53,443 nucleotides of DNA from Clostridia bacterium. Its GTDB lineage: Bacteria; Bacillota; Clostridia; Oscillospirales; Acutalibacteraceae. The notes under the pieces are model-generated. The model was not told the DNA's origin, did not search any database, and saw only the letters and a program-made list of their open reading frames with translations. The translations under genes and the position numbers were made by a program. Of this stretch, positions 1 to 53,443 are shown piece by piece. The stretch covers positions 1 through 53,443 of the forward strand of contig JAFTLT010000025.1 of assembly GCA_017452785.1 (NCBI GenBank). Reading direction: 5' to 3'. Within the stretch, counting starts at the first letter, position 1. Each line of letters begins with the position of its first letter.

Positions 1-329
1 ACCAAGAACGCCTTGGCACAACGGCAAGGTTGAAAGAAGCCACAGAAATGATCAACGATACTTTTACGATTGGGAAACCTTCAGAAGTGTAGAGGAATTA
101 AATGAAAAACTCAAAAAGCACCTTATCTGGAGCAACAACAATACAATGCGGACATTAGGTAGAAAAAGTCCGATTCAGCTCCTTGATGAGAAGCTGTCTG
201 CGTGACCGCCGATTTTTGGAAGCCTTTACCATTCCGCTACGCTCCATTCCACAGGCCTCCAAAATTCATTGTACTATACTTTGACTTTATTTTTTAAAAA
301 AAATGGGTCACATCTATTTACAACGCAGA
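1..329 (+). mobile_element. 3' end of an insertion sequence (left copy)
   Basis: This stretch holds the end of a transposase gene, a hairpin just after its stop (about 213-266, complementary arms around a 'ccgctacgc' loop) and a terminal segment ending near position 329 in 'tttacaacgcaga'. The same sequence occurs in inverted orientation at 53275-53443, with only scattered mismatches, and the similarity stops at the same 'aacgcaga' boundary. That boundary is taken as the element end. Its 5' part lies outside the window. Confidence 0.85.
2..205 (+). CDS. DDE integrase-core transposase, C-terminal fragment (5' end off the window)
   Basis: The reading frame is open from the first base and ends at TGA 203-205, giving 67 residues. 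It starts PRTPWHNGKVERSHR, which matches the region around the third acidic residue (the Glu of the DDE triad) in integrase-core transposases of the IS481/IS3 type, followed by an FxSxEELNEKLKxHL segment and a terminal GRKSPIQLLDEKL. The catalytic Glu is the one in KVERSH. The rest of the protein, including both catalytic Asp residues, lies upstream of the window. A 15-residue piece of an identical copy is at the opposite end. The family assignment (IS481-like) is from motif memory; the transposase call itself is secure. Confidence 0.85.
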   Translation, partial: PRTPWHNGKVERSHRNDQRYFYDWETFRSVEELNEKLKKHLIWSNNNTMRTLGRKSPIQLLDEKLSA

Positions 330-385
330 GTGAGAGTTATTTTTTGGTACTCTGCCGATAAGGTGCGCTGAGTGCAATTAATTAA

Positions 386-745
386 ATGCAGAATGCAGAG
401 TGCAGAACGCAGAGTGGCGGGTCGGTTTGTCGGCAGAGGGAAGTTCCTGCCCGCCGAGAGGGTCTGCGGGAAAACTCCCTCAGTCTTTTGCTACGCAAAA
501 TCCACCTCCCTCAGCGAGGGAGCCGCTTGTCGCCCCTGAAAGGGGAGATGTCCGAAGGACAGAGGGGTCAGCCTCCCTCAGTAGCGAAGCTACGGCAGAG
601 GGAGGTGGCATACGAAGTATGACGGAGGGAGTGCTCGTCTCCCCTGAAAGGAAAATCCCCTGTTAGGGGAAATGTCTGCGAAGCAGACAAAAGGGTTCCT
701 GTTTACGGAGGAAAAGATGTCAGCCCTGTAGGCTGACAGAGGGGT
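386..745. repeat. composite of dispersed palindromic repeats
   Basis: This stretch between the IS end and the XRE gene has no convincing gene; the short frames through it are repeat-derived. It contains at least three copies of one repeat type, at about 529-568, 636-695 and 711-745. Each has a constant left flank like 'cccctgaaaggggagatg', a central palindrome of variable sequence and length (tccgaagga; gtctgc-gaa-gcagac; gtcagcc-ctgta-ggctgac), and a constant right flank 'agagggg'. Further family members are at 11917-11972, 25838-25880 and 44958-45000. The 'ctccctcag...gagggag' tracts at 475-630 are a second, related repeat. Confidence 0.7.
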
Positions 746-780
746 AAAAAACAACCTGCTTCGCAAACACACAAAGCAGG
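746..780 (-). terminator. Rho-independent terminator of the XRE gene
   Basis: A 7-bp stem (755-761 with 774-780, CCTGCTT/AAGCAGG) is followed on the minus strand by a T-rich run (complement of 746-753). It lies directly after the stop of the minus-strand XRE gene. Confidence 0.7.
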
Positions 781-781
781 C

Positions 782-1024
782 TTATTTTAATTCTTGTTCA
801 AGGGTGTCAAAAAGAGGTGAGGAGAAGAAGTCGACAATATGAATATTCAGTCCGTCGCAGATTTTTTTGACCGTAGACACAGTGGTGCTGTTGTTGCGGC
901 CGTTAACTATGTTGTTAAGTGTTGATTGGGTTATTCCGCAGATAGTGGCTAATTTGTTGACTGTTATGTCATTTTCGTTGCAGAGTTCTAAAATTCGCAG
1001 CCTTACTGCACCGCCTATATCCAT
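782..1024 (-). CDS. XRE-family helix-turn-helix transcriptional regulator, small
   Basis: This 80-residue protein is a single Cro/CI-type DNA-binding domain. Residues about 6-62 give the five-helix XRE fold, with the recognition region NKLATICGITQSTLNNIVNG typical of the family, and there is no sensor domain. It is transcribed divergently from the secreted protein at 1170 across a 145-bp spacer with three near-identical 16-bp dyads, which fits a repressor acting on that gene and probably on itself. The start is the ATG at 1024. The ligand or signal cannot be read from the sequence. The family call is firm; the target is inferred from the dyads. Confidence 0.85.
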   Translation of the reverse strand: MDIGGAVRLRILELCNENDITVNKLATICGITQSTLNNIVNGRNNSTTVSTVKKICDGLNIHIVDFFSSPLFDTLEQELK

Positions 1025-1036
1025 AAAACCACCCCT

Positions 1037-1147
1037 TAACCAAATTGAGTTACTTATAGTTTATACCATTTTATTGCTAAACATTAACCCAAAAGAGTTG
1101 ACTTTATGAAAATGACGATATATAATCAAATTAGCTCAATTGAGTTA
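1037..1147 (+). promoter_or_regulatory. promoter with three operator-like dyads between XRE gene and 1170
   Basis: A sigma-A promoter is visible: TTGACT at 1098-1103, 17-bp spacer, TATAAT at 1121-1126. Three 16-bp dyads of the form TARC-N8-GTTR lie around it: TAACCAAATTGAGTTA (1037-1052), TAACCCAAAAGAGTTG (1085-1100, touching the -35) and TAGCTCAATTGAGTTA (1132-1147, at and after the start of transcription). Placement over the -35 and start fits repression by the adjacent XRE protein. Confidence 0.7.
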
Positions 1148-1169
1148 ATAAAAAAGAGAGGTGTTTTAT

Positions 1170-3875
1170 ATGAAAACATTGAAAAAAATCTTATGTGTAA
1201 TGCTTGTTGTGGTTATGTGTCTGACGAGTGTGCCGTTTGCTTATGCTGCAGATGATGTCGAATATCAGAACGGTGATATAATTGAAATTGGCAGTTTTCC
1301 TCAAAGTGAAGTTACCAACAGGCTTTTAATCAGCAAGTTGAATGAACTGCCGTTAGAATGGATATCTTACGGCTATTACAGTGGCGACGGTACTCATGGT
1401 TCAATGTCAGCCGGTGATTGGATGAAATATGCTGATGTTCAATATGAGGGTGAGAAATACAGGGCGGTTAACTTTGAGCAGTATAGACCCTCGCATTCGG
1501 TAAATAAAAATCCGGGGGCTGGAAGTAGCTCCTATCAATATGCCAACGGGTACTTTGTCAATAACATATATTGGTTCAAGTATGAACCTATTGAATGGAT
1601 TGTGCTTAATGCTGATGAAGGATTATTAATCAGTAATTCTATATTAGACGCTCAATATTATTCAAACGAAAGTTATTCGTCTGGATATGGCACGTTTAAT
1701 TCACCAGAATGTACTTATTTTACTAATGATTATATAAGCAGTTCATTGTGTAAATGGCTAAATAATACTTTTTTAGACTGTGCCTTTGAGAATAATAATA
1801 TAACAAGTATAGACCTTTTAATTAGAAGTGAAGCAGAAAGTTTAACGGATACTATAAGAGGAGCTAACGGAACAGATTATGCTTCTTGTCAGGGCCTTAA
1901 TAGTCATAACTTGCTGTATGAAAGTTGGTGGCTGAGATATGCCGGTGAATCAGTAAATTATAATTACTGCAGTTATGTTACTAATTCAGGCTGTGCTCTT
2001 TCTCAACCTAGAATGCTGCAAGGTGTTCGCCCGGTAATATCAGTTGATTTTTCATCAAATGAAGATACTACCACCCCTGAAACTCCTGAACAGGGTGATG
2101 ATACATCAGATATCATTAAACCTGCCATTACTGTTGATAGAAAAGAATTCTTTACTAAGCAGCACTTGAACTTTGTGAAGGGTATATATAACACACTCAC
2201 AACAGATTTTCGCTTTGCAAATACCCTTTGGGAAAACATGGATAGTGTCGGACAAAATACAGCTGAATTTGTCCACGATATAATCGAGGGTTTTGTTGAG
2301 GTAATATCTTTTAAGATTTTTGACGGCCTTGAAAGCATAAAAAATCCCTATGATGCCATACTTCTTGATTTCCTTGCGGCAGATACAACCAAGTCATTTT
2401 ATCAAGATACTGTTAAAAATGATGCCTTGACGGTATCGGTAGGTATTGTCAATGACTTAATAAAAATGTTCGATAATGAATACTCCTGGGCAGAAGGTTT
2501 TGACATAGAAAAGGAACTTCAGAGCTTGCTTAATGCTTCGGACTATTCCGGCAATAAACTTCATGAAGGACTTAATACATTATTCCTCGGCAAGGGTAAA
2601 GAAGAAGTAACAGCAGTTTTTCAAGGCTTTGATTGTTTCGGTAAAGTTCTGAGCAACCTGAGCGACGGTTTGAGTGTAGTTGACTGTTTTGTAGAAATGC
2701 TCAGATTTACAGCTGCTATTGAGGCATACCATAATTCATCACAAGTCTTCAAGCAAATATTGAAAGATGTAGCTTCTGAAATGTATAATGTAAATCAAAA
2801 GTTTGCCGAGAAGTTCAATGAGTCACTTAGTATATACACAGAGTGTATGAATTACGATGCAATTGTAAATGCTGTTCTCGAACACGGTTTACACAACGGC
2901 TTAAGTCTTATTCAGGATTTGACGAGCGAAATGCTTGCAGATGCAACATTTTCTTTGATAATGAAAGCATTTAAGGTCGGTAGTGATGTGGCAGGAAAAA
3001 TAAATGCAGCACTGTGGGCTGTAGACACAGGTTTCAGTATTTCTAATATGCTCACAGGAAATGACACATTAGTCAATTGTCGCAGACTTTTAAGAGCTAA
3101 CTATATGCTCGATGTTGCGTCATATAACATTATGAAAAAATATGAAACAACACTGAATAATAAAGAATCTTATAGGGCTGCTCTTTTATTTGACAGTTCA
3201 TTTACATTCTTTAAAAATGTACAGGTTTACTCTTTGGATTTATACAAAACCTATTGTGAAAGCAGTTCAACCAAATTGTTCAGCTTTAAGAAAGGATATT
3301 TCAGAAGTGAGCTTCAAGAAACCGTAAGCAGACTCAATACTTGGAAACGAGTTAAATGTCATGATTACAGTGAAATTTTAGGAATGACGGTGTTTGATAT
3401 TAACTCATATGGTTCTGCAACAGTGAACATATACAGAAAAGGGGATAACACTCTTGTAGGTAGCATTGTAGACGGTAAATCCACACTTTACAGTAACGAT
3501 GTTTCTTCAATTTCCGTTTCGGGTGAAACAAGTGTAGCCTTGCCGACACTTGACGATTACAGAGTTGAAGTGGTAGCAATGCAGGACGGAATTGTGAATC
3601 TCAGTTATGACGAATATGAAAACTTGCAGTGCATAAATGCACAAACTTTTGAGCCTGCTAATTTAACACAAGGCAATACATACACATTAAATCCGGAAAC
3701 CAATACTCTTGACAGAGACGACGGTGTTATCATTCATCAAAATGGTGAAATCGAGGGTTGCTCCTGCAACTGCCACGCATCAGGCATAAAGAAATTTTTC
3801 TTCAACTTCATTCTCTTCTTCCAGAAGCTCTTCAAGAAAAACGCTGTCTGCGATTGCGGTGCAGCACACTATTAA
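1170..3875 (+). CDS. secreted DUF6273-like surface protein with C-terminal Cys-rich motif
   Basis: The start is the ATG at 1170, preceded at 7-9 nt by AGAGAGG; a GTG at 1161 is in frame but sits in the ribosome binding site. The product is about 901 residues. Residues 1-27 are a signal peptide (KKIL, hydrophobic core, AYA cleavage). Residues about 35-310 resemble DUF6273 (IGSFPQSEV near the start, WFKYEPIEWIVL, and VRPVISVD at the end), a domain common in secreted Clostridia proteins. A Thr/Pro/Glu linker (about 310-330) leads to a long, mostly helical region (about 335-780) that I do not recognise. The C-terminus is unusual: CSCNCH, a hydrophobic GIKKFFFNFILFFQKLF segment, then CDCGAAHY. It may anchor or cross-link the protein at the cell surface, which is inference. 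It lies alone under a promoter with XRE-type operators. Confidence 0.75.
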   Translation: MKTLKKILCVMLVVVMCLTSVPFAYAADDVEYQNGDIIEIGSFPQSEVTNRLLISKLNELPLEWISYGYYSGDGTHGSMSAGDWMKYADVQYEGEKYRAVNFEQYRPSHSVNKNPGAGSSSYQYANGYFVNNIYWFKYEPIEWIVLNADEGLLISNSILDAQYYSNESYSSGYGTFNSPECTYFTNDYISSSLCKWLNNTFLDCAFENNNITSIDLLIRSEAESLTDTIRGANGTDYASCQGLNSHNLLYESWWLRYAGESVNYNYCSYVTNSGCALSQPRMLQGVRPVISVDFSSNEDTTTPETPEQGDDTSDIIKPAITVDRKEFFTKQHLNFVKGIYNTLTTDFRFANTLWENMDSVGQNTAEFVHDIIEGFVEVISFKIFDGLESIKNPYDAILLDFLAADTTKSFYQDTVKNDALTVSVGIVNDLIKMFDNEYSWAEGFDIEKELQSLLNASDYSGNKLHEGLNTLFLGKGKEEVTAVFQGFDCFGKVLSNLSDGLSVVDCFVEMLRFTAAIEAYHNSSQVFKQILKDVASEMYNVNQKFAEKFNESLSIYTECMNYDAIVNAVLEHGLHNGLSLIQDLTSEMLADATFSLIMKAFKVGSDVAGKINAALWAVDTGFSISNMLTGNDTLVNCRRLLRANYMLDVASYNIMKKYETTLNNKESYRAALLFDSSFTFFKNVQVYSLDLYKTYCESSSTKLFSFKKGYFRSELQETVSRLNTWKRVKCHDYSEILGMTVFDINSYGSATVNIYRKGDNTLVGSIVDGKSTLYSNDVSSISVSGETSVALPTLDDYRVEVVAMQDGIVNLSYDEYENLQCINAQTFEPANLTQGNTYTLNPETNTLDRDDGVIIHQNGEIEGCSCNCHASGIKKFFFNFILFFQKLFKKNAVCDCGAAHY

Positions 3876-3881
3876 TTTTAA

Positions 3882-3918
3882 TAGGGAACGGACATAGACG
3901 CCGTTCCCTATATTTTTA
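3882..3918 (+). terminator. Rho-independent terminator
   Basis: A perfect 10-bp stem (3882-3891 with 3901-3910, TAGGGAACGG/CCGTTCCCTA) with a 9-nt loop is followed by 'tattttta', seven bases after the stop codon of the DUF6273 protein. Confidence 0.85.
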
Positions 3919-3974
3919 TATAATCGGAGCGAAGCGACCCGCAATTATTCATTATTCATCATTCATTATTATTT

Positions 3975-4005
3975 AAAATCGGCGGGCTTACACCCACCGA
4001 TTTTT
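3975..4005 (+). terminator. hairpin with T-tract in the 3919-4030 spacer
   Basis: The arms AAAATCGGCGGG and CCCACCGATTTT pair over 12 positions with one mismatched position and run into TTTTT. It has A and T runs on opposite sides and could act in both directions. The 'attattcattattcat' tract before it is simple AT-rich repeat. Confidence 0.45.
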
Positions 4006-4030
4006 GCGCCTCCCTTCCCCGCGTATCGCC

Positions 4031-4059
4031 TTGACACCTTTTTTATAATTTGATATGAT
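4031..4059 (+). promoter_or_regulatory. sigma-A promoter of the dUTPase gene
   Basis: TTGACA (4031-4036), 17-bp spacer, TATGAT (4054-4059), about 27 bp before the start codon. A ribosome binding site AAAGGAG follows. Confidence 0.75.
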
Positions 4060-4086
4060 AGTGAAAAACCAAAGGAGAATAAAACT

Positions 4087-4530
4087 ATGAAATATGATCT
4101 TAAAATAAAAAAACTCAGAAATAATGCACAGATGCCCACCTACGGCAGTGAGTTTGCCGCAGGTGCAGATATTTATGCCGCCCTTGACGAGGCTGTGACA
4201 ATCGAACCGGGTGAGACAAAATTTATACCCACGGGTCTGGCTTTTCAGATACCCGTGGGCTATGCAGGCTTTATGTATGCAAGAAGCGGAATGGCTTCTA
4301 AAAGAGGTCTTGCTCCTGCAAATAAGGTTGGTGTCATTGACGCTGACTACCGTGGTGAGGTTATGGTTGCTCTGCACAACCACGGCACCACAGCTCAGAG
4401 CGTTGAGCCGGGGGAGAGAATATCTCAGATGGTGATTGCTCCCTTTATAGCCGCCAACTTTATTTTCAGTGACGAGCTTGATGACACCGTCAGAGGTGAA
4501 GGCGGCTTCGGCTCAACAGGAAACAAATAA
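4087..4530 (+). CDS. dut: deoxyuridine 5'-triphosphate nucleotidohydrolase (dUTPase)
   Basis: This 147-residue protein hydrolyses dUTP to dUMP and pyrophosphate, which keeps uracil out of DNA and supplies dUMP for dTMP synthesis. All five motifs of the trimeric all-beta dUTPase family are present in order: AGADIYA (25-31), ARSGMASKRG (65-74), VGVIDADYRGE (81-91, with the catalytic Asp), PGERISQMVI (108-117) and the mobile GEGGFGSTG (137-145). The length is typical of bacterial dUTPases. The gene has its own promoter and an AAAGGAG ribosome binding site, and is followed after 2 nt by a convergent gene on the other strand, so it appears monocistronic. Confidence 0.96.
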   Translation: MKYDLKIKKLRNNAQMPTYGSEFAAGADIYAALDEAVTIEPGETKFIPTGLAFQIPVGYAGFMYARSGMASKRGLAPANKVGVIDADYRGEVMVALHNHGTTAQSVEPGERISQMVIAPFIAANFIFSDELDDTVRGEGGFGSTGNK

Positions 4531-4532
4531 TT

Positions 4533-7145
4533 TTATTTGAGCATGCCGTGATATCTTCCCATCCAATAGGGCAGGGTGTAGGTTGTTGAGCCTTCCATGC
4601 TGTAGGGTGAGTGATGATCCTCAAGCACATAGGTGGAGTTGTTGAACTTGTGAATTGCTCTTTCATCGGGAGCAGCAATCGTCCATTTGAGTCTTGCACC
4701 GCTGAGAATAATGCCGATAACCTTGATGATGTTGTTATCGCTTGATGAGAACCAAGGAGTACCCTCACGTGGGTCGTAGCTGAGCACCCTTGTGCCGTCG
4801 ATGCCGCAGTCTTCTTCAAGATCAAGCTCTCTGGCATCATCGCGGTTTTTGTTTGTGGCTGAATATTTTCTTGTATCTATGGGATGTCTTGAAAGTGACC
4901 ATGAAGCGGTTTCTATAAGGCTGTTGCCGTAATAGTCTGTCTTTTCCTCAGTGGGATAAGCCAACTGATAAATATAATACCATAAGGGATTTTCGCTCAT
5001 GCTCATTGAGTATTGCCACCACTGGTTAATGGCTTCTCTGTAATAGGTGAGAAGGGTTTCGTCATCCTCCATCTGGAAAAGAAGATAGAAAGCGAGCATT
5101 GCCATTTCTTCATCGGAATAGTTGATTATCATTCTGTAAATAACCTTGATTATTTCAGTTTCCATAAAGGGACGGATTATAAAGGAAATAATGGGTGATG
5201 CACTTGCTGCATATTCTAAAATTGCCATCTTATAACGATCCCAATACTGAGTCATAACCTCAGCATATTCATAAGCAGGGTCGAGAGCTGCCATGCGATA
5301 TTCGTCCTCCCACTTCTTATCGCCTGTCATATATGCTGCAAGCTTGAACGCGCTGAGGAGTACCGCTGACTGAAGTGCACCGCCGCCCACATTCTGACCG
5401 TTGTGAAGATATGCTCTGTTGTATTTGCCCCATGTTGTGGGCTGTCCTGTGGCCTCTGTCAGGCAATAGTTGTTATCAACAAGATGCTGAGCAAACTTTT
5501 CAACTGTATTTGTAATAAGCTCTTTCATCTCAGGGTCTTCTGCACCGAGAATGTCATAGGCGATTTTATAGATGAAAAGATGACCGATAACCTCGTCGGA
5601 GCTTGTGTCGCCTTTATAGACAACATCTGTCAGTTCATAGCCTGAGCCGATAAGGTCATCCCAGAGTCTCTGAGGAATTTCAACACTTGCATCTGTAACA
5701 GTGCCTCTGTAGTTTTCGCCGTGAAGAAGGTATTCTCTTTCACCTTCCTGCTTGGTTGAAACAGCAGTTGCAGTTCCGTCACCGTTATGCACCCAGTGAA
5801 CATTGCCATCAACGGGATTGTTTTCCTGTTTGAGTGAATAGGTTCTTGCAATGAATCCGTCAAGAAGGCGGGTTCTTTTTTCATATTCTGCATCCGTTAC
5901 CAGTGACGGGTCAGACCATGATGAGGGGTTGTAAAGGCTCAGGTTGTCCTCGTCCATAATATATGAGCGAACACCGAAGCACATATATCTTGTGTTCATC
6001 TTTTTAAATGCATCGGCAGGGCTTTCACCGGGAATATTCTGAGAATAGTCGCCTCCGACAGTGAGAGCTTCACTTGTGTAATATTTGCCGAGGTCAAGGT
6101 CGGCAACATTGCCGTTGCGCTGAGCTCTGACATAGCCCTCGGTTGTGCCTGAACGCATTGAAACATATGAAAGAAAAAGCACTGCCTCTGCTGAAAGGTA
6201 TGCAGTTTTTCTTGCTGCTTCAATTTCTTCAGCGGTGGCTGTCGGGTCATCACGAAGCACCGCATAGCGCATTAATTCACCTGCGCCGTACATTGAGGTC
6301 CACAGACCGTCATTGTCCGATTCATTGGGTACCCAACGCTCACCGTTGAAATATGAGTTTGATACCATGCCTCGTCTGGCAACATATTTCTGTGAGTTTT
6401 CGCTCATTATGGCTGCCTTATCGGTGCCGTTTATTTCTGCGTGTTCAATGTGTGTGTAGCCTTCTGCCATAACAGTCCATATGCCGTTTTTACCGTCGGG
6501 GAATATGGCAAGCACATTTTCACTGTCGTTTGAATAAAAATATCTGTCTCCCATAAAACGCTGCTCTTTGTCTCTTTCGTTTGAAGCGTTTTCCTCTGTG
6601 CGAAGAACACCGTAGGCTGTGATTTCCCATTTTGAACCGTCAGCGGTTATAGCTGTCTGTGCACTGCTGTAGTTGCTTTCGTCTTTGACATTTGCAGGTA
6701 CCTCGGCAGAGTCCTTGCCATAGCGGGTGACTATTTTTTGAAGTGCATCGCCTTCTTCCTCGGCGGCAAGGGCATAGTCGTGTTTTACCTTGGCTTCATC
6801 TTCAAGCTTTGTGGCGGTTTTTGCGACTGTCAGCTCGGCTTTTGAAAAGCTGCCGTCGGCAAGAGTGGCAGTGACTGTTGCCGTACCTTCTTTAAGGGCG
6901 GTGACTCTGCCCCATTTATCAACGCTTGCCACGTCGCCCGGCTGAACTGACCACGTGAGCACTCTGTCTGTGACACTGCTGTCAAAAACAGCTTCAACGC
7001 TTCGGCTGTCGCCAACGTTCATTTCCCAGTCTTCGGGCACAACAAGTCTTACGGCAATAACATCCTTGCAAAAGGTTGCCGAAGCAGGTATGCACACCGA
7101 AAAGGCGATAATAAGGCTGAGAGTGAAAGCAATAATTTTTTTCAT
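4533..7145 (-). CDS. large secreted protein with Ig-like (Big2) domain and helical repeat body
   Basis: The product is 870 residues with a clear signal peptide (residues 1-23, MKKIIAF...PASATF) and a strong ribosome binding site (AAGGAGGG). Residues about 35-108 form a bacterial Ig-like group 2 domain (RLVVPEDWEMNVGDSRSVEAVF ... KEGTATVTATL). The rest is rich in helices and aromatic residues, with patches such as LHNGQNVGGGALQSAVLLSAFKLAAYMTG and NPLWYYIYQLAYP, and resembles the alpha/alpha-toroid layout of glycosidases and polysaccharide lyases. I could not assign a family or catalytic residues. The C-terminus ends in WFSSSDNN...LPYWMGRYHGM. It converges on dut and is divergent from the acyl-CoA ligase. 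A role in degrading or binding an extracellular polymer is a guess. Confidence 0.7.
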   Translation of the reverse strand: MKKIIAFTLSLIIAFSVCIPASATFCKDVIAVRLVVPEDWEMNVGDSRSVEAVFDSSVTDRVLTWSVQPGDVASVDKWGRVTALKEGTATVTATLADGSFSKAELTVAKTATKLEDEAKVKHDYALAAEEEGDALQKIVTRYGKDSAEVPANVKDESNYSSAQTAITADGSKWEITAYGVLRTEENASNERDKEQRFMGDRYFYSNDSENVLAIFPDGKNGIWTVMAEGYTHIEHAEINGTDKAAIMSENSQKYVARRGMVSNSYFNGERWVPNESDNDGLWTSMYGAGELMRYAVLRDDPTATAEEIEAARKTAYLSAEAVLFLSYVSMRSGTTEGYVRAQRNGNVADLDLGKYYTSEALTVGGDYSQNIPGESPADAFKKMNTRYMCFGVRSYIMDEDNLSLYNPSSWSDPSLVTDAEYEKRTRLLDGFIARTYSLKQENNPVDGNVHWVHNGDGTATAVSTKQEGEREYLLHGENYRGTVTDASVEIPQRLWDDLIGSGYELTDVVYKGDTSSDEVIGHLFIYKIAYDILGAEDPEMKELITNTVEKFAQHLVDNNYCLTEATGQPTTWGKYNRAYLHNGQNVGGGALQSAVLLSAFKLAAYMTGDKKWEDEYRMAALDPAYEYAEVMTQYWDRYKMAILEYAASASPIISFIIRPFMETEIIKVIYRMIINYSDEEMAMLAFYLLFQMEDDETLLTYYREAINQWWQYSMSMSENPLWYYIYQLAYPTEEKTDYYGNSLIETASWSLSRHPIDTRKYSATNKNRDDARELDLEEDCGIDGTRVLSYDPREGTPWFSSSDNNIIKVIGIILSGARLKWTIAAPDERAIHKFNNSTYVLEDHHSPYSMEGSTTYTLPYWMGRYHGMLK

Positions 7146-7454
7146 AAATTAACCCTCCTTGGCAGAAAGATCTCTGCCGGTTTCTTCAAGTGGTATGTTA
7201 ACATTTTAAGACGGAATTTTCAACATAATATTGTTAATAATAATATATTTTAAGAAATCTTTTCAGTTTTTTTGTTAAAGATAAATAACAAATCGCACAT
7301 AATTAACATCAGGTTAATAAAATTTACAAGTTGTTAGACAAAAACAATAAAAACGTTAACAAACGCAGTGTAAAAAATGGTATAATACAATAAATGTAAT
7401 TTGGAGCATTATGTTTTGAATTGCTAAAGTTCATAGTTTTAAGGAGAATCAATT
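7146..7454. promoter_or_regulatory. AT-rich divergent promoter region
   Basis: This 309-bp spacer separates the minus-strand secreted protein from the plus-strand ligase and holds no gene. On the plus strand TATAAT (7381-7386) is preceded by TTAACA (7356-7361) with a long 19-bp spacer, so the ligase promoter looks weak at -35. Several 'gttaac/gttaataa' tracts occur (7196-7350). I found no riboswitch or strong dyad. Confidence 0.45.
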
Positions 7455-9119
7455 ATGTTAAACGCACCCGAAAACAGAAACTGTTTTGAGTACCTCAGAG
7501 ACAGCACAGGAGTATATGACGACTTTTATATGATGCAGCACTTTGATGAAAAGTATATGCGTTCAGAAATGCTCAGAGATATTGACTGTCTTGCAGCTTA
7601 TTTCCAAAAAGAGCTTGGCCTTAAAAGAGGCGATGTTTACACAATCTTTATGCCTACAACTGTTCAGAGCATTGTTGCTTTCTATGCTCTTAATAAAATT
7701 GGCGTAATCACCAGCTTTGTTCATCCGCTTATGGCTACAGAATTCCTCAAGGAACAGCTTGAACTTGTGCACTCAAAGGGTGTTATGGTTCTTGACCTTC
7801 TTGCGAAGGATCATATCGGCACTATCAATGACAGCGGTCTTCCCTGCATCGTTTGCAACAGCTCAGACTATTCAGGCGGCATTAAGGGCTTCGGCTGCAA
7901 GATAGGCGAGGGTCTTATAAAGAAGATTTTCCCGAAATATAACAGAGCTACATATTACAAGGATGCAATCAAAATGCACCGTGGTGCTGAGGCTGTTATC
8001 AATAATGCAGACGATATCTGTGCATATCTTAACGGCGGCGGTACAACAGGCAAGAGCAAAACTATTAAGCTGACAAACAGAGCAATTAACGAGCTCACAT
8101 GGCGTGTTTCCGATATTGACAAAATCTATGATCCCGGTAACGAATGCGAAGTTATCGTTCTTCCTATGTTTCACTGCTTTGGTCTTTGCCTTGGCGTGCA
8201 TATGGCTATGTGCAACAGTGCAAGAATTATTCCCATGATGCAGTTTGATGCAAAGATTTTCACAAAGCTTATGCGTAAATATAATGTTGTTGGCTTTGGC
8301 GGAATTCCTCTTATGTTTGAAAAGCTTATGAAGGACAAGCACTTTGACGGTCCTCACCTTAAGAATGTTAGACTCATGTTCTGTGGCGGTGACGATATTT
8401 CAGAGGCATTTATTGAGAAGTATAACTCATATTTTGAAAAGTGGGGGGCAACAGGTCGTCTTCGTCAGGGCTACGGTCTGACAGAAATCGGTTCTGTTTG
8501 CTGCACTAACACTAATGAGAATAACAGACGTGGTTCAATCGGTAAGGCTATCCGTGGCGTTGAAATAGAAATATGGGATGACGATCACAAGAAGCTTCCC
8601 AACGGTGAAATCGGTGAATTTGCTATTTCAGGTCCCACAATCATGCAGGGTTATTATATGGAAGGTGAAAAAGAAGACTACGGTCTTTATACTGATGAGA
8701 ACGGCAAAAAGTGGGTTCTTTCAGGTGACCTTGGTTATATGGATGATGACGGATACTTCTACTTCTCAGGCAGAAAAAAGAGACTTATCATTATCTCAGG
8801 CTACAATGTATATCCAACAGATATGGAAAGAGTTGCTTCAGAGCTTCCCTTTATCAAGGAATGCTGTGCGGTTCAGGGCTGGGAAAACGAGAGAAGCATT
8901 GTAAGACTTTACGCTACACTCACAGAAAAGGGTGACGAAGAAGCATATAAAAAGCAGATCTGCGAAACACTTGAAGGTGCTTTCTCCAAGTTCTATGTGC
9001 CCAGAGATATTATCTTTATGGATTCATTGCCCGAAACTCCTCTGATGAAGGTTGACTTTATGAAGCTCACAGCTGCCGACCCCGAAAAGGCAAGAGCTGA
9101 GAGAAAGATTAAGGAATAA
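7455..9119 (+). CDS. AMP-forming acyl-CoA synthetase / ligase (class I adenylate-forming enzyme)
   Basis: This 554-residue enzyme should activate a carboxylic acid with ATP to an acyl-adenylate and then transfer it, normally to CoA. The family signatures are in order: the P-loop-like LNGGGTTGKSKTIKLT (about 196-211), the VLPMFHCFGL segment, the QGYGLTEIGSVCC core (about 340), the LSGDLGYMDDDGYFYFSGRKK hinge region with the conserved Asp and Arg/Lys, GYNVYPTDMERV, and a C-terminal PLMKVDFMKL near the position of the catalytic Lys. It starts at an ATG after AAGGAGAA. The next genes encode a 2-oxoacid:ferredoxin oxidoreductase that makes or uses acyl-CoA, so a shared acyl substrate is plausible, but a promoter and dyad lie between them. 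The substrate is not readable. Confidence 0.88.
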   Translation: MLNAPENRNCFEYLRDSTGVYDDFYMMQHFDEKYMRSEMLRDIDCLAAYFQKELGLKRGDVYTIFMPTTVQSIVAFYALNKIGVITSFVHPLMATEFLKEQLELVHSKGVMVLDLLAKDHIGTINDSGLPCIVCNSSDYSGGIKGFGCKIGEGLIKKIFPKYNRATYYKDAIKMHRGAEAVINNADDICAYLNGGGTTGKSKTIKLTNRAINELTWRVSDIDKIYDPGNECEVIVLPMFHCFGLCLGVHMAMCNSARIIPMMQFDAKIFTKLMRKYNVVGFGGIPLMFEKLMKDKHFDGPHLKNVRLMFCGGDDISEAFIEKYNSYFEKWGATGRLRQGYGLTEIGSVCCTNTNENNRRGSIGKAIRGVEIEIWDDDHKKLPNGEIGEFAISGPTIMQGYYMEGEKEDYGLYTDENGKKWVLSGDLGYMDDDGYFYFSGRKKRLIIISGYNVYPTDMERVASELPFIKECCAVQGWENERSIVRLYATLTEKGDEEAYKKQICETLEGAFSKFYVPRDIIFMDSLPETPLMKVDFMKLTAADPEKARAERKIKE

Positions 9120-9138
9120 TTTTTATAAATTTAAAAAA

Positions 9139-9186
9139 CACTTAACTCCATTTGTTATTTACAAGTGGAGTTAAGTGTGATATAAT
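9139..9186 (+). promoter_or_regulatory. operator-like 12-bp dyad over the vor operon promoter
   Basis: A perfect 12-bp inverted repeat, CACTTAACTCCA (9139-9150) and TGGAGTTAAGTG (9166-9177), flanks and covers a sigma-A promoter: TTTACA (9158-9163), 17-bp spacer, TATAAT (9181-9186). The -35 lies in the gap between the arms and the right arm fills the spacer. No T-tract follows on the plus strand, so this reads better as a repressor site than as a terminator. The opposite strand does have a T run, so termination in that direction is possible. Confidence 0.6.
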
Positions 9187-9269
9187 AATTCTATTGTCCG
9201 AGCTTATGTCGGGCTGAGGATAAATAAATAATCCGCCGCTTCTGCGGTGAAAAAGGAGATTATAAACTT

Positions 9270-9476
9270 ATGGTCAGCATCAATTCTATGATGTGCAAGG
9301 GCTGCGGTTACTGCATTAAGTTCTGCCCCAAGCATATTCTCGAAATGGGAAAGGAAAGATCTGAAAAGGGTCATTTCTATCCTGTAATGACAAATAAAGA
9401 CGCTTGCATAAACTGCGCTATCTGCGCTCTTATGTGTCCTGAGGGAGCAATTGAAGTTTCCTCAGACAGAGCTTGA
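9270..9476 (+). CDS. vorD: 2-oxoacid:ferredoxin oxidoreductase, delta (ferredoxin) subunit
   Basis: This 68-residue protein has two 4Fe-4S ferredoxin motifs: CKGCGYCIKFCPK (residues 9-21) and CINCAICALMCPE (about 46-58). In the four-subunit 2-oxoacid oxidoreductases it carries electrons from the thiamine-bound intermediate to the external ferredoxin. It is the first gene of the operon, starts at an ATG after AAAAAGGAG, and is separated from the alpha subunit by 18 nt. The gene symbol follows the usual naming for this subunit type; substrate specificity (branched-chain, 2-oxoglutarate or other) is unproven. Confidence 0.88.
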   Translation: MVSINSMMCKGCGYCIKFCPKHILEMGKERSEKGHFYPVMTNKDACINCAICALMCPEGAIEVSSDRA

Positions 9477-9494
9477 GGAAGGAGGAGCAATCAA

Positions 9495-10562
9495 ATGGAA
9501 AAGAGATTTATGAAAGGCTGTGAAGCTATTGCAGAGGCTGCTGTACTTGGCGGTTGCCGTTTCTTCGCAGGCTATCCCATCACTCCGCAAAATGAAATTC
9601 CCGAATATCTTTCATGGAGACTTCCTGAAGTCGGCGGCGCATTCGTTCAGGGCGAAAGTGAAGTTGCATCAATCAACATGGTTTACGGTGCGGCTGCAAC
9701 AGGTAAGAGAGCTCTAACAAGCTCCTCAGGTCCGGGCATCAGCCTTAAGGCTGAAGGTATCTCATACCTTGCTTCAGCACAGCTTCCCGCAGTTATTGTT
9801 AATATTTCAAGAGGTGGCCCCGGTCTCGGTTCAATCCAGCCTGCACAGTCAGACTATCTACAGGCAACAAAGGCTCTCGGTCACGGCGGCTTCAGAGCAA
9901 TGGTTTTTGCTCCTGCAACACTTCAGGAAGCAGTTGATCTTACATATAATGCATGGGACTATGCTGAAAGATACAGAAACCCCGTTATGATTCTTATGGA
10001 CGGCTGTCTCGGTGCTATTATGGAAGAGGTTGAGCTGCCTGAAATGAAAGAGACCACCTTTGAAAACACAGAGGATTGGTGTCTTGCAAGAGTTGGTGGC
10101 AGAACTGATTCACATATGATAACACCTATTCTTCCCGAACCTGCACTTGAGCTTCTCAACAAGGGCAAGGCAATGCAGTATAAGATGTGGGAAATGCTCG
10201 ACACCAAGGTTGAGGAGTTTATGCTTGAGGATGCAGAGTACGTTGTTGTAGCTTACGGTATTGCAGCACGAGTTGCAAAGGAAGCAATTCTTCGTCTTCG
10301 TGAAGAAGGCTATAAGGTTGGTATGGTTCGTCCTATCACACTTTATCCATTCCCCAAGGCAAGCCTTGACAACCTTGATTACAGCAAAGTTAAGGGTGTT
10401 ATTGATATCGAAATGACAATTCCCGCACAGATGCGTGAGGATATAGAGCTTCAGGTCAAGGGTCGCTGCCCCGTGCATGAATACGGCAGAAGCGGTGGTA
10501 TGCTTCTTGATGATGAAGGCGTTTATGACGCAATTGCAGAAATAGTAAAGGGAGGAGAATAA
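9495..10562 (+). CDS. vorB: 2-oxoacid:ferredoxin oxidoreductase, alpha subunit (VorB type)
   Basis: This 355-residue subunit has the pyrimidine-binding fold of the thiamine-dependent oxidoreductases. It starts KGCEAIAEAAVLGGCRFFAGYPITPQNE, typical of the KorA/VorB group, followed by the QGESEVASINMVYGAAATG segment (conserved Glu contacting thiamine) and GGPGLGSIQPAQSDY. The enzyme oxidatively decarboxylates a 2-oxoacid to acyl-CoA and CO2 and reduces ferredoxin in the cytoplasm. The sequence is of the type usually labelled 3-methyl-2-oxobutanoate (2-oxoisovalerate) dehydrogenase VorB, but specificity cannot be proved from sequence alone. It is preceded by GGAGGAGC and is 2 nt from the beta gene. 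Confidence 0.88.
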   Translation: MEKRFMKGCEAIAEAAVLGGCRFFAGYPITPQNEIPEYLSWRLPEVGGAFVQGESEVASINMVYGAAATGKRALTSSSGPGISLKAEGISYLASAQLPAVIVNISRGGPGLGSIQPAQSDYLQATKALGHGGFRAMVFAPATLQEAVDLTYNAWDYAERYRNPVMILMDGCLGAIMEEVELPEMKETTFENTEDWCLARVGGRTDSHMITPILPEPALELLNKGKAMQYKMWEMLDTKVEEFMLEDAEYVVVAYGIAARVAKEAILRLREEGYKVGMVRPITLYPFPKASLDNLDYSKVKGVIDIEMTIPAQMREDIELQVKGRCPVHEYGRSGGMLLDDEGVYDAIAEIVKGGE

Positions 10563-10564
10563 TC

Positions 10565-11308
10565 ATGGCAGAGTATAAAAGACCAAGTTCACTTATGCCT
10601 ATGGCAACAGGCTATTGTCCGGGCTGTATGCATGCTCTTGCAACAAGACTTGTAGCTGATGCTATTGATGAGCTGCAGCAGGCAGACAACGCTATAAATG
10701 TTGTTTCAGTTGGTTGCAGCGCACTTAACCTTTACTCATGGAAGGGCGATGTTATAGGCTCAGCACACGGCAGAGCACCTGCTGTTGCAACAGGCATCAA
10801 GCGTTGCCTTCCCGACAGACTTGTTTTCACCTATCAGGGTGACGGTGACCTTGCCGCTATCGGTCTTGCTGAAATTATGTCAGCAGCAAACAGAGGTGAA
10901 AACTTCACCGTTATTTTTGCAAACAACCAGACTTACGGTATGACAGGCGGTCAGATGGCTCCCACAACACTTATCGGTCAGAAGACAACAACAACACGTT
11001 TCGGCCGTGATGCTCTCACAACAGGTTATCCCCTTAAGATGTGTGAGCTTATTTCCGTACTGGAGGCTCCCGTGTTTGTAGCAAGATATGCTCTTAACTC
11101 AGTTAAGGGTGTTCAAGACGCTAAGAAGGGTATCAAAAAAGCATTTGAAATGCAGCTTGCAGGCAAGGGCTTCACATTTATTGAGCTTCTTACAAACTGT
11201 CCCACAAACTGGGGTATGAATCCTCTTGATACACTTGATTATATGAATACAAATACCATACCTTACTTCAAGCCCGGTATTTATAAGGATAAGGAGGCTG
11301 AAGCATAA
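10565..11308 (+). CDS. vorA: 2-oxoacid:ferredoxin oxidoreductase, beta (thiamine pyrophosphate) subunit
   Basis: This 247-residue subunit binds thiamine diphosphate and Mg. The signature GDGDLAAIGLAE...NNQTYGMTGGQ (about residues 96-137) is the TPP-binding motif of the family, and GYCPGCMHALATRL near the N-terminus contains the conserved Cys-Pro-Gly-Cys. It forms the active site with the alpha subunit. The stop codon overlaps the ATG of the gamma subunit, indicating translational coupling (11308). The naming follows the VorABCD scheme and could equally be called korB. Confidence 0.88.
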   Translation: MAEYKRPSSLMPMATGYCPGCMHALATRLVADAIDELQQADNAINVVSVGCSALNLYSWKGDVIGSAHGRAPAVATGIKRCLPDRLVFTYQGDGDLAAIGLAEIMSAANRGENFTVIFANNQTYGMTGGQMAPTTLIGQKTTTTRFGRDALTTGYPLKMCELISVLEAPVFVARYALNSVKGVQDAKKGIKKAFEMQLAGKGFTFIELLTNCPTNWGMNPLDTLDYMNTNTIPYFKPGIYKDKEAEA

Positions 11309-11850
11309 TGAAAAATTCATTTGTTTTTTCAGGTTCAGGCGGTCAGGGCATTATGAGCGCAGGCATTATGCTTGCTCACACTGCAATTGATATGTCAAAG
11401 CACAGCACATATCTTCCCGAGTACGGCCCCGAGCAGCGTGGCGGAAGTGCAAAATGCACAGTTATCATAAGTGATGACGAAATCGTTTCACCTCTGACAA
11501 AGAAGTGCGATACACTCATTTGCATGAATGAGCAGGCTTACAGAAAGTTTTCAAAGGATGTTAAAGACGGTGGCCTTCTTGTGCTTAACTCAAGCCGTAT
11601 TGTTAACGAAGAGATCCCTGAAGGTGTAAGAGTTCTTTCAGTGCCCGTTGATGATATTGCTCTTGAGCTTGGTAACGTTAAGGTTGCTAATATCGTTCTT
11701 CTCGGTGCTCTTATCGGTGCAACCGGTATCGTAAGCAAGGAAGTGCTCGTAGCAAGCCTTGAAGAAAAGTTCAAGACTAAAAAGCCCGAAATCCTCGAGC
11801 TTAATATGAGAGCTCTTGAAAAAGGCATCGAGCTCGGTAAAAATGCGTAA
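11308..11850 (+). CDS. vorC: 2-oxoacid:ferredoxin oxidoreductase, gamma subunit
   Basis: This 180-residue protein is the CoA-handling gamma domain. It has FSGSGGQGIMSAGIMLAHTA at the N-terminus and PEYGPEQRGGSAKCTVIISDDEIVSP (about 35-60), both hallmarks of the family. It is the last subunit of the operon and its ATG overlaps the stop of the beta gene. A dispersed palindromic repeat follows, then the small helical gene at 12015. Confidence 0.9.
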   Translation: MKNSFVFSGSGGQGIMSAGIMLAHTAIDMSKHSTYLPEYGPEQRGGSAKCTVIISDDEIVSPLTKKCDTLICMNEQAYRKFSKDVKDGGLLVLNSSRIVNEEIPEGVRVLSVPVDDIALELGNVKVANIVLLGALIGATGIVSKEVLVASLEEKFKTKKPEILELNMRALEKGIELGKNA

Positions 11851-11916
11851 GATTATGCAGCGATCGGCATCTTTGGCAGTATGCAGTGTAGCCGAGAACA
11901 AGTCCAAAAACATTTT

Positions 11917-11972
11917 GACCCCTCAGTCATAAGCATAAAAATGCTTATGACAGCTCCCCTTTCATGGGAGCC
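11917..11972. repeat. dispersed palindromic repeat (inverted orientation)
   Basis: The flanks 'acccctca' and 'agctccccttt' match the family seen at 529-745, 25838-25880 and 44958-45000 in reverse orientation. The centre here is an 11-bp perfect palindrome, GTCATAAGCAT-aaaa-ATGCTTATGAC. It lies between vorC and the next small gene and could end or attenuate the operon transcript. Confidence 0.6.
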
Positions 11973-12014
11973 GAGAACATGGTAAAAATATTTTATTTAA
12001 AGGAGATAAATATT

Positions 12015-12236
12015 ATGTCAAAGTATTCATTCGACACAAAGTTCAGCGTACTTATGAAGGACCCTCAGGTTATGGAAATCGTTGAGGATCTTTGCCCCGA
12101 AATCGTTAATCATCCCATGAAGAGCCTTGCTCTCAGCCTTGGCTTCACACCCAATATGGGTATGGCAGTTCTCTCAAAGATGTACTCAAAGGAAAAGATC
12201 GAGGAATTCAGAGTAAGACTGGAAGCTATTGAGTAA
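12015..12236 (+). CDS. small helical protein of unknown function
   Basis: The start is the ATG at 12015, 8 nt after AAAGGAG; an upstream in-frame start at 11964 would lie in the repeat and lacks a ribosome binding site. The 73-residue product reads YSFDTKFSVLMKDPQVMEIV...CPEIVNHPMKSLALSLGF...VLSKMYSKEKIEEFRVRLEAIE, which predicts four short helices and no signal peptide. The layout (FD-x-LM-DP near the N-terminus, PExxxHPM in the middle, S/TKEKI-E near the end) resembles C-terminal helical modules I remember from Clostridia glycoside hydrolases, and the C-terminal tail of the GH2 enzyme at 25200-25529 has a similar end. Function is unknown. It follows the vor operon and has its own terminator. 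Confidence 0.7.
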   Translation: MSKYSFDTKFSVLMKDPQVMEIVEDLCPEIVNHPMKSLALSLGFTPNMGMAVLSKMYSKEKIEEFRVRLEAIE

Positions 12237-12252
12237 TCCGAAACAAAAAGAT

Positions 12253-12287
12253 ATCCACCTGTTCCGTTAGGTTCAGGTGGATTTTTA
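12253..12287. terminator. bidirectional Rho-independent terminator
   Basis: ATCCACCTG (12253-12261) and CAGGTGGAT (12274-12282) form a perfect 9-bp stem followed by TTTTTATAT on the plus strand, with an A run (complement T run) on the other side. It separates the plus-strand small gene from the convergent AraC gene. Confidence 0.8.
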
Positions 12288-12292
12288 TATAT

Positions 12293-13153
12293 TCACATTT
12301 CAAATGAATTGGCAAGAGCAAACTGCTTTGGTGTTATGCCGTACTCTGCCGAAAAGGCACGGTAAAAGCCTGCATAGTCACTGAAGCCGCAATGAAGAGC
12401 TGCAGTTGTGGGCTTTATGCCGCTTGAAAGCATCTGTTTTGCGTTGATAAGCCTTTTAAGGGTGATATATCTGTTAACGGATATACCGACAACATCTGTG
12501 AAGGCATGTGAAAGATAGTATTTGCTGAGAAAAAATTCATCTGCAATTGTGGCAAGAGAGATTTTTTCGCAATAATGATTGTTTATATAGTCAAGAATAT
12601 CACTTATAAGAGGGGAGACACTTTTAACGCTGTCTTCTCTTTTTTCACTGCTCAGGGTCAGTCTGTTAAGCTCTACAAGAAAACGCACAAGTGTTGCCTG
12701 AGCTGCCAGATCTGAGCCGTAATCCTTGTCTGTGCTTTCAGTGATTAGTTCACTGAGCTTTGCAGAAATATATTTCTGCTGAACGGGAGATAAACGCAAT
12801 AAATTAGTATGGTTTGGATTTGTGTTATCAAAACACCTTGTCAGACTGGTATTGTTTGACTGAAGACGGGCAAGGTAATTTTTGTTTATCCACAGCACTA
12901 TTCTCTCGTAGATGCGTTGGTCGGGGCCTATTCTCGGCTGATGCAGCTCTAAAGGATTTATCAGCAGTAAGTCGCCTTCTTTCAGCAAATAGCTTTTTCC
13001 TTCTACAGAATATTCCACATTTCCGCCGATGAAAAAATAAACCTCATAAAAGTCGTGCTGATGCACAGGAACACCCTCAAATTTTGCATCACGGTAATGG
13101 AAAATTTCAAAAGATGAGCTTGACATGCTTTGTCTTGGGTCAAAAACCTGCAT
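12293..13153 (-). CDS. AraC-family transcriptional regulator, probable activator of the glucuronate operon
   Basis: This 286-residue protein has an N-terminal cupin-type ligand domain (about 10-100, with VPVHQHDFYEVYFFIGG and LLLINPLELHQP) and a C-terminal AraC/XylS double helix-turn-helix (about 185-280, with IADEFFLSKYYLSHAFTDVVGIS and TTAALHCGFSDYAGFYRAFSAEYGITPKQF). It is divergent from uxaC, which makes it the likely sensor of a hexuronate or an intermediate. Its own promoter is TTGACT-17-TATGAT on the minus strand (13199 to 13171). The regulatory target is inferred from position. Confidence 0.88.
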   Translation of the reverse strand: MQVFDPRQSMSSSSFEIFHYRDAKFEGVPVHQHDFYEVYFFIGGNVEYSVEGKSYLLKEGDLLLINPLELHQPRIGPDQRIYERIVLWINKNYLARLQSNNTSLTRCFDNTNPNHTNLLRLSPVQQKYISAKLSELITESTDKDYGSDLAAQATLVRFLVELNRLTLSSEKREDSVKSVSPLISDILDYINNHYCEKISLATIADEFFLSKYYLSHAFTDVVGISVNRYITLKRLINAKQMLSSGIKPTTAALHCGFSDYAGFYRAFSAEYGITPKQFALANSFEM

Positions 13154-13170
13154 ATAATCACCTCTTTTAT

Positions 13171-13241
13171 ATCATATAGCAATATTAACAATAAGTCAAG
13201 CAATTTTTGCAATTTTCATTGTAATTTCGATGAGGTATAAT
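13171..13241. promoter_or_regulatory. divergent promoters of araC-type gene and uxaC operon
   Basis: Minus strand: TTGACT (13199-13194), 17 bp, TATGAT (13176-13171), upstream of the regulator. Plus strand: TATAAT (13236-13241) with only TTTCAT (13213-13218) at the matching -35 position, 17 bp away. A weak -35 on the operon side suits activator-dependent transcription. Confidence 0.6.
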
Positions 13242-13308
13242 CTATATACAATAAAATGGAGAAGAATGACAAAATTTTCCGTTTTTAAAAGATGAAAGGA
13301 CTTTTATT

Positions 13309-14718
13309 ATGACAGAGTTTATGACAAAAGACTTTCTTCTTGACACTGAGGTGGCAAAAAAGCTTTATCACGATTTTGCAGAAAATCTGCCGATAATTGA
13401 TTATCACTGCCATGTCAGTCCCAAGGAGATTTATGAAGACCTGCGCTTTGAAAACATCACTCAGCTCTGGCTTTACGGCGACCATTATAAGTGGCGTCTG
13501 ATGAGAAGCAACGGTGTGAGTGAGGACTATATCACAGGCAAAAACACAAGCGATAAGGATAAATTTTTAAAGTTTGCCGAGCTTCTTCCGAAAGCAATAG
13601 GCAACCCTATGTATCATTGGTGTCACTTTGAGCTTAAAAGATATTTCGGCTATGAGGGTGTTTTAAATGCTGACACTGCCGAAGAGGTGTGGAACATCAC
13701 CTGTGAAAAGCTCAAGGAAGAGGATATGAGTGTGCGTGGTATTATTAAAAAGAGCAATGTTGCTTTTATAGGCACAACTGATGACCCTGCAGACACTTTA
13801 GAGTACCACAAAAAAATAGCTGAAGATGAGAGTTTCAAAACAGTTGTTGCACCGTCATTCAGACCCGATAAGGCATTTAATCTTAATGCTCCTTTCTATC
13901 CCGAATATATTAAAACTCTCAGCGAAGCTGCAGGCTTTGAGATAGACGGTATAGATTCTCTTAAAGAGGCTCTTTACAGACGAATGAAGCACTTTGATGC
14001 ATACGGCTGCAAGGCAAGTGACCACGGCATTAACTATCCCGTTTATGAAAAGATGTCAAAGGCCGAAATGAACAGCGCTATACAAAAAGCTACAAAAGGT
14101 GAAAAGGTAACACTCAGAGAGCTTGAAGCAGTGCAGACAGAAATGATTCTTTTCTGCAGTGAAAGATATAGTGAGCTGGGCTGGGCAATGCAGATACATT
14201 ATAACTGCATGAGAAACCCAAACACTGCAATGTTTAATAAGCTCGGACCTGACACAGGCTTTGACTGCATAGGCCCTTGCAACGGCTCAGTGGCACTGGC
14301 AAAGCTCCTTGATGAGATGTATTCAGGCGGCAAGATGCCTAAGATAATTCTCTATTCACTTGATGCAGGGGACAATGCCTTTATCGACACTCTTATGGGT
14401 GCTTTTCAGCGTGAGGGTTATCCCGGAACAGTTCAGCACGGCAGCGCATGGTGGTTCAACGACACCAAAAACGGTATGCGTGAGCAGATGATAAGCCTTG
14501 CTTCACTCGGTCTTCTCGGTAACTTTGTTGGTATGCTCACAGACTCAAGAAGCTTCCTGAGCTACACAAGACACGAATATTTCCGCCGAATCCTCTGCCA
14601 GCTTATCGGTCAGTGGGTTGAAGCAGGTGAGTACCCTGCCGATATGGCGGCTCTGTCAAAAATAGTAGAGGATATATCCTTCTGTAACGCAAAAAGATTT
14701 TTCTCTTTGGAGGTATAA
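13309..14718 (+). CDS. uxaC: glucuronate isomerase
   Basis: This 469-residue enzyme isomerises D-glucuronate to D-fructuronate (and galacturonate to tagaturonate). It is full length for the uronate isomerase family of the amidohydrolase superfamily. It shows LPIIDYHCHVSPKEIYED (metal-binding HxH, about residues 29-46), the ITQLWLYGDHYKWRLMRSNGV segment and the late HGSAWWFNDTKNGMREQM region. The ATG at 13309 follows AAAGGA; a second ATG at 13321 is possible. It is the first gene of a six-gene operon with a 3-nt gap to uxuA. Confidence 0.94.
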   Translation: MTEFMTKDFLLDTEVAKKLYHDFAENLPIIDYHCHVSPKEIYEDLRFENITQLWLYGDHYKWRLMRSNGVSEDYITGKNTSDKDKFLKFAELLPKAIGNPMYHWCHFELKRYFGYEGVLNADTAEEVWNITCEKLKEEDMSVRGIIKKSNVAFIGTTDDPADTLEYHKKIAEDESFKTVVAPSFRPDKAFNLNAPFYPEYIKTLSEAAGFEIDGIDSLKEALYRRMKHFDAYGCKASDHGINYPVYEKMSKAEMNSAIQKATKGEKVTLRELEAVQTEMILFCSERYSELGWAMQIHYNCMRNPNTAMFNKLGPDTGFDCIGPCNGSVALAKLLDEMYSGGKMPKIILYSLDAGDNAFIDTLMGAFQREGYPGTVQHGSAWWFNDTKNGMREQMISLASLGLLGNFVGMLTDSRSFLSYTRHEYFRRILCQLIGQWVEAGEYPADMAALSKIVEDISFCNAKRFFSLEV

Positions 14719-14721
14719 AAT

Positions 14722-15768
14722 ATGAAAATGTCATTCAGATGGTACGGTCAGGATGATCCCGTATCCCTTAAGTACATCAGTCAGATTCCTAATATGCACT
14801 CCGTTGTTTCGGCAGTGTACGATGTAAAACCCGGTCAGGTATGGCCTGAGGAGAGCATCAGAAAAGTTAAAGATGAGTGCGAAAAGAACGGTCTTGTTTT
14901 TGATGTTGTTGAGTCAATTCCCGTTCCTGAGGATATTAAGCTCGGCACCGAAAAGGCTGATGAACTTATCGATGTTTACTGCGAAAATATCCGCCGCTGT
15001 GCAAAATACGGCGTTAAGTGTGTAACATATAACTTTATGCCCGTTTTTGACTGGACAAGAACTCAGCTTGACAAGGAAGCTCCCGACGGCTCAACAAGCC
15101 TTGTTATGTATTGGGAGCAGATGAAAGGTCTTGATCCTTTGGTTGATGATATCGACCTTCCCGGTTGGGATGCAAGCTACACTAAGGACGAAATCAAGGA
15201 GCTCTTCAGAAAGTACGGCGAAATCGGTGAGGAAGGTCTCTGGAAAAACCTTGAGAAGTTCCTCAAAAAGGTTATTCCCGTTGCAGAAGAATGTGATGTG
15301 AGAATGGCTATTCATCCCGACGACCCGCCATATCCTATTTTCGGACTTCCCAGAATTATCACTAACGAAGAAAATCTTGACCGTTTCCTTAAGATTGTTG
15401 ATTCACCTGCAAACTCACTTTGCCTTTGCACAGGCAGCTTGGGCTGTGCTTCCTTCAACGATATTCCCAAAATGGTCAAAAAATACAGCGCTATGGACAG
15501 AATTGCATTTATGCACATCCGCAACGTGCTGAATATGGAAGACGGTTCATTTGAGGAAAGCGGTCACCTTTCAAAGTGCGGCAGCATTGATATGTATGAA
15601 GTTGTCAAGGCTCTTGTTGAAACAGGCTTTGACGGCTATGTACGCCCCGACCACGGCAGAATGATATGGGGTGAAACCGGCCGTCCCGGTTACGGTCTTT
15701 ATGACAGAGCTCTCGGTGCTGCATATATAAACGGTCTGTTTGAGGCTTGCGAAAAAGCTGAGAAATAA
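14722..15768 (+). CDS. uxuA: mannonate dehydratase
   Basis: This 348-residue enzyme dehydrates D-mannonate to 2-keto-3-deoxygluconate with Fe/Mn. The UxuA family starts MKMSFRWYGQDDPVSLKYISQIPN, and the metal-binding regions MAIHPDDPPYPIFGLPRI and HIRNV...ESGHLSKCGSID...RPDHGR are present. The length matches the family. It follows uxaC after 3 nt and is 12 nt before the SDR gene, preceded by TTTGGAGG. Confidence 0.95.
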   Translation: MKMSFRWYGQDDPVSLKYISQIPNMHSVVSAVYDVKPGQVWPEESIRKVKDECEKNGLVFDVVESIPVPEDIKLGTEKADELIDVYCENIRRCAKYGVKCVTYNFMPVFDWTRTQLDKEAPDGSTSLVMYWEQMKGLDPLVDDIDLPGWDASYTKDEIKELFRKYGEIGEEGLWKNLEKFLKKVIPVAEECDVRMAIHPDDPPYPIFGLPRIITNEENLDRFLKIVDSPANSLCLCTGSLGCASFNDIPKMVKKYSAMDRIAFMHIRNVLNMEDGSFEESGHLSKCGSIDMYEVVKALVETGFDGYVRPDHGRMIWGETGRPGYGLYDRALGAAYINGLFEACEKAEK

Positions 15769-15780
15769 GGAGGAAATATA

Positions 15781-16632
15781 ATGAATAAAAATGTTTTCGG
15801 AACTGACCTTACAGGTAAGGTTGCAGTAGTAACAGGTGCAGGCGGCGTGCTTTGCTCATCATTTGCAAAGACACTTGCAGCAGCAGGTGCTAAGGTTGCC
15901 CTTCTCGATATTAATGAGGAAGCAGCAAAGGCTTTTGCTGATGAAATTGTGGCTGAGGGCGGTGTTGCAAAGGCATATAAGTGCAATGTTCTCGACAAAG
16001 ACAGCTGTAACGATGTGGCTGAAGCAGTAAAGGCTGACCTTGGTCTTTGCGATATTCTTCTCAACGGTGCAGGCGGCAATAACCCCAGAGCCACTACAGA
16101 TAAGGAATATTATTTCAGCGGTGACATTGACGAGGACTGCAAAAACTTCTTTAACCTTGATGCTGAGGGTGTTGCATTTGTTTTCAACCTCAATTTCTTA
16201 GGCACACTTATTCCTACTCAGGCTTTTGCAAAGCAGATGCTCGGCAGAGAGGGTTGTAACATTATCAATGTTTCATCTATGAATGCATTCACTCCTCTTA
16301 CAAAAATTCCTGCATATTCAGGTGCTAAGGCTGCAATTTCAAATTTCACACAGTGGCTTGCAGTTCACTTCTCAAAAGAGGGCATCAGAGTTAATGCAAT
16401 CGCTCCCGGTTTCTTCTCAACAAAGCAGAATGCGGCACTTCTGTGGAATCCCGACGGCTCACCAACACCGAGAACTGACAAGATTCTTGCTGCCACTCCC
16501 ATGGGACGTTTCGGTGAGGCTCACGAGCTTGACGGCGCACTTCTTTTCCTTATTAACAACGATGCTGCAGGCTTTATCACAGGCGTTGTGCTTCCCGTTG
16601 ACGGCGGATTTTCATCATACAGCGGTGTTTAA
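15781..16632 (+). CDS. SDR-family D-mannonate oxidoreductase (fructuronate reductase)
   Basis: This 283-residue short-chain dehydrogenase should reduce D-fructuronate to D-mannonate with NAD(P)H. The Rossmann motif is VAVVTGAGGVLCSSFAKTLAA with the TGxxxGxx pattern slightly altered (TGAGGVLC). The cofactor segment is ALLDINEEAA, the NAG-like motif LNGAGGNN, the catalytic Ser in NVSSMNAF, and Tyr-Lys in YSGAKAA. The protein is the SDR alternative to the longer mannitol-dehydrogenase-type UxuB; function is assigned from its place between uxuA and eda. The ribosome binding site is AAGGAGG. Confidence 0.88.
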   Translation: MNKNVFGTDLTGKVAVVTGAGGVLCSSFAKTLAAAGAKVALLDINEEAAKAFADEIVAEGGVAKAYKCNVLDKDSCNDVAEAVKADLGLCDILLNGAGGNNPRATTDKEYYFSGDIDEDCKNFFNLDAEGVAFVFNLNFLGTLIPTQAFAKQMLGREGCNIINVSSMNAFTPLTKIPAYSGAKAAISNFTQWLAVHFSKEGIRVNAIAPGFFSTKQNAALLWNPDGSPTPRTDKILAATPMGRFGEAHELDGALLFLINNDAAGFITGVVLPVDGGFSSYSGV

Positions 16633-16655
16633 TAAATAATCATCAGCGTGTTTTG

Positions 16656-16683
16656 GTTACTTTTCCACGCTAGGAAAAGTAAC
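16656..16683 (+). terminator. intercistronic hairpin between the SDR gene and eda
   Basis: GTTACTTTTCC (16656-16666) and GGAAAAGTAAC (16673-16683) form a perfect 11-bp stem with a 6-nt loop. There is no strong T-tract, so it may stabilise the upstream mRNA or cause partial termination within the operon. Confidence 0.45.
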
Positions 16684-16740
16684 GCCCCGCAGCGAGTGTG
16701 GATAAATAATTTTTTGAATTAATTTTTGGAGATGAATAAA

Positions 16741-17682
16741 ATGGATATGTTTAAGACAATTTATGAATTAGGTATTATTCCTGTTGTGGCTATTGATGAT
16801 GCTGACAAAGCAGTGCCTCTTGCAAAGGCTCTTAGTGAAGGCGGACTGCCTGCAGCTGAAATCACATTCAGAACAGCTGCAGCTGAAGAATCAATCAGAA
16901 GAATCGTAGCTGAATGCCCCGACGTACTCGTTGGTGCAGGCACAGTGCTTACAAAAGAGCAGGCTGACAGAGCAGTAGCCGCAGGTGCTAAATTTATTGT
17001 TACTCCCGGCTTTAACCCTGAAATGGTTGCTTACATCAAGTCACTCGGTATTCCTATGATGCCAGGTGCTGCAACTCCCGGTGAAATGGAGCAGGCTATG
17101 AGCATGGGGCTTACCAACATCAAGTTCTTCCCTGCCGAAGCAAATGGCGGTGTTGCTAAGCTTAAGGCTCTTGCAGGCCCCTATCAGGCTGCTAAGTGGA
17201 TGCCTACAGGCGGTGTAAACGCAAAGAATCTGAACGATTACCTCTCATTTGACCGCATCATCGCTTGCGGCGGCACATGGCTTGCAACAGGTGCAGATAT
17301 TGCTGAGGGCAACTGGGACGGTATCACAAGCAAGTGTAAGGAAGCTGTCAAGACAATGCTCGGCTTCAAGCTCGGCGGCGTGGTTATTTATGATGACGAT
17401 GCAAAGGCTGAAGCTCAGCTTCTCTGCAAGCTCTTCGGCTTTAAATATGAAGAAAAAGATTGCAGCGTATCAGCAGGCGATATCAGCTTTATGAAAGACG
17501 AAAGCGGTGCAAAGGGCTGCATCATTATAAACACTCTTAACGGAAACAGAGCAATGGCTTATCTTAAGAGAATGGGTGCTGAAATTGACCCAGATATCTG
17601 GTATGACAAAAAGGGCAATGTAAGCTGCTTCGGACTTAAGAACACAATTGCAGGCTTTGAAATCTGTATCGAGACTAAATAA
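16741..17682 (+). CDS. eda: KDPG/KHG aldolase fused to a C-terminal VOC-like domain
   Basis: The start is taken as the ATG at 16741, 9 nt after GGAG (16728-16731); earlier in-frame starts overlap that site. The 313-residue product has the aldolase in residues 1 to about 205: IIPVVAIDDADKAVPLAKAL, AEITFRT (catalytic Glu), VGAGTVL, TPGFNP, and NIKFFPAEA with the Schiff-base Lys. It splits 2-keto-3-deoxy-6-phosphogluconate into pyruvate and glyceraldehyde 3-phosphate. Residues about 208-313 (GFKLGGVVIYDDDAKAEAQ...LFGFKYEEKD...GFEICIE) look like a single vicinal-oxygen-chelate/glyoxalase half, an extension also known in some Clostridia Eda proteins. Its role is unknown. Confidence 0.9.
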   Translation: MDMFKTIYELGIIPVVAIDDADKAVPLAKALSEGGLPAAEITFRTAAAEESIRRIVAECPDVLVGAGTVLTKEQADRAVAAGAKFIVTPGFNPEMVAYIKSLGIPMMPGAATPGEMEQAMSMGLTNIKFFPAEANGGVAKLKALAGPYQAAKWMPTGGVNAKNLNDYLSFDRIIACGGTWLATGADIAEGNWDGITSKCKEAVKTMLGFKLGGVVIYDDDAKAEAQLLCKLFGFKYEEKDCSVSAGDISFMKDESGAKGCIIINTLNGNRAMAYLKRMGAEIDPDIWYDKKGNVSCFGLKNTIAGFEICIETK

Positions 17683-17706
17683 ATTATTTTTGTGAGGTAT
17701 ATAAAA

Positions 17707-18732
17707 ATGGCTAAAAGAATTGTAACATTCGGTGAAATCATGTTAAGACTTGCCCCCGAAGGCTATCTTCGTTTTTTCCAAAACGACACTATGCAGGCTA
17801 CCTTCGGCGGCGGTGAAGCAAATGTTGCTGTGTCTCTTGCAAACTACGGCATGGACGCTTCATTTGTAACAAAGCTCCCTGCACACGCTATCGGTCAGGG
17901 CGCTGTTAACTCACTCAGAGGTCTTGGTGTTGACACAAAGGATATCGTAAGAGGCGGCGACAGAGTAGGCATTTATTTCCTTGAAAAGGGTGCATCACAG
18001 AGAGGCTCAGTTTGCATTTATGACAGAGCTCACTCAGCTATTCAGCTTGCTTCAAGAGATGATTTTGACTGGGATAAGATTTTTGATGGTGCTGACTGGT
18101 TCCACTTCACAGGTATCACTCCGGCTCTCGGCGAAAATCTTGTTGAAATTTGCCTCGACGCTTGCAAGGCAGCTAAGGCTAAGGGCGTGAAGATTTCATG
18201 TGACCTTAACTACAGAGGTAAGCTTTGGACAAGACAGCAGGCTCGTGAAGCTATGACAAAGCTCTGTGAATATGTTGATGTATGCATTTCAAACGAAGAA
18301 GATGCAAAGGATGTATTCGGCATTGAAGCTGAAAACACCGACATTTACGGTGGCAAGCTTGATAAAGAGGGCTATAAGAGTGTTGCTAAGCAGCTTATGG
18401 ATACATTTAACTTTGAAAAGGTTGCTATTACACTTCGCTCATCAATTTCAGCCAATGATAATGACTGGGCTGCTATGCTTTATGACGGTGAAAACTACTG
18501 CTTCTCAAAGGAATATCACCTTCATATTGTTGACCGTGTAGGCGGCGGGGACAGCTTCGGCGGCGGACTTATCTATTCACTTCTCAGCGGCAAGACCACA
18601 CAGGAAGCAGTTGAGTTTGCAGTTGCCGCATCAGCTCTCAAGCACTCAATTGAAGGCGACTATAACCGTGTGTCAGTTTCCGAAGTTGAAAAACTTGCAG
18701 GCGGCGACGCAAGCGGCAGAGTACAGAGATAA
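17707..18732 (+). CDS. kdgK: 2-keto-3-deoxygluconate kinase (PfkB family)
   Basis: The start is the ATG at 17707, 9 nt after GTGAGG; an in-frame GTG at 17692 lies inside that site. The 341-residue protein phosphorylates 2-keto-3-deoxygluconate to KDPG with ATP. PfkB-family features are the N-terminal IVTFGEIMLRLAPEGYLRFFQ and ATFGGGEANVAVSLANYG (substrate site), and the C-terminal signature RVGGGDSFGGGLIYSLL with the catalytic Asp and the anion hole. Its position between eda and the transporter in a glucuronate operon fixes the substrate well. Confidence 0.93.
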   Translation: MAKRIVTFGEIMLRLAPEGYLRFFQNDTMQATFGGGEANVAVSLANYGMDASFVTKLPAHAIGQGAVNSLRGLGVDTKDIVRGGDRVGIYFLEKGASQRGSVCIYDRAHSAIQLASRDDFDWDKIFDGADWFHFTGITPALGENLVEICLDACKAAKAKGVKISCDLNYRGKLWTRQQAREAMTKLCEYVDVCISNEEDAKDVFGIEAENTDIYGGKLDKEGYKSVAKQLMDTFNFEKVAITLRSSISANDNDWAAMLYDGENYCFSKEYHLHIVDRVGGGDSFGGGLIYSLLSGKTTQEAVEFAVAASALKHSIEGDYNRVSVSEVEKLAGGDASGRVQR

Positions 18733-18834
18733 TGCAGAATTCGGAATTGCGGGGGAGCAGTAACAAATAAAAATATCTCTTCCGCAGAACCGAACAGAAC
18801 ATTTAAAATCCATAAAAACAAAAGGAGAATTAAC

Positions 18835-20253
18835 ATGAACAATACTAACACAATCAGGCCTTTTGGTTGGAAAGATAAACTCGGATATGCCATGGGCGAC
18901 ATGGGCTGCGGATTTTCATTCCAGCTTGTTTCAACATTTATGCAGCTCTATTATTTTCAGTGCATCGGCATAAAAACCGGTGACTACGCTGTTATCATAC
19001 TCATTTCAAAGGCATTTGATGCAATTAATGACGTGGTTATCGGTAATCTTGTTGACACTAAGAGAATTGGCAAAAAGAGTAAGTATATGCCTTGGATTTT
19101 GCTTGGCGGTATAACTCTTGTTCTGTTTAATGTGATGATTTTTGCACCGATTACATCATTCCCTTACTGGGGCAAATATGCTTGGTGTCTTATTTCATAC
19201 TGCTTATGGTCAATCTCTTACACTATGGTTAATGTGCCTTACGGCTCACTTCACAGCGTAATTACCGATAAGCCCAACGAAAGAACTTCACTTTCAACCT
19301 TCCGCAGCATCGGTGCAGCACTGCCTGCAATTATCATTATGATTGTGCTTCCGAGCATAGTTTATAATAAGGTAAAAAATCCTGTTACAGGAGTTACCGA
19401 AGATGTTCTCAAGGGTGAAACACTGTTGCCTGTTGCTCTTGTGATGTCCATTGTTGCCTTTGCAACTCTCTGGGGTACCACACGGCTTGTCAAAGAGCGT
19501 GTTCAGCGCAGTGATGACGGACAGAATACCACAGGTATGAAGGCATTTTTCTCAGCCTTCCACTCATTCTTCACAAACAGAGCTATGGTTGGCGCAACAG
19601 TAGCCACCGTAGCAAGTGTTGCTCTTTTCAACTCAACAATGGCACTTAACAATATGGTTTTCCAGTATTTCTTTAAGGATACAGGTAAGGTTGGCATTGC
19701 TATGATAGGCTCCTATGCACCTATGGTTATATTTATGGCTATAGTGGGCAAGGTAACTGCGAAGTTCGGCAAGAAGAATGTTATTGTAAGCACAATGTTT
19801 GTTGGTGCTGTTGCAGGCATTATTTCACTGTTCGTTCCTATCAGCGCAGATATGACAGGTATGATTATCTATATAATCTGTCTTATGGGTCTTAATCTCG
19901 GCAATGCAGCATTCCAAATTACTGTCTGGGCAATTGTAGCTGACTGCATTGAAGTCAGCTACCGCAAGACCGGTAAGAGCGAAGAAGGCTCGCTGTACGC
20001 TCTTTATTCATTTTTCCGCAAGCTCTCTCAGGGCATCGGTCAGGCAGTGGTTTCATGGGGTCTTGCAGCAATCGGTTTTGTTGAGGGCGAAAATGCTGTT
20101 CAGGCAGCAGACTTCGGCGACAAGGTTAAGTCACTCTACTTTGTTGTGCTGGCTGTAGGCTCACTTATTGCCTTCCTTGCCATGAAGTTTATTTATAACA
20201 TCACAAAGGAAGATGAAAAAGCTTTCGCAATCAAAAACGAAGAAATTGCATAA
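18835..20253 (+). CDS. glycoside-pentoside-hexuronide (GPH) family cation symporter
   Basis: This 472-residue membrane protein has about 12 hydrophobic segments and the GPH start GWKDKLGYAMGDMGCGFSFQLV, followed by the characteristic SKAFDAINDVVIGNLVDTKR loop and RSIGAALPA. It would import an oligoglucuronide or a uronate-containing glycoside with Na+ or H+. It ends the uxaC operon, 102 nt after kdgK, preceded by AAAGGAG, and is followed by a strong terminator. In known systems (for example the E. coli gus operon) GPH carriers import glucuronides; substrate here is inferred from the operon. Confidence 0.9.
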   Translation: MNNTNTIRPFGWKDKLGYAMGDMGCGFSFQLVSTFMQLYYFQCIGIKTGDYAVIILISKAFDAINDVVIGNLVDTKRIGKKSKYMPWILLGGITLVLFNVMIFAPITSFPYWGKYAWCLISYCLWSISYTMVNVPYGSLHSVITDKPNERTSLSTFRSIGAALPAIIIMIVLPSIVYNKVKNPVTGVTEDVLKGETLLPVALVMSIVAFATLWGTTRLVKERVQRSDDGQNTTGMKAFFSAFHSFFTNRAMVGATVATVASVALFNSTMALNNMVFQYFFKDTGKVGIAMIGSYAPMVIFMAIVGKVTAKFGKKNVIVSTMFVGAVAGIISLFVPISADMTGMIIYIICLMGLNLGNAAFQITVWAIVADCIEVSYRKTGKSEEGSLYALYSFFRKLSQGIGQAVVSWGLAAIGFVEGENAVQAADFGDKVKSLYFVVLAVGSLIAFLAMKFIYNITKEDEKAFAIKNEEIA

Positions 20254-20263
20254 AGGTTTTATA

Positions 20264-20306
20264 TTCAAAGGACGCGGGTAAGTTGCCTGTGTCCTTTGAA
20301 ATTTTT
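20264..20306 (+). terminator. Rho-independent terminator of the glucuronate operon
   Basis: TTCAAAGGAC (20264-20273) pairs perfectly with GTCCTTTGAA (20291-20300), with partial pairing inside, followed by ATTTTTG. It lies 10 nt after the transporter stop codon. Confidence 0.85.
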
Positions 20307-20345
20307 GCCGCCGAGTTGAGTGACCGAATATAAAAATTGACACTA

Positions 20346-20374
20346 TTGATTTTACTGTTGCATTATGCTAAAAT
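20346..20374 (+). promoter_or_regulatory. promoter of the GH95-like gene
   Basis: TTGATT (20346-20351), 17-bp spacer, TAAAAT (20369-20374). A TTGACA at 20337-20342 is also present but badly spaced. Confidence 0.6.
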
Positions 20375-20403
20375 ACACACATTACATATTATAGGGGGAC
20401 AAT

Positions 20404-23085
20404 ATGGGAATTGTATTTAAAATCTTAGGAATAATTATAACAGTGTTTCAGATGATTGAAAGTGTTTTTGTGCCGGTTGAAACCTATGATTGGGCAAGTG
20501 AGCTTTTCAGCGATCCTTCCAAAGCATCTTATTCAGAGCTGTGTTATGAGCTCAGCCAAAACAGTAAAAATGTAACTGATACATGGCGTCAGGGCATGAT
20601 TTCGGGTAACGGCCTTCAGGGTGTTATTACAAGCGGTTCACCTTACAGCGACACTCTCATTTATCAGAATATGCACTTCATTATGCCTAATAAAAATGTG
20701 CGCTACTGTCCTGACACATCTCACGAGCTTGAAACAGTCAAGCAGAATATAGCCGCCAGTAAAAACATAACCGACAATGCATCTTATGACGATGTTTATG
20801 CTTTCCATCCCGGCGCATCTCTTCGCATTGAGCAAACAAAGCGCTCTAAGGTAAAGTATATACGCTACACTGACTATGAAACAGCTCAGGTGGGTGTGCA
20901 GTACACAAACATAAAGGGCACATGGAACAGAACCACATTTACTTCACAGGCAGACGGGGTTACTATCACAAAGATAGGTTCTTCTTCAACAGGCTCTAAG
21001 GTTAATCTCACACTGTCTATAGATGATATTTCAACTTTTGCAAACTACGGCAACGGCAGTGAAGTTGATATAAAATATAAAAAGCTCACAGGTGATGACG
21101 GTGAGTATATAGCTATGGTTGCCCATTATCCTGATTATGAAAACAGTGAGCTTAAAGAGGGAGGATATGCAACCGTTGTTTATATTATAAACGAGGGCGG
21201 TATTAAAAGAAACAGCAGGTTTCTTTGTAATGTTAAGGATGTGCAGTATTGCGGCGAAAAAGACCCTACAGTTAAAATATCAGGTGCAGATAATGTTTAT
21301 CTTATTGCTGTTACGGGCAGAACCTATGAAATGGGTAAAATGGAAGATTTTGCTGCTGCAGATAGCTATGCACTTGTTGACGAGCTTCTTTCTGAAACGA
21401 AAGCTGTGGCTGAAAAGTATACCTGTGACGGTTTATTTGACTATGAAGCTGCACTCAAGGCACACAGTGAAATCTTTAAGGCAGAGTTTGATAAAGTTAC
21501 ATTAAAATTAGGTGATAATGACAGCACAAAAGCCAATGAGGGTCTCGTTCTCGATCAGTACAGAAAAGATAAGATAAACACTGACCTTGCCGAAAGAGCT
21601 TATTATTCAGGCAGATATGCTTATCTGTGTGCAGGTGGCAGCAGCACACCAAGACTCTATGGCATGTGGACAGGTGAGTGGGCTCCCGGTTGGGGCAGTA
21701 AATACACAATGGATGCTAATGTAAATCTGCAGACATCTTCGATGAATACCGGTAATATGGAGTCTTCTTATATAGGCTATGCTTCATTCATTCTTCGTCA
21801 GGTGCCTGATTGGGAAGAAAACGCCAGGGCAACCCACGGCTTCAGTGACGCTATTCAGGCTCCTGTTAACAGTGACGGTGACAAGGCAGTTATAACTGAG
21901 ACTTGCTATCCTTATCCTTTCAGATATTGGAATGCAGGCACATCATGGATGCTGCAGCCTCTTTATGAAACACTTCTTTGCTACGGTGACGTGAAAATTC
22001 CTATTACAGAGGAATTCGATATGAATTCATTGAAGTCTGTGCTTTCTCTCACTGCCGAAGATTTGACCGATGAAGAAATTTCTGCAATGAGTGAAAAGGG
22101 CTGGTTAGACCTTCGCAGTCAAATTCTTCTGCCTCTGCTTTTAAAGAGTGCTAATTATTGGGATCAGATGATGACACCTGAATACTTTACAGATTCCACG
22201 GGAAATGTCCATTATCAAAAGGGTAAGACAGAGCTTAATGAGGGTGAAACCTACGCTATTCTTCCTTCTTATTCACCTGAAAACAATCCCTCAAACTATC
22301 CGAGTCCCTCTGTTGCAAATGCGGCTATTGATATAAGCGCCTGCAAGAGTAATCTTGAAATGCTCATAGACATAATAAAAAGTCTTGATAGCAGTGCCGA
22401 TACAGCTCATTGGCAGAGTCTGCTCGAAGACCTGCCCGTGTACCTTTATGATGAAACGGGAGCAATAAAAGAGTGGGCAGCAAGTGAATTTGAGGAAAAC
22501 AATCTGCACCGTCATTTAAGCCATCTTTACTGTGTATGGCCTATGTTTGAAACTCAGAATGACGAACAGCTCAAAGCAGCCTGTGTGCAGGCAATAGCAA
22601 ACAGAGCCAGTGAAAATCAGTCAAGCCACGCTCTTGTTCACAGAGCTCTTATTGCAGCCAGACTCAAGGACTCTGCCGCTGTAACAGATTCTCTTGTAAA
22701 CCTTATGAATCACTGGATTTATTATGATTCACTTATGACAAACCATGACTATGACAGAAACAGCTGCTATTGCACCGACTTTGCAATAGGTTATCTTGGC
22801 ATCATAAATGAAAGTCTTGTTTACTCATACACAGGTGAAATTGAAGTGCTGTCGGCGCTGCCTGACAGCGGCTTTGACAGCGGTGAAATCAAGGGCATAA
22901 GAACAAGAAGCAGGGCAGTTGTTGATTCGCTTAAGTGGAATATAAAAGACGGAACTGCTGAAATTACAGTGACCTCAGACATAGATCAGGTCATAGAAGT
23001 TTCATGTGCTCTCTCAGATGAAACACATAACATCAGCTTCACAAAGGGTGAAACCAAGACTGTTACATTCAATATCACAAAATAA
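20404..23085 (+). CDS. GH95-like glycoside hydrolase (alpha-L-fucosidase/galactosidase type)
   Basis: This 893-residue protein starts with a hydrophobic segment (GIVFKILGIIITVFQMIESVFV, residues 2-23) that is an uncleaved anchor or signal peptide. The N-terminal beta domain (about 40-330) has RQGMISGNGLQGVIT, like the GH95 N-domain. The helical catalytic domain has GMWTGEWAPGW, the paired Asn in MDANVNLQ (equivalents of the two catalytic Asn), LPSYSPENNP (SPE with the presumed acid), HRHLSHLYCVWP, and CTDFAIGYLGIINESLVYS with the conserved Asp, then GEIEVLSALPDSGFDSGEIKGIRTRS. All match GH95 layout. GH95 enzymes invert alpha-L-fucosides or alpha-L-galactosides. It is monocistronic, between the glucuronate operon and a GH2 gene. 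Exact substrate is unknown. Confidence 0.8.
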   Translation: MGIVFKILGIIITVFQMIESVFVPVETYDWASELFSDPSKASYSELCYELSQNSKNVTDTWRQGMISGNGLQGVITSGSPYSDTLIYQNMHFIMPNKNVRYCPDTSHELETVKQNIAASKNITDNASYDDVYAFHPGASLRIEQTKRSKVKYIRYTDYETAQVGVQYTNIKGTWNRTTFTSQADGVTITKIGSSSTGSKVNLTLSIDDISTFANYGNGSEVDIKYKKLTGDDGEYIAMVAHYPDYENSELKEGGYATVVYIINEGGIKRNSRFLCNVKDVQYCGEKDPTVKISGADNVYLIAVTGRTYEMGKMEDFAAADSYALVDELLSETKAVAEKYTCDGLFDYEAALKAHSEIFKAEFDKVTLKLGDNDSTKANEGLVLDQYRKDKINTDLAERAYYSGRYAYLCAGGSSTPRLYGMWTGEWAPGWGSKYTMDANVNLQTSSMNTGNMESSYIGYASFILRQVPDWEENARATHGFSDAIQAPVNSDGDKAVITETCYPYPFRYWNAGTSWMLQPLYETLLCYGDVKIPITEEFDMNSLKSVLSLTAEDLTDEEISAMSEKGWLDLRSQILLPLLLKSANYWDQMMTPEYFTDSTGNVHYQKGKTELNEGETYAILPSYSPENNPSNYPSPSVANAAIDISACKSNLEMLIDIIKSLDSSADTAHWQSLLEDLPVYLYDETGAIKEWAASEFEENNLHRHLSHLYCVWPMFETQNDEQLKAACVQAIANRASENQSSHALVHRALIAARLKDSAAVTDSLVNLMNHWIYYDSLMTNHDYDRNSCYCTDFAIGYLGIINESLVYSYTGEIEVLSALPDSGFDSGEIKGIRTRSRAVVDSLKWNIKDGTAEITVTSDIDQVIEVSCALSDETHNISFTKGETKTVTFNITK

Positions 23086-23090
23086 ACCAA

Positions 23091-23126
23091 AATGATGCGA
23101 GGGTTTTCTTCGCATCATTTTTTTGT
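23091..23126 (+). terminator. Rho-independent terminator of the GH95-like gene
   Basis: AATGATGCGA (23091-23100) pairs with TCGCATCATT (23110-23119), followed by TTTTTGTTTTT. Confidence 0.9.
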
Positions 23127-23161
23127 TTTTCTCAATTAATAAATCATAATAACACAAAAGG

Positions 23162-23190
23162 TTGCAATTATTTCCTTTTTGAGTTATAAT
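23162..23190 (+). promoter_or_regulatory. promoter of the GH2 gene
   Basis: TTGCAA (23162-23167), 17-bp spacer, TATAAT (23185-23190). Confidence 0.7.
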
Positions 23191-23228
23191 GTATCTGTTT
23201 AATTTTGCATAAAAACAAGGAGGACACT

Positions 23229-25529
23229 ATGAGAAACATTAAAATTATCAACTCAGGCTGGGCTTTTTCAAAAAACGCAAAGTCAGCACCTAAGGCTATG
23301 CCTTCTGATTGGCAGGCACTTGACCTTCCCTACACATGGAACGGCAAAGACGGTCAGGACGGCGGCAACGATTATTACAGAGGTACTTGCTGGTTTGCAA
23401 AAGAAATCAAAGCTGCAGACCTTCCTGAAGGTGAAGTGCACTATCTTCAGTTTGACGGTGTAAATTCTTCATGTGAGGTTTATTGGAATGACAAGAAAAT
23501 AACTGAGCATGACGGCGGTTATTCAACCTTCAGAGTAGAAATCAAGGATATAAAGGATGTAAACATTCTTGCAGTTGCTGTTGATAACTCACCTAACGAT
23601 AAGGTTTATCCCCAGAATGCTGACTTCACATTTTATGGCGGCATTTACCGTGATGTAAGTGTAATCGGCGTAAAGAAGAATCATTTTGACCTTGACTATT
23701 ACGGCTCACCCTCAATTATGGTTACACCTGAAATTGAAGGGGACAAGGCTACAGTAAAAATCAAGACCTTCATTAAAGATGACTATGACTGCAAGGTTAA
23801 ATATGAAATTATTGCAGACGGCGAAGTTGTTGCTGCATGTGAAATGGATGAAGACGACGAAGCAAAGCTGACAATTGAAAATGTTCACCTTTGGGACGGT
23901 CTTCGTGACCCCTATCTTTACACTGCAAAGGCAACTCTTATCGAAAAGGGTGAAGCTATAGACGAAATCTCAACACGCTTCGGTTGCCGTACCTTTAGGA
24001 TTGACCCCGAAAAGGGCTTCTTCCTCAACGGCAGAGAATATACTCTTCGTGGTGTATCACGCCATCAGGACAGACCTGACATAGGTAATGCACTTCTGCC
24101 TGAGCATCATAAGGAAGACATTGACCTCATTCTCGAAATGGGTGCAAACACAATCCGTCTTGCACACTATCAGCACTCACAGGTTTTCTATGACCTTTGC
24201 GACGAAGCAGGTCTTGTTATCTGGGCTGAAATTCCCTATATATCAAAGCATATGCCCGGCGGCTTTGACAACACTGTCAGCCAGATGAAAGAACTTATTG
24301 TGCAGAACTATAATCACCCCTCAATTGTTGTCTGGGGTCTGTCAAACGAAATCACAATTGCAGGCTCAGCTGATCCTGACCTTATCAGAAACCACAAGGT
24401 ACTCAATGACCTTTGCCATAAAATGGACAGCACAAGACTGACAACAATTGCTTCTGTTACAATGTGCTCAATTGATTCAGAATATGTGCATATCAGTGAT
24501 GTGCTTTCATACAACCACTATTTCGGCTGGTACGGCGGCACAACAGACATGAACGGCCCTTGGTTCGATACCTTCCATAAGAAGTACCCGAACAAAGCTA
24601 TCGGTCTTAGCGAATATGGCTGTGAGGCACTTGACTGGCACACTTCAACACCCACTCAGGGTGACTACACTGAGGAATATCAGTCATACTATCACGAAGA
24701 GCTTATCAAGCAGATTGCTGAAAGACCTTATCTCTGGGCAACTCATGTGTGGAATATGTTTGACTTTGCTGCAGATGCACGTGCTGAGGGCGGCGAAAAC
24801 GGCATGAATCACAAGGGTCTTGTTACCTTCGACAGAAAGTACAAAAAGGATTCATTCTATGCATATAAGGCATGGCTCAGCAATGAAAAGGTGCTTCATC
24901 TTTGCTCAAAGAAATATATTGACAGAACCGAAGATGTGACCAAGGTTACAGTTTATTCAAACTGTGATGAGGTTGAGCTCTTTGCAAACGGAGTCAGTGT
25001 CGGCAAGCAGGCTAAGGGCAAATATCCCTTCTTCTATTTTGAGGTTAAAAATGAGGGCGAAACCACTCTCACAGTTAAGGCTGACGGTCTTGAGGACTCT
25101 GCCGTTATACGCAAGGTTGATACACCTAATGAGAGCTACATTATGAAAGAGGAAGGCGATGTAATCAACTGGTTTGAGATTACCATGCCTGACGGTTACT
25201 GCTCAATCAACGACACAATCGGTGACATTATGTCAACTTTTGGCGGTAAGATTGCGGCAATAAAGATTCTGCTCAAGATCAAGAATGCCTTTGCAAGCCC
25301 CGAAAAGGCTGATGCTAAGCCTGAGGAAAAGAAGAAGGGCAAGAAAAAGGGTAGCGGACTTGAAATTGCAGGCTTTGAGCTGAGCGTGGGTATGATTAAG
25401 AATGTTTACGGCATGGCTAAGGGCTTCACGGTAAAGCGTGCCTTCTCAATGATGGGCGGCAAGTTCACAAAGGAGCAGATTCTTGAAGTCAATGCAATTC
25501 TCAACAAGTTTAAAAAACCGACAAAATAA
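23229..25529 (+). CDS. glycoside hydrolase family 2 (beta-galactosidase/beta-glucuronidase type) with a helical C-terminal extension
   Basis: The start is the ATG at 23229 after AAGGAGG (23217-23223). The 766-residue product has no signal peptide, so it is cytoplasmic. It contains the sugar-binding domain (DYYRGTCWFAKEI, FDGVNSSCEVYWN, YGGIYRDV), Ig-like domain, and the TIM barrel with RGVSRHQDRPDIGN, RLAHYQHS, the acid/base Glu in WGLSNE and the nucleophile Glu in GLSEYG. THVWNMFDFAADAR...GMNHKGLVTFDRK shows an N-x-K triplet where beta-glucuronidases have one, but many GH2 galactosidases also have N-D-K there, so specificity is open; nearby glucuronate genes favour glucuronides. After about residue 640 there is an unusual tail: a helical module split by a Lys-rich linker (PEEKKKGKKKGSG). 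Confidence 0.88.
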   Translation: MRNIKIINSGWAFSKNAKSAPKAMPSDWQALDLPYTWNGKDGQDGGNDYYRGTCWFAKEIKAADLPEGEVHYLQFDGVNSSCEVYWNDKKITEHDGGYSTFRVEIKDIKDVNILAVAVDNSPNDKVYPQNADFTFYGGIYRDVSVIGVKKNHFDLDYYGSPSIMVTPEIEGDKATVKIKTFIKDDYDCKVKYEIIADGEVVAACEMDEDDEAKLTIENVHLWDGLRDPYLYTAKATLIEKGEAIDEISTRFGCRTFRIDPEKGFFLNGREYTLRGVSRHQDRPDIGNALLPEHHKEDIDLILEMGANTIRLAHYQHSQVFYDLCDEAGLVIWAEIPYISKHMPGGFDNTVSQMKELIVQNYNHPSIVVWGLSNEITIAGSADPDLIRNHKVLNDLCHKMDSTRLTTIASVTMCSIDSEYVHISDVLSYNHYFGWYGGTTDMNGPWFDTFHKKYPNKAIGLSEYGCEALDWHTSTPTQGDYTEEYQSYYHEELIKQIAERPYLWATHVWNMFDFAADARAEGGENGMNHKGLVTFDRKYKKDSFYAYKAWLSNEKVLHLCSKKYIDRTEDVTKVTVYSNCDEVELFANGVSVGKQAKGKYPFFYFEVKNEGETTLTVKADGLEDSAVIRKVDTPNESYIMKEEGDVINWFEITMPDGYCSINDTIGDIMSTFGGKIAAIKILLKIKNAFASPEKADAKPEEKKKGKKKGSGLEIAGFELSVGMIKNVYGMAKGFTVKRAFSMMGGKFTKEQILEVNAILNKFKKPTK

Positions 25530-25547
25530 TCATACAATAAAGATAAA

Positions 25548-25589
25548 AGGAGTTGCTGCACAATTGTGCAGCAACTCCTGAATTTTTAT
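25548..25589. terminator. strong bidirectional terminator between GH2 and rubredoxin genes
   Basis: A perfect 14-bp stem (25548-25561 with 25566-25579, AGGAGTTGCTGCAC/GTGCAGCAACTCCT) with a 4-nt AATT loop is followed by 'gaattttta' on the plus strand; on the minus strand 'tttatcttta' follows. The plus-strand T-tract overlaps the rubredoxin stop codon. Confidence 0.9.
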
Positions 25590-25741
25590 GCTTCCTGAAA
25601 AAATTCCTTGCCAATGCCGCAAACGGGGCAGAGCCAATCTTCGGGCACATCTTTCCACTCGGTACCCGGAAGAACATCATGCTCAGGGTCGCCTTTCTCC
25701 GGGTCGTAAATGTAGCCGCAGGGGCAGATATATTTTTTCAT
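25586..25741 (-). CDS. rubredoxin with a C-x-C first metal knuckle
   Basis: The start is the ATG at 25741 (complement), preceded by GAGGTGATAACA; a longer frame upstream has no support and runs into a repeat. The 51-residue protein is a cytoplasmic one-iron electron carrier, used with rubrerythrin to reduce peroxide. It has [35 protein letters not shown], all typical of rubredoxin. The second knuckle CPVCG is normal. The first knuckle reads KKYICPCGY, with one residue between the cysteines instead of the usual two. The length is typical. A remnant of a rubrerythrin gene lies directly upstream, so the two were probably one operon. Confidence 0.9.
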
Positions 25742-25795
25742 TGTTATCACCTCAAGGGGAGTATTGGCAGGAATGGGGGAGGATAAACAACAAAC

Positions 25796-25933
25796 GAGTG
25801 ACATCACTGCCACTCGTTTGTTAATTATATTTTCTTGTCGCCCCTGAAAGGGGAGATGTCACGAAGTGACAGAGGGGTTCAACCAAAATATCTGTTAAGA
25901 AGACCTTCAAATGCCTTGCCGTGTCTTGCTTCG
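25796..25933. repeat. 138-bp duplicated segment, copy A (see 44918-45055)
   Basis: This segment matches 44918-45055 without gaps and with a few substitutions. On the minus strand it contains a rubrerythrin 3' end, a dispersed palindromic repeat (25838-25880) and a terminator hairpin. In the hairpin the two copies differ by paired changes (CGAGTG/CACTCG here, AGAGTG/CACTCT there), so the stem is kept. Confidence 0.85.
25879..25933 (-). pseudogene. remnant of a second rubrerythrin gene (last codons only)
   Basis: Read on the minus strand this encodes [17 protein letters not shown] and a TGA stop, nearly identical to the end of the rubrerythrin at 45001-45537 ([17 protein letters not shown]). 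Upstream of the Glu codon the similarity ends at about 25933 and the frame continues only about 20 codons into unrelated sequence. The rest of the gene has been deleted. It sits upstream of rubredoxin on the same strand. Confidence 0.8.
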
Positions 25934-26256
25934 GTATAGAAAGCCTTTTGTTTATAAGGGTTAAAATAGATTATCCCAAGCATATCCCGAGAGGTCAAAT
26001 TTTATATATAAAGAAAATTGCTTAACTCTCAATATAATCGATTTGAGTGATTTAGTAAAGTTTCTGAGATCTTAAATAAACATAGTTCCAAATAAAAAAG
26101 GATATACTCATTAATTAAAGCTATCGAGATCATATTCTACGAGGTTGCCAATAGCCTCTTTCATATACTCCACAGTTATAACAAAAGCAACCCCTTATCT
26201 TCAGGGTTCAATAAATACCGAATGTGAGTGTGGTGTGAAAACTGACAGCAAGGTGA
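25934..26256. other. gene-free AT-rich stretch
   Basis: No reading frame, promoter or clear repeat can be supported here. It lies between two gene remnants (rubrerythrin and an Fn3 protein), so it is probably a scar of one or more deletions. Confidence 0.5.
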
Positions 26257-26748
26257 TCAGTTCTCCCAATGACGTCACTTTATCAGTACAGTCCTAGCAA
26301 AGATAAGTTTGTGCTAAAGGCTTCAGTTAAGGGTACAACGACATATAGAGTCACAGGACGTAAATCGGGTGCTGAGTATCAATTTAAGGTAAAACCTTAC
26401 AATAAAACAAGTGACGGTACGGTAATCTGGGGTAGTGCATCTGCTGCGTTTGTTACTGCTACGGAACCGGCTAAACCTCAAATCAGTCTTAGTTCTACAT
26501 CAAAGGGTAAGGTAGCTGTAAGCTGGAATAATGTAAGTGGAGAAACCGGATATCAGATTTATTATAGTATAAACAAATCAAGTGGCTATACTAAACTGAC
26601 AAATGTTGGTACTAACAAGATAAAGTACACTGCCTCCAAACTTTCAAGCGGTAAGACATATTACTTCAAGGTCAGAGCTTACAAGAAAGTAAACGGCAAA
26701 ACTATATTTGGCACCTTCAGCTCTGTTAAGAGCATAAAAGTTAAATAA
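26257..26748 (+). pseudogene. 3' remnant of a secreted fibronectin type III protein
   Basis: The frame opens after a TGA at 26254 and has an ATG at 26269, with no ribosome binding site and no signal peptide. The 159 residues from the ATG begin in the middle of an Fn3 domain (LYQYSPSKDKFVLKASVKGTTTYRVTG...YQFKVKPYN), followed by one complete Fn3 domain (about residues 70-159: KPQISLSSTSKGKVAVSWNNVSGETGYQIYYS...TYYFKVRAYKKVNGKTIFGTFSS). Such domains are common C-terminal parts of the surface proteins further right. The 5' part has been lost. An automatic caller would list 26269-26748 as a gene. Confidence 0.7.
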
Positions 26749-26796
26749 CAAGTCAGAATCACCCTGGAGAAATGAACTAGTCAAGCAAAAATAGAG

Positions 26797-26838
26797 AAAG
26801 GTAGAAACATGGTGATTTTCCATGTGTCTACCTTTTTT
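26797..26838 (+). terminator. Rho-independent terminator
   Basis: AAAGGTAGA-a-ACATGG pairs with CCATGT-g-TCTACCTTT around a 7-nt loop, followed by TTTT. It lies between the Fn3 remnant and the convergent anti-sigma gene. Confidence 0.8.
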
Positions 26839-26867
26839 ACAATTGCATCAAAACCGGTGCTTGTATT

Positions 26868-27560
26868 TCATTCTTCTTTTAGAGATTGCCCGACCTTAAT
26901 AATTTCTTCTCTGTCAAGCTGGCCGTAAATAGTAACGGTTATTTTGTTGCCGGTGATAATAAGAGTTGAATATGGCTTCCCTTCGTTTTTGCCTGCAATA
27001 AGATATGCGTCTCTTCCTAATATATTGATATTTTTAACATTGTTTTTGTCAGTATGAACTGAAAGTCCGTCATTAAGAGAAACGTAAATATCATATGCGA
27101 GGTTTTCTTTTTCGTTTTCATATCTGTATCCGACAGCCTCGTATTCATCGTATTTTTCTTTCAAGGTGAAGCCTTGAGGAATATGATCAGCAATTATTCT
27201 TTCGTGGTTGCTGAAATCAATTGAAGTTTCATCATTTGTAATAAAATAGAATTTGATATGTGTTTCATAAAACTCCATTACGGCATTCTTGAAATCTGCT
27301 CTTGCCTGAGGACTTGCCATAATTAATGAAAGAGCACCGATACAAATATAGAGAATTATAATTGCTGCCTTGGATAAGGTGTTTCTGAAAAAGGAAATAT
27401 TATTTTTCTTTTTGTCAAAAGAAGAGATGAGCTTATCCATCTTTCTTTCAAAGTCTGCACTGAAGGTATGTTCTATTTTACTGTCATTCGGTATAGTGGA
27501 AATTTCATGGTTCTTTACTCTGATTAAAGCTGAAGCTAACATAGCGTCACTTATTTCCAT
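26868..27560 (-). CDS. membrane anti-sigma-like protein with DUF4367 domain
   Basis: This 230-residue protein has a cytoplasmic N-terminal part (about 1-75, start MEISDAMLASALIRVKNHEI), one transmembrane helix (about 76-98, AAIIILYICIGALSLIMA) and an extracytoplasmic C-terminal domain (about 120-230: IADHIPQGFTLKEKYDEYEAVGYRYENE...GRDAYLIAGKNEGKPYSTLII...VTIYGQLDREEIIKVGQSL), which fits DUF4367. Its ATG overlaps the end of the ECF sigma gene by 14 bp, so the two are translationally coupled. The expected role is to hold the sigma factor inactive until an envelope signal arrives. Confidence 0.8.
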   Translation of the reverse strand: MEISDAMLASALIRVKNHEISTIPNDSKIEHTFSADFERKMDKLISSFDKKKNNISFFRNTLSKAAIIILYICIGALSLIMASPQARADFKNAVMEFYETHIKFYFITNDETSIDFSNHERIIADHIPQGFTLKEKYDEYEAVGYRYENEKENLAYDIYVSLNDGLSVHTDKNNVKNINILGRDAYLIAGKNEGKPYSTLIITGNKITVTIYGQLDREEIIKVGQSLKEE

Positions 27561-28101
27561 TGGCTTTTGCTCCTTTCATAAGTTCTTCTTTAAGTATCGT
27601 TCTTCCACGTCTTACTTGCTGGTGTATAGTACCAGGTTTTCTTTCTAAAAGTTCAGCTATTTCCTTTTCGGACATCTGTTCCACAATAAGAAGATAGAGC
27701 ACATCTCTGTAAACTGTGGGCATTTTTGCGAGAGTTTTTACTATAAAATCCTCTGCTTCAATACTTTGATAAAAAGAACTGCTTTCTTTATCGCTGACAT
27801 CATAAAGTTCGTCAATATCCGTTTCAGGTAATCCTTTGTTTTTCCTTATTATATCGAGTGCGGCGTTTTTTGAAGCCGTGATGACATAGGAAAGAGTTTT
27901 TGAAGATTCAACATCTACTACCTTGTTGATGTTTTTTGCTATTCCGATAAAGGCATTGTGTACTGCATCTTCAGCAAGATAGGCATCGGACAAAACCGAG
28001 TTTGCCACATACCACATTTTCTTTCTGTATAAGGTATAGATTTTTTCGAACTTTATTTTGTCATCATCTTCTTCTATGAGAAGAGTGTAAAAAAGTAACA
28101 T
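27547..28101 (-). CDS. ECF-type RNA polymerase sigma factor
   Basis: This 184-residue protein has sigma-70 region 2 (about 18-85: FEKIYTLYRKKMWYVANSVLSDAYLAEDAVHNAFIGIAK, with the core-binding and -10 recognition helices) and region 4 (about 125-175: LAKMPTVYRDVLYLLIVEQMSEKEIAELLERKPGTIHQQVRRGRTIL). The intervening linker is short, as in ECF factors. It is followed by its anti-sigma partner and is divergent from a surface-protein operon at 28360, which it may control. Two 11-bp direct repeats lie upstream (28124-28134, 28228-28238). Confidence 0.9.
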   Translation of the reverse strand: MLLFYTLLIEEDDDKIKFEKIYTLYRKKMWYVANSVLSDAYLAEDAVHNAFIGIAKNINKVVDVESSKTLSYVITASKNAALDIIRKNKGLPETDIDELYDVSDKESSSFYQSIEAEDFIVKTLAKMPTVYRDVLYLLIVEQMSEKEIAELLERKPGTIHQQVRRGRTILKEELMKGAKANGNK

Positions 28102-28123
28102 ATATTTGCTCCTGCTTGTGTTT

Positions 28124-28329
28124 TTAAACGTTCATAATATTAAACGGAATATTTTTGCAAAAACTTACATTTTTTGATTGTTTTGTAAGTTTTCTTATTT
28201 TTTATCCGTTAATAGTTGTGAGAGCCCTTAAACGTTCAACCTATTATAGCATATATTTGTTTGCTTTTTAAGAGGCGCACTCTGATTCCCGTCGAAAGGA
28301 TGGACTTAATTTATTATGGATGTTATACT
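28124..28329. promoter_or_regulatory. divergent regulatory region between ECF sigma and the surface operon
   Basis: An 11-bp sequence TTAAACGTTCA occurs twice as an exact direct repeat (28124-28134 and 28228-28238); on the minus strand it reads TGAACGTTTAA, similar to an ECF -35 box. Between them a dyad AAACTTACA (28161-28169) and TGTAAGTTT (28184-28192) is seen. On the plus strand TGGACT (28301-28306), 17 bp, TATACT (28324-28329) is a likely promoter of the surface operon, followed by AAAGGAGGAG. Confidence 0.5.
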
Positions 28330-28359
28330 TTTAAATGAAAAGAAAAAGGAGGAGATATT

Positions 28360-30906
28360 ATGGAAAAGATAAAAAGAATGCTGAGCATATTAATGGTGGT
28401 TATTATGCTTTCAATTTCTCTTCCTATTAGTGCTTTTGCTGAGTATGGAACAGCAGGGGCGGCCATTGAAGATACAATATACGAAATAGGAAAAACTTAT
28501 AGTGTAAATGGCGTTGATTACTGTATTGAAGAAAGCGGAAGCGTAACCGTAAAAGGACCTGCATTAAAGGGTGTACCCGAAAGAGTTGAGATTCTCTCAA
28601 AGCTTGGTGATTATACGGTAACCTCAATCGGATACGGTGCCTTCCAGAATTGCGATGCTATAAAAGAAGTTATACTTCCCGAAACAATTACAACACTTTT
28701 ATATTTGGCGTTTAAAGGTTCTGGCTTAACCTATATGGAAATCAAAGGTAAAAATGTTAATGTAAGAACAGATTTTAAGGATACTCCTTTATATGAAAAT
28801 CCTGATAACTGGAAAAATGACATACTGATGGTATCGGGTTATGCAGTTGTATCAAAGGCTAAGGGAAAGGTAATCCTTGATAAAGATGTTGTGGGTGTCA
28901 GTGAACAGTGCTTCGGGTATAGCAGTCCTGTTACAGACCTTACTATATTAAATCCTGAATGTCATATCATGAACTCGTCAGCTGCTTTGCCTCTTAATGC
29001 AACAATTTATGCCTATAAAGACTCGACAGCTCAGAAATATGCAAAAGGCTTCGGTCGTAAATTTTCTCTTATTTGCGACTGCGATGATACTGTTTTTGTA
29101 CCTGCTACGAAATCCTACTGTTACGGAGTTACAGGCTACAGCGACGGTTATTGGTGTAACATATGTAATATGTATTCTTCGGGAGGCATAAAGGATACAA
29201 CCTTTGAACACACAGATCTCGATGAGGATAACATATGCGATTTCTGCAAACTTAGTACCGATATTGAAATCTCAGATGCAGGCAAATGCGGTGACGAAGT
29301 TTATTGGCGTTTTACTGACAAGGGTGACCTTTATATCAGCGGTACAGGGGATGTGTATACTTATAACTATACAATTAATGAACCTTGGTACAGTCATAGA
29401 AATGAGATTAAAAAGTTTACTGCTGAGGAGGGTATAGGAAGACTTCATGGAATATCCTTTGCGGATTATAAGAATCTTGAGTCTGTAGCAATGGCAGATT
29501 CGGTTTTATCTCTTCCTAAATCCTTTGAAAATTGCACAGCACTTAAAGATATTATATTCCCGAAATCGATCCTGGCTATTCCTTCCGATTGCTTCAGAGG
29601 CTGTACTTCACTTGAGAGTGTTTTCATTCCCAAAAATGTTGCTGAGATAGGTAACTATGCTTTTTATAATTGCGCCAATCTCAGTGATATAGATTTTGAA
29701 ACGGGATATGTCAAGCTCGGATTCAGAGTGTTCAGGAATACTGCAGCTTACAATAATTCCGACAATATCAAGGACGGCTTTCTTTATATTGATAACTGTC
29801 TTATAGCGGAAATTACACCGGGTGTAACAACTCTTGTTCTCGGTGAAGAGGTTACTAGTATTGCAACCGGTTGGGATGCTGATGGTTCAAATGTGACGGA
29901 GATTGTGGTTTATAATTATGACTGTGCATTTCCGAGAGACAGCGGTGCTGTTCCTTACAATGCTGTTCTGAAAGGCTACGTGGGCTCTACAGCTTGGTTT
30001 TATACAAAGAATTTTGGACTTACTAAAAGATTTGTAGCTCTTGAGGAGCATACTCACACAGAAGTAATTGATATTCCTGCAGTTACTCCTACTGAGAAAG
30101 AGCCGGGCTATACTCATCAGAGCCATTGTTCTGTATGCGGCGAGATTGTGTCAAAACGTGAGAAGATTTCTCCCGTGGAATATGAGATTACCGTTGAAGG
30201 CAATGTTGTTATAGCACAAAAATCAGATGCGGCAACTAACGAAAACGACGGTGCGGATATAGTTATTACATTTTCAGTTTACCAAAACGTATGCACAAGT
30301 AATGTCAGCCAAACTGTTATCTACAAGGTTGGCGAAGTGAAATTATCAAAGACTGAATTCACCTATAACGGCAAGGTACAGAAGCCTAATGTTACTGTAA
30401 AAGACAGTAAGGGTGCGCTGTTAGTCAAAGACAGAGATTATAAGATTACATATTCTGATAATTCAAAGTACAGCGGCAAATATACTGTAGATGTTAATTA
30501 TATCGGCAATTATGCAGGCAGAAGTACTATGAATTACAGTATTGTTATCAACCCGATTACGCCGATGACTTCAGCTTCCACTATTGATAGCGTTACTCTT
30601 AGTTGGGTAAAAGGTCATTCTGATCTTGTTTACCGGGTGTATTCCGTAGACGGTAGCGGAAATCTGACAAAAATCGCTGATACAAAAAATGACAGTTATA
30701 AAGTGACTTCTCTTGAGGGAGATACCGAGTACCGTTTCCTTGTCCGTGCTTATGTAAAAGGCGATGACGGCAAAACTTACTGGGGTGAAAAGGGGAATGT
30801 CATGGTCTGTGCTACTAAATCAAACAAAGGCATAATAAATTGGCTTAGAAATATCATTGCAAAGTTCAAAGCGATTATTCAAAGGCTGTTTAGGATAACA
30901 AAATGA
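28360..30906 (+). CDS. secreted BspA-type leucine-rich repeat and Fn3 surface protein
   Basis: This 848-residue protein has a signal peptide (residues 1-27, ending ISAFA). Residues about 65-165 and 330-500 contain LRR_5 (BspA-like) repeats, for example FRGCTSLESVFIPKNVAEIGNYAFYNCANLSDI. A stretch around 560-605 (HTHTEVIDIPAVTPTEKEPGYTHQSHCSVCGE) is a short Cys/His motif often placed between modules in Clostridia surface proteins. Then follow a bacterial-Ig-like module (LSKTEFTYNGKVQKPNVTVKD, about 660-730) and one Fn3 domain (about 735-820). The C-terminus is amphipathic and basic (GIINWLRNIIAKFKAIIQRLF). Likely an adhesin or glycan-binding protein. It is the first of three closely spaced genes. 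Confidence 0.8.
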   Translation: MEKIKRMLSILMVVIMLSISLPISAFAEYGTAGAAIEDTIYEIGKTYSVNGVDYCIEESGSVTVKGPALKGVPERVEILSKLGDYTVTSIGYGAFQNCDAIKEVILPETITTLLYLAFKGSGLTYMEIKGKNVNVRTDFKDTPLYENPDNWKNDILMVSGYAVVSKAKGKVILDKDVVGVSEQCFGYSSPVTDLTILNPECHIMNSSAALPLNATIYAYKDSTAQKYAKGFGRKFSLICDCDDTVFVPATKSYCYGVTGYSDGYWCNICNMYSSGGIKDTTFEHTDLDEDNICDFCKLSTDIEISDAGKCGDEVYWRFTDKGDLYISGTGDVYTYNYTINEPWYSHRNEIKKFTAEEGIGRLHGISFADYKNLESVAMADSVLSLPKSFENCTALKDIIFPKSILAIPSDCFRGCTSLESVFIPKNVAEIGNYAFYNCANLSDIDFETGYVKLGFRVFRNTAAYNNSDNIKDGFLYIDNCLIAEITPGVTTLVLGEEVTSIATGWDADGSNVTEIVVYNYDCAFPRDSGAVPYNAVLKGYVGSTAWFYTKNFGLTKRFVALEEHTHTEVIDIPAVTPTEKEPGYTHQSHCSVCGEIVSKREKISPVEYEITVEGNVVIAQKSDAATNENDGADIVITFSVYQNVCTSNVSQTVIYKVGEVKLSKTEFTYNGKVQKPNVTVKDSKGALLVKDRDYKITYSDNSKYSGKYTVDVNYIGNYAGRSTMNYSIVINPITPMTSASTIDSVTLSWVKGHSDLVYRVYSVDGSGNLTKIADTKNDSYKVTSLEGDTEYRFLVRAYVKGDDGKTYWGEKGNVMVCATKSNKGIINWLRNIIAKFKAIIQRLFRITK

Positions 30907-30928
30907 TAAATTTTAAGGAGGATTTCAT

Positions 30929-32215
30929 ATGAAAAAGACATTTAAAAAACTTACAGCTATATTGTTGGTATCAATTATGCTTATTGCTTCGGTGCCAATG
31001 CAATCCTTTGCGGGTTTTGACAACTTTAGAATTCCTATAATAAAGAGCATTGAATTCGGCGAAAGCCCGCAATCTATATCCCTCAAAGAGCTTGATAATT
31101 ATTACACTATGCTTTTTGAGGCTTTTGAGGAAGATGGGATAACTTTAGAAAGCCTGACAGAAAAGTTTCCTTTAAATTATGATACTATATTGAATTTTTA
31201 TTTCTCTTCATCAAATTTTGAATATGAGTTTGATATTACGCTTTTTTCGGGTAAAAAATATACCGTTTCCTCTGAATATGCTTCTGTAAAGCTGAATAAA
31301 ACTTTCAGCCTTGAGATAGACGCTTTCATCACTTATGATACATATCTGGAGGCTAAAGAAAAAGGTTCAGATGAAATTGAAGTTAATCTTTGCGGATATC
31401 TTTATAACAACCGTACATATGATTATTTTGATGCTGCTGATTACACATCGAAAACAACGTTGCCTCTTAAGTCGATGATTGTAAAGAATATCACTCCGCT
31501 TTCAGGAATTCCGGATAAGCTTTATGCTGATAGCGATTATATTGATATAGACGGTGCAGAGTTTTTGATTGAATATGCAGACGGTACAGTAACTACTTCA
31601 AAAGCGGTACGCACTTCAGATGCTGATGACGTATTTTATGATAACTATACCCTTGACGGAAATGAATTATTTGTCTGGACTGAGTATGATTATGACGAGG
31701 AGACCGATAAAAATATAGCAGAATACTGTTTTGAATATCTTGATGCATATTTTAAAACATCTGCTGAATTTGTAGAAACATCTCTTTTTAAGAGCGTTAA
31801 AATTACCGATTGTGATTTTGATGTTAACACAGCAGTGCTGAAATCTATTAGTTATGAGCTTACCTATGAGGACGGCAGAGTTCTTTCTTTCACAAAGGAT
31901 TTATCCGAAGAGGAGGTCGAAATGCTGGTCTTAGGTAAAGAGATCAATTTTATTGATGGCTATATTGTTTATGTCTACCTTACTGTAGGCGGTTTTGATG
32001 TTTTCAGCGAGAAAATCAATGTGGATACAATTGATATTGAACTTAGTATAGGCGAAAATTCAGATGTTTACAAAACAGATATTCCTCACAAAGATATAAT
32101 TAACGGTATGTTGAATGTGTACTTTTTCTTTGTAAATATAATTGAAAAAATCCAGAATATAATTGACTTTATTTTCTTTTTTAATTTTGATATGAAAGGA
32201 CATGGGACATTATGA
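30929..32215 (+). CDS. secreted protein of unknown function
   Basis: This 428-residue protein has a signal peptide (residues 1-28, ending SFAG) and AAGGAGG upstream. The mature part is acidic, with many Tyr, Asp and Glu residues and predicted beta structure (for example LYADSDYIDIDGAEFLIEYADGTVTTSKAVRTSD, an LPXXG-free Ig-like look). The C-terminal 40 residues are strongly hydrophobic and aromatic (MLNVYFFFVNIIEKIQNIIDFIFFF), perhaps a membrane anchor. Its stop overlaps the start of the peptidase gene (ATGA at 32212-32215), so the two are translationally coupled. I do not recognise a family. Confidence 0.75.
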   Translation: MKKTFKKLTAILLVSIMLIASVPMQSFAGFDNFRIPIIKSIEFGESPQSISLKELDNYYTMLFEAFEEDGITLESLTEKFPLNYDTILNFYFSSSNFEYEFDITLFSGKKYTVSSEYASVKLNKTFSLEIDAFITYDTYLEAKEKGSDEIEVNLCGYLYNNRTYDYFDAADYTSKTTLPLKSMIVKNITPLSGIPDKLYADSDYIDIDGAEFLIEYADGTVTTSKAVRTSDADDVFYDNYTLDGNELFVWTEYDYDEETDKNIAEYCFEYLDAYFKTSAEFVETSLFKSVKITDCDFDVNTAVLKSISYELTYEDGRVLSFTKDLSEEEVEMLVLGKEINFIDGYIVYVYLTVGGFDVFSEKINVDTIDIELSIGENSDVYKTDIPHKDIINGMLNVYFFFVNIIEKIQNIIDFIFFFNFDMKGHGTL

Positions 32216-33696
32216 ATTTTAGTATATCAAAAGAAAGAATGCTTGAAGGTATGCACACCATGAACTCTTTCGACACAAGACTTACTGGCAGCAAGGGGCA
32301 CAATGATTTTATCAAGTGGCTTAAAGATGAAATCATAAAGATGGATATTCCTATTTATTCCGACCCTTTTTATTTCAGACGTTGGGAAGAAAAGAATTCC
32401 TCAATCGAAATAATTGACGGTGATAAGAATTTTAATATTCCCGTTTCATCAGCTTATCCATATTCAGGTCAGACATCTGCCGGTGGAATAACAGAAGAGC
32501 TCGTATATGTAAAAAGTGTTAAAGATATACCGAAAACTACGGGTAAAATTGCAGTTTTCAATGTAGCAAATATAAACTTTCTGCCAAGTGAAATTGCCTT
32601 TGACAAGCGTTCAAGTTATCCGGAGGATGTTGTGCTTGAAAAGAAATACGAAGGTCCGGTTATCACAAGTTTTGTTCAGTGCTTTTACGGCATAGTTTCA
32701 AAGCTTTCCAAAGCAAAGGCAGTTATCCTGATATGGAAAGGTCTTCATGACGATATGATTGAAGGTCAGTACCTTTCATTCATAGCAGACTATCAGAATA
32801 TACCTATGCTCTGGGTCAACGAAACCAACGGCAAAAAGATAATTGAAGCGGCAAAGGCGCATAAGAAGGCGAAGTTCGTCCTTGAATCGGAAATTGAAGA
32901 ACATGCACATACCGAAAGCTTTTACTGCATTATTAAAGGTAAAAATCAAAAGGAGAATGTTATCATAAACACTCATACTGACGGTACAAACTGTGTGGAA
33001 GAAAACGGGCCCATTGCTCTGTTGGAGCTTATGAGAAATATGAAAGACACAGTGCCTGAAAGAACACACATTTTTCTTTTCACTACGGGACATTTCCGAC
33101 TTCCCCATTTCGAGGATATCAGAACAGGTGCATTCCAGTCTGCATCACGGTGGCTCGCCATGCACAGAGATTTATGGGACGGCAAGGGTGAACATTTCAA
33201 ATGCGTTGCTAATCTCACCATTGAGCATTTAGGCTGCAAGGAATGGCGTGATATTGACGGCGAATACAAATATACGGGCAAGCCTGAAATTGACCTTGTA
33301 TATACCGGCAATAAGTTTATGGATAAGCTCTATATTGACACTGTAAAGGGCAGAAAAACTATCCGCACAATGACACTTCGTGGTCACAATGCGCTTCATT
33401 TTGGTGAAGGACAGAATTTCTTTACTATGGGTGTTCCTGAAATAAGCCTTGTTCCCGCACCCTATTATCTCTGCGTTGTCAGTGACAGCCATGAGATGGA
33501 AAAGTTTGATATTGACCTTATGACTGAGCAGACAGAAACCTTCGCAAAGCTTATAGAAAAGATAGAAAAAATCTCTGCCAAAGAGCTCGGCAAGAGTGAC
33601 GGATATTCAATCGTTAAAGCTAAGAGTGTTTCAGGCGGATATGATTTCAGCCTGAAAGGTATTGCGGATAAGATTTCGTCTGTAATAAAAAAATAA
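32212..33696 (+). CDS. M28-type metallopeptidase-like protein without signal peptide
   Basis: This 494-residue protein starts NFSISKERMLEGMHTMNSFDTRLTGSKGHNDFIKWLKDEI, as M28 aminopeptidases do. A PA-like inserted region spans about residues 95-235. The zinc-site segments are visible: NVIINTHTDGTNCVEENGPIALLELM (His and Asp of the first metal pair, about 247), FTTGHFRLPHFED, LTIEHLGCKEW, and the late VVSDSHEMEKFD with the final His. The order fits the M28 fold, but the Glu-Glu pair is not where I expect it, so activity is uncertain. There is no export signal although the upstream coupled gene encodes a secreted protein. Confidence 0.65.
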   Translation: MNFSISKERMLEGMHTMNSFDTRLTGSKGHNDFIKWLKDEIIKMDIPIYSDPFYFRRWEEKNSSIEIIDGDKNFNIPVSSAYPYSGQTSAGGITEELVYVKSVKDIPKTTGKIAVFNVANINFLPSEIAFDKRSSYPEDVVLEKKYEGPVITSFVQCFYGIVSKLSKAKAVILIWKGLHDDMIEGQYLSFIADYQNIPMLWVNETNGKKIIEAAKAHKKAKFVLESEIEEHAHTESFYCIIKGKNQKENVIINTHTDGTNCVEENGPIALLELMRNMKDTVPERTHIFLFTTGHFRLPHFEDIRTGAFQSASRWLAMHRDLWDGKGEHFKCVANLTIEHLGCKEWRDIDGEYKYTGKPEIDLVYTGNKFMDKLYIDTVKGRKTIRTMTLRGHNALHFGEGQNFFTMGVPEISLVPAPYYLCVVSDSHEMEKFDIDLMTEQTETFAKLIEKIEKISAKELGKSDGYSIVKAKSVSGGYDFSLKGIADKISSVIKK

Positions 33697-33786
33697 ACCG
33701 GCAGATTTGTTCTTTCGGTCAGAAAAATTCAGGCTATGTGAAGCTCATTTCGATTTATATAGGAGTAGGTTGTCAGGTGAAATTTA

Positions 33787-33815
33787 TTGACAGATAATAT
33801 ATACAATGATATAAT
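33787..33815 (+). promoter_or_regulatory. perfect-consensus sigma-A promoter
   Basis: TTGACA (33787-33792), 17-bp spacer, TATAAT (33810-33815), followed by AAAAGGGGAG before the start at 33849. Both hexamers match consensus exactly, so the Fn3 gene should be strongly transcribed. Confidence 0.85.
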
Positions 33816-33848
33816 TTTGTTGAAAATATATAAAAGGGGAGATAAATT

Positions 33849-35993
33849 ATGAAAAGGAAAATTGGAATTTTGTCATTTGTTGCGATCCTTGTCGCTTTGC
33901 TGACATTGTCTGTCAGTGCGATAACTATCAGCGAGTTTTCAAGTGACAGCACATTCAAGCCCGTGGCATACTCTACTCACAAAAGAGTATCGAGTGTTAC
34001 ACTCTACGGCAATGCTGATTATCTTTGTATGAAAGCTTATTCGGAGAAAAACAACTCAGAGCTTTTCTGTCTGGACATCTATTCTGATTCCAAGTATAAG
34101 AACCCCGTAACAACCTATTCAAACACCTTTAAAATCGGAACAAAATATGAAAATATTCTTTTTGATCTTACCGGCTTTGAAAACGGTACATATTATGCTA
34201 TGGCATATGTAAAGAAAAAGCCTGCCATCAGTTATTATGAAGGTCAGTTAAAAAAAGACCCGGACACAGAGGTTAAGTTCAAAATAGTAATCAACAGAAA
34301 AGGTTCCTCAGATATCAAAAATGCCAAGGTCGTTATGTACGGTTATGAAAACACAGAAAACGGCCCCACTGTTTATTGGTATAATCTGCCCAAAGCAAAA
34401 GGTTATTATGTCTATAGAAAAGACGGCGATAAATACAAGAAAATCGCAACGATAAAAACCAACAAAGGTAACTTCGGACAGTACAACGATAAGACCTATA
34501 AGGGTAAGAATGCTACTAAGTATTATAAAATCAAAGCTTACAGTGGCAGTACCGTTTCGGGCTATTCCAAAAATAATGTCAAAGCAGTTATAGTTAAAAC
34601 TCCGACAGTTAAAGTTCAGGCTATTTACGGTGACAGAATTAAAGTATCGTGGAGCTCTGTCGGTGTGAAAAATGCAGAATATACAGTTTACCGTGCTACG
34701 GGTAAAAACGGAGAGTGGGAGAAACTCGGTTGGACAACTGACAGATACTTCTACGATTCAAAAAGCAGCAATAATCTCAAAAATAACACAGCTTATTACT
34801 ATACCGTTATAGCGACAACCTCCAATGCAATCAGCGGTTATGATACAGACGGTGTCGGTATCAGATTTTTCTATACACCCAAGCTTGAAAGTGCATCGGC
34901 AACTAAAGATGACATAACTGTAAGATGGAAAAAGATTACAGGCGCAACAAGCTATGAGATTTACAGAAGAGCCAATAAAAATGACGATTGGGTGAAAATC
35001 GGCACATCAAAGACCACCTCTTATACTGATGAAACCATAGAGGAAGGAACTGCTTATTATTACACGGTTAAAGCTAAGAAAGGCAACTCTCTCGGTTCTT
35101 ATAACAATACAGGTATATGTGGCGGATATTTCCCGGCACCTGCAGTAAATGATATTACAGAATTAGAAAACGGCTATCCCGTTATAACCTGGTCTGAGGT
35201 TAAGAACTGTGATAAATATGTTGTTTACAGAAGAGATGCCGATGGTACCGAGTGGAAAAAAATAGCCACAACTAAAGAGCTTAGTTACACCGATACAGAC
35301 AGTAGTCTTGAAAGTGGCAAAGAGTATTATTACACTGTAAAAGGTGTCTGTGTTGTCGATAATTCAACGTCTTTGTATTCCGATATGGATGAAACGGGCA
35401 AGGCTGTATATTACTACGGTATAATCAGAAATCTTGCTCCTGCGGTATCAGAAAAGGGTATAGCCCTCTTGTGGGATAAGGTTGCAGGCGCAGCTCGGTA
35501 TAATATTTACAGAAAAACAGAAGGTCAGGAGCTTGAGCTTATCGGTACCTCTGCAGAGCCAAATTACACCGACCTTACAGCCGAAAAAGATGTAGCGTAT
35601 ATCTATAAGGTAACCTACTTTGTAGGTGATGAAGAAATGACAGTCTACGCCGGAGAAACAAAGGCTCAAATTAAAGATAATCCTATTAAGCTGAATGATG
35701 AAGGATGCTACACTGTTACCAACAACTGGGGTTACTACACCGTTAAAATCAAAGACGCCGACCCCTTTGCACTTTACAGCTTTTATCTTAAAACCGATGA
35801 AGGCATGAAGCTTTATTTACAGAAAAAAACCTCTGACGGAAGTTTTAATGTAATGCATGTTCCTGATGTGACAGAAGCAGAATTTATTGTCACTGCAGTT
35901 ATGGAAGACGGCACAGTTTACGGCTTTGACGGTGCTGAAAGCTTCAAGCTATACTACCCTGAAATCCAAAGCCCTACCACAAAATCAAACTAG
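33849..35993 (+). CDS. secreted multi-Fn3 protein, part before an in-frame amber codon
   Basis: This part is 714 residues with a signal peptide (residues 1-24, ending LSVSA). After an N-terminal beta domain (about 25-155) come Fn3-like repeats of about 85-95 residues, recognisable by the recurring YxVYRK/R...WxKIxTxxxxxYxDxxxxxxxxYYYTVKA pattern (around residues 160-250, 250-340, 340-425, 425-525, 525-615). It ends at a TAG (35991-35993), but the same frame continues without another stop to 36992 with more repeats of the same kind. The gene is therefore split by a single nonsense codon. Likely a cell-surface protein; a binding partner is unknown. Confidence 0.8.
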   Translation: MKRKIGILSFVAILVALLTLSVSAITISEFSSDSTFKPVAYSTHKRVSSVTLYGNADYLCMKAYSEKNNSELFCLDIYSDSKYKNPVTTYSNTFKIGTKYENILFDLTGFENGTYYAMAYVKKKPAISYYEGQLKKDPDTEVKFKIVINRKGSSDIKNAKVVMYGYENTENGPTVYWYNLPKAKGYYVYRKDGDKYKKIATIKTNKGNFGQYNDKTYKGKNATKYYKIKAYSGSTVSGYSKNNVKAVIVKTPTVKVQAIYGDRIKVSWSSVGVKNAEYTVYRATGKNGEWEKLGWTTDRYFYDSKSSNNLKNNTAYYYTVIATTSNAISGYDTDGVGIRFFYTPKLESASATKDDITVRWKKITGATSYEIYRRANKNDDWVKIGTSKTTSYTDETIEEGTAYYYTVKAKKGNSLGSYNNTGICGGYFPAPAVNDITELENGYPVITWSEVKNCDKYVVYRRDADGTEWKKIATTKELSYTDTDSSLESGKEYYYTVKGVCVVDNSTSLYSDMDETGKAVYYYGIIRNLAPAVSEKGIALLWDKVAGAARYNIYRKTEGQELELIGTSAEPNYTDLTAEKDVAYIYKVTYFVGDEEMTVYAGETKAQIKDNPIKLNDEGCYTVTNNWGYYTVKIKDADPFALYSFYLKTDEGMKLYLQKKTSDGSFNVMHVPDVTEAEFIVTAVMEDGTVYGFDGAESFKLYYPEIQSPTTKSN

Positions 35994-36992
35994 ACAGAGG
36001 GTACTATTGAGATTTCCTGGCCTGATATAGAGGGTGCTGACAAGTATTATGTATATAAATATGATAAACTTATCGCCACAGTTGAAAACGCTACATCATA
36101 TCTTGATACTGATGTCGAAGAGGGCAAATTATGTAATTATTATATAGCTGTTGTTATCGACTATTGCGTTATCAAAATTAACTATCAGGTATCAGGCTGC
36201 ATTATGAAAGTGCCTGAAGTTAAGGCAGAGGTAAAAGAAAATTACGTCAGCATCAGTTGGGACGATAGTTTTGTGTACGATGATGTATTAAGACGTAAAG
36301 AGGGCGAAACTACCTGGACTAAACTTGCCAGAGTAAGTAATGGGCTCTATCACGATAATACTGCCGAAGATTCACAGGTCTACTATTACACTGTGAGACC
36401 TAATGATGAACGGTTTGGCTATGGTAGATATGATGAAACCGGTGTTAAGGTATGCTATATGGAACCTGTTAAGTTTTCAAAGTTAGAGGTTTCAGGCAGC
36501 AAGATTATTGTAGAGTGGCTCCAAAAGGATGTTGCTGATAGCTATAAACTTTACCGAAAAGCTTCCGGCGACAGCAAGTGGAGTCTTATCAAAACCTACA
36601 ATAAGGATGACGAGCTTAGATACGAAGATACTAACATTTATAGTGGTGCTAAGTATAATTACGGCGTTGTTGCAATAAGGGGCACATCCAAGAGCGTCAG
36701 AGTAGCTCAAAGTGTTTTATATCTTGCTCCCGTAAAATTAGTTTCAGCTAAAGCGGGTACCAAAGGCATAACCGTTAAATTCGAAAATCTCGGCAAAACA
36801 GATGCTTATGTTGTTTACCGTAAGACAAAATCAACTGCTTGGAAGAAGATTGCAATCTTAAACTCTGCCGCATCGTCTTATACAGACACAAGTGTTAAGT
36901 CAGGTACGAAGTACACCTACACAGTAGCTCAGACAAGAAGCTCTTATGTAGGTCCCTATGATACCAAAGGCGTTTCAGCCACAGCTAAATAA
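35994..36992 (+). pseudogene. continuation of the multi-Fn3 gene after the amber codon
   Basis: These 332 sense codons continue in the same frame as 33849-35993 (the distance from the TAG to the ATG at 36204 is exactly 70 codons). They encode further Fn3-like units: IEISWPDIEGADKYYVYKYD straight after the TAG, then VSISWDDSFVYDDVLRRKEG, KIIVEWLQKDVADSYKLYRK and ITVKFENLGKTDAYVVYRKT. The ATG at 36204 has no ribosome binding site and no signal peptide, so translation by itself is unlikely; an automatic caller may list 36204-36992 as a gene. The whole gene would be 33849-36992. The codon before mutation may have been CAG (Gln), one transition away. Confidence 0.75.
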
Positions 36993-37000
36993 TCTACCAC

Positions 37001-37030
37001 AACCCCTCGGCTCAGCCGGGGGGTTATTGA
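37001..37030 (+). terminator. GC-rich Rho-independent terminator
   Basis: AACCCCTCGGC and GCCGGGGGGTT pair around a 3-nt TCA loop, followed by ATTGAATG and later TTTATTTTTTATT. It follows the Fn3 gene stop. Confidence 0.75.
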
Positions 37031-37143
37031 ATGAGTTTATTTTTTATTATTATGGTCTCCCATCTGTCATACTTATAGTAAGAAGTCACAATTAGAGTTG
37101 AAATAACAAATAAAGTAGATTTTATATAACAAAACACCTCAAA

Positions 37144-37224
37144 ACAAAAAGGTTATAGTACGGTTAAAACTCCGTTCGTGATAATCCTTTTTATAATCAA
37201 TAACCGTACTATAACCTTTTTTGT
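37144..37224. repeat. long inverted repeat (23/24-bp arms)
   Basis: The left arm 37144-37166 and right arm 37201-37224 are reverse complements (acaaaaaggttatagtacgg-tta and the inverse), with one extra T in the right arm and a 34-nt loop. On the plus strand the right arm ends in TTTTTTGTTG and could terminate transcription. It lies 115 bp upstream of a recombinase remnant. The rest of 37031-37339 holds no gene that I can support. Confidence 0.7.
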
Positions 37225-37339
37225 TGTAGAAAACAGTGTTTTTATGCTTGTCCGCATAGAAAACCCACCTAGCTCGGTGGTACCTTAATATTGGTATCGG
37301 TAAATAGAGCCTGAGACAGTTTAACAGACCATAAGTGGG

Positions 37340-37846
37340 ATGGAAAGTTTACTTAAAAATGAGGTGATAAGAATTGCTAAAAAGAGACGAAAATCTATAA
37401 CACAGCAGATTATGAAAGATGTGGTAAAAGAACTCAATAAACACCAACATGACTTAACGAGGCAACAATACATAAGAGATTTTAAGCGTTATGTTGTATA
37501 TTGCAGGCAGCTTCATAATGTCAAGACTTTAGAAGAAACCAAGGCGTATATTCAAGAATATGCTGACTATTTAACCTACGAAAGACAGTTATCTGCATCA
37601 ACGGTTCATACATATTTGGCGAGTATCTGCTCAGTACATAATATTAAATTATCAAGGTTCGAAAAGCCCATCAGACATTGCGCTGAATATACCAGAGGAA
37701 GAAAAACTATGCTTGATCCGGAATCAAGCCAGGATTTCTTTCGTATGGAAAATCAGCGATTATATCTTTTTCAAAAGGCGGTAGGTATCAGACGCAACGA
37801 GTTGCGAAATCTTCGATGTAATGATTTTGTATTAGATGAGAGTTCG
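37340..37846 (+). pseudogene. tyrosine recombinase, truncated before the catalytic domain is complete
   Basis: About 169 codons look like a phage-integrase/XerD-type recombinase: an SAM-like core-binding domain (about residues 25-120, QQYIRDFKRYVVYCRQL...YADYLTYERQLSASTVHTYLASICSVHN) and the beginning of the catalytic domain with RRNELRNLRCNDFVLDE, which contains the first catalytic Arg. The remaining catalytic residues (His-x-x-Arg and Tyr) are missing. From about 37847 the frame runs into the antisense of blaI and stops at 37942, which adds a nonsense tail. A simple gene caller would give 37340-37942. It was probably the integrase of a mobile element. Confidence 0.75.
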
Positions 37847-38047
37847 TACAAGGGATGTGACAACTGTTTTTTCATTTTTCAAAACACCTCGTTCATACAA
37901 ACGCTTGATAACAGTATAGGTTGTAGTAGGCTTCCAGCCTAGCTGCTCTTTGCAAAGAGTAACAAGTTCGCTACTCTTTACAGGTTTATGCTCCCATAAA
38001 ATCAAGCAAAAATGGTACTTGCTTTCAAATCCTTTTGGTGTATCCAT
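37847..38047 (-). pseudogene. blaI: BlaI/CopY-type repressor, 3'-truncated
   Basis: The start is the ATG at 38047 after AAAGGAG. About 67 residues of a BlaI/MecI/CopY winged-helix repressor remain (ILWEHKPVKSSELVTLCKEQLGWKPTTTYTVIKRLYERGVLKNEKTVVTSLV), covering the DNA-binding domain. The gene then crosses the junction at about 37846 and ends in unrelated residues (RTLI, stop at 37832). The C-terminal dimerisation domain, usually another 50-60 residues, is missing. No M56/BlaR sensor gene is next to it. A DNA-binding fragment might still bind the dyad upstream, weakly. Confidence 0.75.
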
Positions 38048-38062
38048 ATTGATTTCTCCTTT

Positions 38063-38090
38063 CTCTAATCCATTAGAGTTGATTTGTCAA
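38063..38090 (-). promoter_or_regulatory. blaI promoter with operator dyad
   Basis: On the minus strand TTGACA (38090-38085) is followed after 17 bp by TAGAGA (38067-38062). A perfect 16-bp dyad CTCTAATCCATTAGAG (38063-38078) covers the -10 region. This is the place and size expected for a BlaI-type autoregulatory operator, although the sequence is not the classical TACA-TGTA. Confidence 0.55.
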
Positions 38091-38140
38091 TAGGATTTGA
38101 AATATATAATCAGAAAATGGAGAGGATTTTTAATTACAAC

Positions 38141-38195
38141 CTTACAAAATCTTAAGATTCCTCACATTGAAATTACCTCACCAAATCTGTATAAT
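38141..38195 (+). promoter_or_regulatory. promoter of the two-component operon with a response-regulator-like site
   Basis: TTGAAA (38167-38172), 17-bp spacer, TATAAT (38190-38195). Just upstream, CTTACAAAATCTTAAGAT (38141-38158) has hexamers CTTA-CA and CTTA-AG spaced 10 bp. Almost the same 18-mer (two differences) occurs at 40163-40180 upstream of the ABC transporter operon. This is typical of OmpR-family direct-repeat sites. Confidence 0.65.
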
Positions 38196-38227
38196 ATAAT
38201 CAGACTAACCCCAAGGATGGTGAAAGC

Positions 38228-38887
38228 ATGAAAGCAAAAATACTCCTCGTTGAGGACGATGTATATCTTCGTGAAGGCTTGTGTGAGCTTCTTTTGAAAG
38301 AAGGCTACGAGCCTGTTTCAGCGTGCAACTGTAAGGAAGGCAGAAAGCTTTTCACCGAAGACAGCTTTGACCTCATCATCCTAGATGTTATGCTTCCCGA
38401 CGGAAACGGTCTTGACCTTTGCTCTTTCATTCGCTCTACAGGTGCAGATACGCCTATTCTTTTCCTCACCGCTTGTGATGAAGAGTTTCAGATTGTCCGT
38501 GGACTTGATGCAGGTGCAGATGATTATGTAACCAAGCCCTTCAGGCTTCTTGAGCTTCTTTCCCGTATCCGTGCTCTTCTTCGCAGAAAGACTGCCACAA
38601 CAACCTATCAGTTCGGCGATATCATAGTCGATATTTCAAATATGACCGTGAAGAAAGACGGAGAAACCCTTTTCCTCACACCCACAGAATTTCAGATTCT
38701 CTCTGCTCTTGTTCAGAATAACGGTGTTATCGTGACCCGTGCTTCACTTCTACAGCGTATATGGGACAGCGACGGCAACTTTATCGATGATAACACTCTT
38801 TCGGTACACATCAGCCGTCTTCGTGACAAGATAGGTGCTAACCATATAGCAACCATTCGTGGTACCGGTTACAGATGGGAGGAATAA
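38228..38887 (+). CDS. OmpR-family response regulator
   Basis: This 219-residue protein has a receiver domain (about 1-118) with the acidic pocket ED at 9-10, phospho-acceptor Asp in LIILDVMLPDGNG (about 52), Thr in LFLTA and Lys in VTKPF, and a C-terminal winged helix (about 125-219, ending HISRLRDKIGANHIATIRGTGYRWE). It lies 3 nt before its histidine kinase. The shared promoter motif at 38141 and 40163 suggests it controls both its own operon and the ABC exporter genes. It is close to the regulators of bacitracin/lantibiotic-type detoxification modules in layout, which is inference. Confidence 0.92.
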   Translation: MKAKILLVEDDVYLREGLCELLLKEGYEPVSACNCKEGRKLFTEDSFDLIILDVMLPDGNGLDLCSFIRSTGADTPILFLTACDEEFQIVRGLDAGADDYVTKPFRLLELLSRIRALLRRKTATTTYQFGDIIVDISNMTVKKDGETLFLTPTEFQILSALVQNNGVIVTRASLLQRIWDSDGNFIDDNTLSVHISRLRDKIGANHIATIRGTGYRWEE

Positions 38888-38890
38888 CTT

Positions 38891-39790
38891 ATGAAAGATA
38901 TTTTTCTCATTGTTGCTCTTGTTGTTATGACGGTGCTTTGTGCAGTTTTACTTGCTCTTCTTATCATCAATAAAAAGAAAACCCGTGCTTTGACACAGAG
39001 CATTGATAAATTCATCAAAGACGGCACTATGACCGAGCTTTCTACCTCTGACGGAGATTTTGCTCACCTGCAGAGTAATGTCTGTGAGCTTGAAACAAGA
39101 CTTATTCAGGAGCATGAATACACCAAGCTTGAAGCCAAGAATAACACCGAGTTCATCTCCGATATTTCACATCAGCTGAAAACTCCGCTTGCAGGGCTTC
39201 GACTTTACTGCGAAATGGAGCATAACACTACACCGAGCAGTCACACAGAAAAAGAGCTTGTACTTATCAGCAAAATGGAAAAACTTATCTACAATGTGCT
39301 TAAGCTTGAAAAAATCCGTAGCGATACCTATGTGATGAACTTTGAAGAAACAGAGCTTTCCGACCTTTTGCTTGACCTTAAGGCAGAGTTTTCTGCTCTT
39401 TTCCCAACTAAAACTATCACCGTTAAAGGCGGCGGTTCTCTTCGTACAGACAAAACCTGGCTTCATGAGGCTCTCGGTAATGTTATCAAGAATGCCTGCG
39501 AGCATACCAAGGTTGACGGAAAGGTTGATATTCTTATTGAACAAGCCGAGAAAAGTGTCAGCGTGATTATTGAAGATAACGGTGGCGGTGTACCAGAAAA
39601 AGAACTGCCTATGCTTTTCAGAAGATTTCACCGTACGGAAAATGCTTCACCCGACAGTGCAGGTATAGGTCTTTCTATCACCAAAGCAATAGTTGAAAAG
39701 CATCACGGCACAATCACAGCAGAGAACATCGAAAATGGTCTTCGTGTAGCTATGTGCTTTCCTATAATTGATGCTAACTTGAAGCTTTAA
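38891..39790 (+). CDS. sensor histidine kinase with a minimal N-terminal membrane segment
   Basis: This 299-residue protein has one N-terminal transmembrane helix (about 4-27), no extracellular sensor domain, an H-box FISDISHQLKTPLAGLRLYCEM (His about residue 97), and a HATPase domain with the N-box NVIKNACEHT, G1 EDNGGGVPEKEL, F-box and G2 SAGIGLSITKAIVEKHHG. Kinases of this shape often sense through a partner ABC transporter, which fits the exporter genes downstream. It is co-transcribed with the response regulator. Confidence 0.9.
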   Translation: MKDIFLIVALVVMTVLCAVLLALLIINKKKTRALTQSIDKFIKDGTMTELSTSDGDFAHLQSNVCELETRLIQEHEYTKLEAKNNTEFISDISHQLKTPLAGLRLYCEMEHNTTPSSHTEKELVLISKMEKLIYNVLKLEKIRSDTYVMNFEETELSDLLLDLKAEFSALFPTKTITVKGGGSLRTDKTWLHEALGNVIKNACEHTKVDGKVDILIEQAEKSVSVIIEDNGGGVPEKELPMLFRRFHRTENASPDSAGIGLSITKAIVEKHHGTITAENIENGLRVAMCFPIIDANLKL

Positions 39791-39807
39791 GGCAAAAAAG
39801 AAAGCAC

Positions 39808-39836
39808 TTGACATTGATAGCCAAGTGCTGTATAAT
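39808..39836 (+). promoter_or_regulatory. consensus promoter of the plus-strand small RNA
   Basis: TTGACA (39808-39813), exactly 17 bp, TATAAT (39831-39836). An 8-bp inverted repeat, AGCACTTG (39803-39810) and CAAGTGCT (39822-39829), overlaps the -35 and spacer; it could be an operator or the terminator of the kinase gene. No protein-coding start follows within 300 bp on this strand. Confidence 0.7.
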
Positions 39837-39842
39837 ATAGTC

Positions 39843-39930
39843 AAGGGGTAACCGTTCAAAGCGGTTGGCCAAAATGGTTATTTATATTTGAACAAACAAC
39901 CGTCACTTTGCAGAGTGGCGGTTGTTGCAT
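39843..39930 (+). ncRNA. candidate small antisense RNA ending in a shared terminator
   Basis: Transcription from the consensus promoter would start near 39843 and end at a 13-bp hairpin (39895-39907 with 39914-39926, AACAACCGTCACT/AGTGGCGGTTGTT, one G-U pair). The predicted RNA is about 85 nt, has no convincing ORF, and includes a small stem AACCG-ttcaaag-CGGTT (39850-39866). It is antisense to the 3' end of the small ORF on the other strand. Known type I antitoxin RNAs have this layout; this one is predicted only from sequence. Confidence 0.55.
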
Positions 39931-39986
39931 TTAATCCTTATAGTAACTGTATATTTGAATATATGTACCGTAATGATTATAGGCAT
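39903..39986 (-). CDS. 27-residue peptide ORF, candidate type I toxin
   Basis: The ORF starts at the ATG at 39986, 8 nt after a strong AGGAGG (an ATG at 39990 in another frame is only 4 nt from it and gives a 19-residue Tyr-rich peptide, MYAYNHYGTYI...). The chosen peptide starts MPIIITVHIFKYTVTIRIK and ends CNNRHSAK: a run of alternating beta-branched and polar residues and a short charged tail. The last eight codons lie inside the transcription terminator hairpin shared with the antisense RNA. Peptides of this kind with an NNRHSAK-like tail seem familiar from Firmicutes genomes, but I cannot verify it. Toxicity is a hypothesis. Confidence 0.5.
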   Translation of the reverse strand: MPIIITVHIFKYTVTIRIKCNNRHSAK

Positions 39987-40050
39987 ACATAACACCTCCT
40001 TTCGGAAGTGACGTACCAACCGCCTTACATCGTCTCTTGACTACGCAACG

Positions 40051-40078
40051 ATAATACCACATTATAATATTTTGTCAA
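40051..40078 (-). promoter_or_regulatory. promoter of the small peptide transcript
   Basis: On the minus strand TTGACA (40078-40073) is followed after 16 bp by TATTAT (40056-40051), so the transcript should start near 40044 and carry a leader of about 58 nt before the ATG at 39986. The leader contains TAGTCAAG and GCGGTTGG, which also occur near the start of the opposing RNA. Confidence 0.6.
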
Positions 40079-40113
40079 TAATTGTTGCTTGCCGTAATTT
40101 AATATGTTTTCCG

Positions 40114-40162
40114 AATCGGGCACAGTTAGAGATACATTTTTACCTGTGCCCGATTTTCTTAT
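40114..40162 (+). terminator. strong hairpin with T-tract upstream of the ABC operon
   Basis: AATCGGGCACAG (40114-40125) and CTGTGCCCGATT (40144-40155) form a perfect 12-bp stem, then TTCTTATCTT. No gene on the plus strand ends just before it; it may insulate the ABC operon from upstream transcription. Confidence 0.7.
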
Positions 40163-40216
40163 CTTACGAAATCTTAAGGTAAAAGTCACCTAATCGTAAG
40201 GTTGGTAGTATATCAT
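40163..40216 (+). promoter_or_regulatory. ABC operon control region with the shared response-regulator-like site
   Basis: CTTACGAAATCTTAAGGT (40163-40180) repeats the motif at 38141-38158 with two changes. A further TCGTAAG (40194-40200) makes an inverted copy. A -10 candidate TATCAT (40211-40216) has no good -35, as expected for an activator-dependent promoter. The start codon is at 40246 after AAAAGGAG. Confidence 0.65.
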
Positions 40217-40245
40217 AAAGTTACAACATCAAAAGGAGTGTTATT

Positions 40246-40935
40246 ATGAACATTATAGAATGCAAAAACCTCACCAAAGAATACTTAAGCGGTGAAAACG
40301 TTGTCAAAGCCGTTGATGATGTAACTGTCAGCTTTGAGCAGGGAGAATTCTGTGCCATCACAGGTCCGTCAGGTTCTGGTAAGTCAACCTTTCTTCACGT
40401 GCTCTCTTCACTCGAAAACCCCACAAGCGGCAATGTTTACTACGGTGGGAAGTCACTTTCATCATATAACGACAATCAGCTGTCTATTCTTCGCCGCCGT
40501 CGCTTCGGCTTCGTTTTTCAGGCCTACAACCTTGTTCAGGAGCTTACGGGGTACGAGAATATTCTGCTTCCCGTTATGCTTGACGGTAAAAAGCCTGACG
40601 AGGAGTATCTTAACAAGGTTATTGATATGCTCGGCATCCGTGACAGATTAGAGCATCTTCCATCGGCACTTTCAGGCGGTCAGCAGCAGAGAATTGCTAT
40701 CGCAAGAGCACTTGCCAACAGACCGGCTATTCTTTTTGCTGACGAGCCTACGGGTAATCTTGACGGCAAGAGTGGCCGTGAGGTACTGTCACTTCTTAAA
40801 TATGTCAGTAAGCAGCTTGGCGTTACCCTTATTCTTGTAACCCACGACCTGCACGTTGCAGAGCAGGCAGAGAGAATTCTTACCATTGAGGACGGCAAGA
40901 TTGTTAAAGACACCAAGCCCGCACCCTCTGTATAA
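40246..40935 (+). CDS. ABC transporter ATP-binding protein (MacB/BceA-like)
   Basis: This 229-residue ATPase has the Walker A GPSGSGKST (about 41-49), Q-loop VFQAYNLVQ, signature ALSGGQQQRIAIARALA, Walker B ILFADEPTGNLD and H-loop VTHD, all in the pattern of the LolD/MacB/BceA family that works with FtsX-like permeases. It is 19 nt upstream of the permease gene and is preceded by AAAAGGAG. In this family ATP hydrolysis drives mechanical movement of extracytoplasmic parts, for antibiotic detoxification or peptide handling. Confidence 0.93.
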   Translation: MNIIECKNLTKEYLSGENVVKAVDDVTVSFEQGEFCAITGPSGSGKSTFLHVLSSLENPTSGNVYYGGKSLSSYNDNQLSILRRRRFGFVFQAYNLVQELTGYENILLPVMLDGKKPDEEYLNKVIDMLGIRDRLEHLPSALSGGQQQRIAIARALANRPAILFADEPTGNLDGKSGREVLSLLKYVSKQLGVTLILVTHDLHVAEQAERILTIEDGKIVKDTKPAPSV

Positions 40936-40954
40936 CTCAGGGAGGTGAACAGCA

Positions 40955-43684
40955 ATGAAAAGAAAACTCACAATTAACACCCTTGCTATGGGTAACCTGA
41001 AGCAAAGGCGAAAGCAATATACAATTCTTATTATCGGCATTATACTTGCTATGGTTTTCTCGTCGGGGATTCCTTTTTTCATTTCCTGCATGCAGACATC
41101 AATAACTGAAACCACAAAACGCCTTTACGGCACGCAAGATGAGATATACTTAAAAGCTATGGATGTTGATTTTGAAAAAGGTAAGTTGGATGGTTACATT
41201 TCAAATTACAGCCTTGCACATACAATAGGTTTTGCCTTCAAGGATGAAGAAAGCAATGATGTCGGTACTGCGGTTGCGTGGCTAGATGAAAAGGCCGTGG
41301 AGATGTATTATCCCTTCCTTTATGAGGGCAGATTACCCGAAAAAGCGGGCGAAATTGCCGCCGAAAGACAGTCCCTTATGCAACTTGGTTTTGCAGATGC
41401 AAAGCTTGGCGAGCAAATCACACTAACAATGAAAATACCAGATGGCAAGGATTTTTCAAAAAAAACAGAAAAGAGAACATATACCCTTGTTGGCGTTGTG
41501 TGCAATAAAAAAACAGCGATATGTGAGTGGCGAACCTCACAAGAAAGCGCATATTTACCTGCTGTCTTCGTGAATAAAGGCGAGGAAGTCGCTGTGGGCG
41601 GTAAAGAGTTGCTCGTTGCTTTTGTGAATTTTGATAACTATCAAAGTTGGAGCAACGAAAAGAAGCACGATTATTACCAGTTTTCCGGAAACACATTGAC
41701 AATAGGAACAAGAATACACAAAGTTCACAATGATAGCTATGAAGGAATAAGCGGCACAGACATATTGAGCACTATGCTTTACAGTACAGCTTTTGCAGTA
41801 ATACTAACCCTTGTTTCCTGCCTTGCGATTGTCAATTCCTTTGCTAATAATCTTCGTGAAAGAAAAAAGCAGATTGGTATGTTCCGTGCCGTTGGTGCAA
41901 CAAAAAGACAGATTATTTCAATTTATGCCCGTGAAGCATTCATCATCAGCCTTATTTCTGCTCCCATAAGTATTTTTATATCCTACTTCGGCGTTAAACT
42001 CATAACAAAAATAATGGGCGACGACCTTATATTCATGCCGGAAGTATGGATTCTTTTTGCAGGTGCAGGGCTCGGAATTATCTGCGTTATGTGTGCGGCT
42101 CTTATCCCTCTTATTCCAATTTCAAAAAGCTCACCTATGCAGGCTATCCGTAATGTTGATTATACAAGAAAGCTCCGAAGAAAGAAAATCCGTTCACAAA
42201 AACAGTTTAATGTATCATCACTTCTTGCCAAAAGAAACATCACCCTTGCCCGTTCAAGACAGATAATTGTCAGCATTATTCTTGCAATTACAATCATCGG
42301 CTCGTGTTATGGCTTCTCGGCAATAGAGTACGAACTAAGCGAAGTTGGCTACGGACAATATGAATACGGACTCTATAATGACGACCACTTTGAAGAGGAT
42401 TTTGTAAACCCAATTCTTGATTTCAGAGGTTACTGCAATAATGATGTCACTGAGCTGATGTCAACGGGATATTTTTCCGAGGCTGTGGCATCCAAAAAAG
42501 GTACGGTAAACATTCTAAGAGATGAATTCACCGATTACGAGCTGATTATTAATATCTGCTCTGATACAGGAAGCGTATACAAGGATGTTGCCAAGGGGCT
42601 TACAAAGGAAAACTTCAAGGAAAAGGTCACAAAAAACTTTTCAAAAAACTATCTCAATGTAAAGGAAAAGTATAATTACAATTCTCTTTTGCTCACCGCA
42701 ACTTTTGCAAGCATTGGCGAAGAATACTTTGAAAGAATGAAAGATGATATTGTTGAGGGTGAAATTAACATTGACAAGCTCAATTCCGGTGAGGAGATTG
42801 TGCTTGTGGCACCTCAGAAAATCGGTATAGAGATCGATGACGATTTTCTTGAATACTACCGTATTGATGACAGTAACCCCAATGAGGTTAAAAGAGACTA
42901 CCTTGAAATACAGGAGTGCTCTTTTAAGGTTGGCGACGAACTCGATTTAAGCATAGTTTGCACCTCTTCTAAGGATAAAAAACAATTTGTGAGAACAGAC
43001 AGAAAGGTAAAAATAGGTGCAATTTTAAAGGATGTTTCAGGCTTTGACTGGGAGTTTCCAAGCTTTTACGGCATAGGCGTACTCACAACCAATGAGGCAA
43101 GTCAGCTTTTCGCTCCCGAGCTTGATTACAACAGCATTTACCTTAAAACAAAGAACAATATTGATGATGAAATGAACAGCATAATTGTACCTTATCTTGA
43201 AAACATCAGCCTTTCTATTCCTGACGGCAGATTAAGAAACTTGTATGAATTTGCAAGGGACAATGAGCAAAGCATAAAAATTGGTCTTTTCGGTATAATT
43301 TGTATTATTAGTCTGTTCCTTGCAATTTGCGGTTGTGTTGTCAATAATGCTCTTACTGCAAGAATACGTGAAGGCAAAAGAGAAATAGGTACACTACGTG
43401 CTGTTGGTGCAGATTTAAAAGTAATTTCCTCGTCATATATCAAGCAGTTGCTATCAATTTTCGGTTGGGGTTATGGCATTGGTTTTGGTCTTTACATTGG
43501 AGGCTACTGCTTATTTGCAATAATGAACAATGTTATGGAATGGAACAAGGAGCTATACGGTATAAAGCTTGTTGAAACCTTTTTGATGTGTGCCGTATTG
43601 TTTATCCTCTGCGCTGTGAACCTTATCCTCAAAATTAAACAAGAAATGAAGCACAGCATAGTCGAAAACATCAGAGAACTGTAA
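40955..43684 (+). CDS. FtsX-like ABC transporter permease with two FtsX domains
   Basis: This 909-residue protein has transmembrane helix 1 at about 23-46, a large extracytoplasmic domain (about 47-265), three helices at about 275-400 (STMLYSTAFAVILTLVSCLAIVNSFANNLRERKKQIGMFRAVGATKRQI marks the FtsX domain), a second N-terminal helix at about 435-455, another extracytoplasmic domain (about 460-765), and a final FtsX domain (TARIREGKREIGTLRAVGADLKVISSSYIKQ, about 795-895). Duplicated FtsX domains with large external parts are typical of MacB-like/BceB-distant exporters in Firmicutes. It is 11 nt before the SH3-domain gene. Confidence 0.9.
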   Translation: MKRKLTINTLAMGNLKQRRKQYTILIIGIILAMVFSSGIPFFISCMQTSITETTKRLYGTQDEIYLKAMDVDFEKGKLDGYISNYSLAHTIGFAFKDEESNDVGTAVAWLDEKAVEMYYPFLYEGRLPEKAGEIAAERQSLMQLGFADAKLGEQITLTMKIPDGKDFSKKTEKRTYTLVGVVCNKKTAICEWRTSQESAYLPAVFVNKGEEVAVGGKELLVAFVNFDNYQSWSNEKKHDYYQFSGNTLTIGTRIHKVHNDSYEGISGTDILSTMLYSTAFAVILTLVSCLAIVNSFANNLRERKKQIGMFRAVGATKRQIISIYAREAFIISLISAPISIFISYFGVKLITKIMGDDLIFMPEVWILFAGAGLGIICVMCAALIPLIPISKSSPMQAIRNVDYTRKLRRKKIRSQKQFNVSSLLAKRNITLARSRQIIVSIILAITIIGSCYGFSAIEYELSEVGYGQYEYGLYNDDHFEEDFVNPILDFRGYCNNDVTELMSTGYFSEAVASKKGTVNILRDEFTDYELIINICSDTGSVYKDVAKGLTKENFKEKVTKNFSKNYLNVKEKYNYNSLLLTATFASIGEEYFERMKDDIVEGEINIDKLNSGEEIVLVAPQKIGIEIDDDFLEYYRIDDSNPNEVKRDYLEIQECSFKVGDELDLSIVCTSSKDKKQFVRTDRKVKIGAILKDVSGFDWEFPSFYGIGVLTTNEASQLFAPELDYNSIYLKTKNNIDDEMNSIIVPYLENISLSIPDGRLRNLYEFARDNEQSIKIGLFGIICIISLFLAICGCVVNNALTARIREGKREIGTLRAVGADLKVISSSYIKQLLSIFGWGYGIGFGLYIGGYCLFAIMNNVMEWNKELYGIKLVETFLMCAVLFILCAVNLILKIKQEMKHSIVENIREL

Positions 43685-43695
43685 GGAGTGATAAT

Positions 43696-44853
43696 ATGAA
43701 AAAAATAACAGCCTTTATCCTTTGCTTTCTCTTTCTGTTCTCCTTTACGCTCACCGCTTTGGCAGAGTACGAAAAAGAAACCGTCTATGCCACAGAAAAT
43801 GTAAACATAAGAACTGAGCCCAACACCGACTGCGACATCATCACCGTACTGCAAAAGGGCAGCAGTATCACCCGTGTTGATGAAGCTAACGGTTGGAGCA
43901 AGGTAATCTATGAGGGCGAGGAAAGGTATATCACAAGTGAATACCTCTCAATGATACCTCCCGAAGAAAAGCCTGCGGAAGAAACCAAAGAAGAGCCCAC
44001 CACCGAGGACAACTCTACACCGAGATTTATGGTGACCTCTTATGAGCTCAGCGAAAAGAGTCTTTCTCCCGAAAAGTCGGCGGTGCTGAAGGTGACCTTT
44101 AAAAATTACAGCACCACCAAGGCTCTCTATAACATCAAGTTCAGCCTTGAGGATCCAAGCGGCGATATTCTGACGGTTGGTATGCCTACAAAATATGTCA
44201 AGAGCATTTATGCCGGCAGCAGCTACACTTGGGAAATCGAGCTGAAAGCTATCAACACAGCTTCTATCGGTCAGCACGACCTTCAGGTGTCGGCAGAGTA
44301 CGAGGACAAAAACTTCGGCTCATACTCGTCAAGCGACACGGTGAGAATCGATGTAAAGCAGAGTGTGAAGCTCTCTTACAGCGGTGCAATCTTACCGAAA
44401 AAGGTAATTCAGGGTGACACACAGACCGTTACTGTTGACCTGATGAACACGGGCAAGAGCACCATTTACAACTGCACCCTTGATTTCAGCATTGAGGGTA
44501 TGCAGTCAGGCGGCAGTGTGTTTGTGGGTAACATTGAGTCTGCAACAAATGCTCAAGGCTCGGCAAATCTGCGAGTTGACAGTGACATTCTCGGAGAGGT
44601 TACAGGAAAAATCACCATAACCTACGAGGACGACTACGGCAAGGAGTACAAGAAAACCGTTGATGTCAGCACTGTCATTGAAGAAAAGGTTGAGCAGGTT
44701 GCCACGACAAACGAAGACGAAAAAGAGAAGAAGAATCCTCTTTGGTGGTTATTCATCCTCATAGGTCTTGCCGTCGGCGGCGGTGCAGGGTTCGGCATTC
44801 CCTGGCTTATTAACGATAAAAAACAGAGAAAAGAGGATGACTTGAGGTTGTAA
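43696..44853 (+). CDS. exported SH3-domain and CARDB-like membrane-anchored protein
   Basis: This 385-residue protein has a signal peptide (residues 1-23, ending LTALA), a bacterial SH3 domain (about 28-86: VYATENVNIRTEPNTDCDIITVLQKGSSITRVDEANGWSKVIYEG), an acidic Pro/Glu linker (about 88-108), two CARDB/COG1361-like beta domains (about 110-215 and 220-325: VLKVTFKNYSTTKALYNIKFSLEDPSG; TVTVDLMNTGKSTIYNCTLDFSIEG) and a C-terminal transmembrane helix (about 347-370) with a short basic cytoplasmic tail. It ends the ABC operon. It may couple the exporter to the cell wall or bind the substrate; this is inference. It could be a close companion of the FtsX permease rather than an unrelated gene, given 11-nt spacing. 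Confidence 0.85.
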   Translation: MKKITAFILCFLFLFSFTLTALAEYEKETVYATENVNIRTEPNTDCDIITVLQKGSSITRVDEANGWSKVIYEGEERYITSEYLSMIPPEEKPAEETKEEPTTEDNSTPRFMVTSYELSEKSLSPEKSAVLKVTFKNYSTTKALYNIKFSLEDPSGDILTVGMPTKYVKSIYAGSSYTWEIELKAINTASIGQHDLQVSAEYEDKNFGSYSSSDTVRIDVKQSVKLSYSGAILPKKVIQGDTQTVTVDLMNTGKSTIYNCTLDFSIEGMQSGGSVFVGNIESATNAQGSANLRVDSDILGEVTGKITITYEDDYGKEYKKTVDVSTVIEEKVEQVATTNEDEKEKKNPLWWLFILIGLAVGGGAGFGIPWLINDKKQRKEDDLRL

Positions 44854-44865
44854 CGGAATAAAGTT

Positions 44866-44905
44866 AAGTGCAGTAGTCGTGGCGGCTACTGCACTTGTTG
44901 TTATA
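44866..44905 (+). terminator. terminator of the ABC operon
   Basis: AAGTGCAGTAG (44866-44876) and CTACTGCACTT (44886-44896) form a perfect 11-bp stem, then GTTGTTAT. It lies 13 nt after the last stop codon. Confidence 0.75.
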
Positions 44906-44917
44906 GATAATAAAAAA

Positions 44918-45055
44918 GAGTGACATCACTGCCACTCTTTTGTTAATTATATTTTCTTGTCGCCCCTGGAAGGGGAGTTGTCACGAAGTGACAGAGGGGT
45001 TTAACCAAAATATCTCTTAAGAAGACCTTCAAATGCTTTTCCGTGTCTTGCTTCG
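44918..45055. repeat. 138-bp duplicated segment, copy B (see 25796-25933)
   Basis: On the minus strand this covers the end of rubrerythrin, a dispersed palindromic repeat (44958-45000) and a terminator hairpin (AAAAGAGTG/CACTCTTTT with a 10-nt loop at 44915-44943, then T-rich on the minus strand). It matches copy A without gaps. Here the gene is intact, so this is probably the source or a sister of the copy at 25796. Confidence 0.85.
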
Positions 45056-45537
45056 TCACGAGCCATTTCGTGAACTGTATCGTGGATAGCGTCAAGACCG
45101 TGCTCCTTAGCCATTTTTGCAAGGTCAAATTTGCCCTGAGTTGCGCCGTTTTCAGCAGCTACTCTCATTTCAAGGTTTTTCTTTGTGCTGTCTGTTACAA
45201 CTTCGCCGAGAAGCTCTGCAAACTTAGCTGCGTGTTCTGCTTCTTCATAAGCTGCCTTTTCCCAATAAAGACCGATTTCGGGGTAGCCTTCTCTGTGAGC
45301 AACACGAGCCATAGCAAGATACATACCTACCTCTGAGCATTCGCCGTTGAAGTTGTCACGAAGACCCATAACGATTTCTTCGGGCACGTTAGCTTCTTTG
45401 CCAACACCGAGAATGTGCTCGGCAGCCCAAGTCATTTCGCCAACTTCTCTTTCCTTCATCTGAGCCTTGCAGATTGCGCATCTTTCAACGGGTTCGTCGC
45501 TTTCCCAACCGCATACGGGACAATAGTACTTTTTCAT
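45001..45537 (-). CDS. rbr: reverse-type rubrerythrin
   Basis: This 178-residue protein has its rubredoxin-like domain at the N-terminus ([22 protein letters not shown], residues 6-27) and a ferritin-like diiron domain after it (about 40-178: [59 protein letters not shown]), which is the reverse order to classical rubrerythrin. Such proteins reduce H2O2 to water with NADH or rubredoxin-derived electrons in Clostridia. The ligands (Glu, Glu-x-x-His, Glu-x-x-His) are visible. It is 26 nt downstream of a PerR-type gene, so the pair should be induced by peroxide. Confidence 0.92.
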
Positions 45538-45563
45538 AATTTGTTTCCTCCAAAATTTAAATT

Positions 45564-45938
45564 TTAATTTTTACACTTTGAGCATAGACCAAAAAACATA
45601 AGAGAGTGGCCGGTAATGACTCCGTCAAAGTCCTTCGGCAGGGTACAGAAATCAGCAGAGTCAACATCAACATCAAGCACCTTCATGCATTGGTTGCAGG
45701 TGAAGTGGTAATGATTGTGAGTGTGGCCGTCAAATCTGTCACTGTCGCCGGTTGTGATTTTGAGTATGAGTCCTTCGCTTTCAAGGAGCTTCAGGTTTCG
45801 ATAGACCGTTGCAAGGCTGATAGAAGGAAAATCTTTTTTTACACTGAGATAAACCTCTTCAGCAGTGGGGTGGTCATATCGAGCCTGCAAATCCTTAAGC
45901 ACGGCATCTCTTTGGTTACTGTGTCGAAGCGTTGCCAT
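45564..45938 (-). CDS. perR: PerR-type Fur family peroxide-sensing repressor
   Basis: The start is the ATG at 45938 after AAAGGCGG; the longer frame to 46160 runs through the promoter and operator and is not used. The 124-residue protein has the Fur winged helix ([36 protein letters not shown]) and metal site [21 protein letters not shown]: the Asp in RFD and the His-Tyr-His correspond to the regulatory ligands of B. subtilis PerR, where Fur proteins have Glu. Two CxxC zinc motifs are present (CNQC, CSKC). It is slightly shorter than usual (about 145). It should repress itself and rubrerythrin. Confidence 0.88.
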
Positions 45939-45977
45939 AAGATTACCGCCTTTCAGATTGTTTTTGTTGCTCTTATT

Positions 45978-46039
45978 GTTAATGATAATCATTATCATTA
46001 ACTTGGCTACAGTATAACCTATGTTTATGTGTTTGTCAA
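45978..46039 (-). promoter_or_regulatory. perR-rbr promoter with a perfect Fur/PerR box
   Basis: On the minus strand TTGACA (46039-46034), 17-bp spacer, TATACT (46016-46011). Immediately downstream lies a 25-bp perfect palindrome (45978-46002; 12-bp arms around one central base) with the core TGATAAT-C-ATTATCA, which is the 7-1-7 Fur-family box. Its position at the start of transcription predicts autorepression. Confidence 0.9.
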
Positions 46040-46201
46040 TAGGTTTTTGCAAAATTTTTTGATTTTTTATTTTTCCTTTTGTTTTTTTGTTTTTGCTTTT
46101 TATTTTTTTGTACGCAGGGGAGTTTCTGCAGAAAAAGAGCCGAAATCCGCCTGAAAGCATAGGTGCAACTGTCAGTTGCTAAAAATTTAAAGCCGACTTG
46201 A

Positions 46202-46230
46202 TAGACAAGAGGTGTTTTCTGTGCTATGAT
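46202..46230 (+). promoter_or_regulatory. promoter of the XRE-membrane gene
   Basis: TAGACA (46202-46207), 17-bp spacer, TATGAT (46225-46230) preceded by TG-x (extended -10). Confidence 0.6.
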
Positions 46231-46260
46231 TAAGTCAGAAAAACACGAAGGAGTGATAAT

Positions 46261-47508
46261 ATGAACAGCCTCGGTGAAAGACTTTATGAACTTAGAACAA
46301 AAAATGAAATGTCTCAGGGTGATCTTGCAGAAAAGCTTGATGTTTCAAGACAGACAATATCCAAATGGGAAAACAACATGAGCATCCCGGAGCTTGACAA
46401 AATAATTTCTCTGAGTAATCTTTTCGGTGTGTCGGTGGACTATATAGTAAAAGGGGAGGGTGATACTTCTGTCATATCGCCACAGTTTAGTGAGATTGCT
46501 TATGAAAACACAAAAGAGCCTGAACCTGTGAGAATGATAAGGGTTGACCCCACGGAAAAATATGTTTCCGGTATGTCTATTGCTTTGGGTATTCTAAAGT
46601 TGGTAATGGTGCTGTATAGTGTTTTTGTAGATATGCGACAAGTTATCCTGTTGGAAAGTAGCAGTCATCTTTCAATGCATATATACCTCTTTATTGCGAC
46701 GGAAATCATCGATATGTTTATATGCGTAGCTTTGCTGAGTCGGAGAAAAAATATTTTGTCAGCTGCTCTTATAACGCAAGCAGTATATAGTGTTGCTTGT
46801 TGGTTTATTCCTTCGTCAGGTGAAGGCGAAAAGATTATATTGATGGGAATTTCATCTGTACTTATGTTGGCTGCTGTGTTTGCTTTGGCATTAGGTTCGA
46901 CTTTTTCAAACAATAAAAATGCAAAACCGTTATGTGCAATTACTATAGCTTTGTTTATTATTCAATTTGCAGTCAGAAGCGCTGCATACGGTTATATTTA
47001 TATTGAATTTTCAGAAATGACAACACGTGGTGTCGTTATATCTGTATTCAATACATTTATAGAAACTTTGCCTATACTTATTGTCAATATAGGAATAGCT
47101 GTTATGATATATTTCAGAGCCAATCCGAAGCCGGTTTATGAAGTGGCTGAAAATGCTTATCCTGCATACAGCTATATGTATGTTGGTTCGGTCGTGCATA
47201 TACTTCTGAGCCTCTTTACTCTTGGTATATATAACTGCATATGGATCTGTAAAACAACTGAAGTGCTTAACTGTGGTAAAAATGAAATACAGAGCGGTAC
47301 TAAAAAACTACTTCTCTGCATATTGGTGCCTTTTTATAGGCTTTATTGGTATTACAATCAGTCAAAACGCCTTGAAAATCTTATGAAAGAAAGGGATTCA
47401 TCTTCTTCCGAATTTGCTGTTGTGACTCTGATATTAGCTATATTCGTTCCTATAGTGGCAGCAAGCACTTTTTTGCAGGTCAAAATCAACGAGTACGCAA
47501 AGAAATAA
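46261..47508 (+). CDS. XRE-family regulator fused to a membrane domain with DUF4234-like end
   Basis: This 415-residue protein has an N-terminal XRE helix-turn-helix (about 5-62: LGERLYELRTKNEMSQGDLAEKLDVSRQTISKWENNMSIPELDKIISLSNLFGVSVDYIVKG), a short linker, then about eight transmembrane helices (from about residue 105 to the end). The C-terminal part (about 300-395: YMYVGSVVHILLSLFTLGIYNCIWICKTTEVLNC...LLLCILVPFYRLYWYYNQSKRLENLM) resembles DUF4234. A DNA-binding domain on a polytopic membrane protein suggests a membrane-tethered regulator of unknown signal. It is monocistronic with AAGGAG upstream. Confidence 0.85.
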   Translation: MNSLGERLYELRTKNEMSQGDLAEKLDVSRQTISKWENNMSIPELDKIISLSNLFGVSVDYIVKGEGDTSVISPQFSEIAYENTKEPEPVRMIRVDPTEKYVSGMSIALGILKLVMVLYSVFVDMRQVILLESSSHLSMHIYLFIATEIIDMFICVALLSRRKNILSAALITQAVYSVACWFIPSSGEGEKIILMGISSVLMLAAVFALALGSTFSNNKNAKPLCAITIALFIIQFAVRSAAYGYIYIEFSEMTTRGVVISVFNTFIETLPILIVNIGIAVMIYFRANPKPVYEVAENAYPAYSYMYVGSVVHILLSLFTLGIYNCIWICKTTEVLNCGKNEIQSGTKKLLLCILVPFYRLYWYYNQSKRLENLMKERDSSSSEFAVVTLILAIFVPIVAASTFLQVKINEYAKK

Positions 47509-47510
47509 AG

Positions 47511-47539
47511 TTGACTAAATTTCATTTTTCTGCTATAGT
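47511..47539 (+). promoter_or_regulatory. promoter of the small secreted protein gene
   Basis: TTGACT (47511-47516), 17-bp spacer, TATAGT (47534-47539). Confidence 0.7.
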
Positions 47540-47570
47540 TAAACTGTAAATTAACAAAGGAAGTGGTAAA

Positions 47571-48227
47571 ATGAAAAAGACAATTTCTCTTATTATCGCA
47601 GTTGTGCTTGCATTCTCGCTTTTCAGTGTAGGTACTTTTGCTGCAGGCACAAAAACAGAAGCTCTGTTTGACACTGCGGAACAGACTAAAGAGGTGGCAG
47701 TCACTTTCAGAACGGGTATGCTGCCTGAATTCGGTTCGGCATATTCTGCGGTGAACACTGTTTATCTCAAAGGCGATAAGATAGCCTATGATTTCGATAA
47801 CGGCTTTATTGAGCTTCGCACGGTTTTGCAGGATGACGGACTTTACAGTTATCTGACAACATTTCCCTTTATACATATGCAAACGAGCGATCTGACTCTG
47901 GGCAATACGGATATCTGGCAGACTATCAAGGGACTTTCAGATTTCACAATGGATTTTCTCGTGTTTGTGAAAAGCTATGAGACAACCATTGACGGTACCA
48001 CCTATTATGTTGAGGAGTTCAGCGACAGAGGCTCGGTTATAAACAGCTTTTTCTATGTGGGTGATGATCTTAAGGTTCTCAAAGCACAGGACTTTATGAA
48101 GGGTACCATTCAGTACACTTATTTTGATAATATCAGCCTGAGTGTTGATGACAGCATTTTTGAGCTTCCTGCTGTCAGCTTTGATCTGACAGGCATTATG
48201 AAGATTATTCTTTCACTTTTTGCATAA
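47571..48227 (+). CDS. secreted protein of unknown function
   Basis: This 218-residue protein has a signal peptide (residues 1-25, ending TFAAG). The mature part is predicted to be mainly beta (for example EVAVTFRTGMLPEF, VYLKGDKIAYDFDNGFIELRTVL, TTIDGTTYYVEEFSDRGSVINSFFYVGDDLKVLKA), reminiscent of LolA/outer-leaflet lipid-binding style sheets, but no family is assigned. It lacks a lipobox. It has its own promoter and a strong terminator. Confidence 0.75.
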   Translation: MKKTISLIIAVVLAFSLFSVGTFAAGTKTEALFDTAEQTKEVAVTFRTGMLPEFGSAYSAVNTVYLKGDKIAYDFDNGFIELRTVLQDDGLYSYLTTFPFIHMQTSDLTLGNTDIWQTIKGLSDFTMDFLVFVKSYETTIDGTTYYVEEFSDRGSVINSFFYVGDDLKVLKAQDFMKGTIQYTYFDNISLSVDDSIFELPAVSFDLTGIMKIILSLFA

Positions 48228-48235
48228 AAATAATT

Positions 48236-48262
48236 GAGCAGACTTTTTGTCTGCTCGTTGTT
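48236..48262. terminator. bidirectional terminator
   Basis: GAGCAGAC (48236-48243), loop TTTTT, GTCTGCTC (48249-48256), then GTTGTTTT on the plus strand and TTATTTTTA on the minus strand; it ends the plus gene and the convergent HAD gene. Confidence 0.85.
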
Positions 48263-48955
48263 TTATAATAAGGTTTTCACTTCTGATATATTTGCAATGA
48301 TGAAATCAGGCTTCAGTTCGCCGCTGTCAGCGGCGGGGTTGTGCCTGAGCCAAGCACAAGGTATATCTGCGTTCAGAGCACCCTTAATGTCAGAGGTCAG
48401 GGAATCGCCAATGAGAAGAACCTTGCTTTTGTCCCTTTCGCTGATATGTGCAAGCACATAGTCGAAGTATTCCTTCTTTGGCTTTTGGTGACCGATGGTT
48501 TCACTGACAAAAAGCTCTTTGAAGTATGAGAGTATGCCTGCCTTGCCAAGACGCTTTTTCTGAGTTTTCTCAATGCCGTTTGTCACAATATACAGGTTGT
48601 ACCCGTCTGAGTTAAGCTCACTTATGAGCTCTTTTGCACCGGCGAGAAGGTTGCCGCCTTCACCAAGATATGACAGATAACGCTCGTTTATTACGAAGGG
48701 GTCTTCAGCGGGGGTGTAGCCGATTTTGTCAAAAAACATTCTGAAACGAACCTTTTTAAGACCGGGTTTGTCTATTTCACCTCTTTCAAGAGCTTTCCAC
48801 AGCCCTTGATTTATTTCTTTATAGGTGCTGATGTTTTCTTCACTTTTTTCTATGCCGCATTCGTCGAGAATTCTTGAAAGAGCATCTGTTTCATCTCTGC
48901 CGAAGTCAAGTAAAGTTTCATCTGCATCAAAAAGCAGAGTGGTATATTTTTTCAT
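48263..48955 (-). CDS. HAD-superfamily phosphatase of the YjjG type
   Basis: The start is the ATG at 48955, 8 nt after AAGGA. The 230-residue product has HAD motif I LLFDADETLLDF (Asp-x-Asp), motif II VTNG, motif III Lys in HQKPKKEYF and motif IV LLIGDSLTSDIKGA, with a helical cap between motifs I and II, as in the YjjG subfamily of house-cleaning nucleotidases (dUMP, dTMP, non-canonical nucleotides). The substrate is not certain. It converges on the secreted protein gene. Confidence 0.88.
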   Translation of the reverse strand: MKKYTTLLFDADETLLDFGRDETDALSRILDECGIEKSEENISTYKEINQGLWKALERGEIDKPGLKKVRFRMFFDKIGYTPAEDPFVINERYLSYLGEGGNLLAGAKELISELNSDGYNLYIVTNGIEKTQKKRLGKAGILSYFKELFVSETIGHQKPKKEYFDYVLAHISERDKSKVLLIGDSLTSDIKGALNADIPCAWLRHNPAADSGELKPDFIIANISEVKTLL

Positions 48956-49058
48956 CAAATCAGTCCTTTGCTTTTGCTTATTATATTTTACTTTATAAAA
49001 GCTGATGTGTCAATGATTATATTATAAAGCTATGTTTGATAAAATTTCCGCTTTTCTA

Positions 49059-49086
49059 TTTACTTTTTTTATTATTGTGATAAAAT
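49059..49086 (+). promoter_or_regulatory. promoter of the DUF4364 gene
   Basis: TTTACT (49059-49064), 16-bp spacer, TAAAAT (49081-49086). The ribosome binding site is GAAAGGAAC before the start at 49134. Confidence 0.5.
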
Positions 49087-49133
49087 TATATTTGTGTGAT
49101 TATGTGATTATATAGAAAGGAACGGGTATTACT

Positions 49134-49691
49134 ATGGAAAACAATACATTTTCAGAGGGCATTGCTCCCGGCGGACTCAGAGAGCAGCCTGAAATTAAAT
49201 TACTCGTTTGTTATCTTCTCAAAACTCTTGATAAGCCATTGACAAGAACACAGATAAATGAGATTCTTCAGGAGTACAGAATTGCAAACTATTTTGAGGT
49301 TAACGGCGCAATAAGTGAGCTTGTCTGCGGCGGACAGGTTTCATCAGAAATTGTTGACGGTGATGAGCTTATAACCATAACTTCAAAGTCACGCATTGAT
49401 GTGTCAAGAATTGAACGTTCTCTGCCAAGAAGCATAAGAGAAAAAGCTGTCAATGCAGCTTTAAAAATATTAAAAAGAGACAGAATAAAAAAAGAGAGCA
49501 ATGTGCAGGTGCAAAAGCTGGAGCAAGGCGGATATCATGTCAGTCTTGAGGTTTTTGATATGGACACGGAGCTGCTTAAAATCACTGTCTATGTTGCAGA
49601 TGAAAGACAGATTGAAATTGTCAAGGAAAACTTCTATAACAATGCAGTGTCGATTTATTCAGATGTCATTTCATCACTGACTGTTGAATAA
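49134..49691 (+). CDS. DUF4364 family winged-helix protein
   Basis: This 185-residue protein has an N-terminal winged helix (about 20-85: EIKLLVCYLLKTLDKPLTRTQINEILQEYRIANYFEVNGAISELVCGGQV) and an alpha/beta C-terminal part with YHVSLEVFDMDTELLKITVYVADERQIEIVKENF. DUF4364 proteins are common in Clostridia and are thought to bind DNA, but the role is not established. The stop is 25 nt before the start of the GH43 gene, so the two may be co-transcribed. Confidence 0.85.
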   Translation: MENNTFSEGIAPGGLREQPEIKLLVCYLLKTLDKPLTRTQINEILQEYRIANYFEVNGAISELVCGGQVSSEIVDGDELITITSKSRIDVSRIERSLPRSIREKAVNAALKILKRDRIKKESNVQVQKLEQGGYHVSLEVFDMDTELLKITVYVADERQIEIVKENFYNNAVSIYSDVISSLTVE

Positions 49692-49716
49692 GACCACAAG
49701 GAGGTCAGCTATATAT

Positions 49717-51951
49717 ATGAAAAAGAAATTCTGGATATTTTTCCTTGTAACAGTGGCGCTATTTGCCACTGTGGCAGGAATGTATTTTAAATTTATACAT
49801 CAAAGCAGCTGTATAGTTTTTGTTGAGAGCTTTGACCACGGTGTTATAACAGTTGACAATGACAAGACAGTGGGTACTGATGAAAAATTCTCCTTCAAAT
49901 GCAAGGCGGGTGATGAAATCACCCTCAATATTAACCCTGAGAGAACAGATACAACTTACTATAACCTTAAAAAGCTTTATGTCAACGGTGAGGATGTAAC
50001 TGATAAGGTTGATATACTGCAGTATAAAACTGTTGTTGACGGAAAGCTTACTATTTTAGCATCCTTTAAAAAGGGCAAAAGACCGTCAGATTCAGACGGT
50101 GACATCACCGCTCTTGACATTAAAGCTCCTGAGCTTATAAACCCGATGGGTGACGGATATGTGGGTTCTTATGCTAACTATGATATAAAGGATCCGTCAG
50201 TTATATATGATGAAAAAAGCGGATATTATTACTGCTTCGGCTCTGATAATGTTGTTGTCAAGTCAACAGACCTTGTTAATTGGGGCGGCAGGACAACCTA
50301 TTTTGCTCACGATCTGAATGCACAGAGCAATGCTATTATGTCATTCAGTGCTTTTGACTGTGTCAGTGAATGGGCTGAAAAACACGGCTACGGCAAGGAC
50401 GAGCTTTATTCAGATGCAAATGAAGACAGAACTCCTCTTGCTCCCGAAATTGTCAAGGTTGACGGCACATATTACCTTTACTTCTCACTTTCAAAGGTGG
50501 CAGATGCCAACGAATCGGCAATATTCTGCGTTAAAACCAAAGACCTTGAAAGTGCCGTGCTTAATAAGCAGTGGGAGGAAGTAGGCCTTGTTATCAGCTC
50601 ATGCGGCAGACATGCAGGCACTGAGTACAACGAAAACGGCAAAAAGAAAAATGTCAGTGCTCACTATGATGAGGCTAACGCTGTGCATCCGAGCGTTGTT
50701 GTAACTGATGACGGAATGTTTATGACTTACGGCTCTTATTACGGCAGAGGCAAAATTCAGGGCAGCATAAACCTTATTGAGCTGAGCAAAAAAACAGGTC
50801 TTATTAAAAAAGAAAGCCAATTGAACACACAGGGCGAAAAAATTTCAACTCTTCACGGCGATACGGTTTACAGCATGGGCAAAACCGTTGCAAATCCCGG
50901 CAGAATTCCTGCTCTTTCAAAAAAGGATGGCAGTCTTGTAACAGGCTCTGAGATAGTTTATATCAAAAGCGAAGGCTATTATTACCTTCTGACCACCTAT
51001 GGCAATGAAGACACAAACTATAATATCAGAGTTGCAAGAAGCAAAAACGTGGAAGGCCCCTATACTGATATGCTTGGCGGTGATATGAGTGAGTTTTCAT
51101 CAAAAATGGGCAAATCCATGTATGATAAGGGCACACTGCTTTTAGGCGGTTATAACTTCCTGTCAAGCAGCAAGGGTGGAGTTGTCTATTCGGATATAGG
51201 CAGAGCTTCAATTGGCTCACCCTCTGTGATAAAAACAAAAGACGGTGATTGGTTTATCGCCTCACAGTCACAGCTTTATTTCAAAGCGGGCACAGAAATA
51301 ACAACGGGCACTGCTGCGGCAGAAGCCAATGACCTTGCAGGTGTAAATTCTGAGCCTTGCCTTGAAATCAGAGAGCTTGCTTTCACAAAAGACGGCTGGC
51401 TTATGGCTGAACCTGAGGTTTATTCAGGCGAAAAGGCTCAGAGCAAAATCAAAAAGACTTCGCTTTACGGTAATTGGGATGTAGTTGTTTTCTCAAATGA
51501 GGGTAACAGCGATGACTATAAGGCAGTTGAAAGAAGCACATCACAGATTATCACTATCCATGAGGGCGCAGTTATCACTCAGAAGGATATTGCTAAAAAG
51601 AAAAAGCTGGGCACTGAGGGCATTCTCACTAAGGCTGACGGATATTACACAATCAGCATAGACGGTGTCAGCTACAGCATCTATCCCTCTGCACTCTGGG
51701 ATTGGGAGCTGGGTGAGGGCAGCATTGTCTTTACAGGCTACGGCTCAGACGGCAGCACAATCTGGGGCAAAAAGAATGTTTCTGCTTCACTTGGCATTTA
51801 TACGGATGCTTTCTATTATGTGCTCGGTCTTACCGATGAGCTTACACAATCAAAGTATTCAAAGAAAATCGACAAGATAAGCAGCAATCCTTCTCAGTAT
51901 GACATTGACACTATGACAGACGAGATGATAGACAGCGTTATTAAAAATTAG
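49717..51951 (+). CDS. membrane-anchored GH43 arabinanase-like protein
   Basis: The start is the ATG at 49717, 12 nt after AAGGAGG; the longer frame to 49684 overlaps the upstream gene. The 744-residue protein has an N-terminal transmembrane helix (residues 5-27), a small beta domain (about 35-120), a five-bladed GH43 catalytic domain (about 150-510) and a C-terminal beta domain (about 590-700, LYGNWDVVVF...ISIDGVSYSIY), as in extracellular arabinanases such as B. subtilis AbnB. The catalytic Asp is in DIKDPSV (159), the acid Glu in GSEIVYI. The third residue, normally Asp in an AIDPSV motif, reads His in NAVHPSVVV. The stop TAG at 51949 is followed by a second in-frame TAG within the repeat. 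Confidence 0.8.
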   Translation: MKKKFWIFFLVTVALFATVAGMYFKFIHQSSCIVFVESFDHGVITVDNDKTVGTDEKFSFKCKAGDEITLNINPERTDTTYYNLKKLYVNGEDVTDKVDILQYKTVVDGKLTILASFKKGKRPSDSDGDITALDIKAPELINPMGDGYVGSYANYDIKDPSVIYDEKSGYYYCFGSDNVVVKSTDLVNWGGRTTYFAHDLNAQSNAIMSFSAFDCVSEWAEKHGYGKDELYSDANEDRTPLAPEIVKVDGTYYLYFSLSKVADANESAIFCVKTKDLESAVLNKQWEEVGLVISSCGRHAGTEYNENGKKKNVSAHYDEANAVHPSVVVTDDGMFMTYGSYYGRGKIQGSINLIELSKKTGLIKKESQLNTQGEKISTLHGDTVYSMGKTVANPGRIPALSKKDGSLVTGSEIVYIKSEGYYYLLTTYGNEDTNYNIRVARSKNVEGPYTDMLGGDMSEFSSKMGKSMYDKGTLLLGGYNFLSSSKGGVVYSDIGRASIGSPSVIKTKDGDWFIASQSQLYFKAGTEITTGTAAAEANDLAGVNSEPCLEIRELAFTKDGWLMAEPEVYSGEKAQSKIKKTSLYGNWDVVVFSNEGNSDDYKAVERSTSQIITIHEGAVITQKDIAKKKKLGTEGILTKADGYYTISIDGVSYSIYPSALWDWELGEGSIVFTGYGSDGSTIWGKKNVSASLGIYTDAFYYVLGLTDELTQSKYSKKIDKISSNPSQYDIDTMTDEMIDSVIKN

Positions 51952-51959
51952 CAATTAGG

Positions 51960-52276
51960 AATTAGCAATTAGCAATTGTGGTCGCGGGTCGACTTTTCAA
52001 TGATAAATGAATTTATATCCGCAAAGAGAGTTGGTATTAAATACCGGCTCTCTTATTTTATATGTGTTGTTTATTCGGCTTGTGCAGGTTTGCAGTCAGG
52101 TGGCTCCACTGACTTCCCTTTTTGTCAAAAAAATCAGGCAGGCAACTACCATTACAGTAGAAGCCTGCCTAATATTAAGATTGAGAAAACGATAAACCTC
52201 TGAGCACTGTCTCTGCGGTCAGAGACCGATAATCGTCAATCGGCGAACCTGCGACCATAATTACTAATTGCTAATT
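51960..52276. repeat. MITE-like element with 33-bp terminal inverted repeats
   Basis: The ends 51960-51992 and 52244-52276 are reverse complements over 33 bp with about six mismatches (AATTAGCAATTAGCAATT...GGTCGCGGGTCG and its inverse). The 317-bp interior has no gene, a strong hairpin AGGCAGGC/GCCTGCCT (52136-52143 with 52163-52170) and a smaller one GTCTCT/AGAGAC (52209-52226). The element fills the whole space between two convergent genes; its right end overlaps the stop codon of the minus-strand gene, and the left end begins 8 bp after the GH43 stop. Confidence 0.75.
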
Positions 52277-53183
52277 ATTTCAGATATATATCTGAAACAA
52301 TGGGGAAGTGGTCGGAAGGATAAATGCCTTCGACGGTGTTGCGGATAATCTTATAGTTTTCAACTTCAGTGCCTTTTGTAACAAAGATGAAATCAATTGC
52401 GCCTTTACCCGTGGGCTCATGGGTGCCATATTTTGTGAATGTGGGGCCATCGTCGCCGACCTTGGCAAGGTACTTGGTATCATCAAAGCTCTCAAGAGCA
52501 ACGGCATAAACCGAGTCGTCTTCATAAGCGTTGAAGTCGCCTGTCATTACAACGGGTGAGTCGCCTGTGATTTCGAGCACACGCTCGATGAGCACCTGCA
52601 TCTGAGCATCTCTTGTGTGGTCAAGCTTATGGTCGAGGTGGGTGTTGATGTGGGTGTAACGAAGACCTGTTTCCTTATCCTCAAGCAGTGCCCACGTGGC
52701 AATTCTTGCACAGCTGGTGTCGAAGCTTTTTGAGTAGGGCTTGTCAGGGGTTTCACTCAGCCAGAATGTGCCGCTGTCGATGAGGTTATATTTATCCTTA
52801 AGATAATAAATGCTGCTGTACTCTGTGAAGGGACCATAGGGGTCTCTTGCCTTGCCCACTGAGGCATATTTATCACCGAGCTTATAGCTGAAAATTCTCT
52901 TCCAGCGTGGTGTGCACTCCTGCACGCCGAAGGAATCGGGCATATAAGCCTTCAGCATCTCAACTGCAACCTTGCTGCGGTTGGTTATAGTCTGTTCACC
53001 GTCGTTGGCGCAACGCACATTAAAAGACATGATTCTTGTTGTGTCCTCTTTCTTTTCGGGTACACCCTCAATTGTTATATCGTCGAAGCGAATTGCCCCC
53101 ACCTGAGTGTAGATGCCGTATGCGGCACAGCCTAAAAGGGCTATGCAGGCTATAATGCCTACAGCGATCTTTAGTTTTTTCAT
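52275..53183 (-). CDS. exported endonuclease/exonuclease/phosphatase family protein
   Basis: This 302-residue protein has an N-terminal hydrophobic segment (residues 5-27, MKKLKIAVGIIACIALLGCAAYGIY, possibly an anchor), then the EEP fold: MSFNVRCAND, FGVQECTPRW (catalytic Glu), THINTHLDHKLDHTR, VMTGDFNAYED (Asp-Asn), IDFIFVTKG and PSDHFPIVSD (Asp-His). The pattern is that of DNase I/sphingomyelinase-type metal-dependent phosphoesterases. The LLGC-A cysteine at about 18 could be a lipobox. The substrate (nucleic acid, sugar phosphate or phospholipid) is unknown. The promoter is TTGCAT-17-TAAAAT (53244 to 53216, minus strand), with AGGAGG before the ATG. Confidence 0.85.
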   Translation of the reverse strand: MKKLKIAVGIIACIALLGCAAYGIYTQVGAIRFDDITIEGVPEKKEDTTRIMSFNVRCANDGEQTITNRSKVAVEMLKAYMPDSFGVQECTPRWKRIFSYKLGDKYASVGKARDPYGPFTEYSSIYYLKDKYNLIDSGTFWLSETPDKPYSKSFDTSCARIATWALLEDKETGLRYTHINTHLDHKLDHTRDAQMQVLIERVLEITGDSPVVMTGDFNAYEDDSVYAVALESFDDTKYLAKVGDDGPTFTKYGTHEPTGKGAIDFIFVTKGTEVENYKIIRNTVEGIYPSDHFPIVSDIYLK

Positions 53184-53215
53184 GTTGTTTTCCTCCTAAA
53201 ATTTGCTATAATGTG

Positions 53216-53244
53216 ATTTTACACTATATGCGAAGAAAATGCAA
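53216..53244 (-). promoter_or_regulatory. promoter of the EEP-family gene
   Basis: On the minus strand TTGCAT (53244-53239), 17-bp spacer, TAAAAT (53221-53216), about 33 bp before the start codon. Confidence 0.6.
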
Positions 53245-53274
53245 GGGGAGTGAGTAGTATTGAGTGAAAAGTGT

Positions 53275-53443
53275 CTGCGTTGTAAATAGATGTGACCCAT
53301 TTTTTTAAAAAATAAAGTCAAAGTATAGTACAATGATTTTTGGAAGCCTTTGGAATGGAGCGTAGCGGAATGGAAAAGGCTTCCAAAATCGGCGGTCACG
53401 CAGACAGCTTCTCATCAAGGAGCTGAATCGGACTTTTTCTACC
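53275..53443 (-). mobile_element. 3' end of an insertion sequence (right copy, inverted)
   Basis: This is the reverse complement of 162-329 with a few substitutions; similarity ends on the inner side at 'tctgcgttg'. It contains the transposase stop, the post-stop hairpin and the terminal segment. The window ends inside it. Confidence 0.85.
53396..53443 (-). CDS. transposase C-terminal fragment (5' end off the window)
   Basis: Fifteen codons and a TGA (53398-53396) encode GRKSPIQLLDEKLSA, identical to the end of the left copy. The remainder lies outside the window. Confidence 0.75.
   Translation of the reverse strand, partial: GRKSPIQLLDEKLSA

Follow-up and report, generated by a model that had tools for sequence, protein, structure and literature searches.

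A candidate type I toxin-antitoxin-like unit of Clostridia with two convergent small RNAs and a short cationic peptide

Fst/par of pAD1, a representative of the Fst/Ldr family, is described in the excerpts used here (PMC7472228) as a pair of convergent promoters whose transcripts overlap at their 3' ends in a terminator hairpin, with a further hairpin hiding the Shine-Dalgarno sequence and a toxin which ends in a charged C-terminal tail. For BsrG/SR4 and TxpA/RatA of Bacillus subtilis, the excerpted account reports an antisense RNA whose overlap with the toxin mRNA covers its 3' part and the end of the ORF (PMC4147584). Excerpts of PMC8309996, PMC6563280 and PMC6733600 complete the literature used for the comparison.

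Here we describe a locus from the window, i.e., the whole analyzed stretch of 53,443 nucleotides of a Clostridia bacterium (contig JAFTLT010000025.1). A first-pass annotation of this DNA had proposed two convergent small RNAs with a common terminator and a small peptide. We consider it rather likely that the locus is a chromosomal type I toxin-antitoxin-like unit, whose family did not turn up in the libraries searched.

Layout of the unit in the window

The unit is flanked by a histidine kinase gene (38891-39790) and a pair of ABC transporter genes (40246-43684), all named from their translations. Both promoters of the first-pass annotation were found at their places: the antisense promoter (TTGACA-17-TATAAT, plus strand, 39808-39836) matches the consensus in 12 of 12 positions and the facing toxin mRNA promoter (TTGACA-16-TATTAT, minus strand, 40051-40078) in 11 of 12. 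They take the top two ranks among seven promoter-like sites within 2 kb, compared with 3.3 sites on average in shuffles. On the minus strand, the putative toxin mRNA carries the repeat X, which consists of an outer part (TAGTCAAG, 40036-40043) at the 5' end and an inner part (AAGGCGGTTGG, 40016-40026). These are followed by a hairpin of the form CACTTCC-GAAA-GGAGGTG (39993-40010, helix 4 of the family), which hides the Shine-Dalgarno sequence, and by the candidate toxin ORF (39903-39986) encoding the 27-residue peptide MPIIITVHIFKYTVTIRIKCNNRHSAK; ribosome site and ORF are present as first described. The likewise present hairpin T1 (39895-39926, readable on either strand, 16-nt arms with 88% complementarity) is the predicted 3' end of the antisense RNA and the site at which the 3' ends of both RNAs would overlap. 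It also carries the last codons of the ORF, which encode the peptide tail NNRHSAK, and the UGA stop codon.

The predicted antisense RNA, the putative antitoxin (plus strand, 39843-39926), was delimited by its promoter, with a start about 7 nt past the -10 element, and by T1. On the toxin strand (minus), X' inner (39858-39868) and X' outer (39838-39845) are the partners of X inner and X outer within a longer toxin-strand RNA, and the 5' arm of T1 is an alternative partner of X inner. In the plus-strand reading, X' outer corresponds to TAGTCAAG where the antisense RNA starts and X' inner to GCGGTTGG near this start. That both motifs occur near the 5' ends of both RNAs had been noticed at first pass and was borne out. 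The first-pass annotation was silent on the underlying inverted DNA repeats (39838-39845/40036-40043 and 39858-39868/40016-40026), which make the RNA 5' ends alike and not complementary, and on T2, a second terminator-like hairpin for the toxin strand (minus strand, 39803-39829), which overlies the -35 element of the antisense promoter. The duplex of the antisense RNA with the short toxin mRNA, which overlap by about 44 nt, was calculated at -81.6 kcal/mol.

The hairpin word of T1 recurs at three further sites of the genome, and T1 therefore looks like a terminator used elsewhere by the host. Near position 1501 of the loci L003, L004, L006 and L008, the hairpin word CCGTCACT..AGTGGCGG resembles terminators found elsewhere in the same genome and occurs without a peptide. 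Another palindrome with 20-nt arms, probably the terminator of the kinase operon, is located just outside the unit at 40114-40155 of the window and is also present at the related site without a unit described below.

Distribution of the family

Units were picked from the fetched loci by ribosome site, ORF and tail pattern, while the antisense side was ignored. The resulting 112 units encode 98 different peptides, whose length of 25 to 43 residues depends on the chosen start. A non-redundant set of 97 of the 112 units was used for X:X' pairing, codon and wobble tests and T1 energies, and 98 units, with one duplicate kept, for the T2 count.

The 27-residue peptide as query matched 9 of 300 genomes from the window's taxonomic family. 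Alignment searches, in which the window's own genome is counted, gave matches in 10 of 35 genomes at the genus level, 12 of 398 at the level of the taxonomic family and 5 of 398 at the phylum level; at the class level four of 391 genomes were found with the first alignment (three partial) and three of 391 with a broader one. Up to 9, 9 and 10 copies per genome were counted. The distribution of the peptide unit is patchy. A DNA pattern of tail and hairpin matched at least 118 stretches of the genome collection, and the matches listed (80 of at least 118) belong to Lachnospiraceae, Oscillospiraceae, other Clostridia or unplaced Firmicutes. With a looser DNA pattern 12 stretches of viral contigs were obtained. 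A toxin-like ORF is present in 11 of them, and L217 has just the tail and the antisense half; three of the 12 (L214, L219 and L220) look identical in the printed part. The stricter pattern had no match in viral contigs. In phage records the window peptide found one full-length match and a second peptide none. These loci form an unnamed family of predicted two-RNA units in Clostridia and some viral contigs.

Gene annotation misses most small peptides of 25 to 40 residues. An 861 kb replicon of Vescimonas fastidiosa, filed as a plasmid record, carries units at sites where no gene is annotated. In the locus L065 (393-2204), tail and hairpin are repeated five times in tandem at intervals of about 450 bp; the first copy has lost its toxin half, and the others encode two different peptide types. 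In L158 a match to a group II intron domain (Rfam, 3268-3403) adjoins the unit.

No Rfam family reached its gathering score in the window; the five matches within 39700-40200 were sub-threshold, the best with E 0.012, and none came near gathering, and seven Rfam matches in 18 loci did not cover a unit. Pfam returned chance-like matches only (PI3K_rbd 0.069, FAM101 0.024), PHROGs five weak families of unknown function (best E 0.0092), and for the window peptide no match was obtained in NCBIfam; the PDB gave none either. Within the literature searched, no paper contained the tail NNRHSAK, the listed matches to RHSAK appeared unrelated, and no description of the family came up; a small-protein catalogue may still contain it. 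The peptide family thus reaches no Pfam, NCBIfam, PHROGs or Rfam model, although it is present in gut and rumen Clostridia with as many as ten copies in a genome.

Conserved signals, peptide and RNA folding

The proposal of two convergent small RNAs is supported by the promoters of the relatives. A facing antisense promoter with a score of at least 9 (maximum 12.5) was found in 112 of 112 units (mean 11.9) versus 26% of shuffles, and a toxin promoter with this score in 90% of the 112 units (mean 10.9) versus 14%; the promoter shuffles, like those of hairpins and T-tracts, preserved single-base composition only. The idea of a terminator shared by both transcripts held in part. The predicted 3' ends do overlap at the hairpin, but the sharing is uneven. 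In 97 of 97 units T1 folds more tightly on the antisense strand (mean -20.8 kcal/mol) than on the toxin strand (-14.1 kcal/mol), a difference caused by the UGA stop codon, which introduces a C-A mismatch in the toxin strand. The T-tract at T1 is also richer on the antisense strand (5.1 T in nine, versus 4.0 on the toxin strand), where it is supplied by the lysine codons before the tail. T2, a hairpin with T-tract over the antisense promoter, occurs in 42% of the 98 units (44% of all 112) versus 4% of shuffles. Its mirror image on the antisense strand over the toxin promoter was detected in 12% of the 98 units versus 4% of shuffles, and a symmetric second terminator was rejected as far weaker than T2. 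Most units lack a strong T2, so the long mRNA and its 3' end are putative. Of the 14 bases that follow X', 50% are T, versus 29% in the mirror. The Shine-Dalgarno hairpin is conserved in the Lachnospiraceae-type alignment described below with 95% of cells paired, and in one subgroup a hairpin at the 5' end of the toxin mRNA (helix 1) covaries in 5 of 5 pairs with 72% of cells paired.

The codon pattern indicates that the peptide is under purifying selection. In the core outside the hairpin, peptides of the MP type (362 pairs from 49 sequences) have a dN/dS of 0.21 and those of the MR type (341 pairs from 33 sequences) one of 0.09, as against 1.05, 3.64, 2.30 and 3.83 in the other two frames of the same DNA; the pairs differ by 3-35% and share ancestry, and the statistic ignores kinship. 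The first-pass annotation had named a conserved RNA with an unconserved 27-codon frame as the pattern that would speak against it; the values obtained speak for the peptide. In all 112 units the stop is TGA at the same place.

Beta-branched hydrophobic and polar residues alternate along the peptide, whose net charge ranges from +3 to +10 (mean 5.3). The moment of 90 peptides is 1.46 at 170 degrees, the angle of a beta strand, versus 0.59 at 100 degrees, that of a helix, and 0.73 after shuffling, which agrees with the remark at first pass that the peptide lacks the usual hydrophobic helix. Structure was modeled for the 35-residue peptide of the relative L158, the window's 27-residue peptide being below the length limit of the tool. 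AlphaFold2 placed strands at residues 2-7 and 10-15 (block pLDDT 90, 82, 58 and 66; mean pLDDT 75; pTM 0.31), so the relative's peptide is predicted to be a beta hairpin with a loose cationic tail and not a membrane helix.

Within a unit the two RNAs have similar 5' parts when both are read in the same direction (14.3 for the own partner, 9.0 for foreign ones, 6.5 shuffled). Their complementarity does not gain from the own partner (6.5 versus 6.2 with foreign ones), and direct repeats of the Fst type were rejected since the RNA 5' ends are not complementary. Of the likeness to Fst/par seen at first pass, the layout stands and the role of the 5' repeats in RNA-RNA pairing does not. On toxin-strand RNA which extends past T1, X and X' form 26.5 pairs on average and at least 10 pairs in 94 of 97 units; X with foreign 3' parts forms 17.1 pairs (73%) and with shuffled 3' parts 11.5 (52%). 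RNAalifold predicted the ribosome-site hairpin, T1 and X:X' independently in two alignments (A2 and A3), which comprise 32 and 34 of the 97 units; units of a third subtype (GAGTGAAC start) and further diverged ones are in neither. Two-sided changes over the whole structure were found in 13 of 32 pairs of the Lachnospiraceae-type set and in 7 of 25 pairs of the other alignment, in which only the inner X:X' is predicted. In the Lachnospiraceae-type set 70 cells changed on both sides versus 27.9 in shuffles, and none of 500 shuffles reached 70, for a structure derived from the same alignment and for related sequences. Covariation over relatives, named at first pass as a check, is present.

Further evidence comes from the mismatches between X and X'. 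In the 97 units, 217 mismatches are compatible with G-U pairing on the toxin strand versus 42 on the antisense strand, where a ratio near 1.1 is expected from base composition. Counted by clusters, the result was 49 to 2, and 14 clusters were tied. When the three columns preceding GCGG were removed, in 92 of 97 units (five without the GCGG motif were left out), the count was 151 to 26, and 32 to 5 by clusters with 13 ties (p = 7e-6). This asymmetry shows that the X:X' pairing is under selection in the toxin-strand RNA, which in turn implies a longer toxin mRNA.

Decay, function and relation to known systems

Similarity scoring of 116 loci with the tail pattern yielded 97 with both halves, 15 with the antisense half only, three with the reverse and one with neither. 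On reading the three reverse-scoring loci, L070 proved to have an ORF without leader or ribosome site, L180 to have lost the toxin N terminus and L103 to have a diverged antisense half which is still present, so that none of the three, among 116 loci scored, is a complete toxin half without antisense. In the 15 loci that lost the toxin half, the antisense promoter still scores at least 10.5 in 12, and 10, 9 and 7.5 in L086, L159 and L112, respectively. A cruder sorting by regular expressions (20 antisense-only versus 6 reverse, 82 both, 7 neither) was replaced by the similarity scoring because several intact units failed the expressions. In L186, from the window's genus, the antisense half and T1 remain and a MITE-like insert (AAGGAAGCACTGATTAAT ... 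ATTAATCAGTGATTCCTTA) takes the place of the toxin half; L028, apparently the same locus as L082, is an antisense-half remnant of the same kind. As judged from the sequences, this one-sided loss is the decay expected of a toxin and its antitoxin, and the peptide is probably harmful to its own cell.

These findings bear on what the unit produces and for what purpose. If the antisense RNA or T1 were the functional product and the peptide a mere by-product, the higher scores of the antisense promoters (mean 11.9 versus 10.9) and the survival of antisense halves beyond toxin halves would fit; the purifying selection on the frame outside T1, the invariable position of the TGA stop and the conserved ribosome-site hairpin make this highly improbable. 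The peptide might instead be a useful secreted or membrane peptide, such as an antimicrobial or signaling beta hairpin, whose dose is set by the antisense RNA and which is no self-toxin. Its charge of +3 to +10 and its amphipathic beta pattern recall cationic beta-hairpin antimicrobials, and many copies (9, 9 and 10) are present in some genomes. We nevertheless regard this explanation as unlikely, since the unit has no signal peptide, processing or transport genes and since it is the toxin half that is lost and the antisense half that is kept.

A different question is what X and X' are for. They could be inverted repeats that mark the ends of a small mobile element, with the RNA helix as a by-product, and the units are indeed multicopy, patchy and, in L065, arranged in tandem about 450 bp apart. 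Moreover, in a genome of the same genus the paralogous locus L205 has the kinase and transporter genes without a unit, which L184 and L185 contain. However, both promoters, which flank X and X' externally, are part of the stretch that L205 lacks, and mismatches arising from a DNA repeat or quasi-palindrome repair would be even on both strands, whereas those observed are wobble-compatible on one strand only. Transposon ends were rejected on both grounds, and we give the mobile-element origin very little credence. The 5'-3' helix could also act as a lock as in hok or AapA and keep the ribosome site hidden as long as the 3' end is untrimmed; toxin mRNA pairing of this kind is known for aapA/IsoA and hok from the excerpted account (PMC6733600). 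In the folding comparison, whose counts covered 94 and 90 of 97 units, the ribosome site was equally closed with and without X' (unpaired probability 0.081 in the long and 0.077 in the short mRNA), and the start codon was slightly more open in the long form (0.46 versus 0.36). Because the site lies in its own hairpin in both forms, with 8% unpaired, X:X' is not needed to hide it, and hiding by X:X' was rejected as not seen in folding; we hold the lock as a whole to be doubtful. X:X' may rather be a stabilizer of the mRNA, a guide of its folding or a temporary shield of X' from the antisense RNA, in place until the latter is needed there.

Returning to the toxin-antitoxin-like unit, comparison among the relatives bears out the peptide frame, both promoters, the ribosome-site hairpin, T1 and an X:X' pairing selected on the toxin strand. 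The minus strand would give an mRNA for the 27-residue cationic peptide, whose core consists of two alternating beta strands (a predicted beta hairpin), and the plus strand an antisense RNA of about 85 nt ending at T1. Toxin-strand RNA would often pass T1, which is weak on this strand, and continue to T2 or to the U-tract behind X'. The ribosome-site hairpin would silence the mRNA, and X:X' would make it compact or stable. The antisense RNA, which repeats the mRNA 5' end at its own 5' end, would pair with the mRNA 3' half, at T1 and in the long form also at X'; as it begins with a copy of X, it could displace the mRNA's X at X'. This pairing would block the end of the ORF and expose the duplex to RNase III. 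On depletion of the antisense RNA the peptide would be made and the cell harmed, probably at the membrane. The unit likely helps to maintain prophages or genomic segments or takes part in the response to stress.

If the peptide is toxic, type I toxins extend beyond membrane helices. Apart from this, two tests used here need nothing but sequences and can be transferred to other candidate loci: the wobble asymmetry, which tells the strand that carries the selected RNA fold, and the one-sided decay, which tells whether a peptide is dangerous without its partner.

One feature that defines type I systems, a cis-encoded antisense RNA overlapping the toxin mRNA, is predicted here from the antisense promoter in 112 of 112 units and the overlap at T1. 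The other would be toxicity of the small peptide in the absence of this RNA, to which the one-sided decay (15 versus 3) points indirectly. Among other known families, residues 6-16 of one member are weakly similar to the N terminus of the YrzI family (TIGR02413), with 13.5 bits versus a cut-off of 47.05 bits and E values of 1 or better in 3 of 37 members (best 0.014). The toxins of CD2517.1-RCd8 and other C. difficile type I systems have 50-53 residues and the features of type I toxins in the excerpted account (PMC6563280) and, by this description, differ from the present peptides.

With Fst/par of pAD1 the units share the features named at the outset and, in one subgroup, the 5' hairpin of the toxin mRNA. 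They differ by inverted instead of direct repeats, by the lack of complementary 5' regions of the DRa/DRb type, by an overlap which holds the last codons and by a predicted beta peptide in place of a hydrophobic helix; the PXXXG/C motif of Fst occurs in none of the 98 distinct peptides. The likeness to BsrG/SR4, also drawn at first pass, is supported for the layout, as the convergent antisense RNA overlapping at the 3' end is shared with BsrG/SR4 and TxpA/RatA. Differences are the absence of a family match, a peptide without a hydrophobic helix, the presence of inverted repeats where both RNAs start, and an overlap of about 44 nt with the short mRNA versus about 120 nt in the excerpted description. 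With hok/Sok and aapA/IsoA of Helicobacter, as far as the excerpts describe them, the units have in common the long-distance 5'-3' pairing in the full-length mRNA, which is here predicted with covariation. In contrast to these systems, the helix adds no hiding of the ribosome site in folding, and the antisense RNA lies at the mRNA 3' half and starts with a copy of the mRNA 5' end. The comparison thus places the units near Fst/par and BsrG/SR4 in layout and near aapA in predicted mRNA folding, each time without a defining feature that was tested, and they are probably a new family of type I systems.
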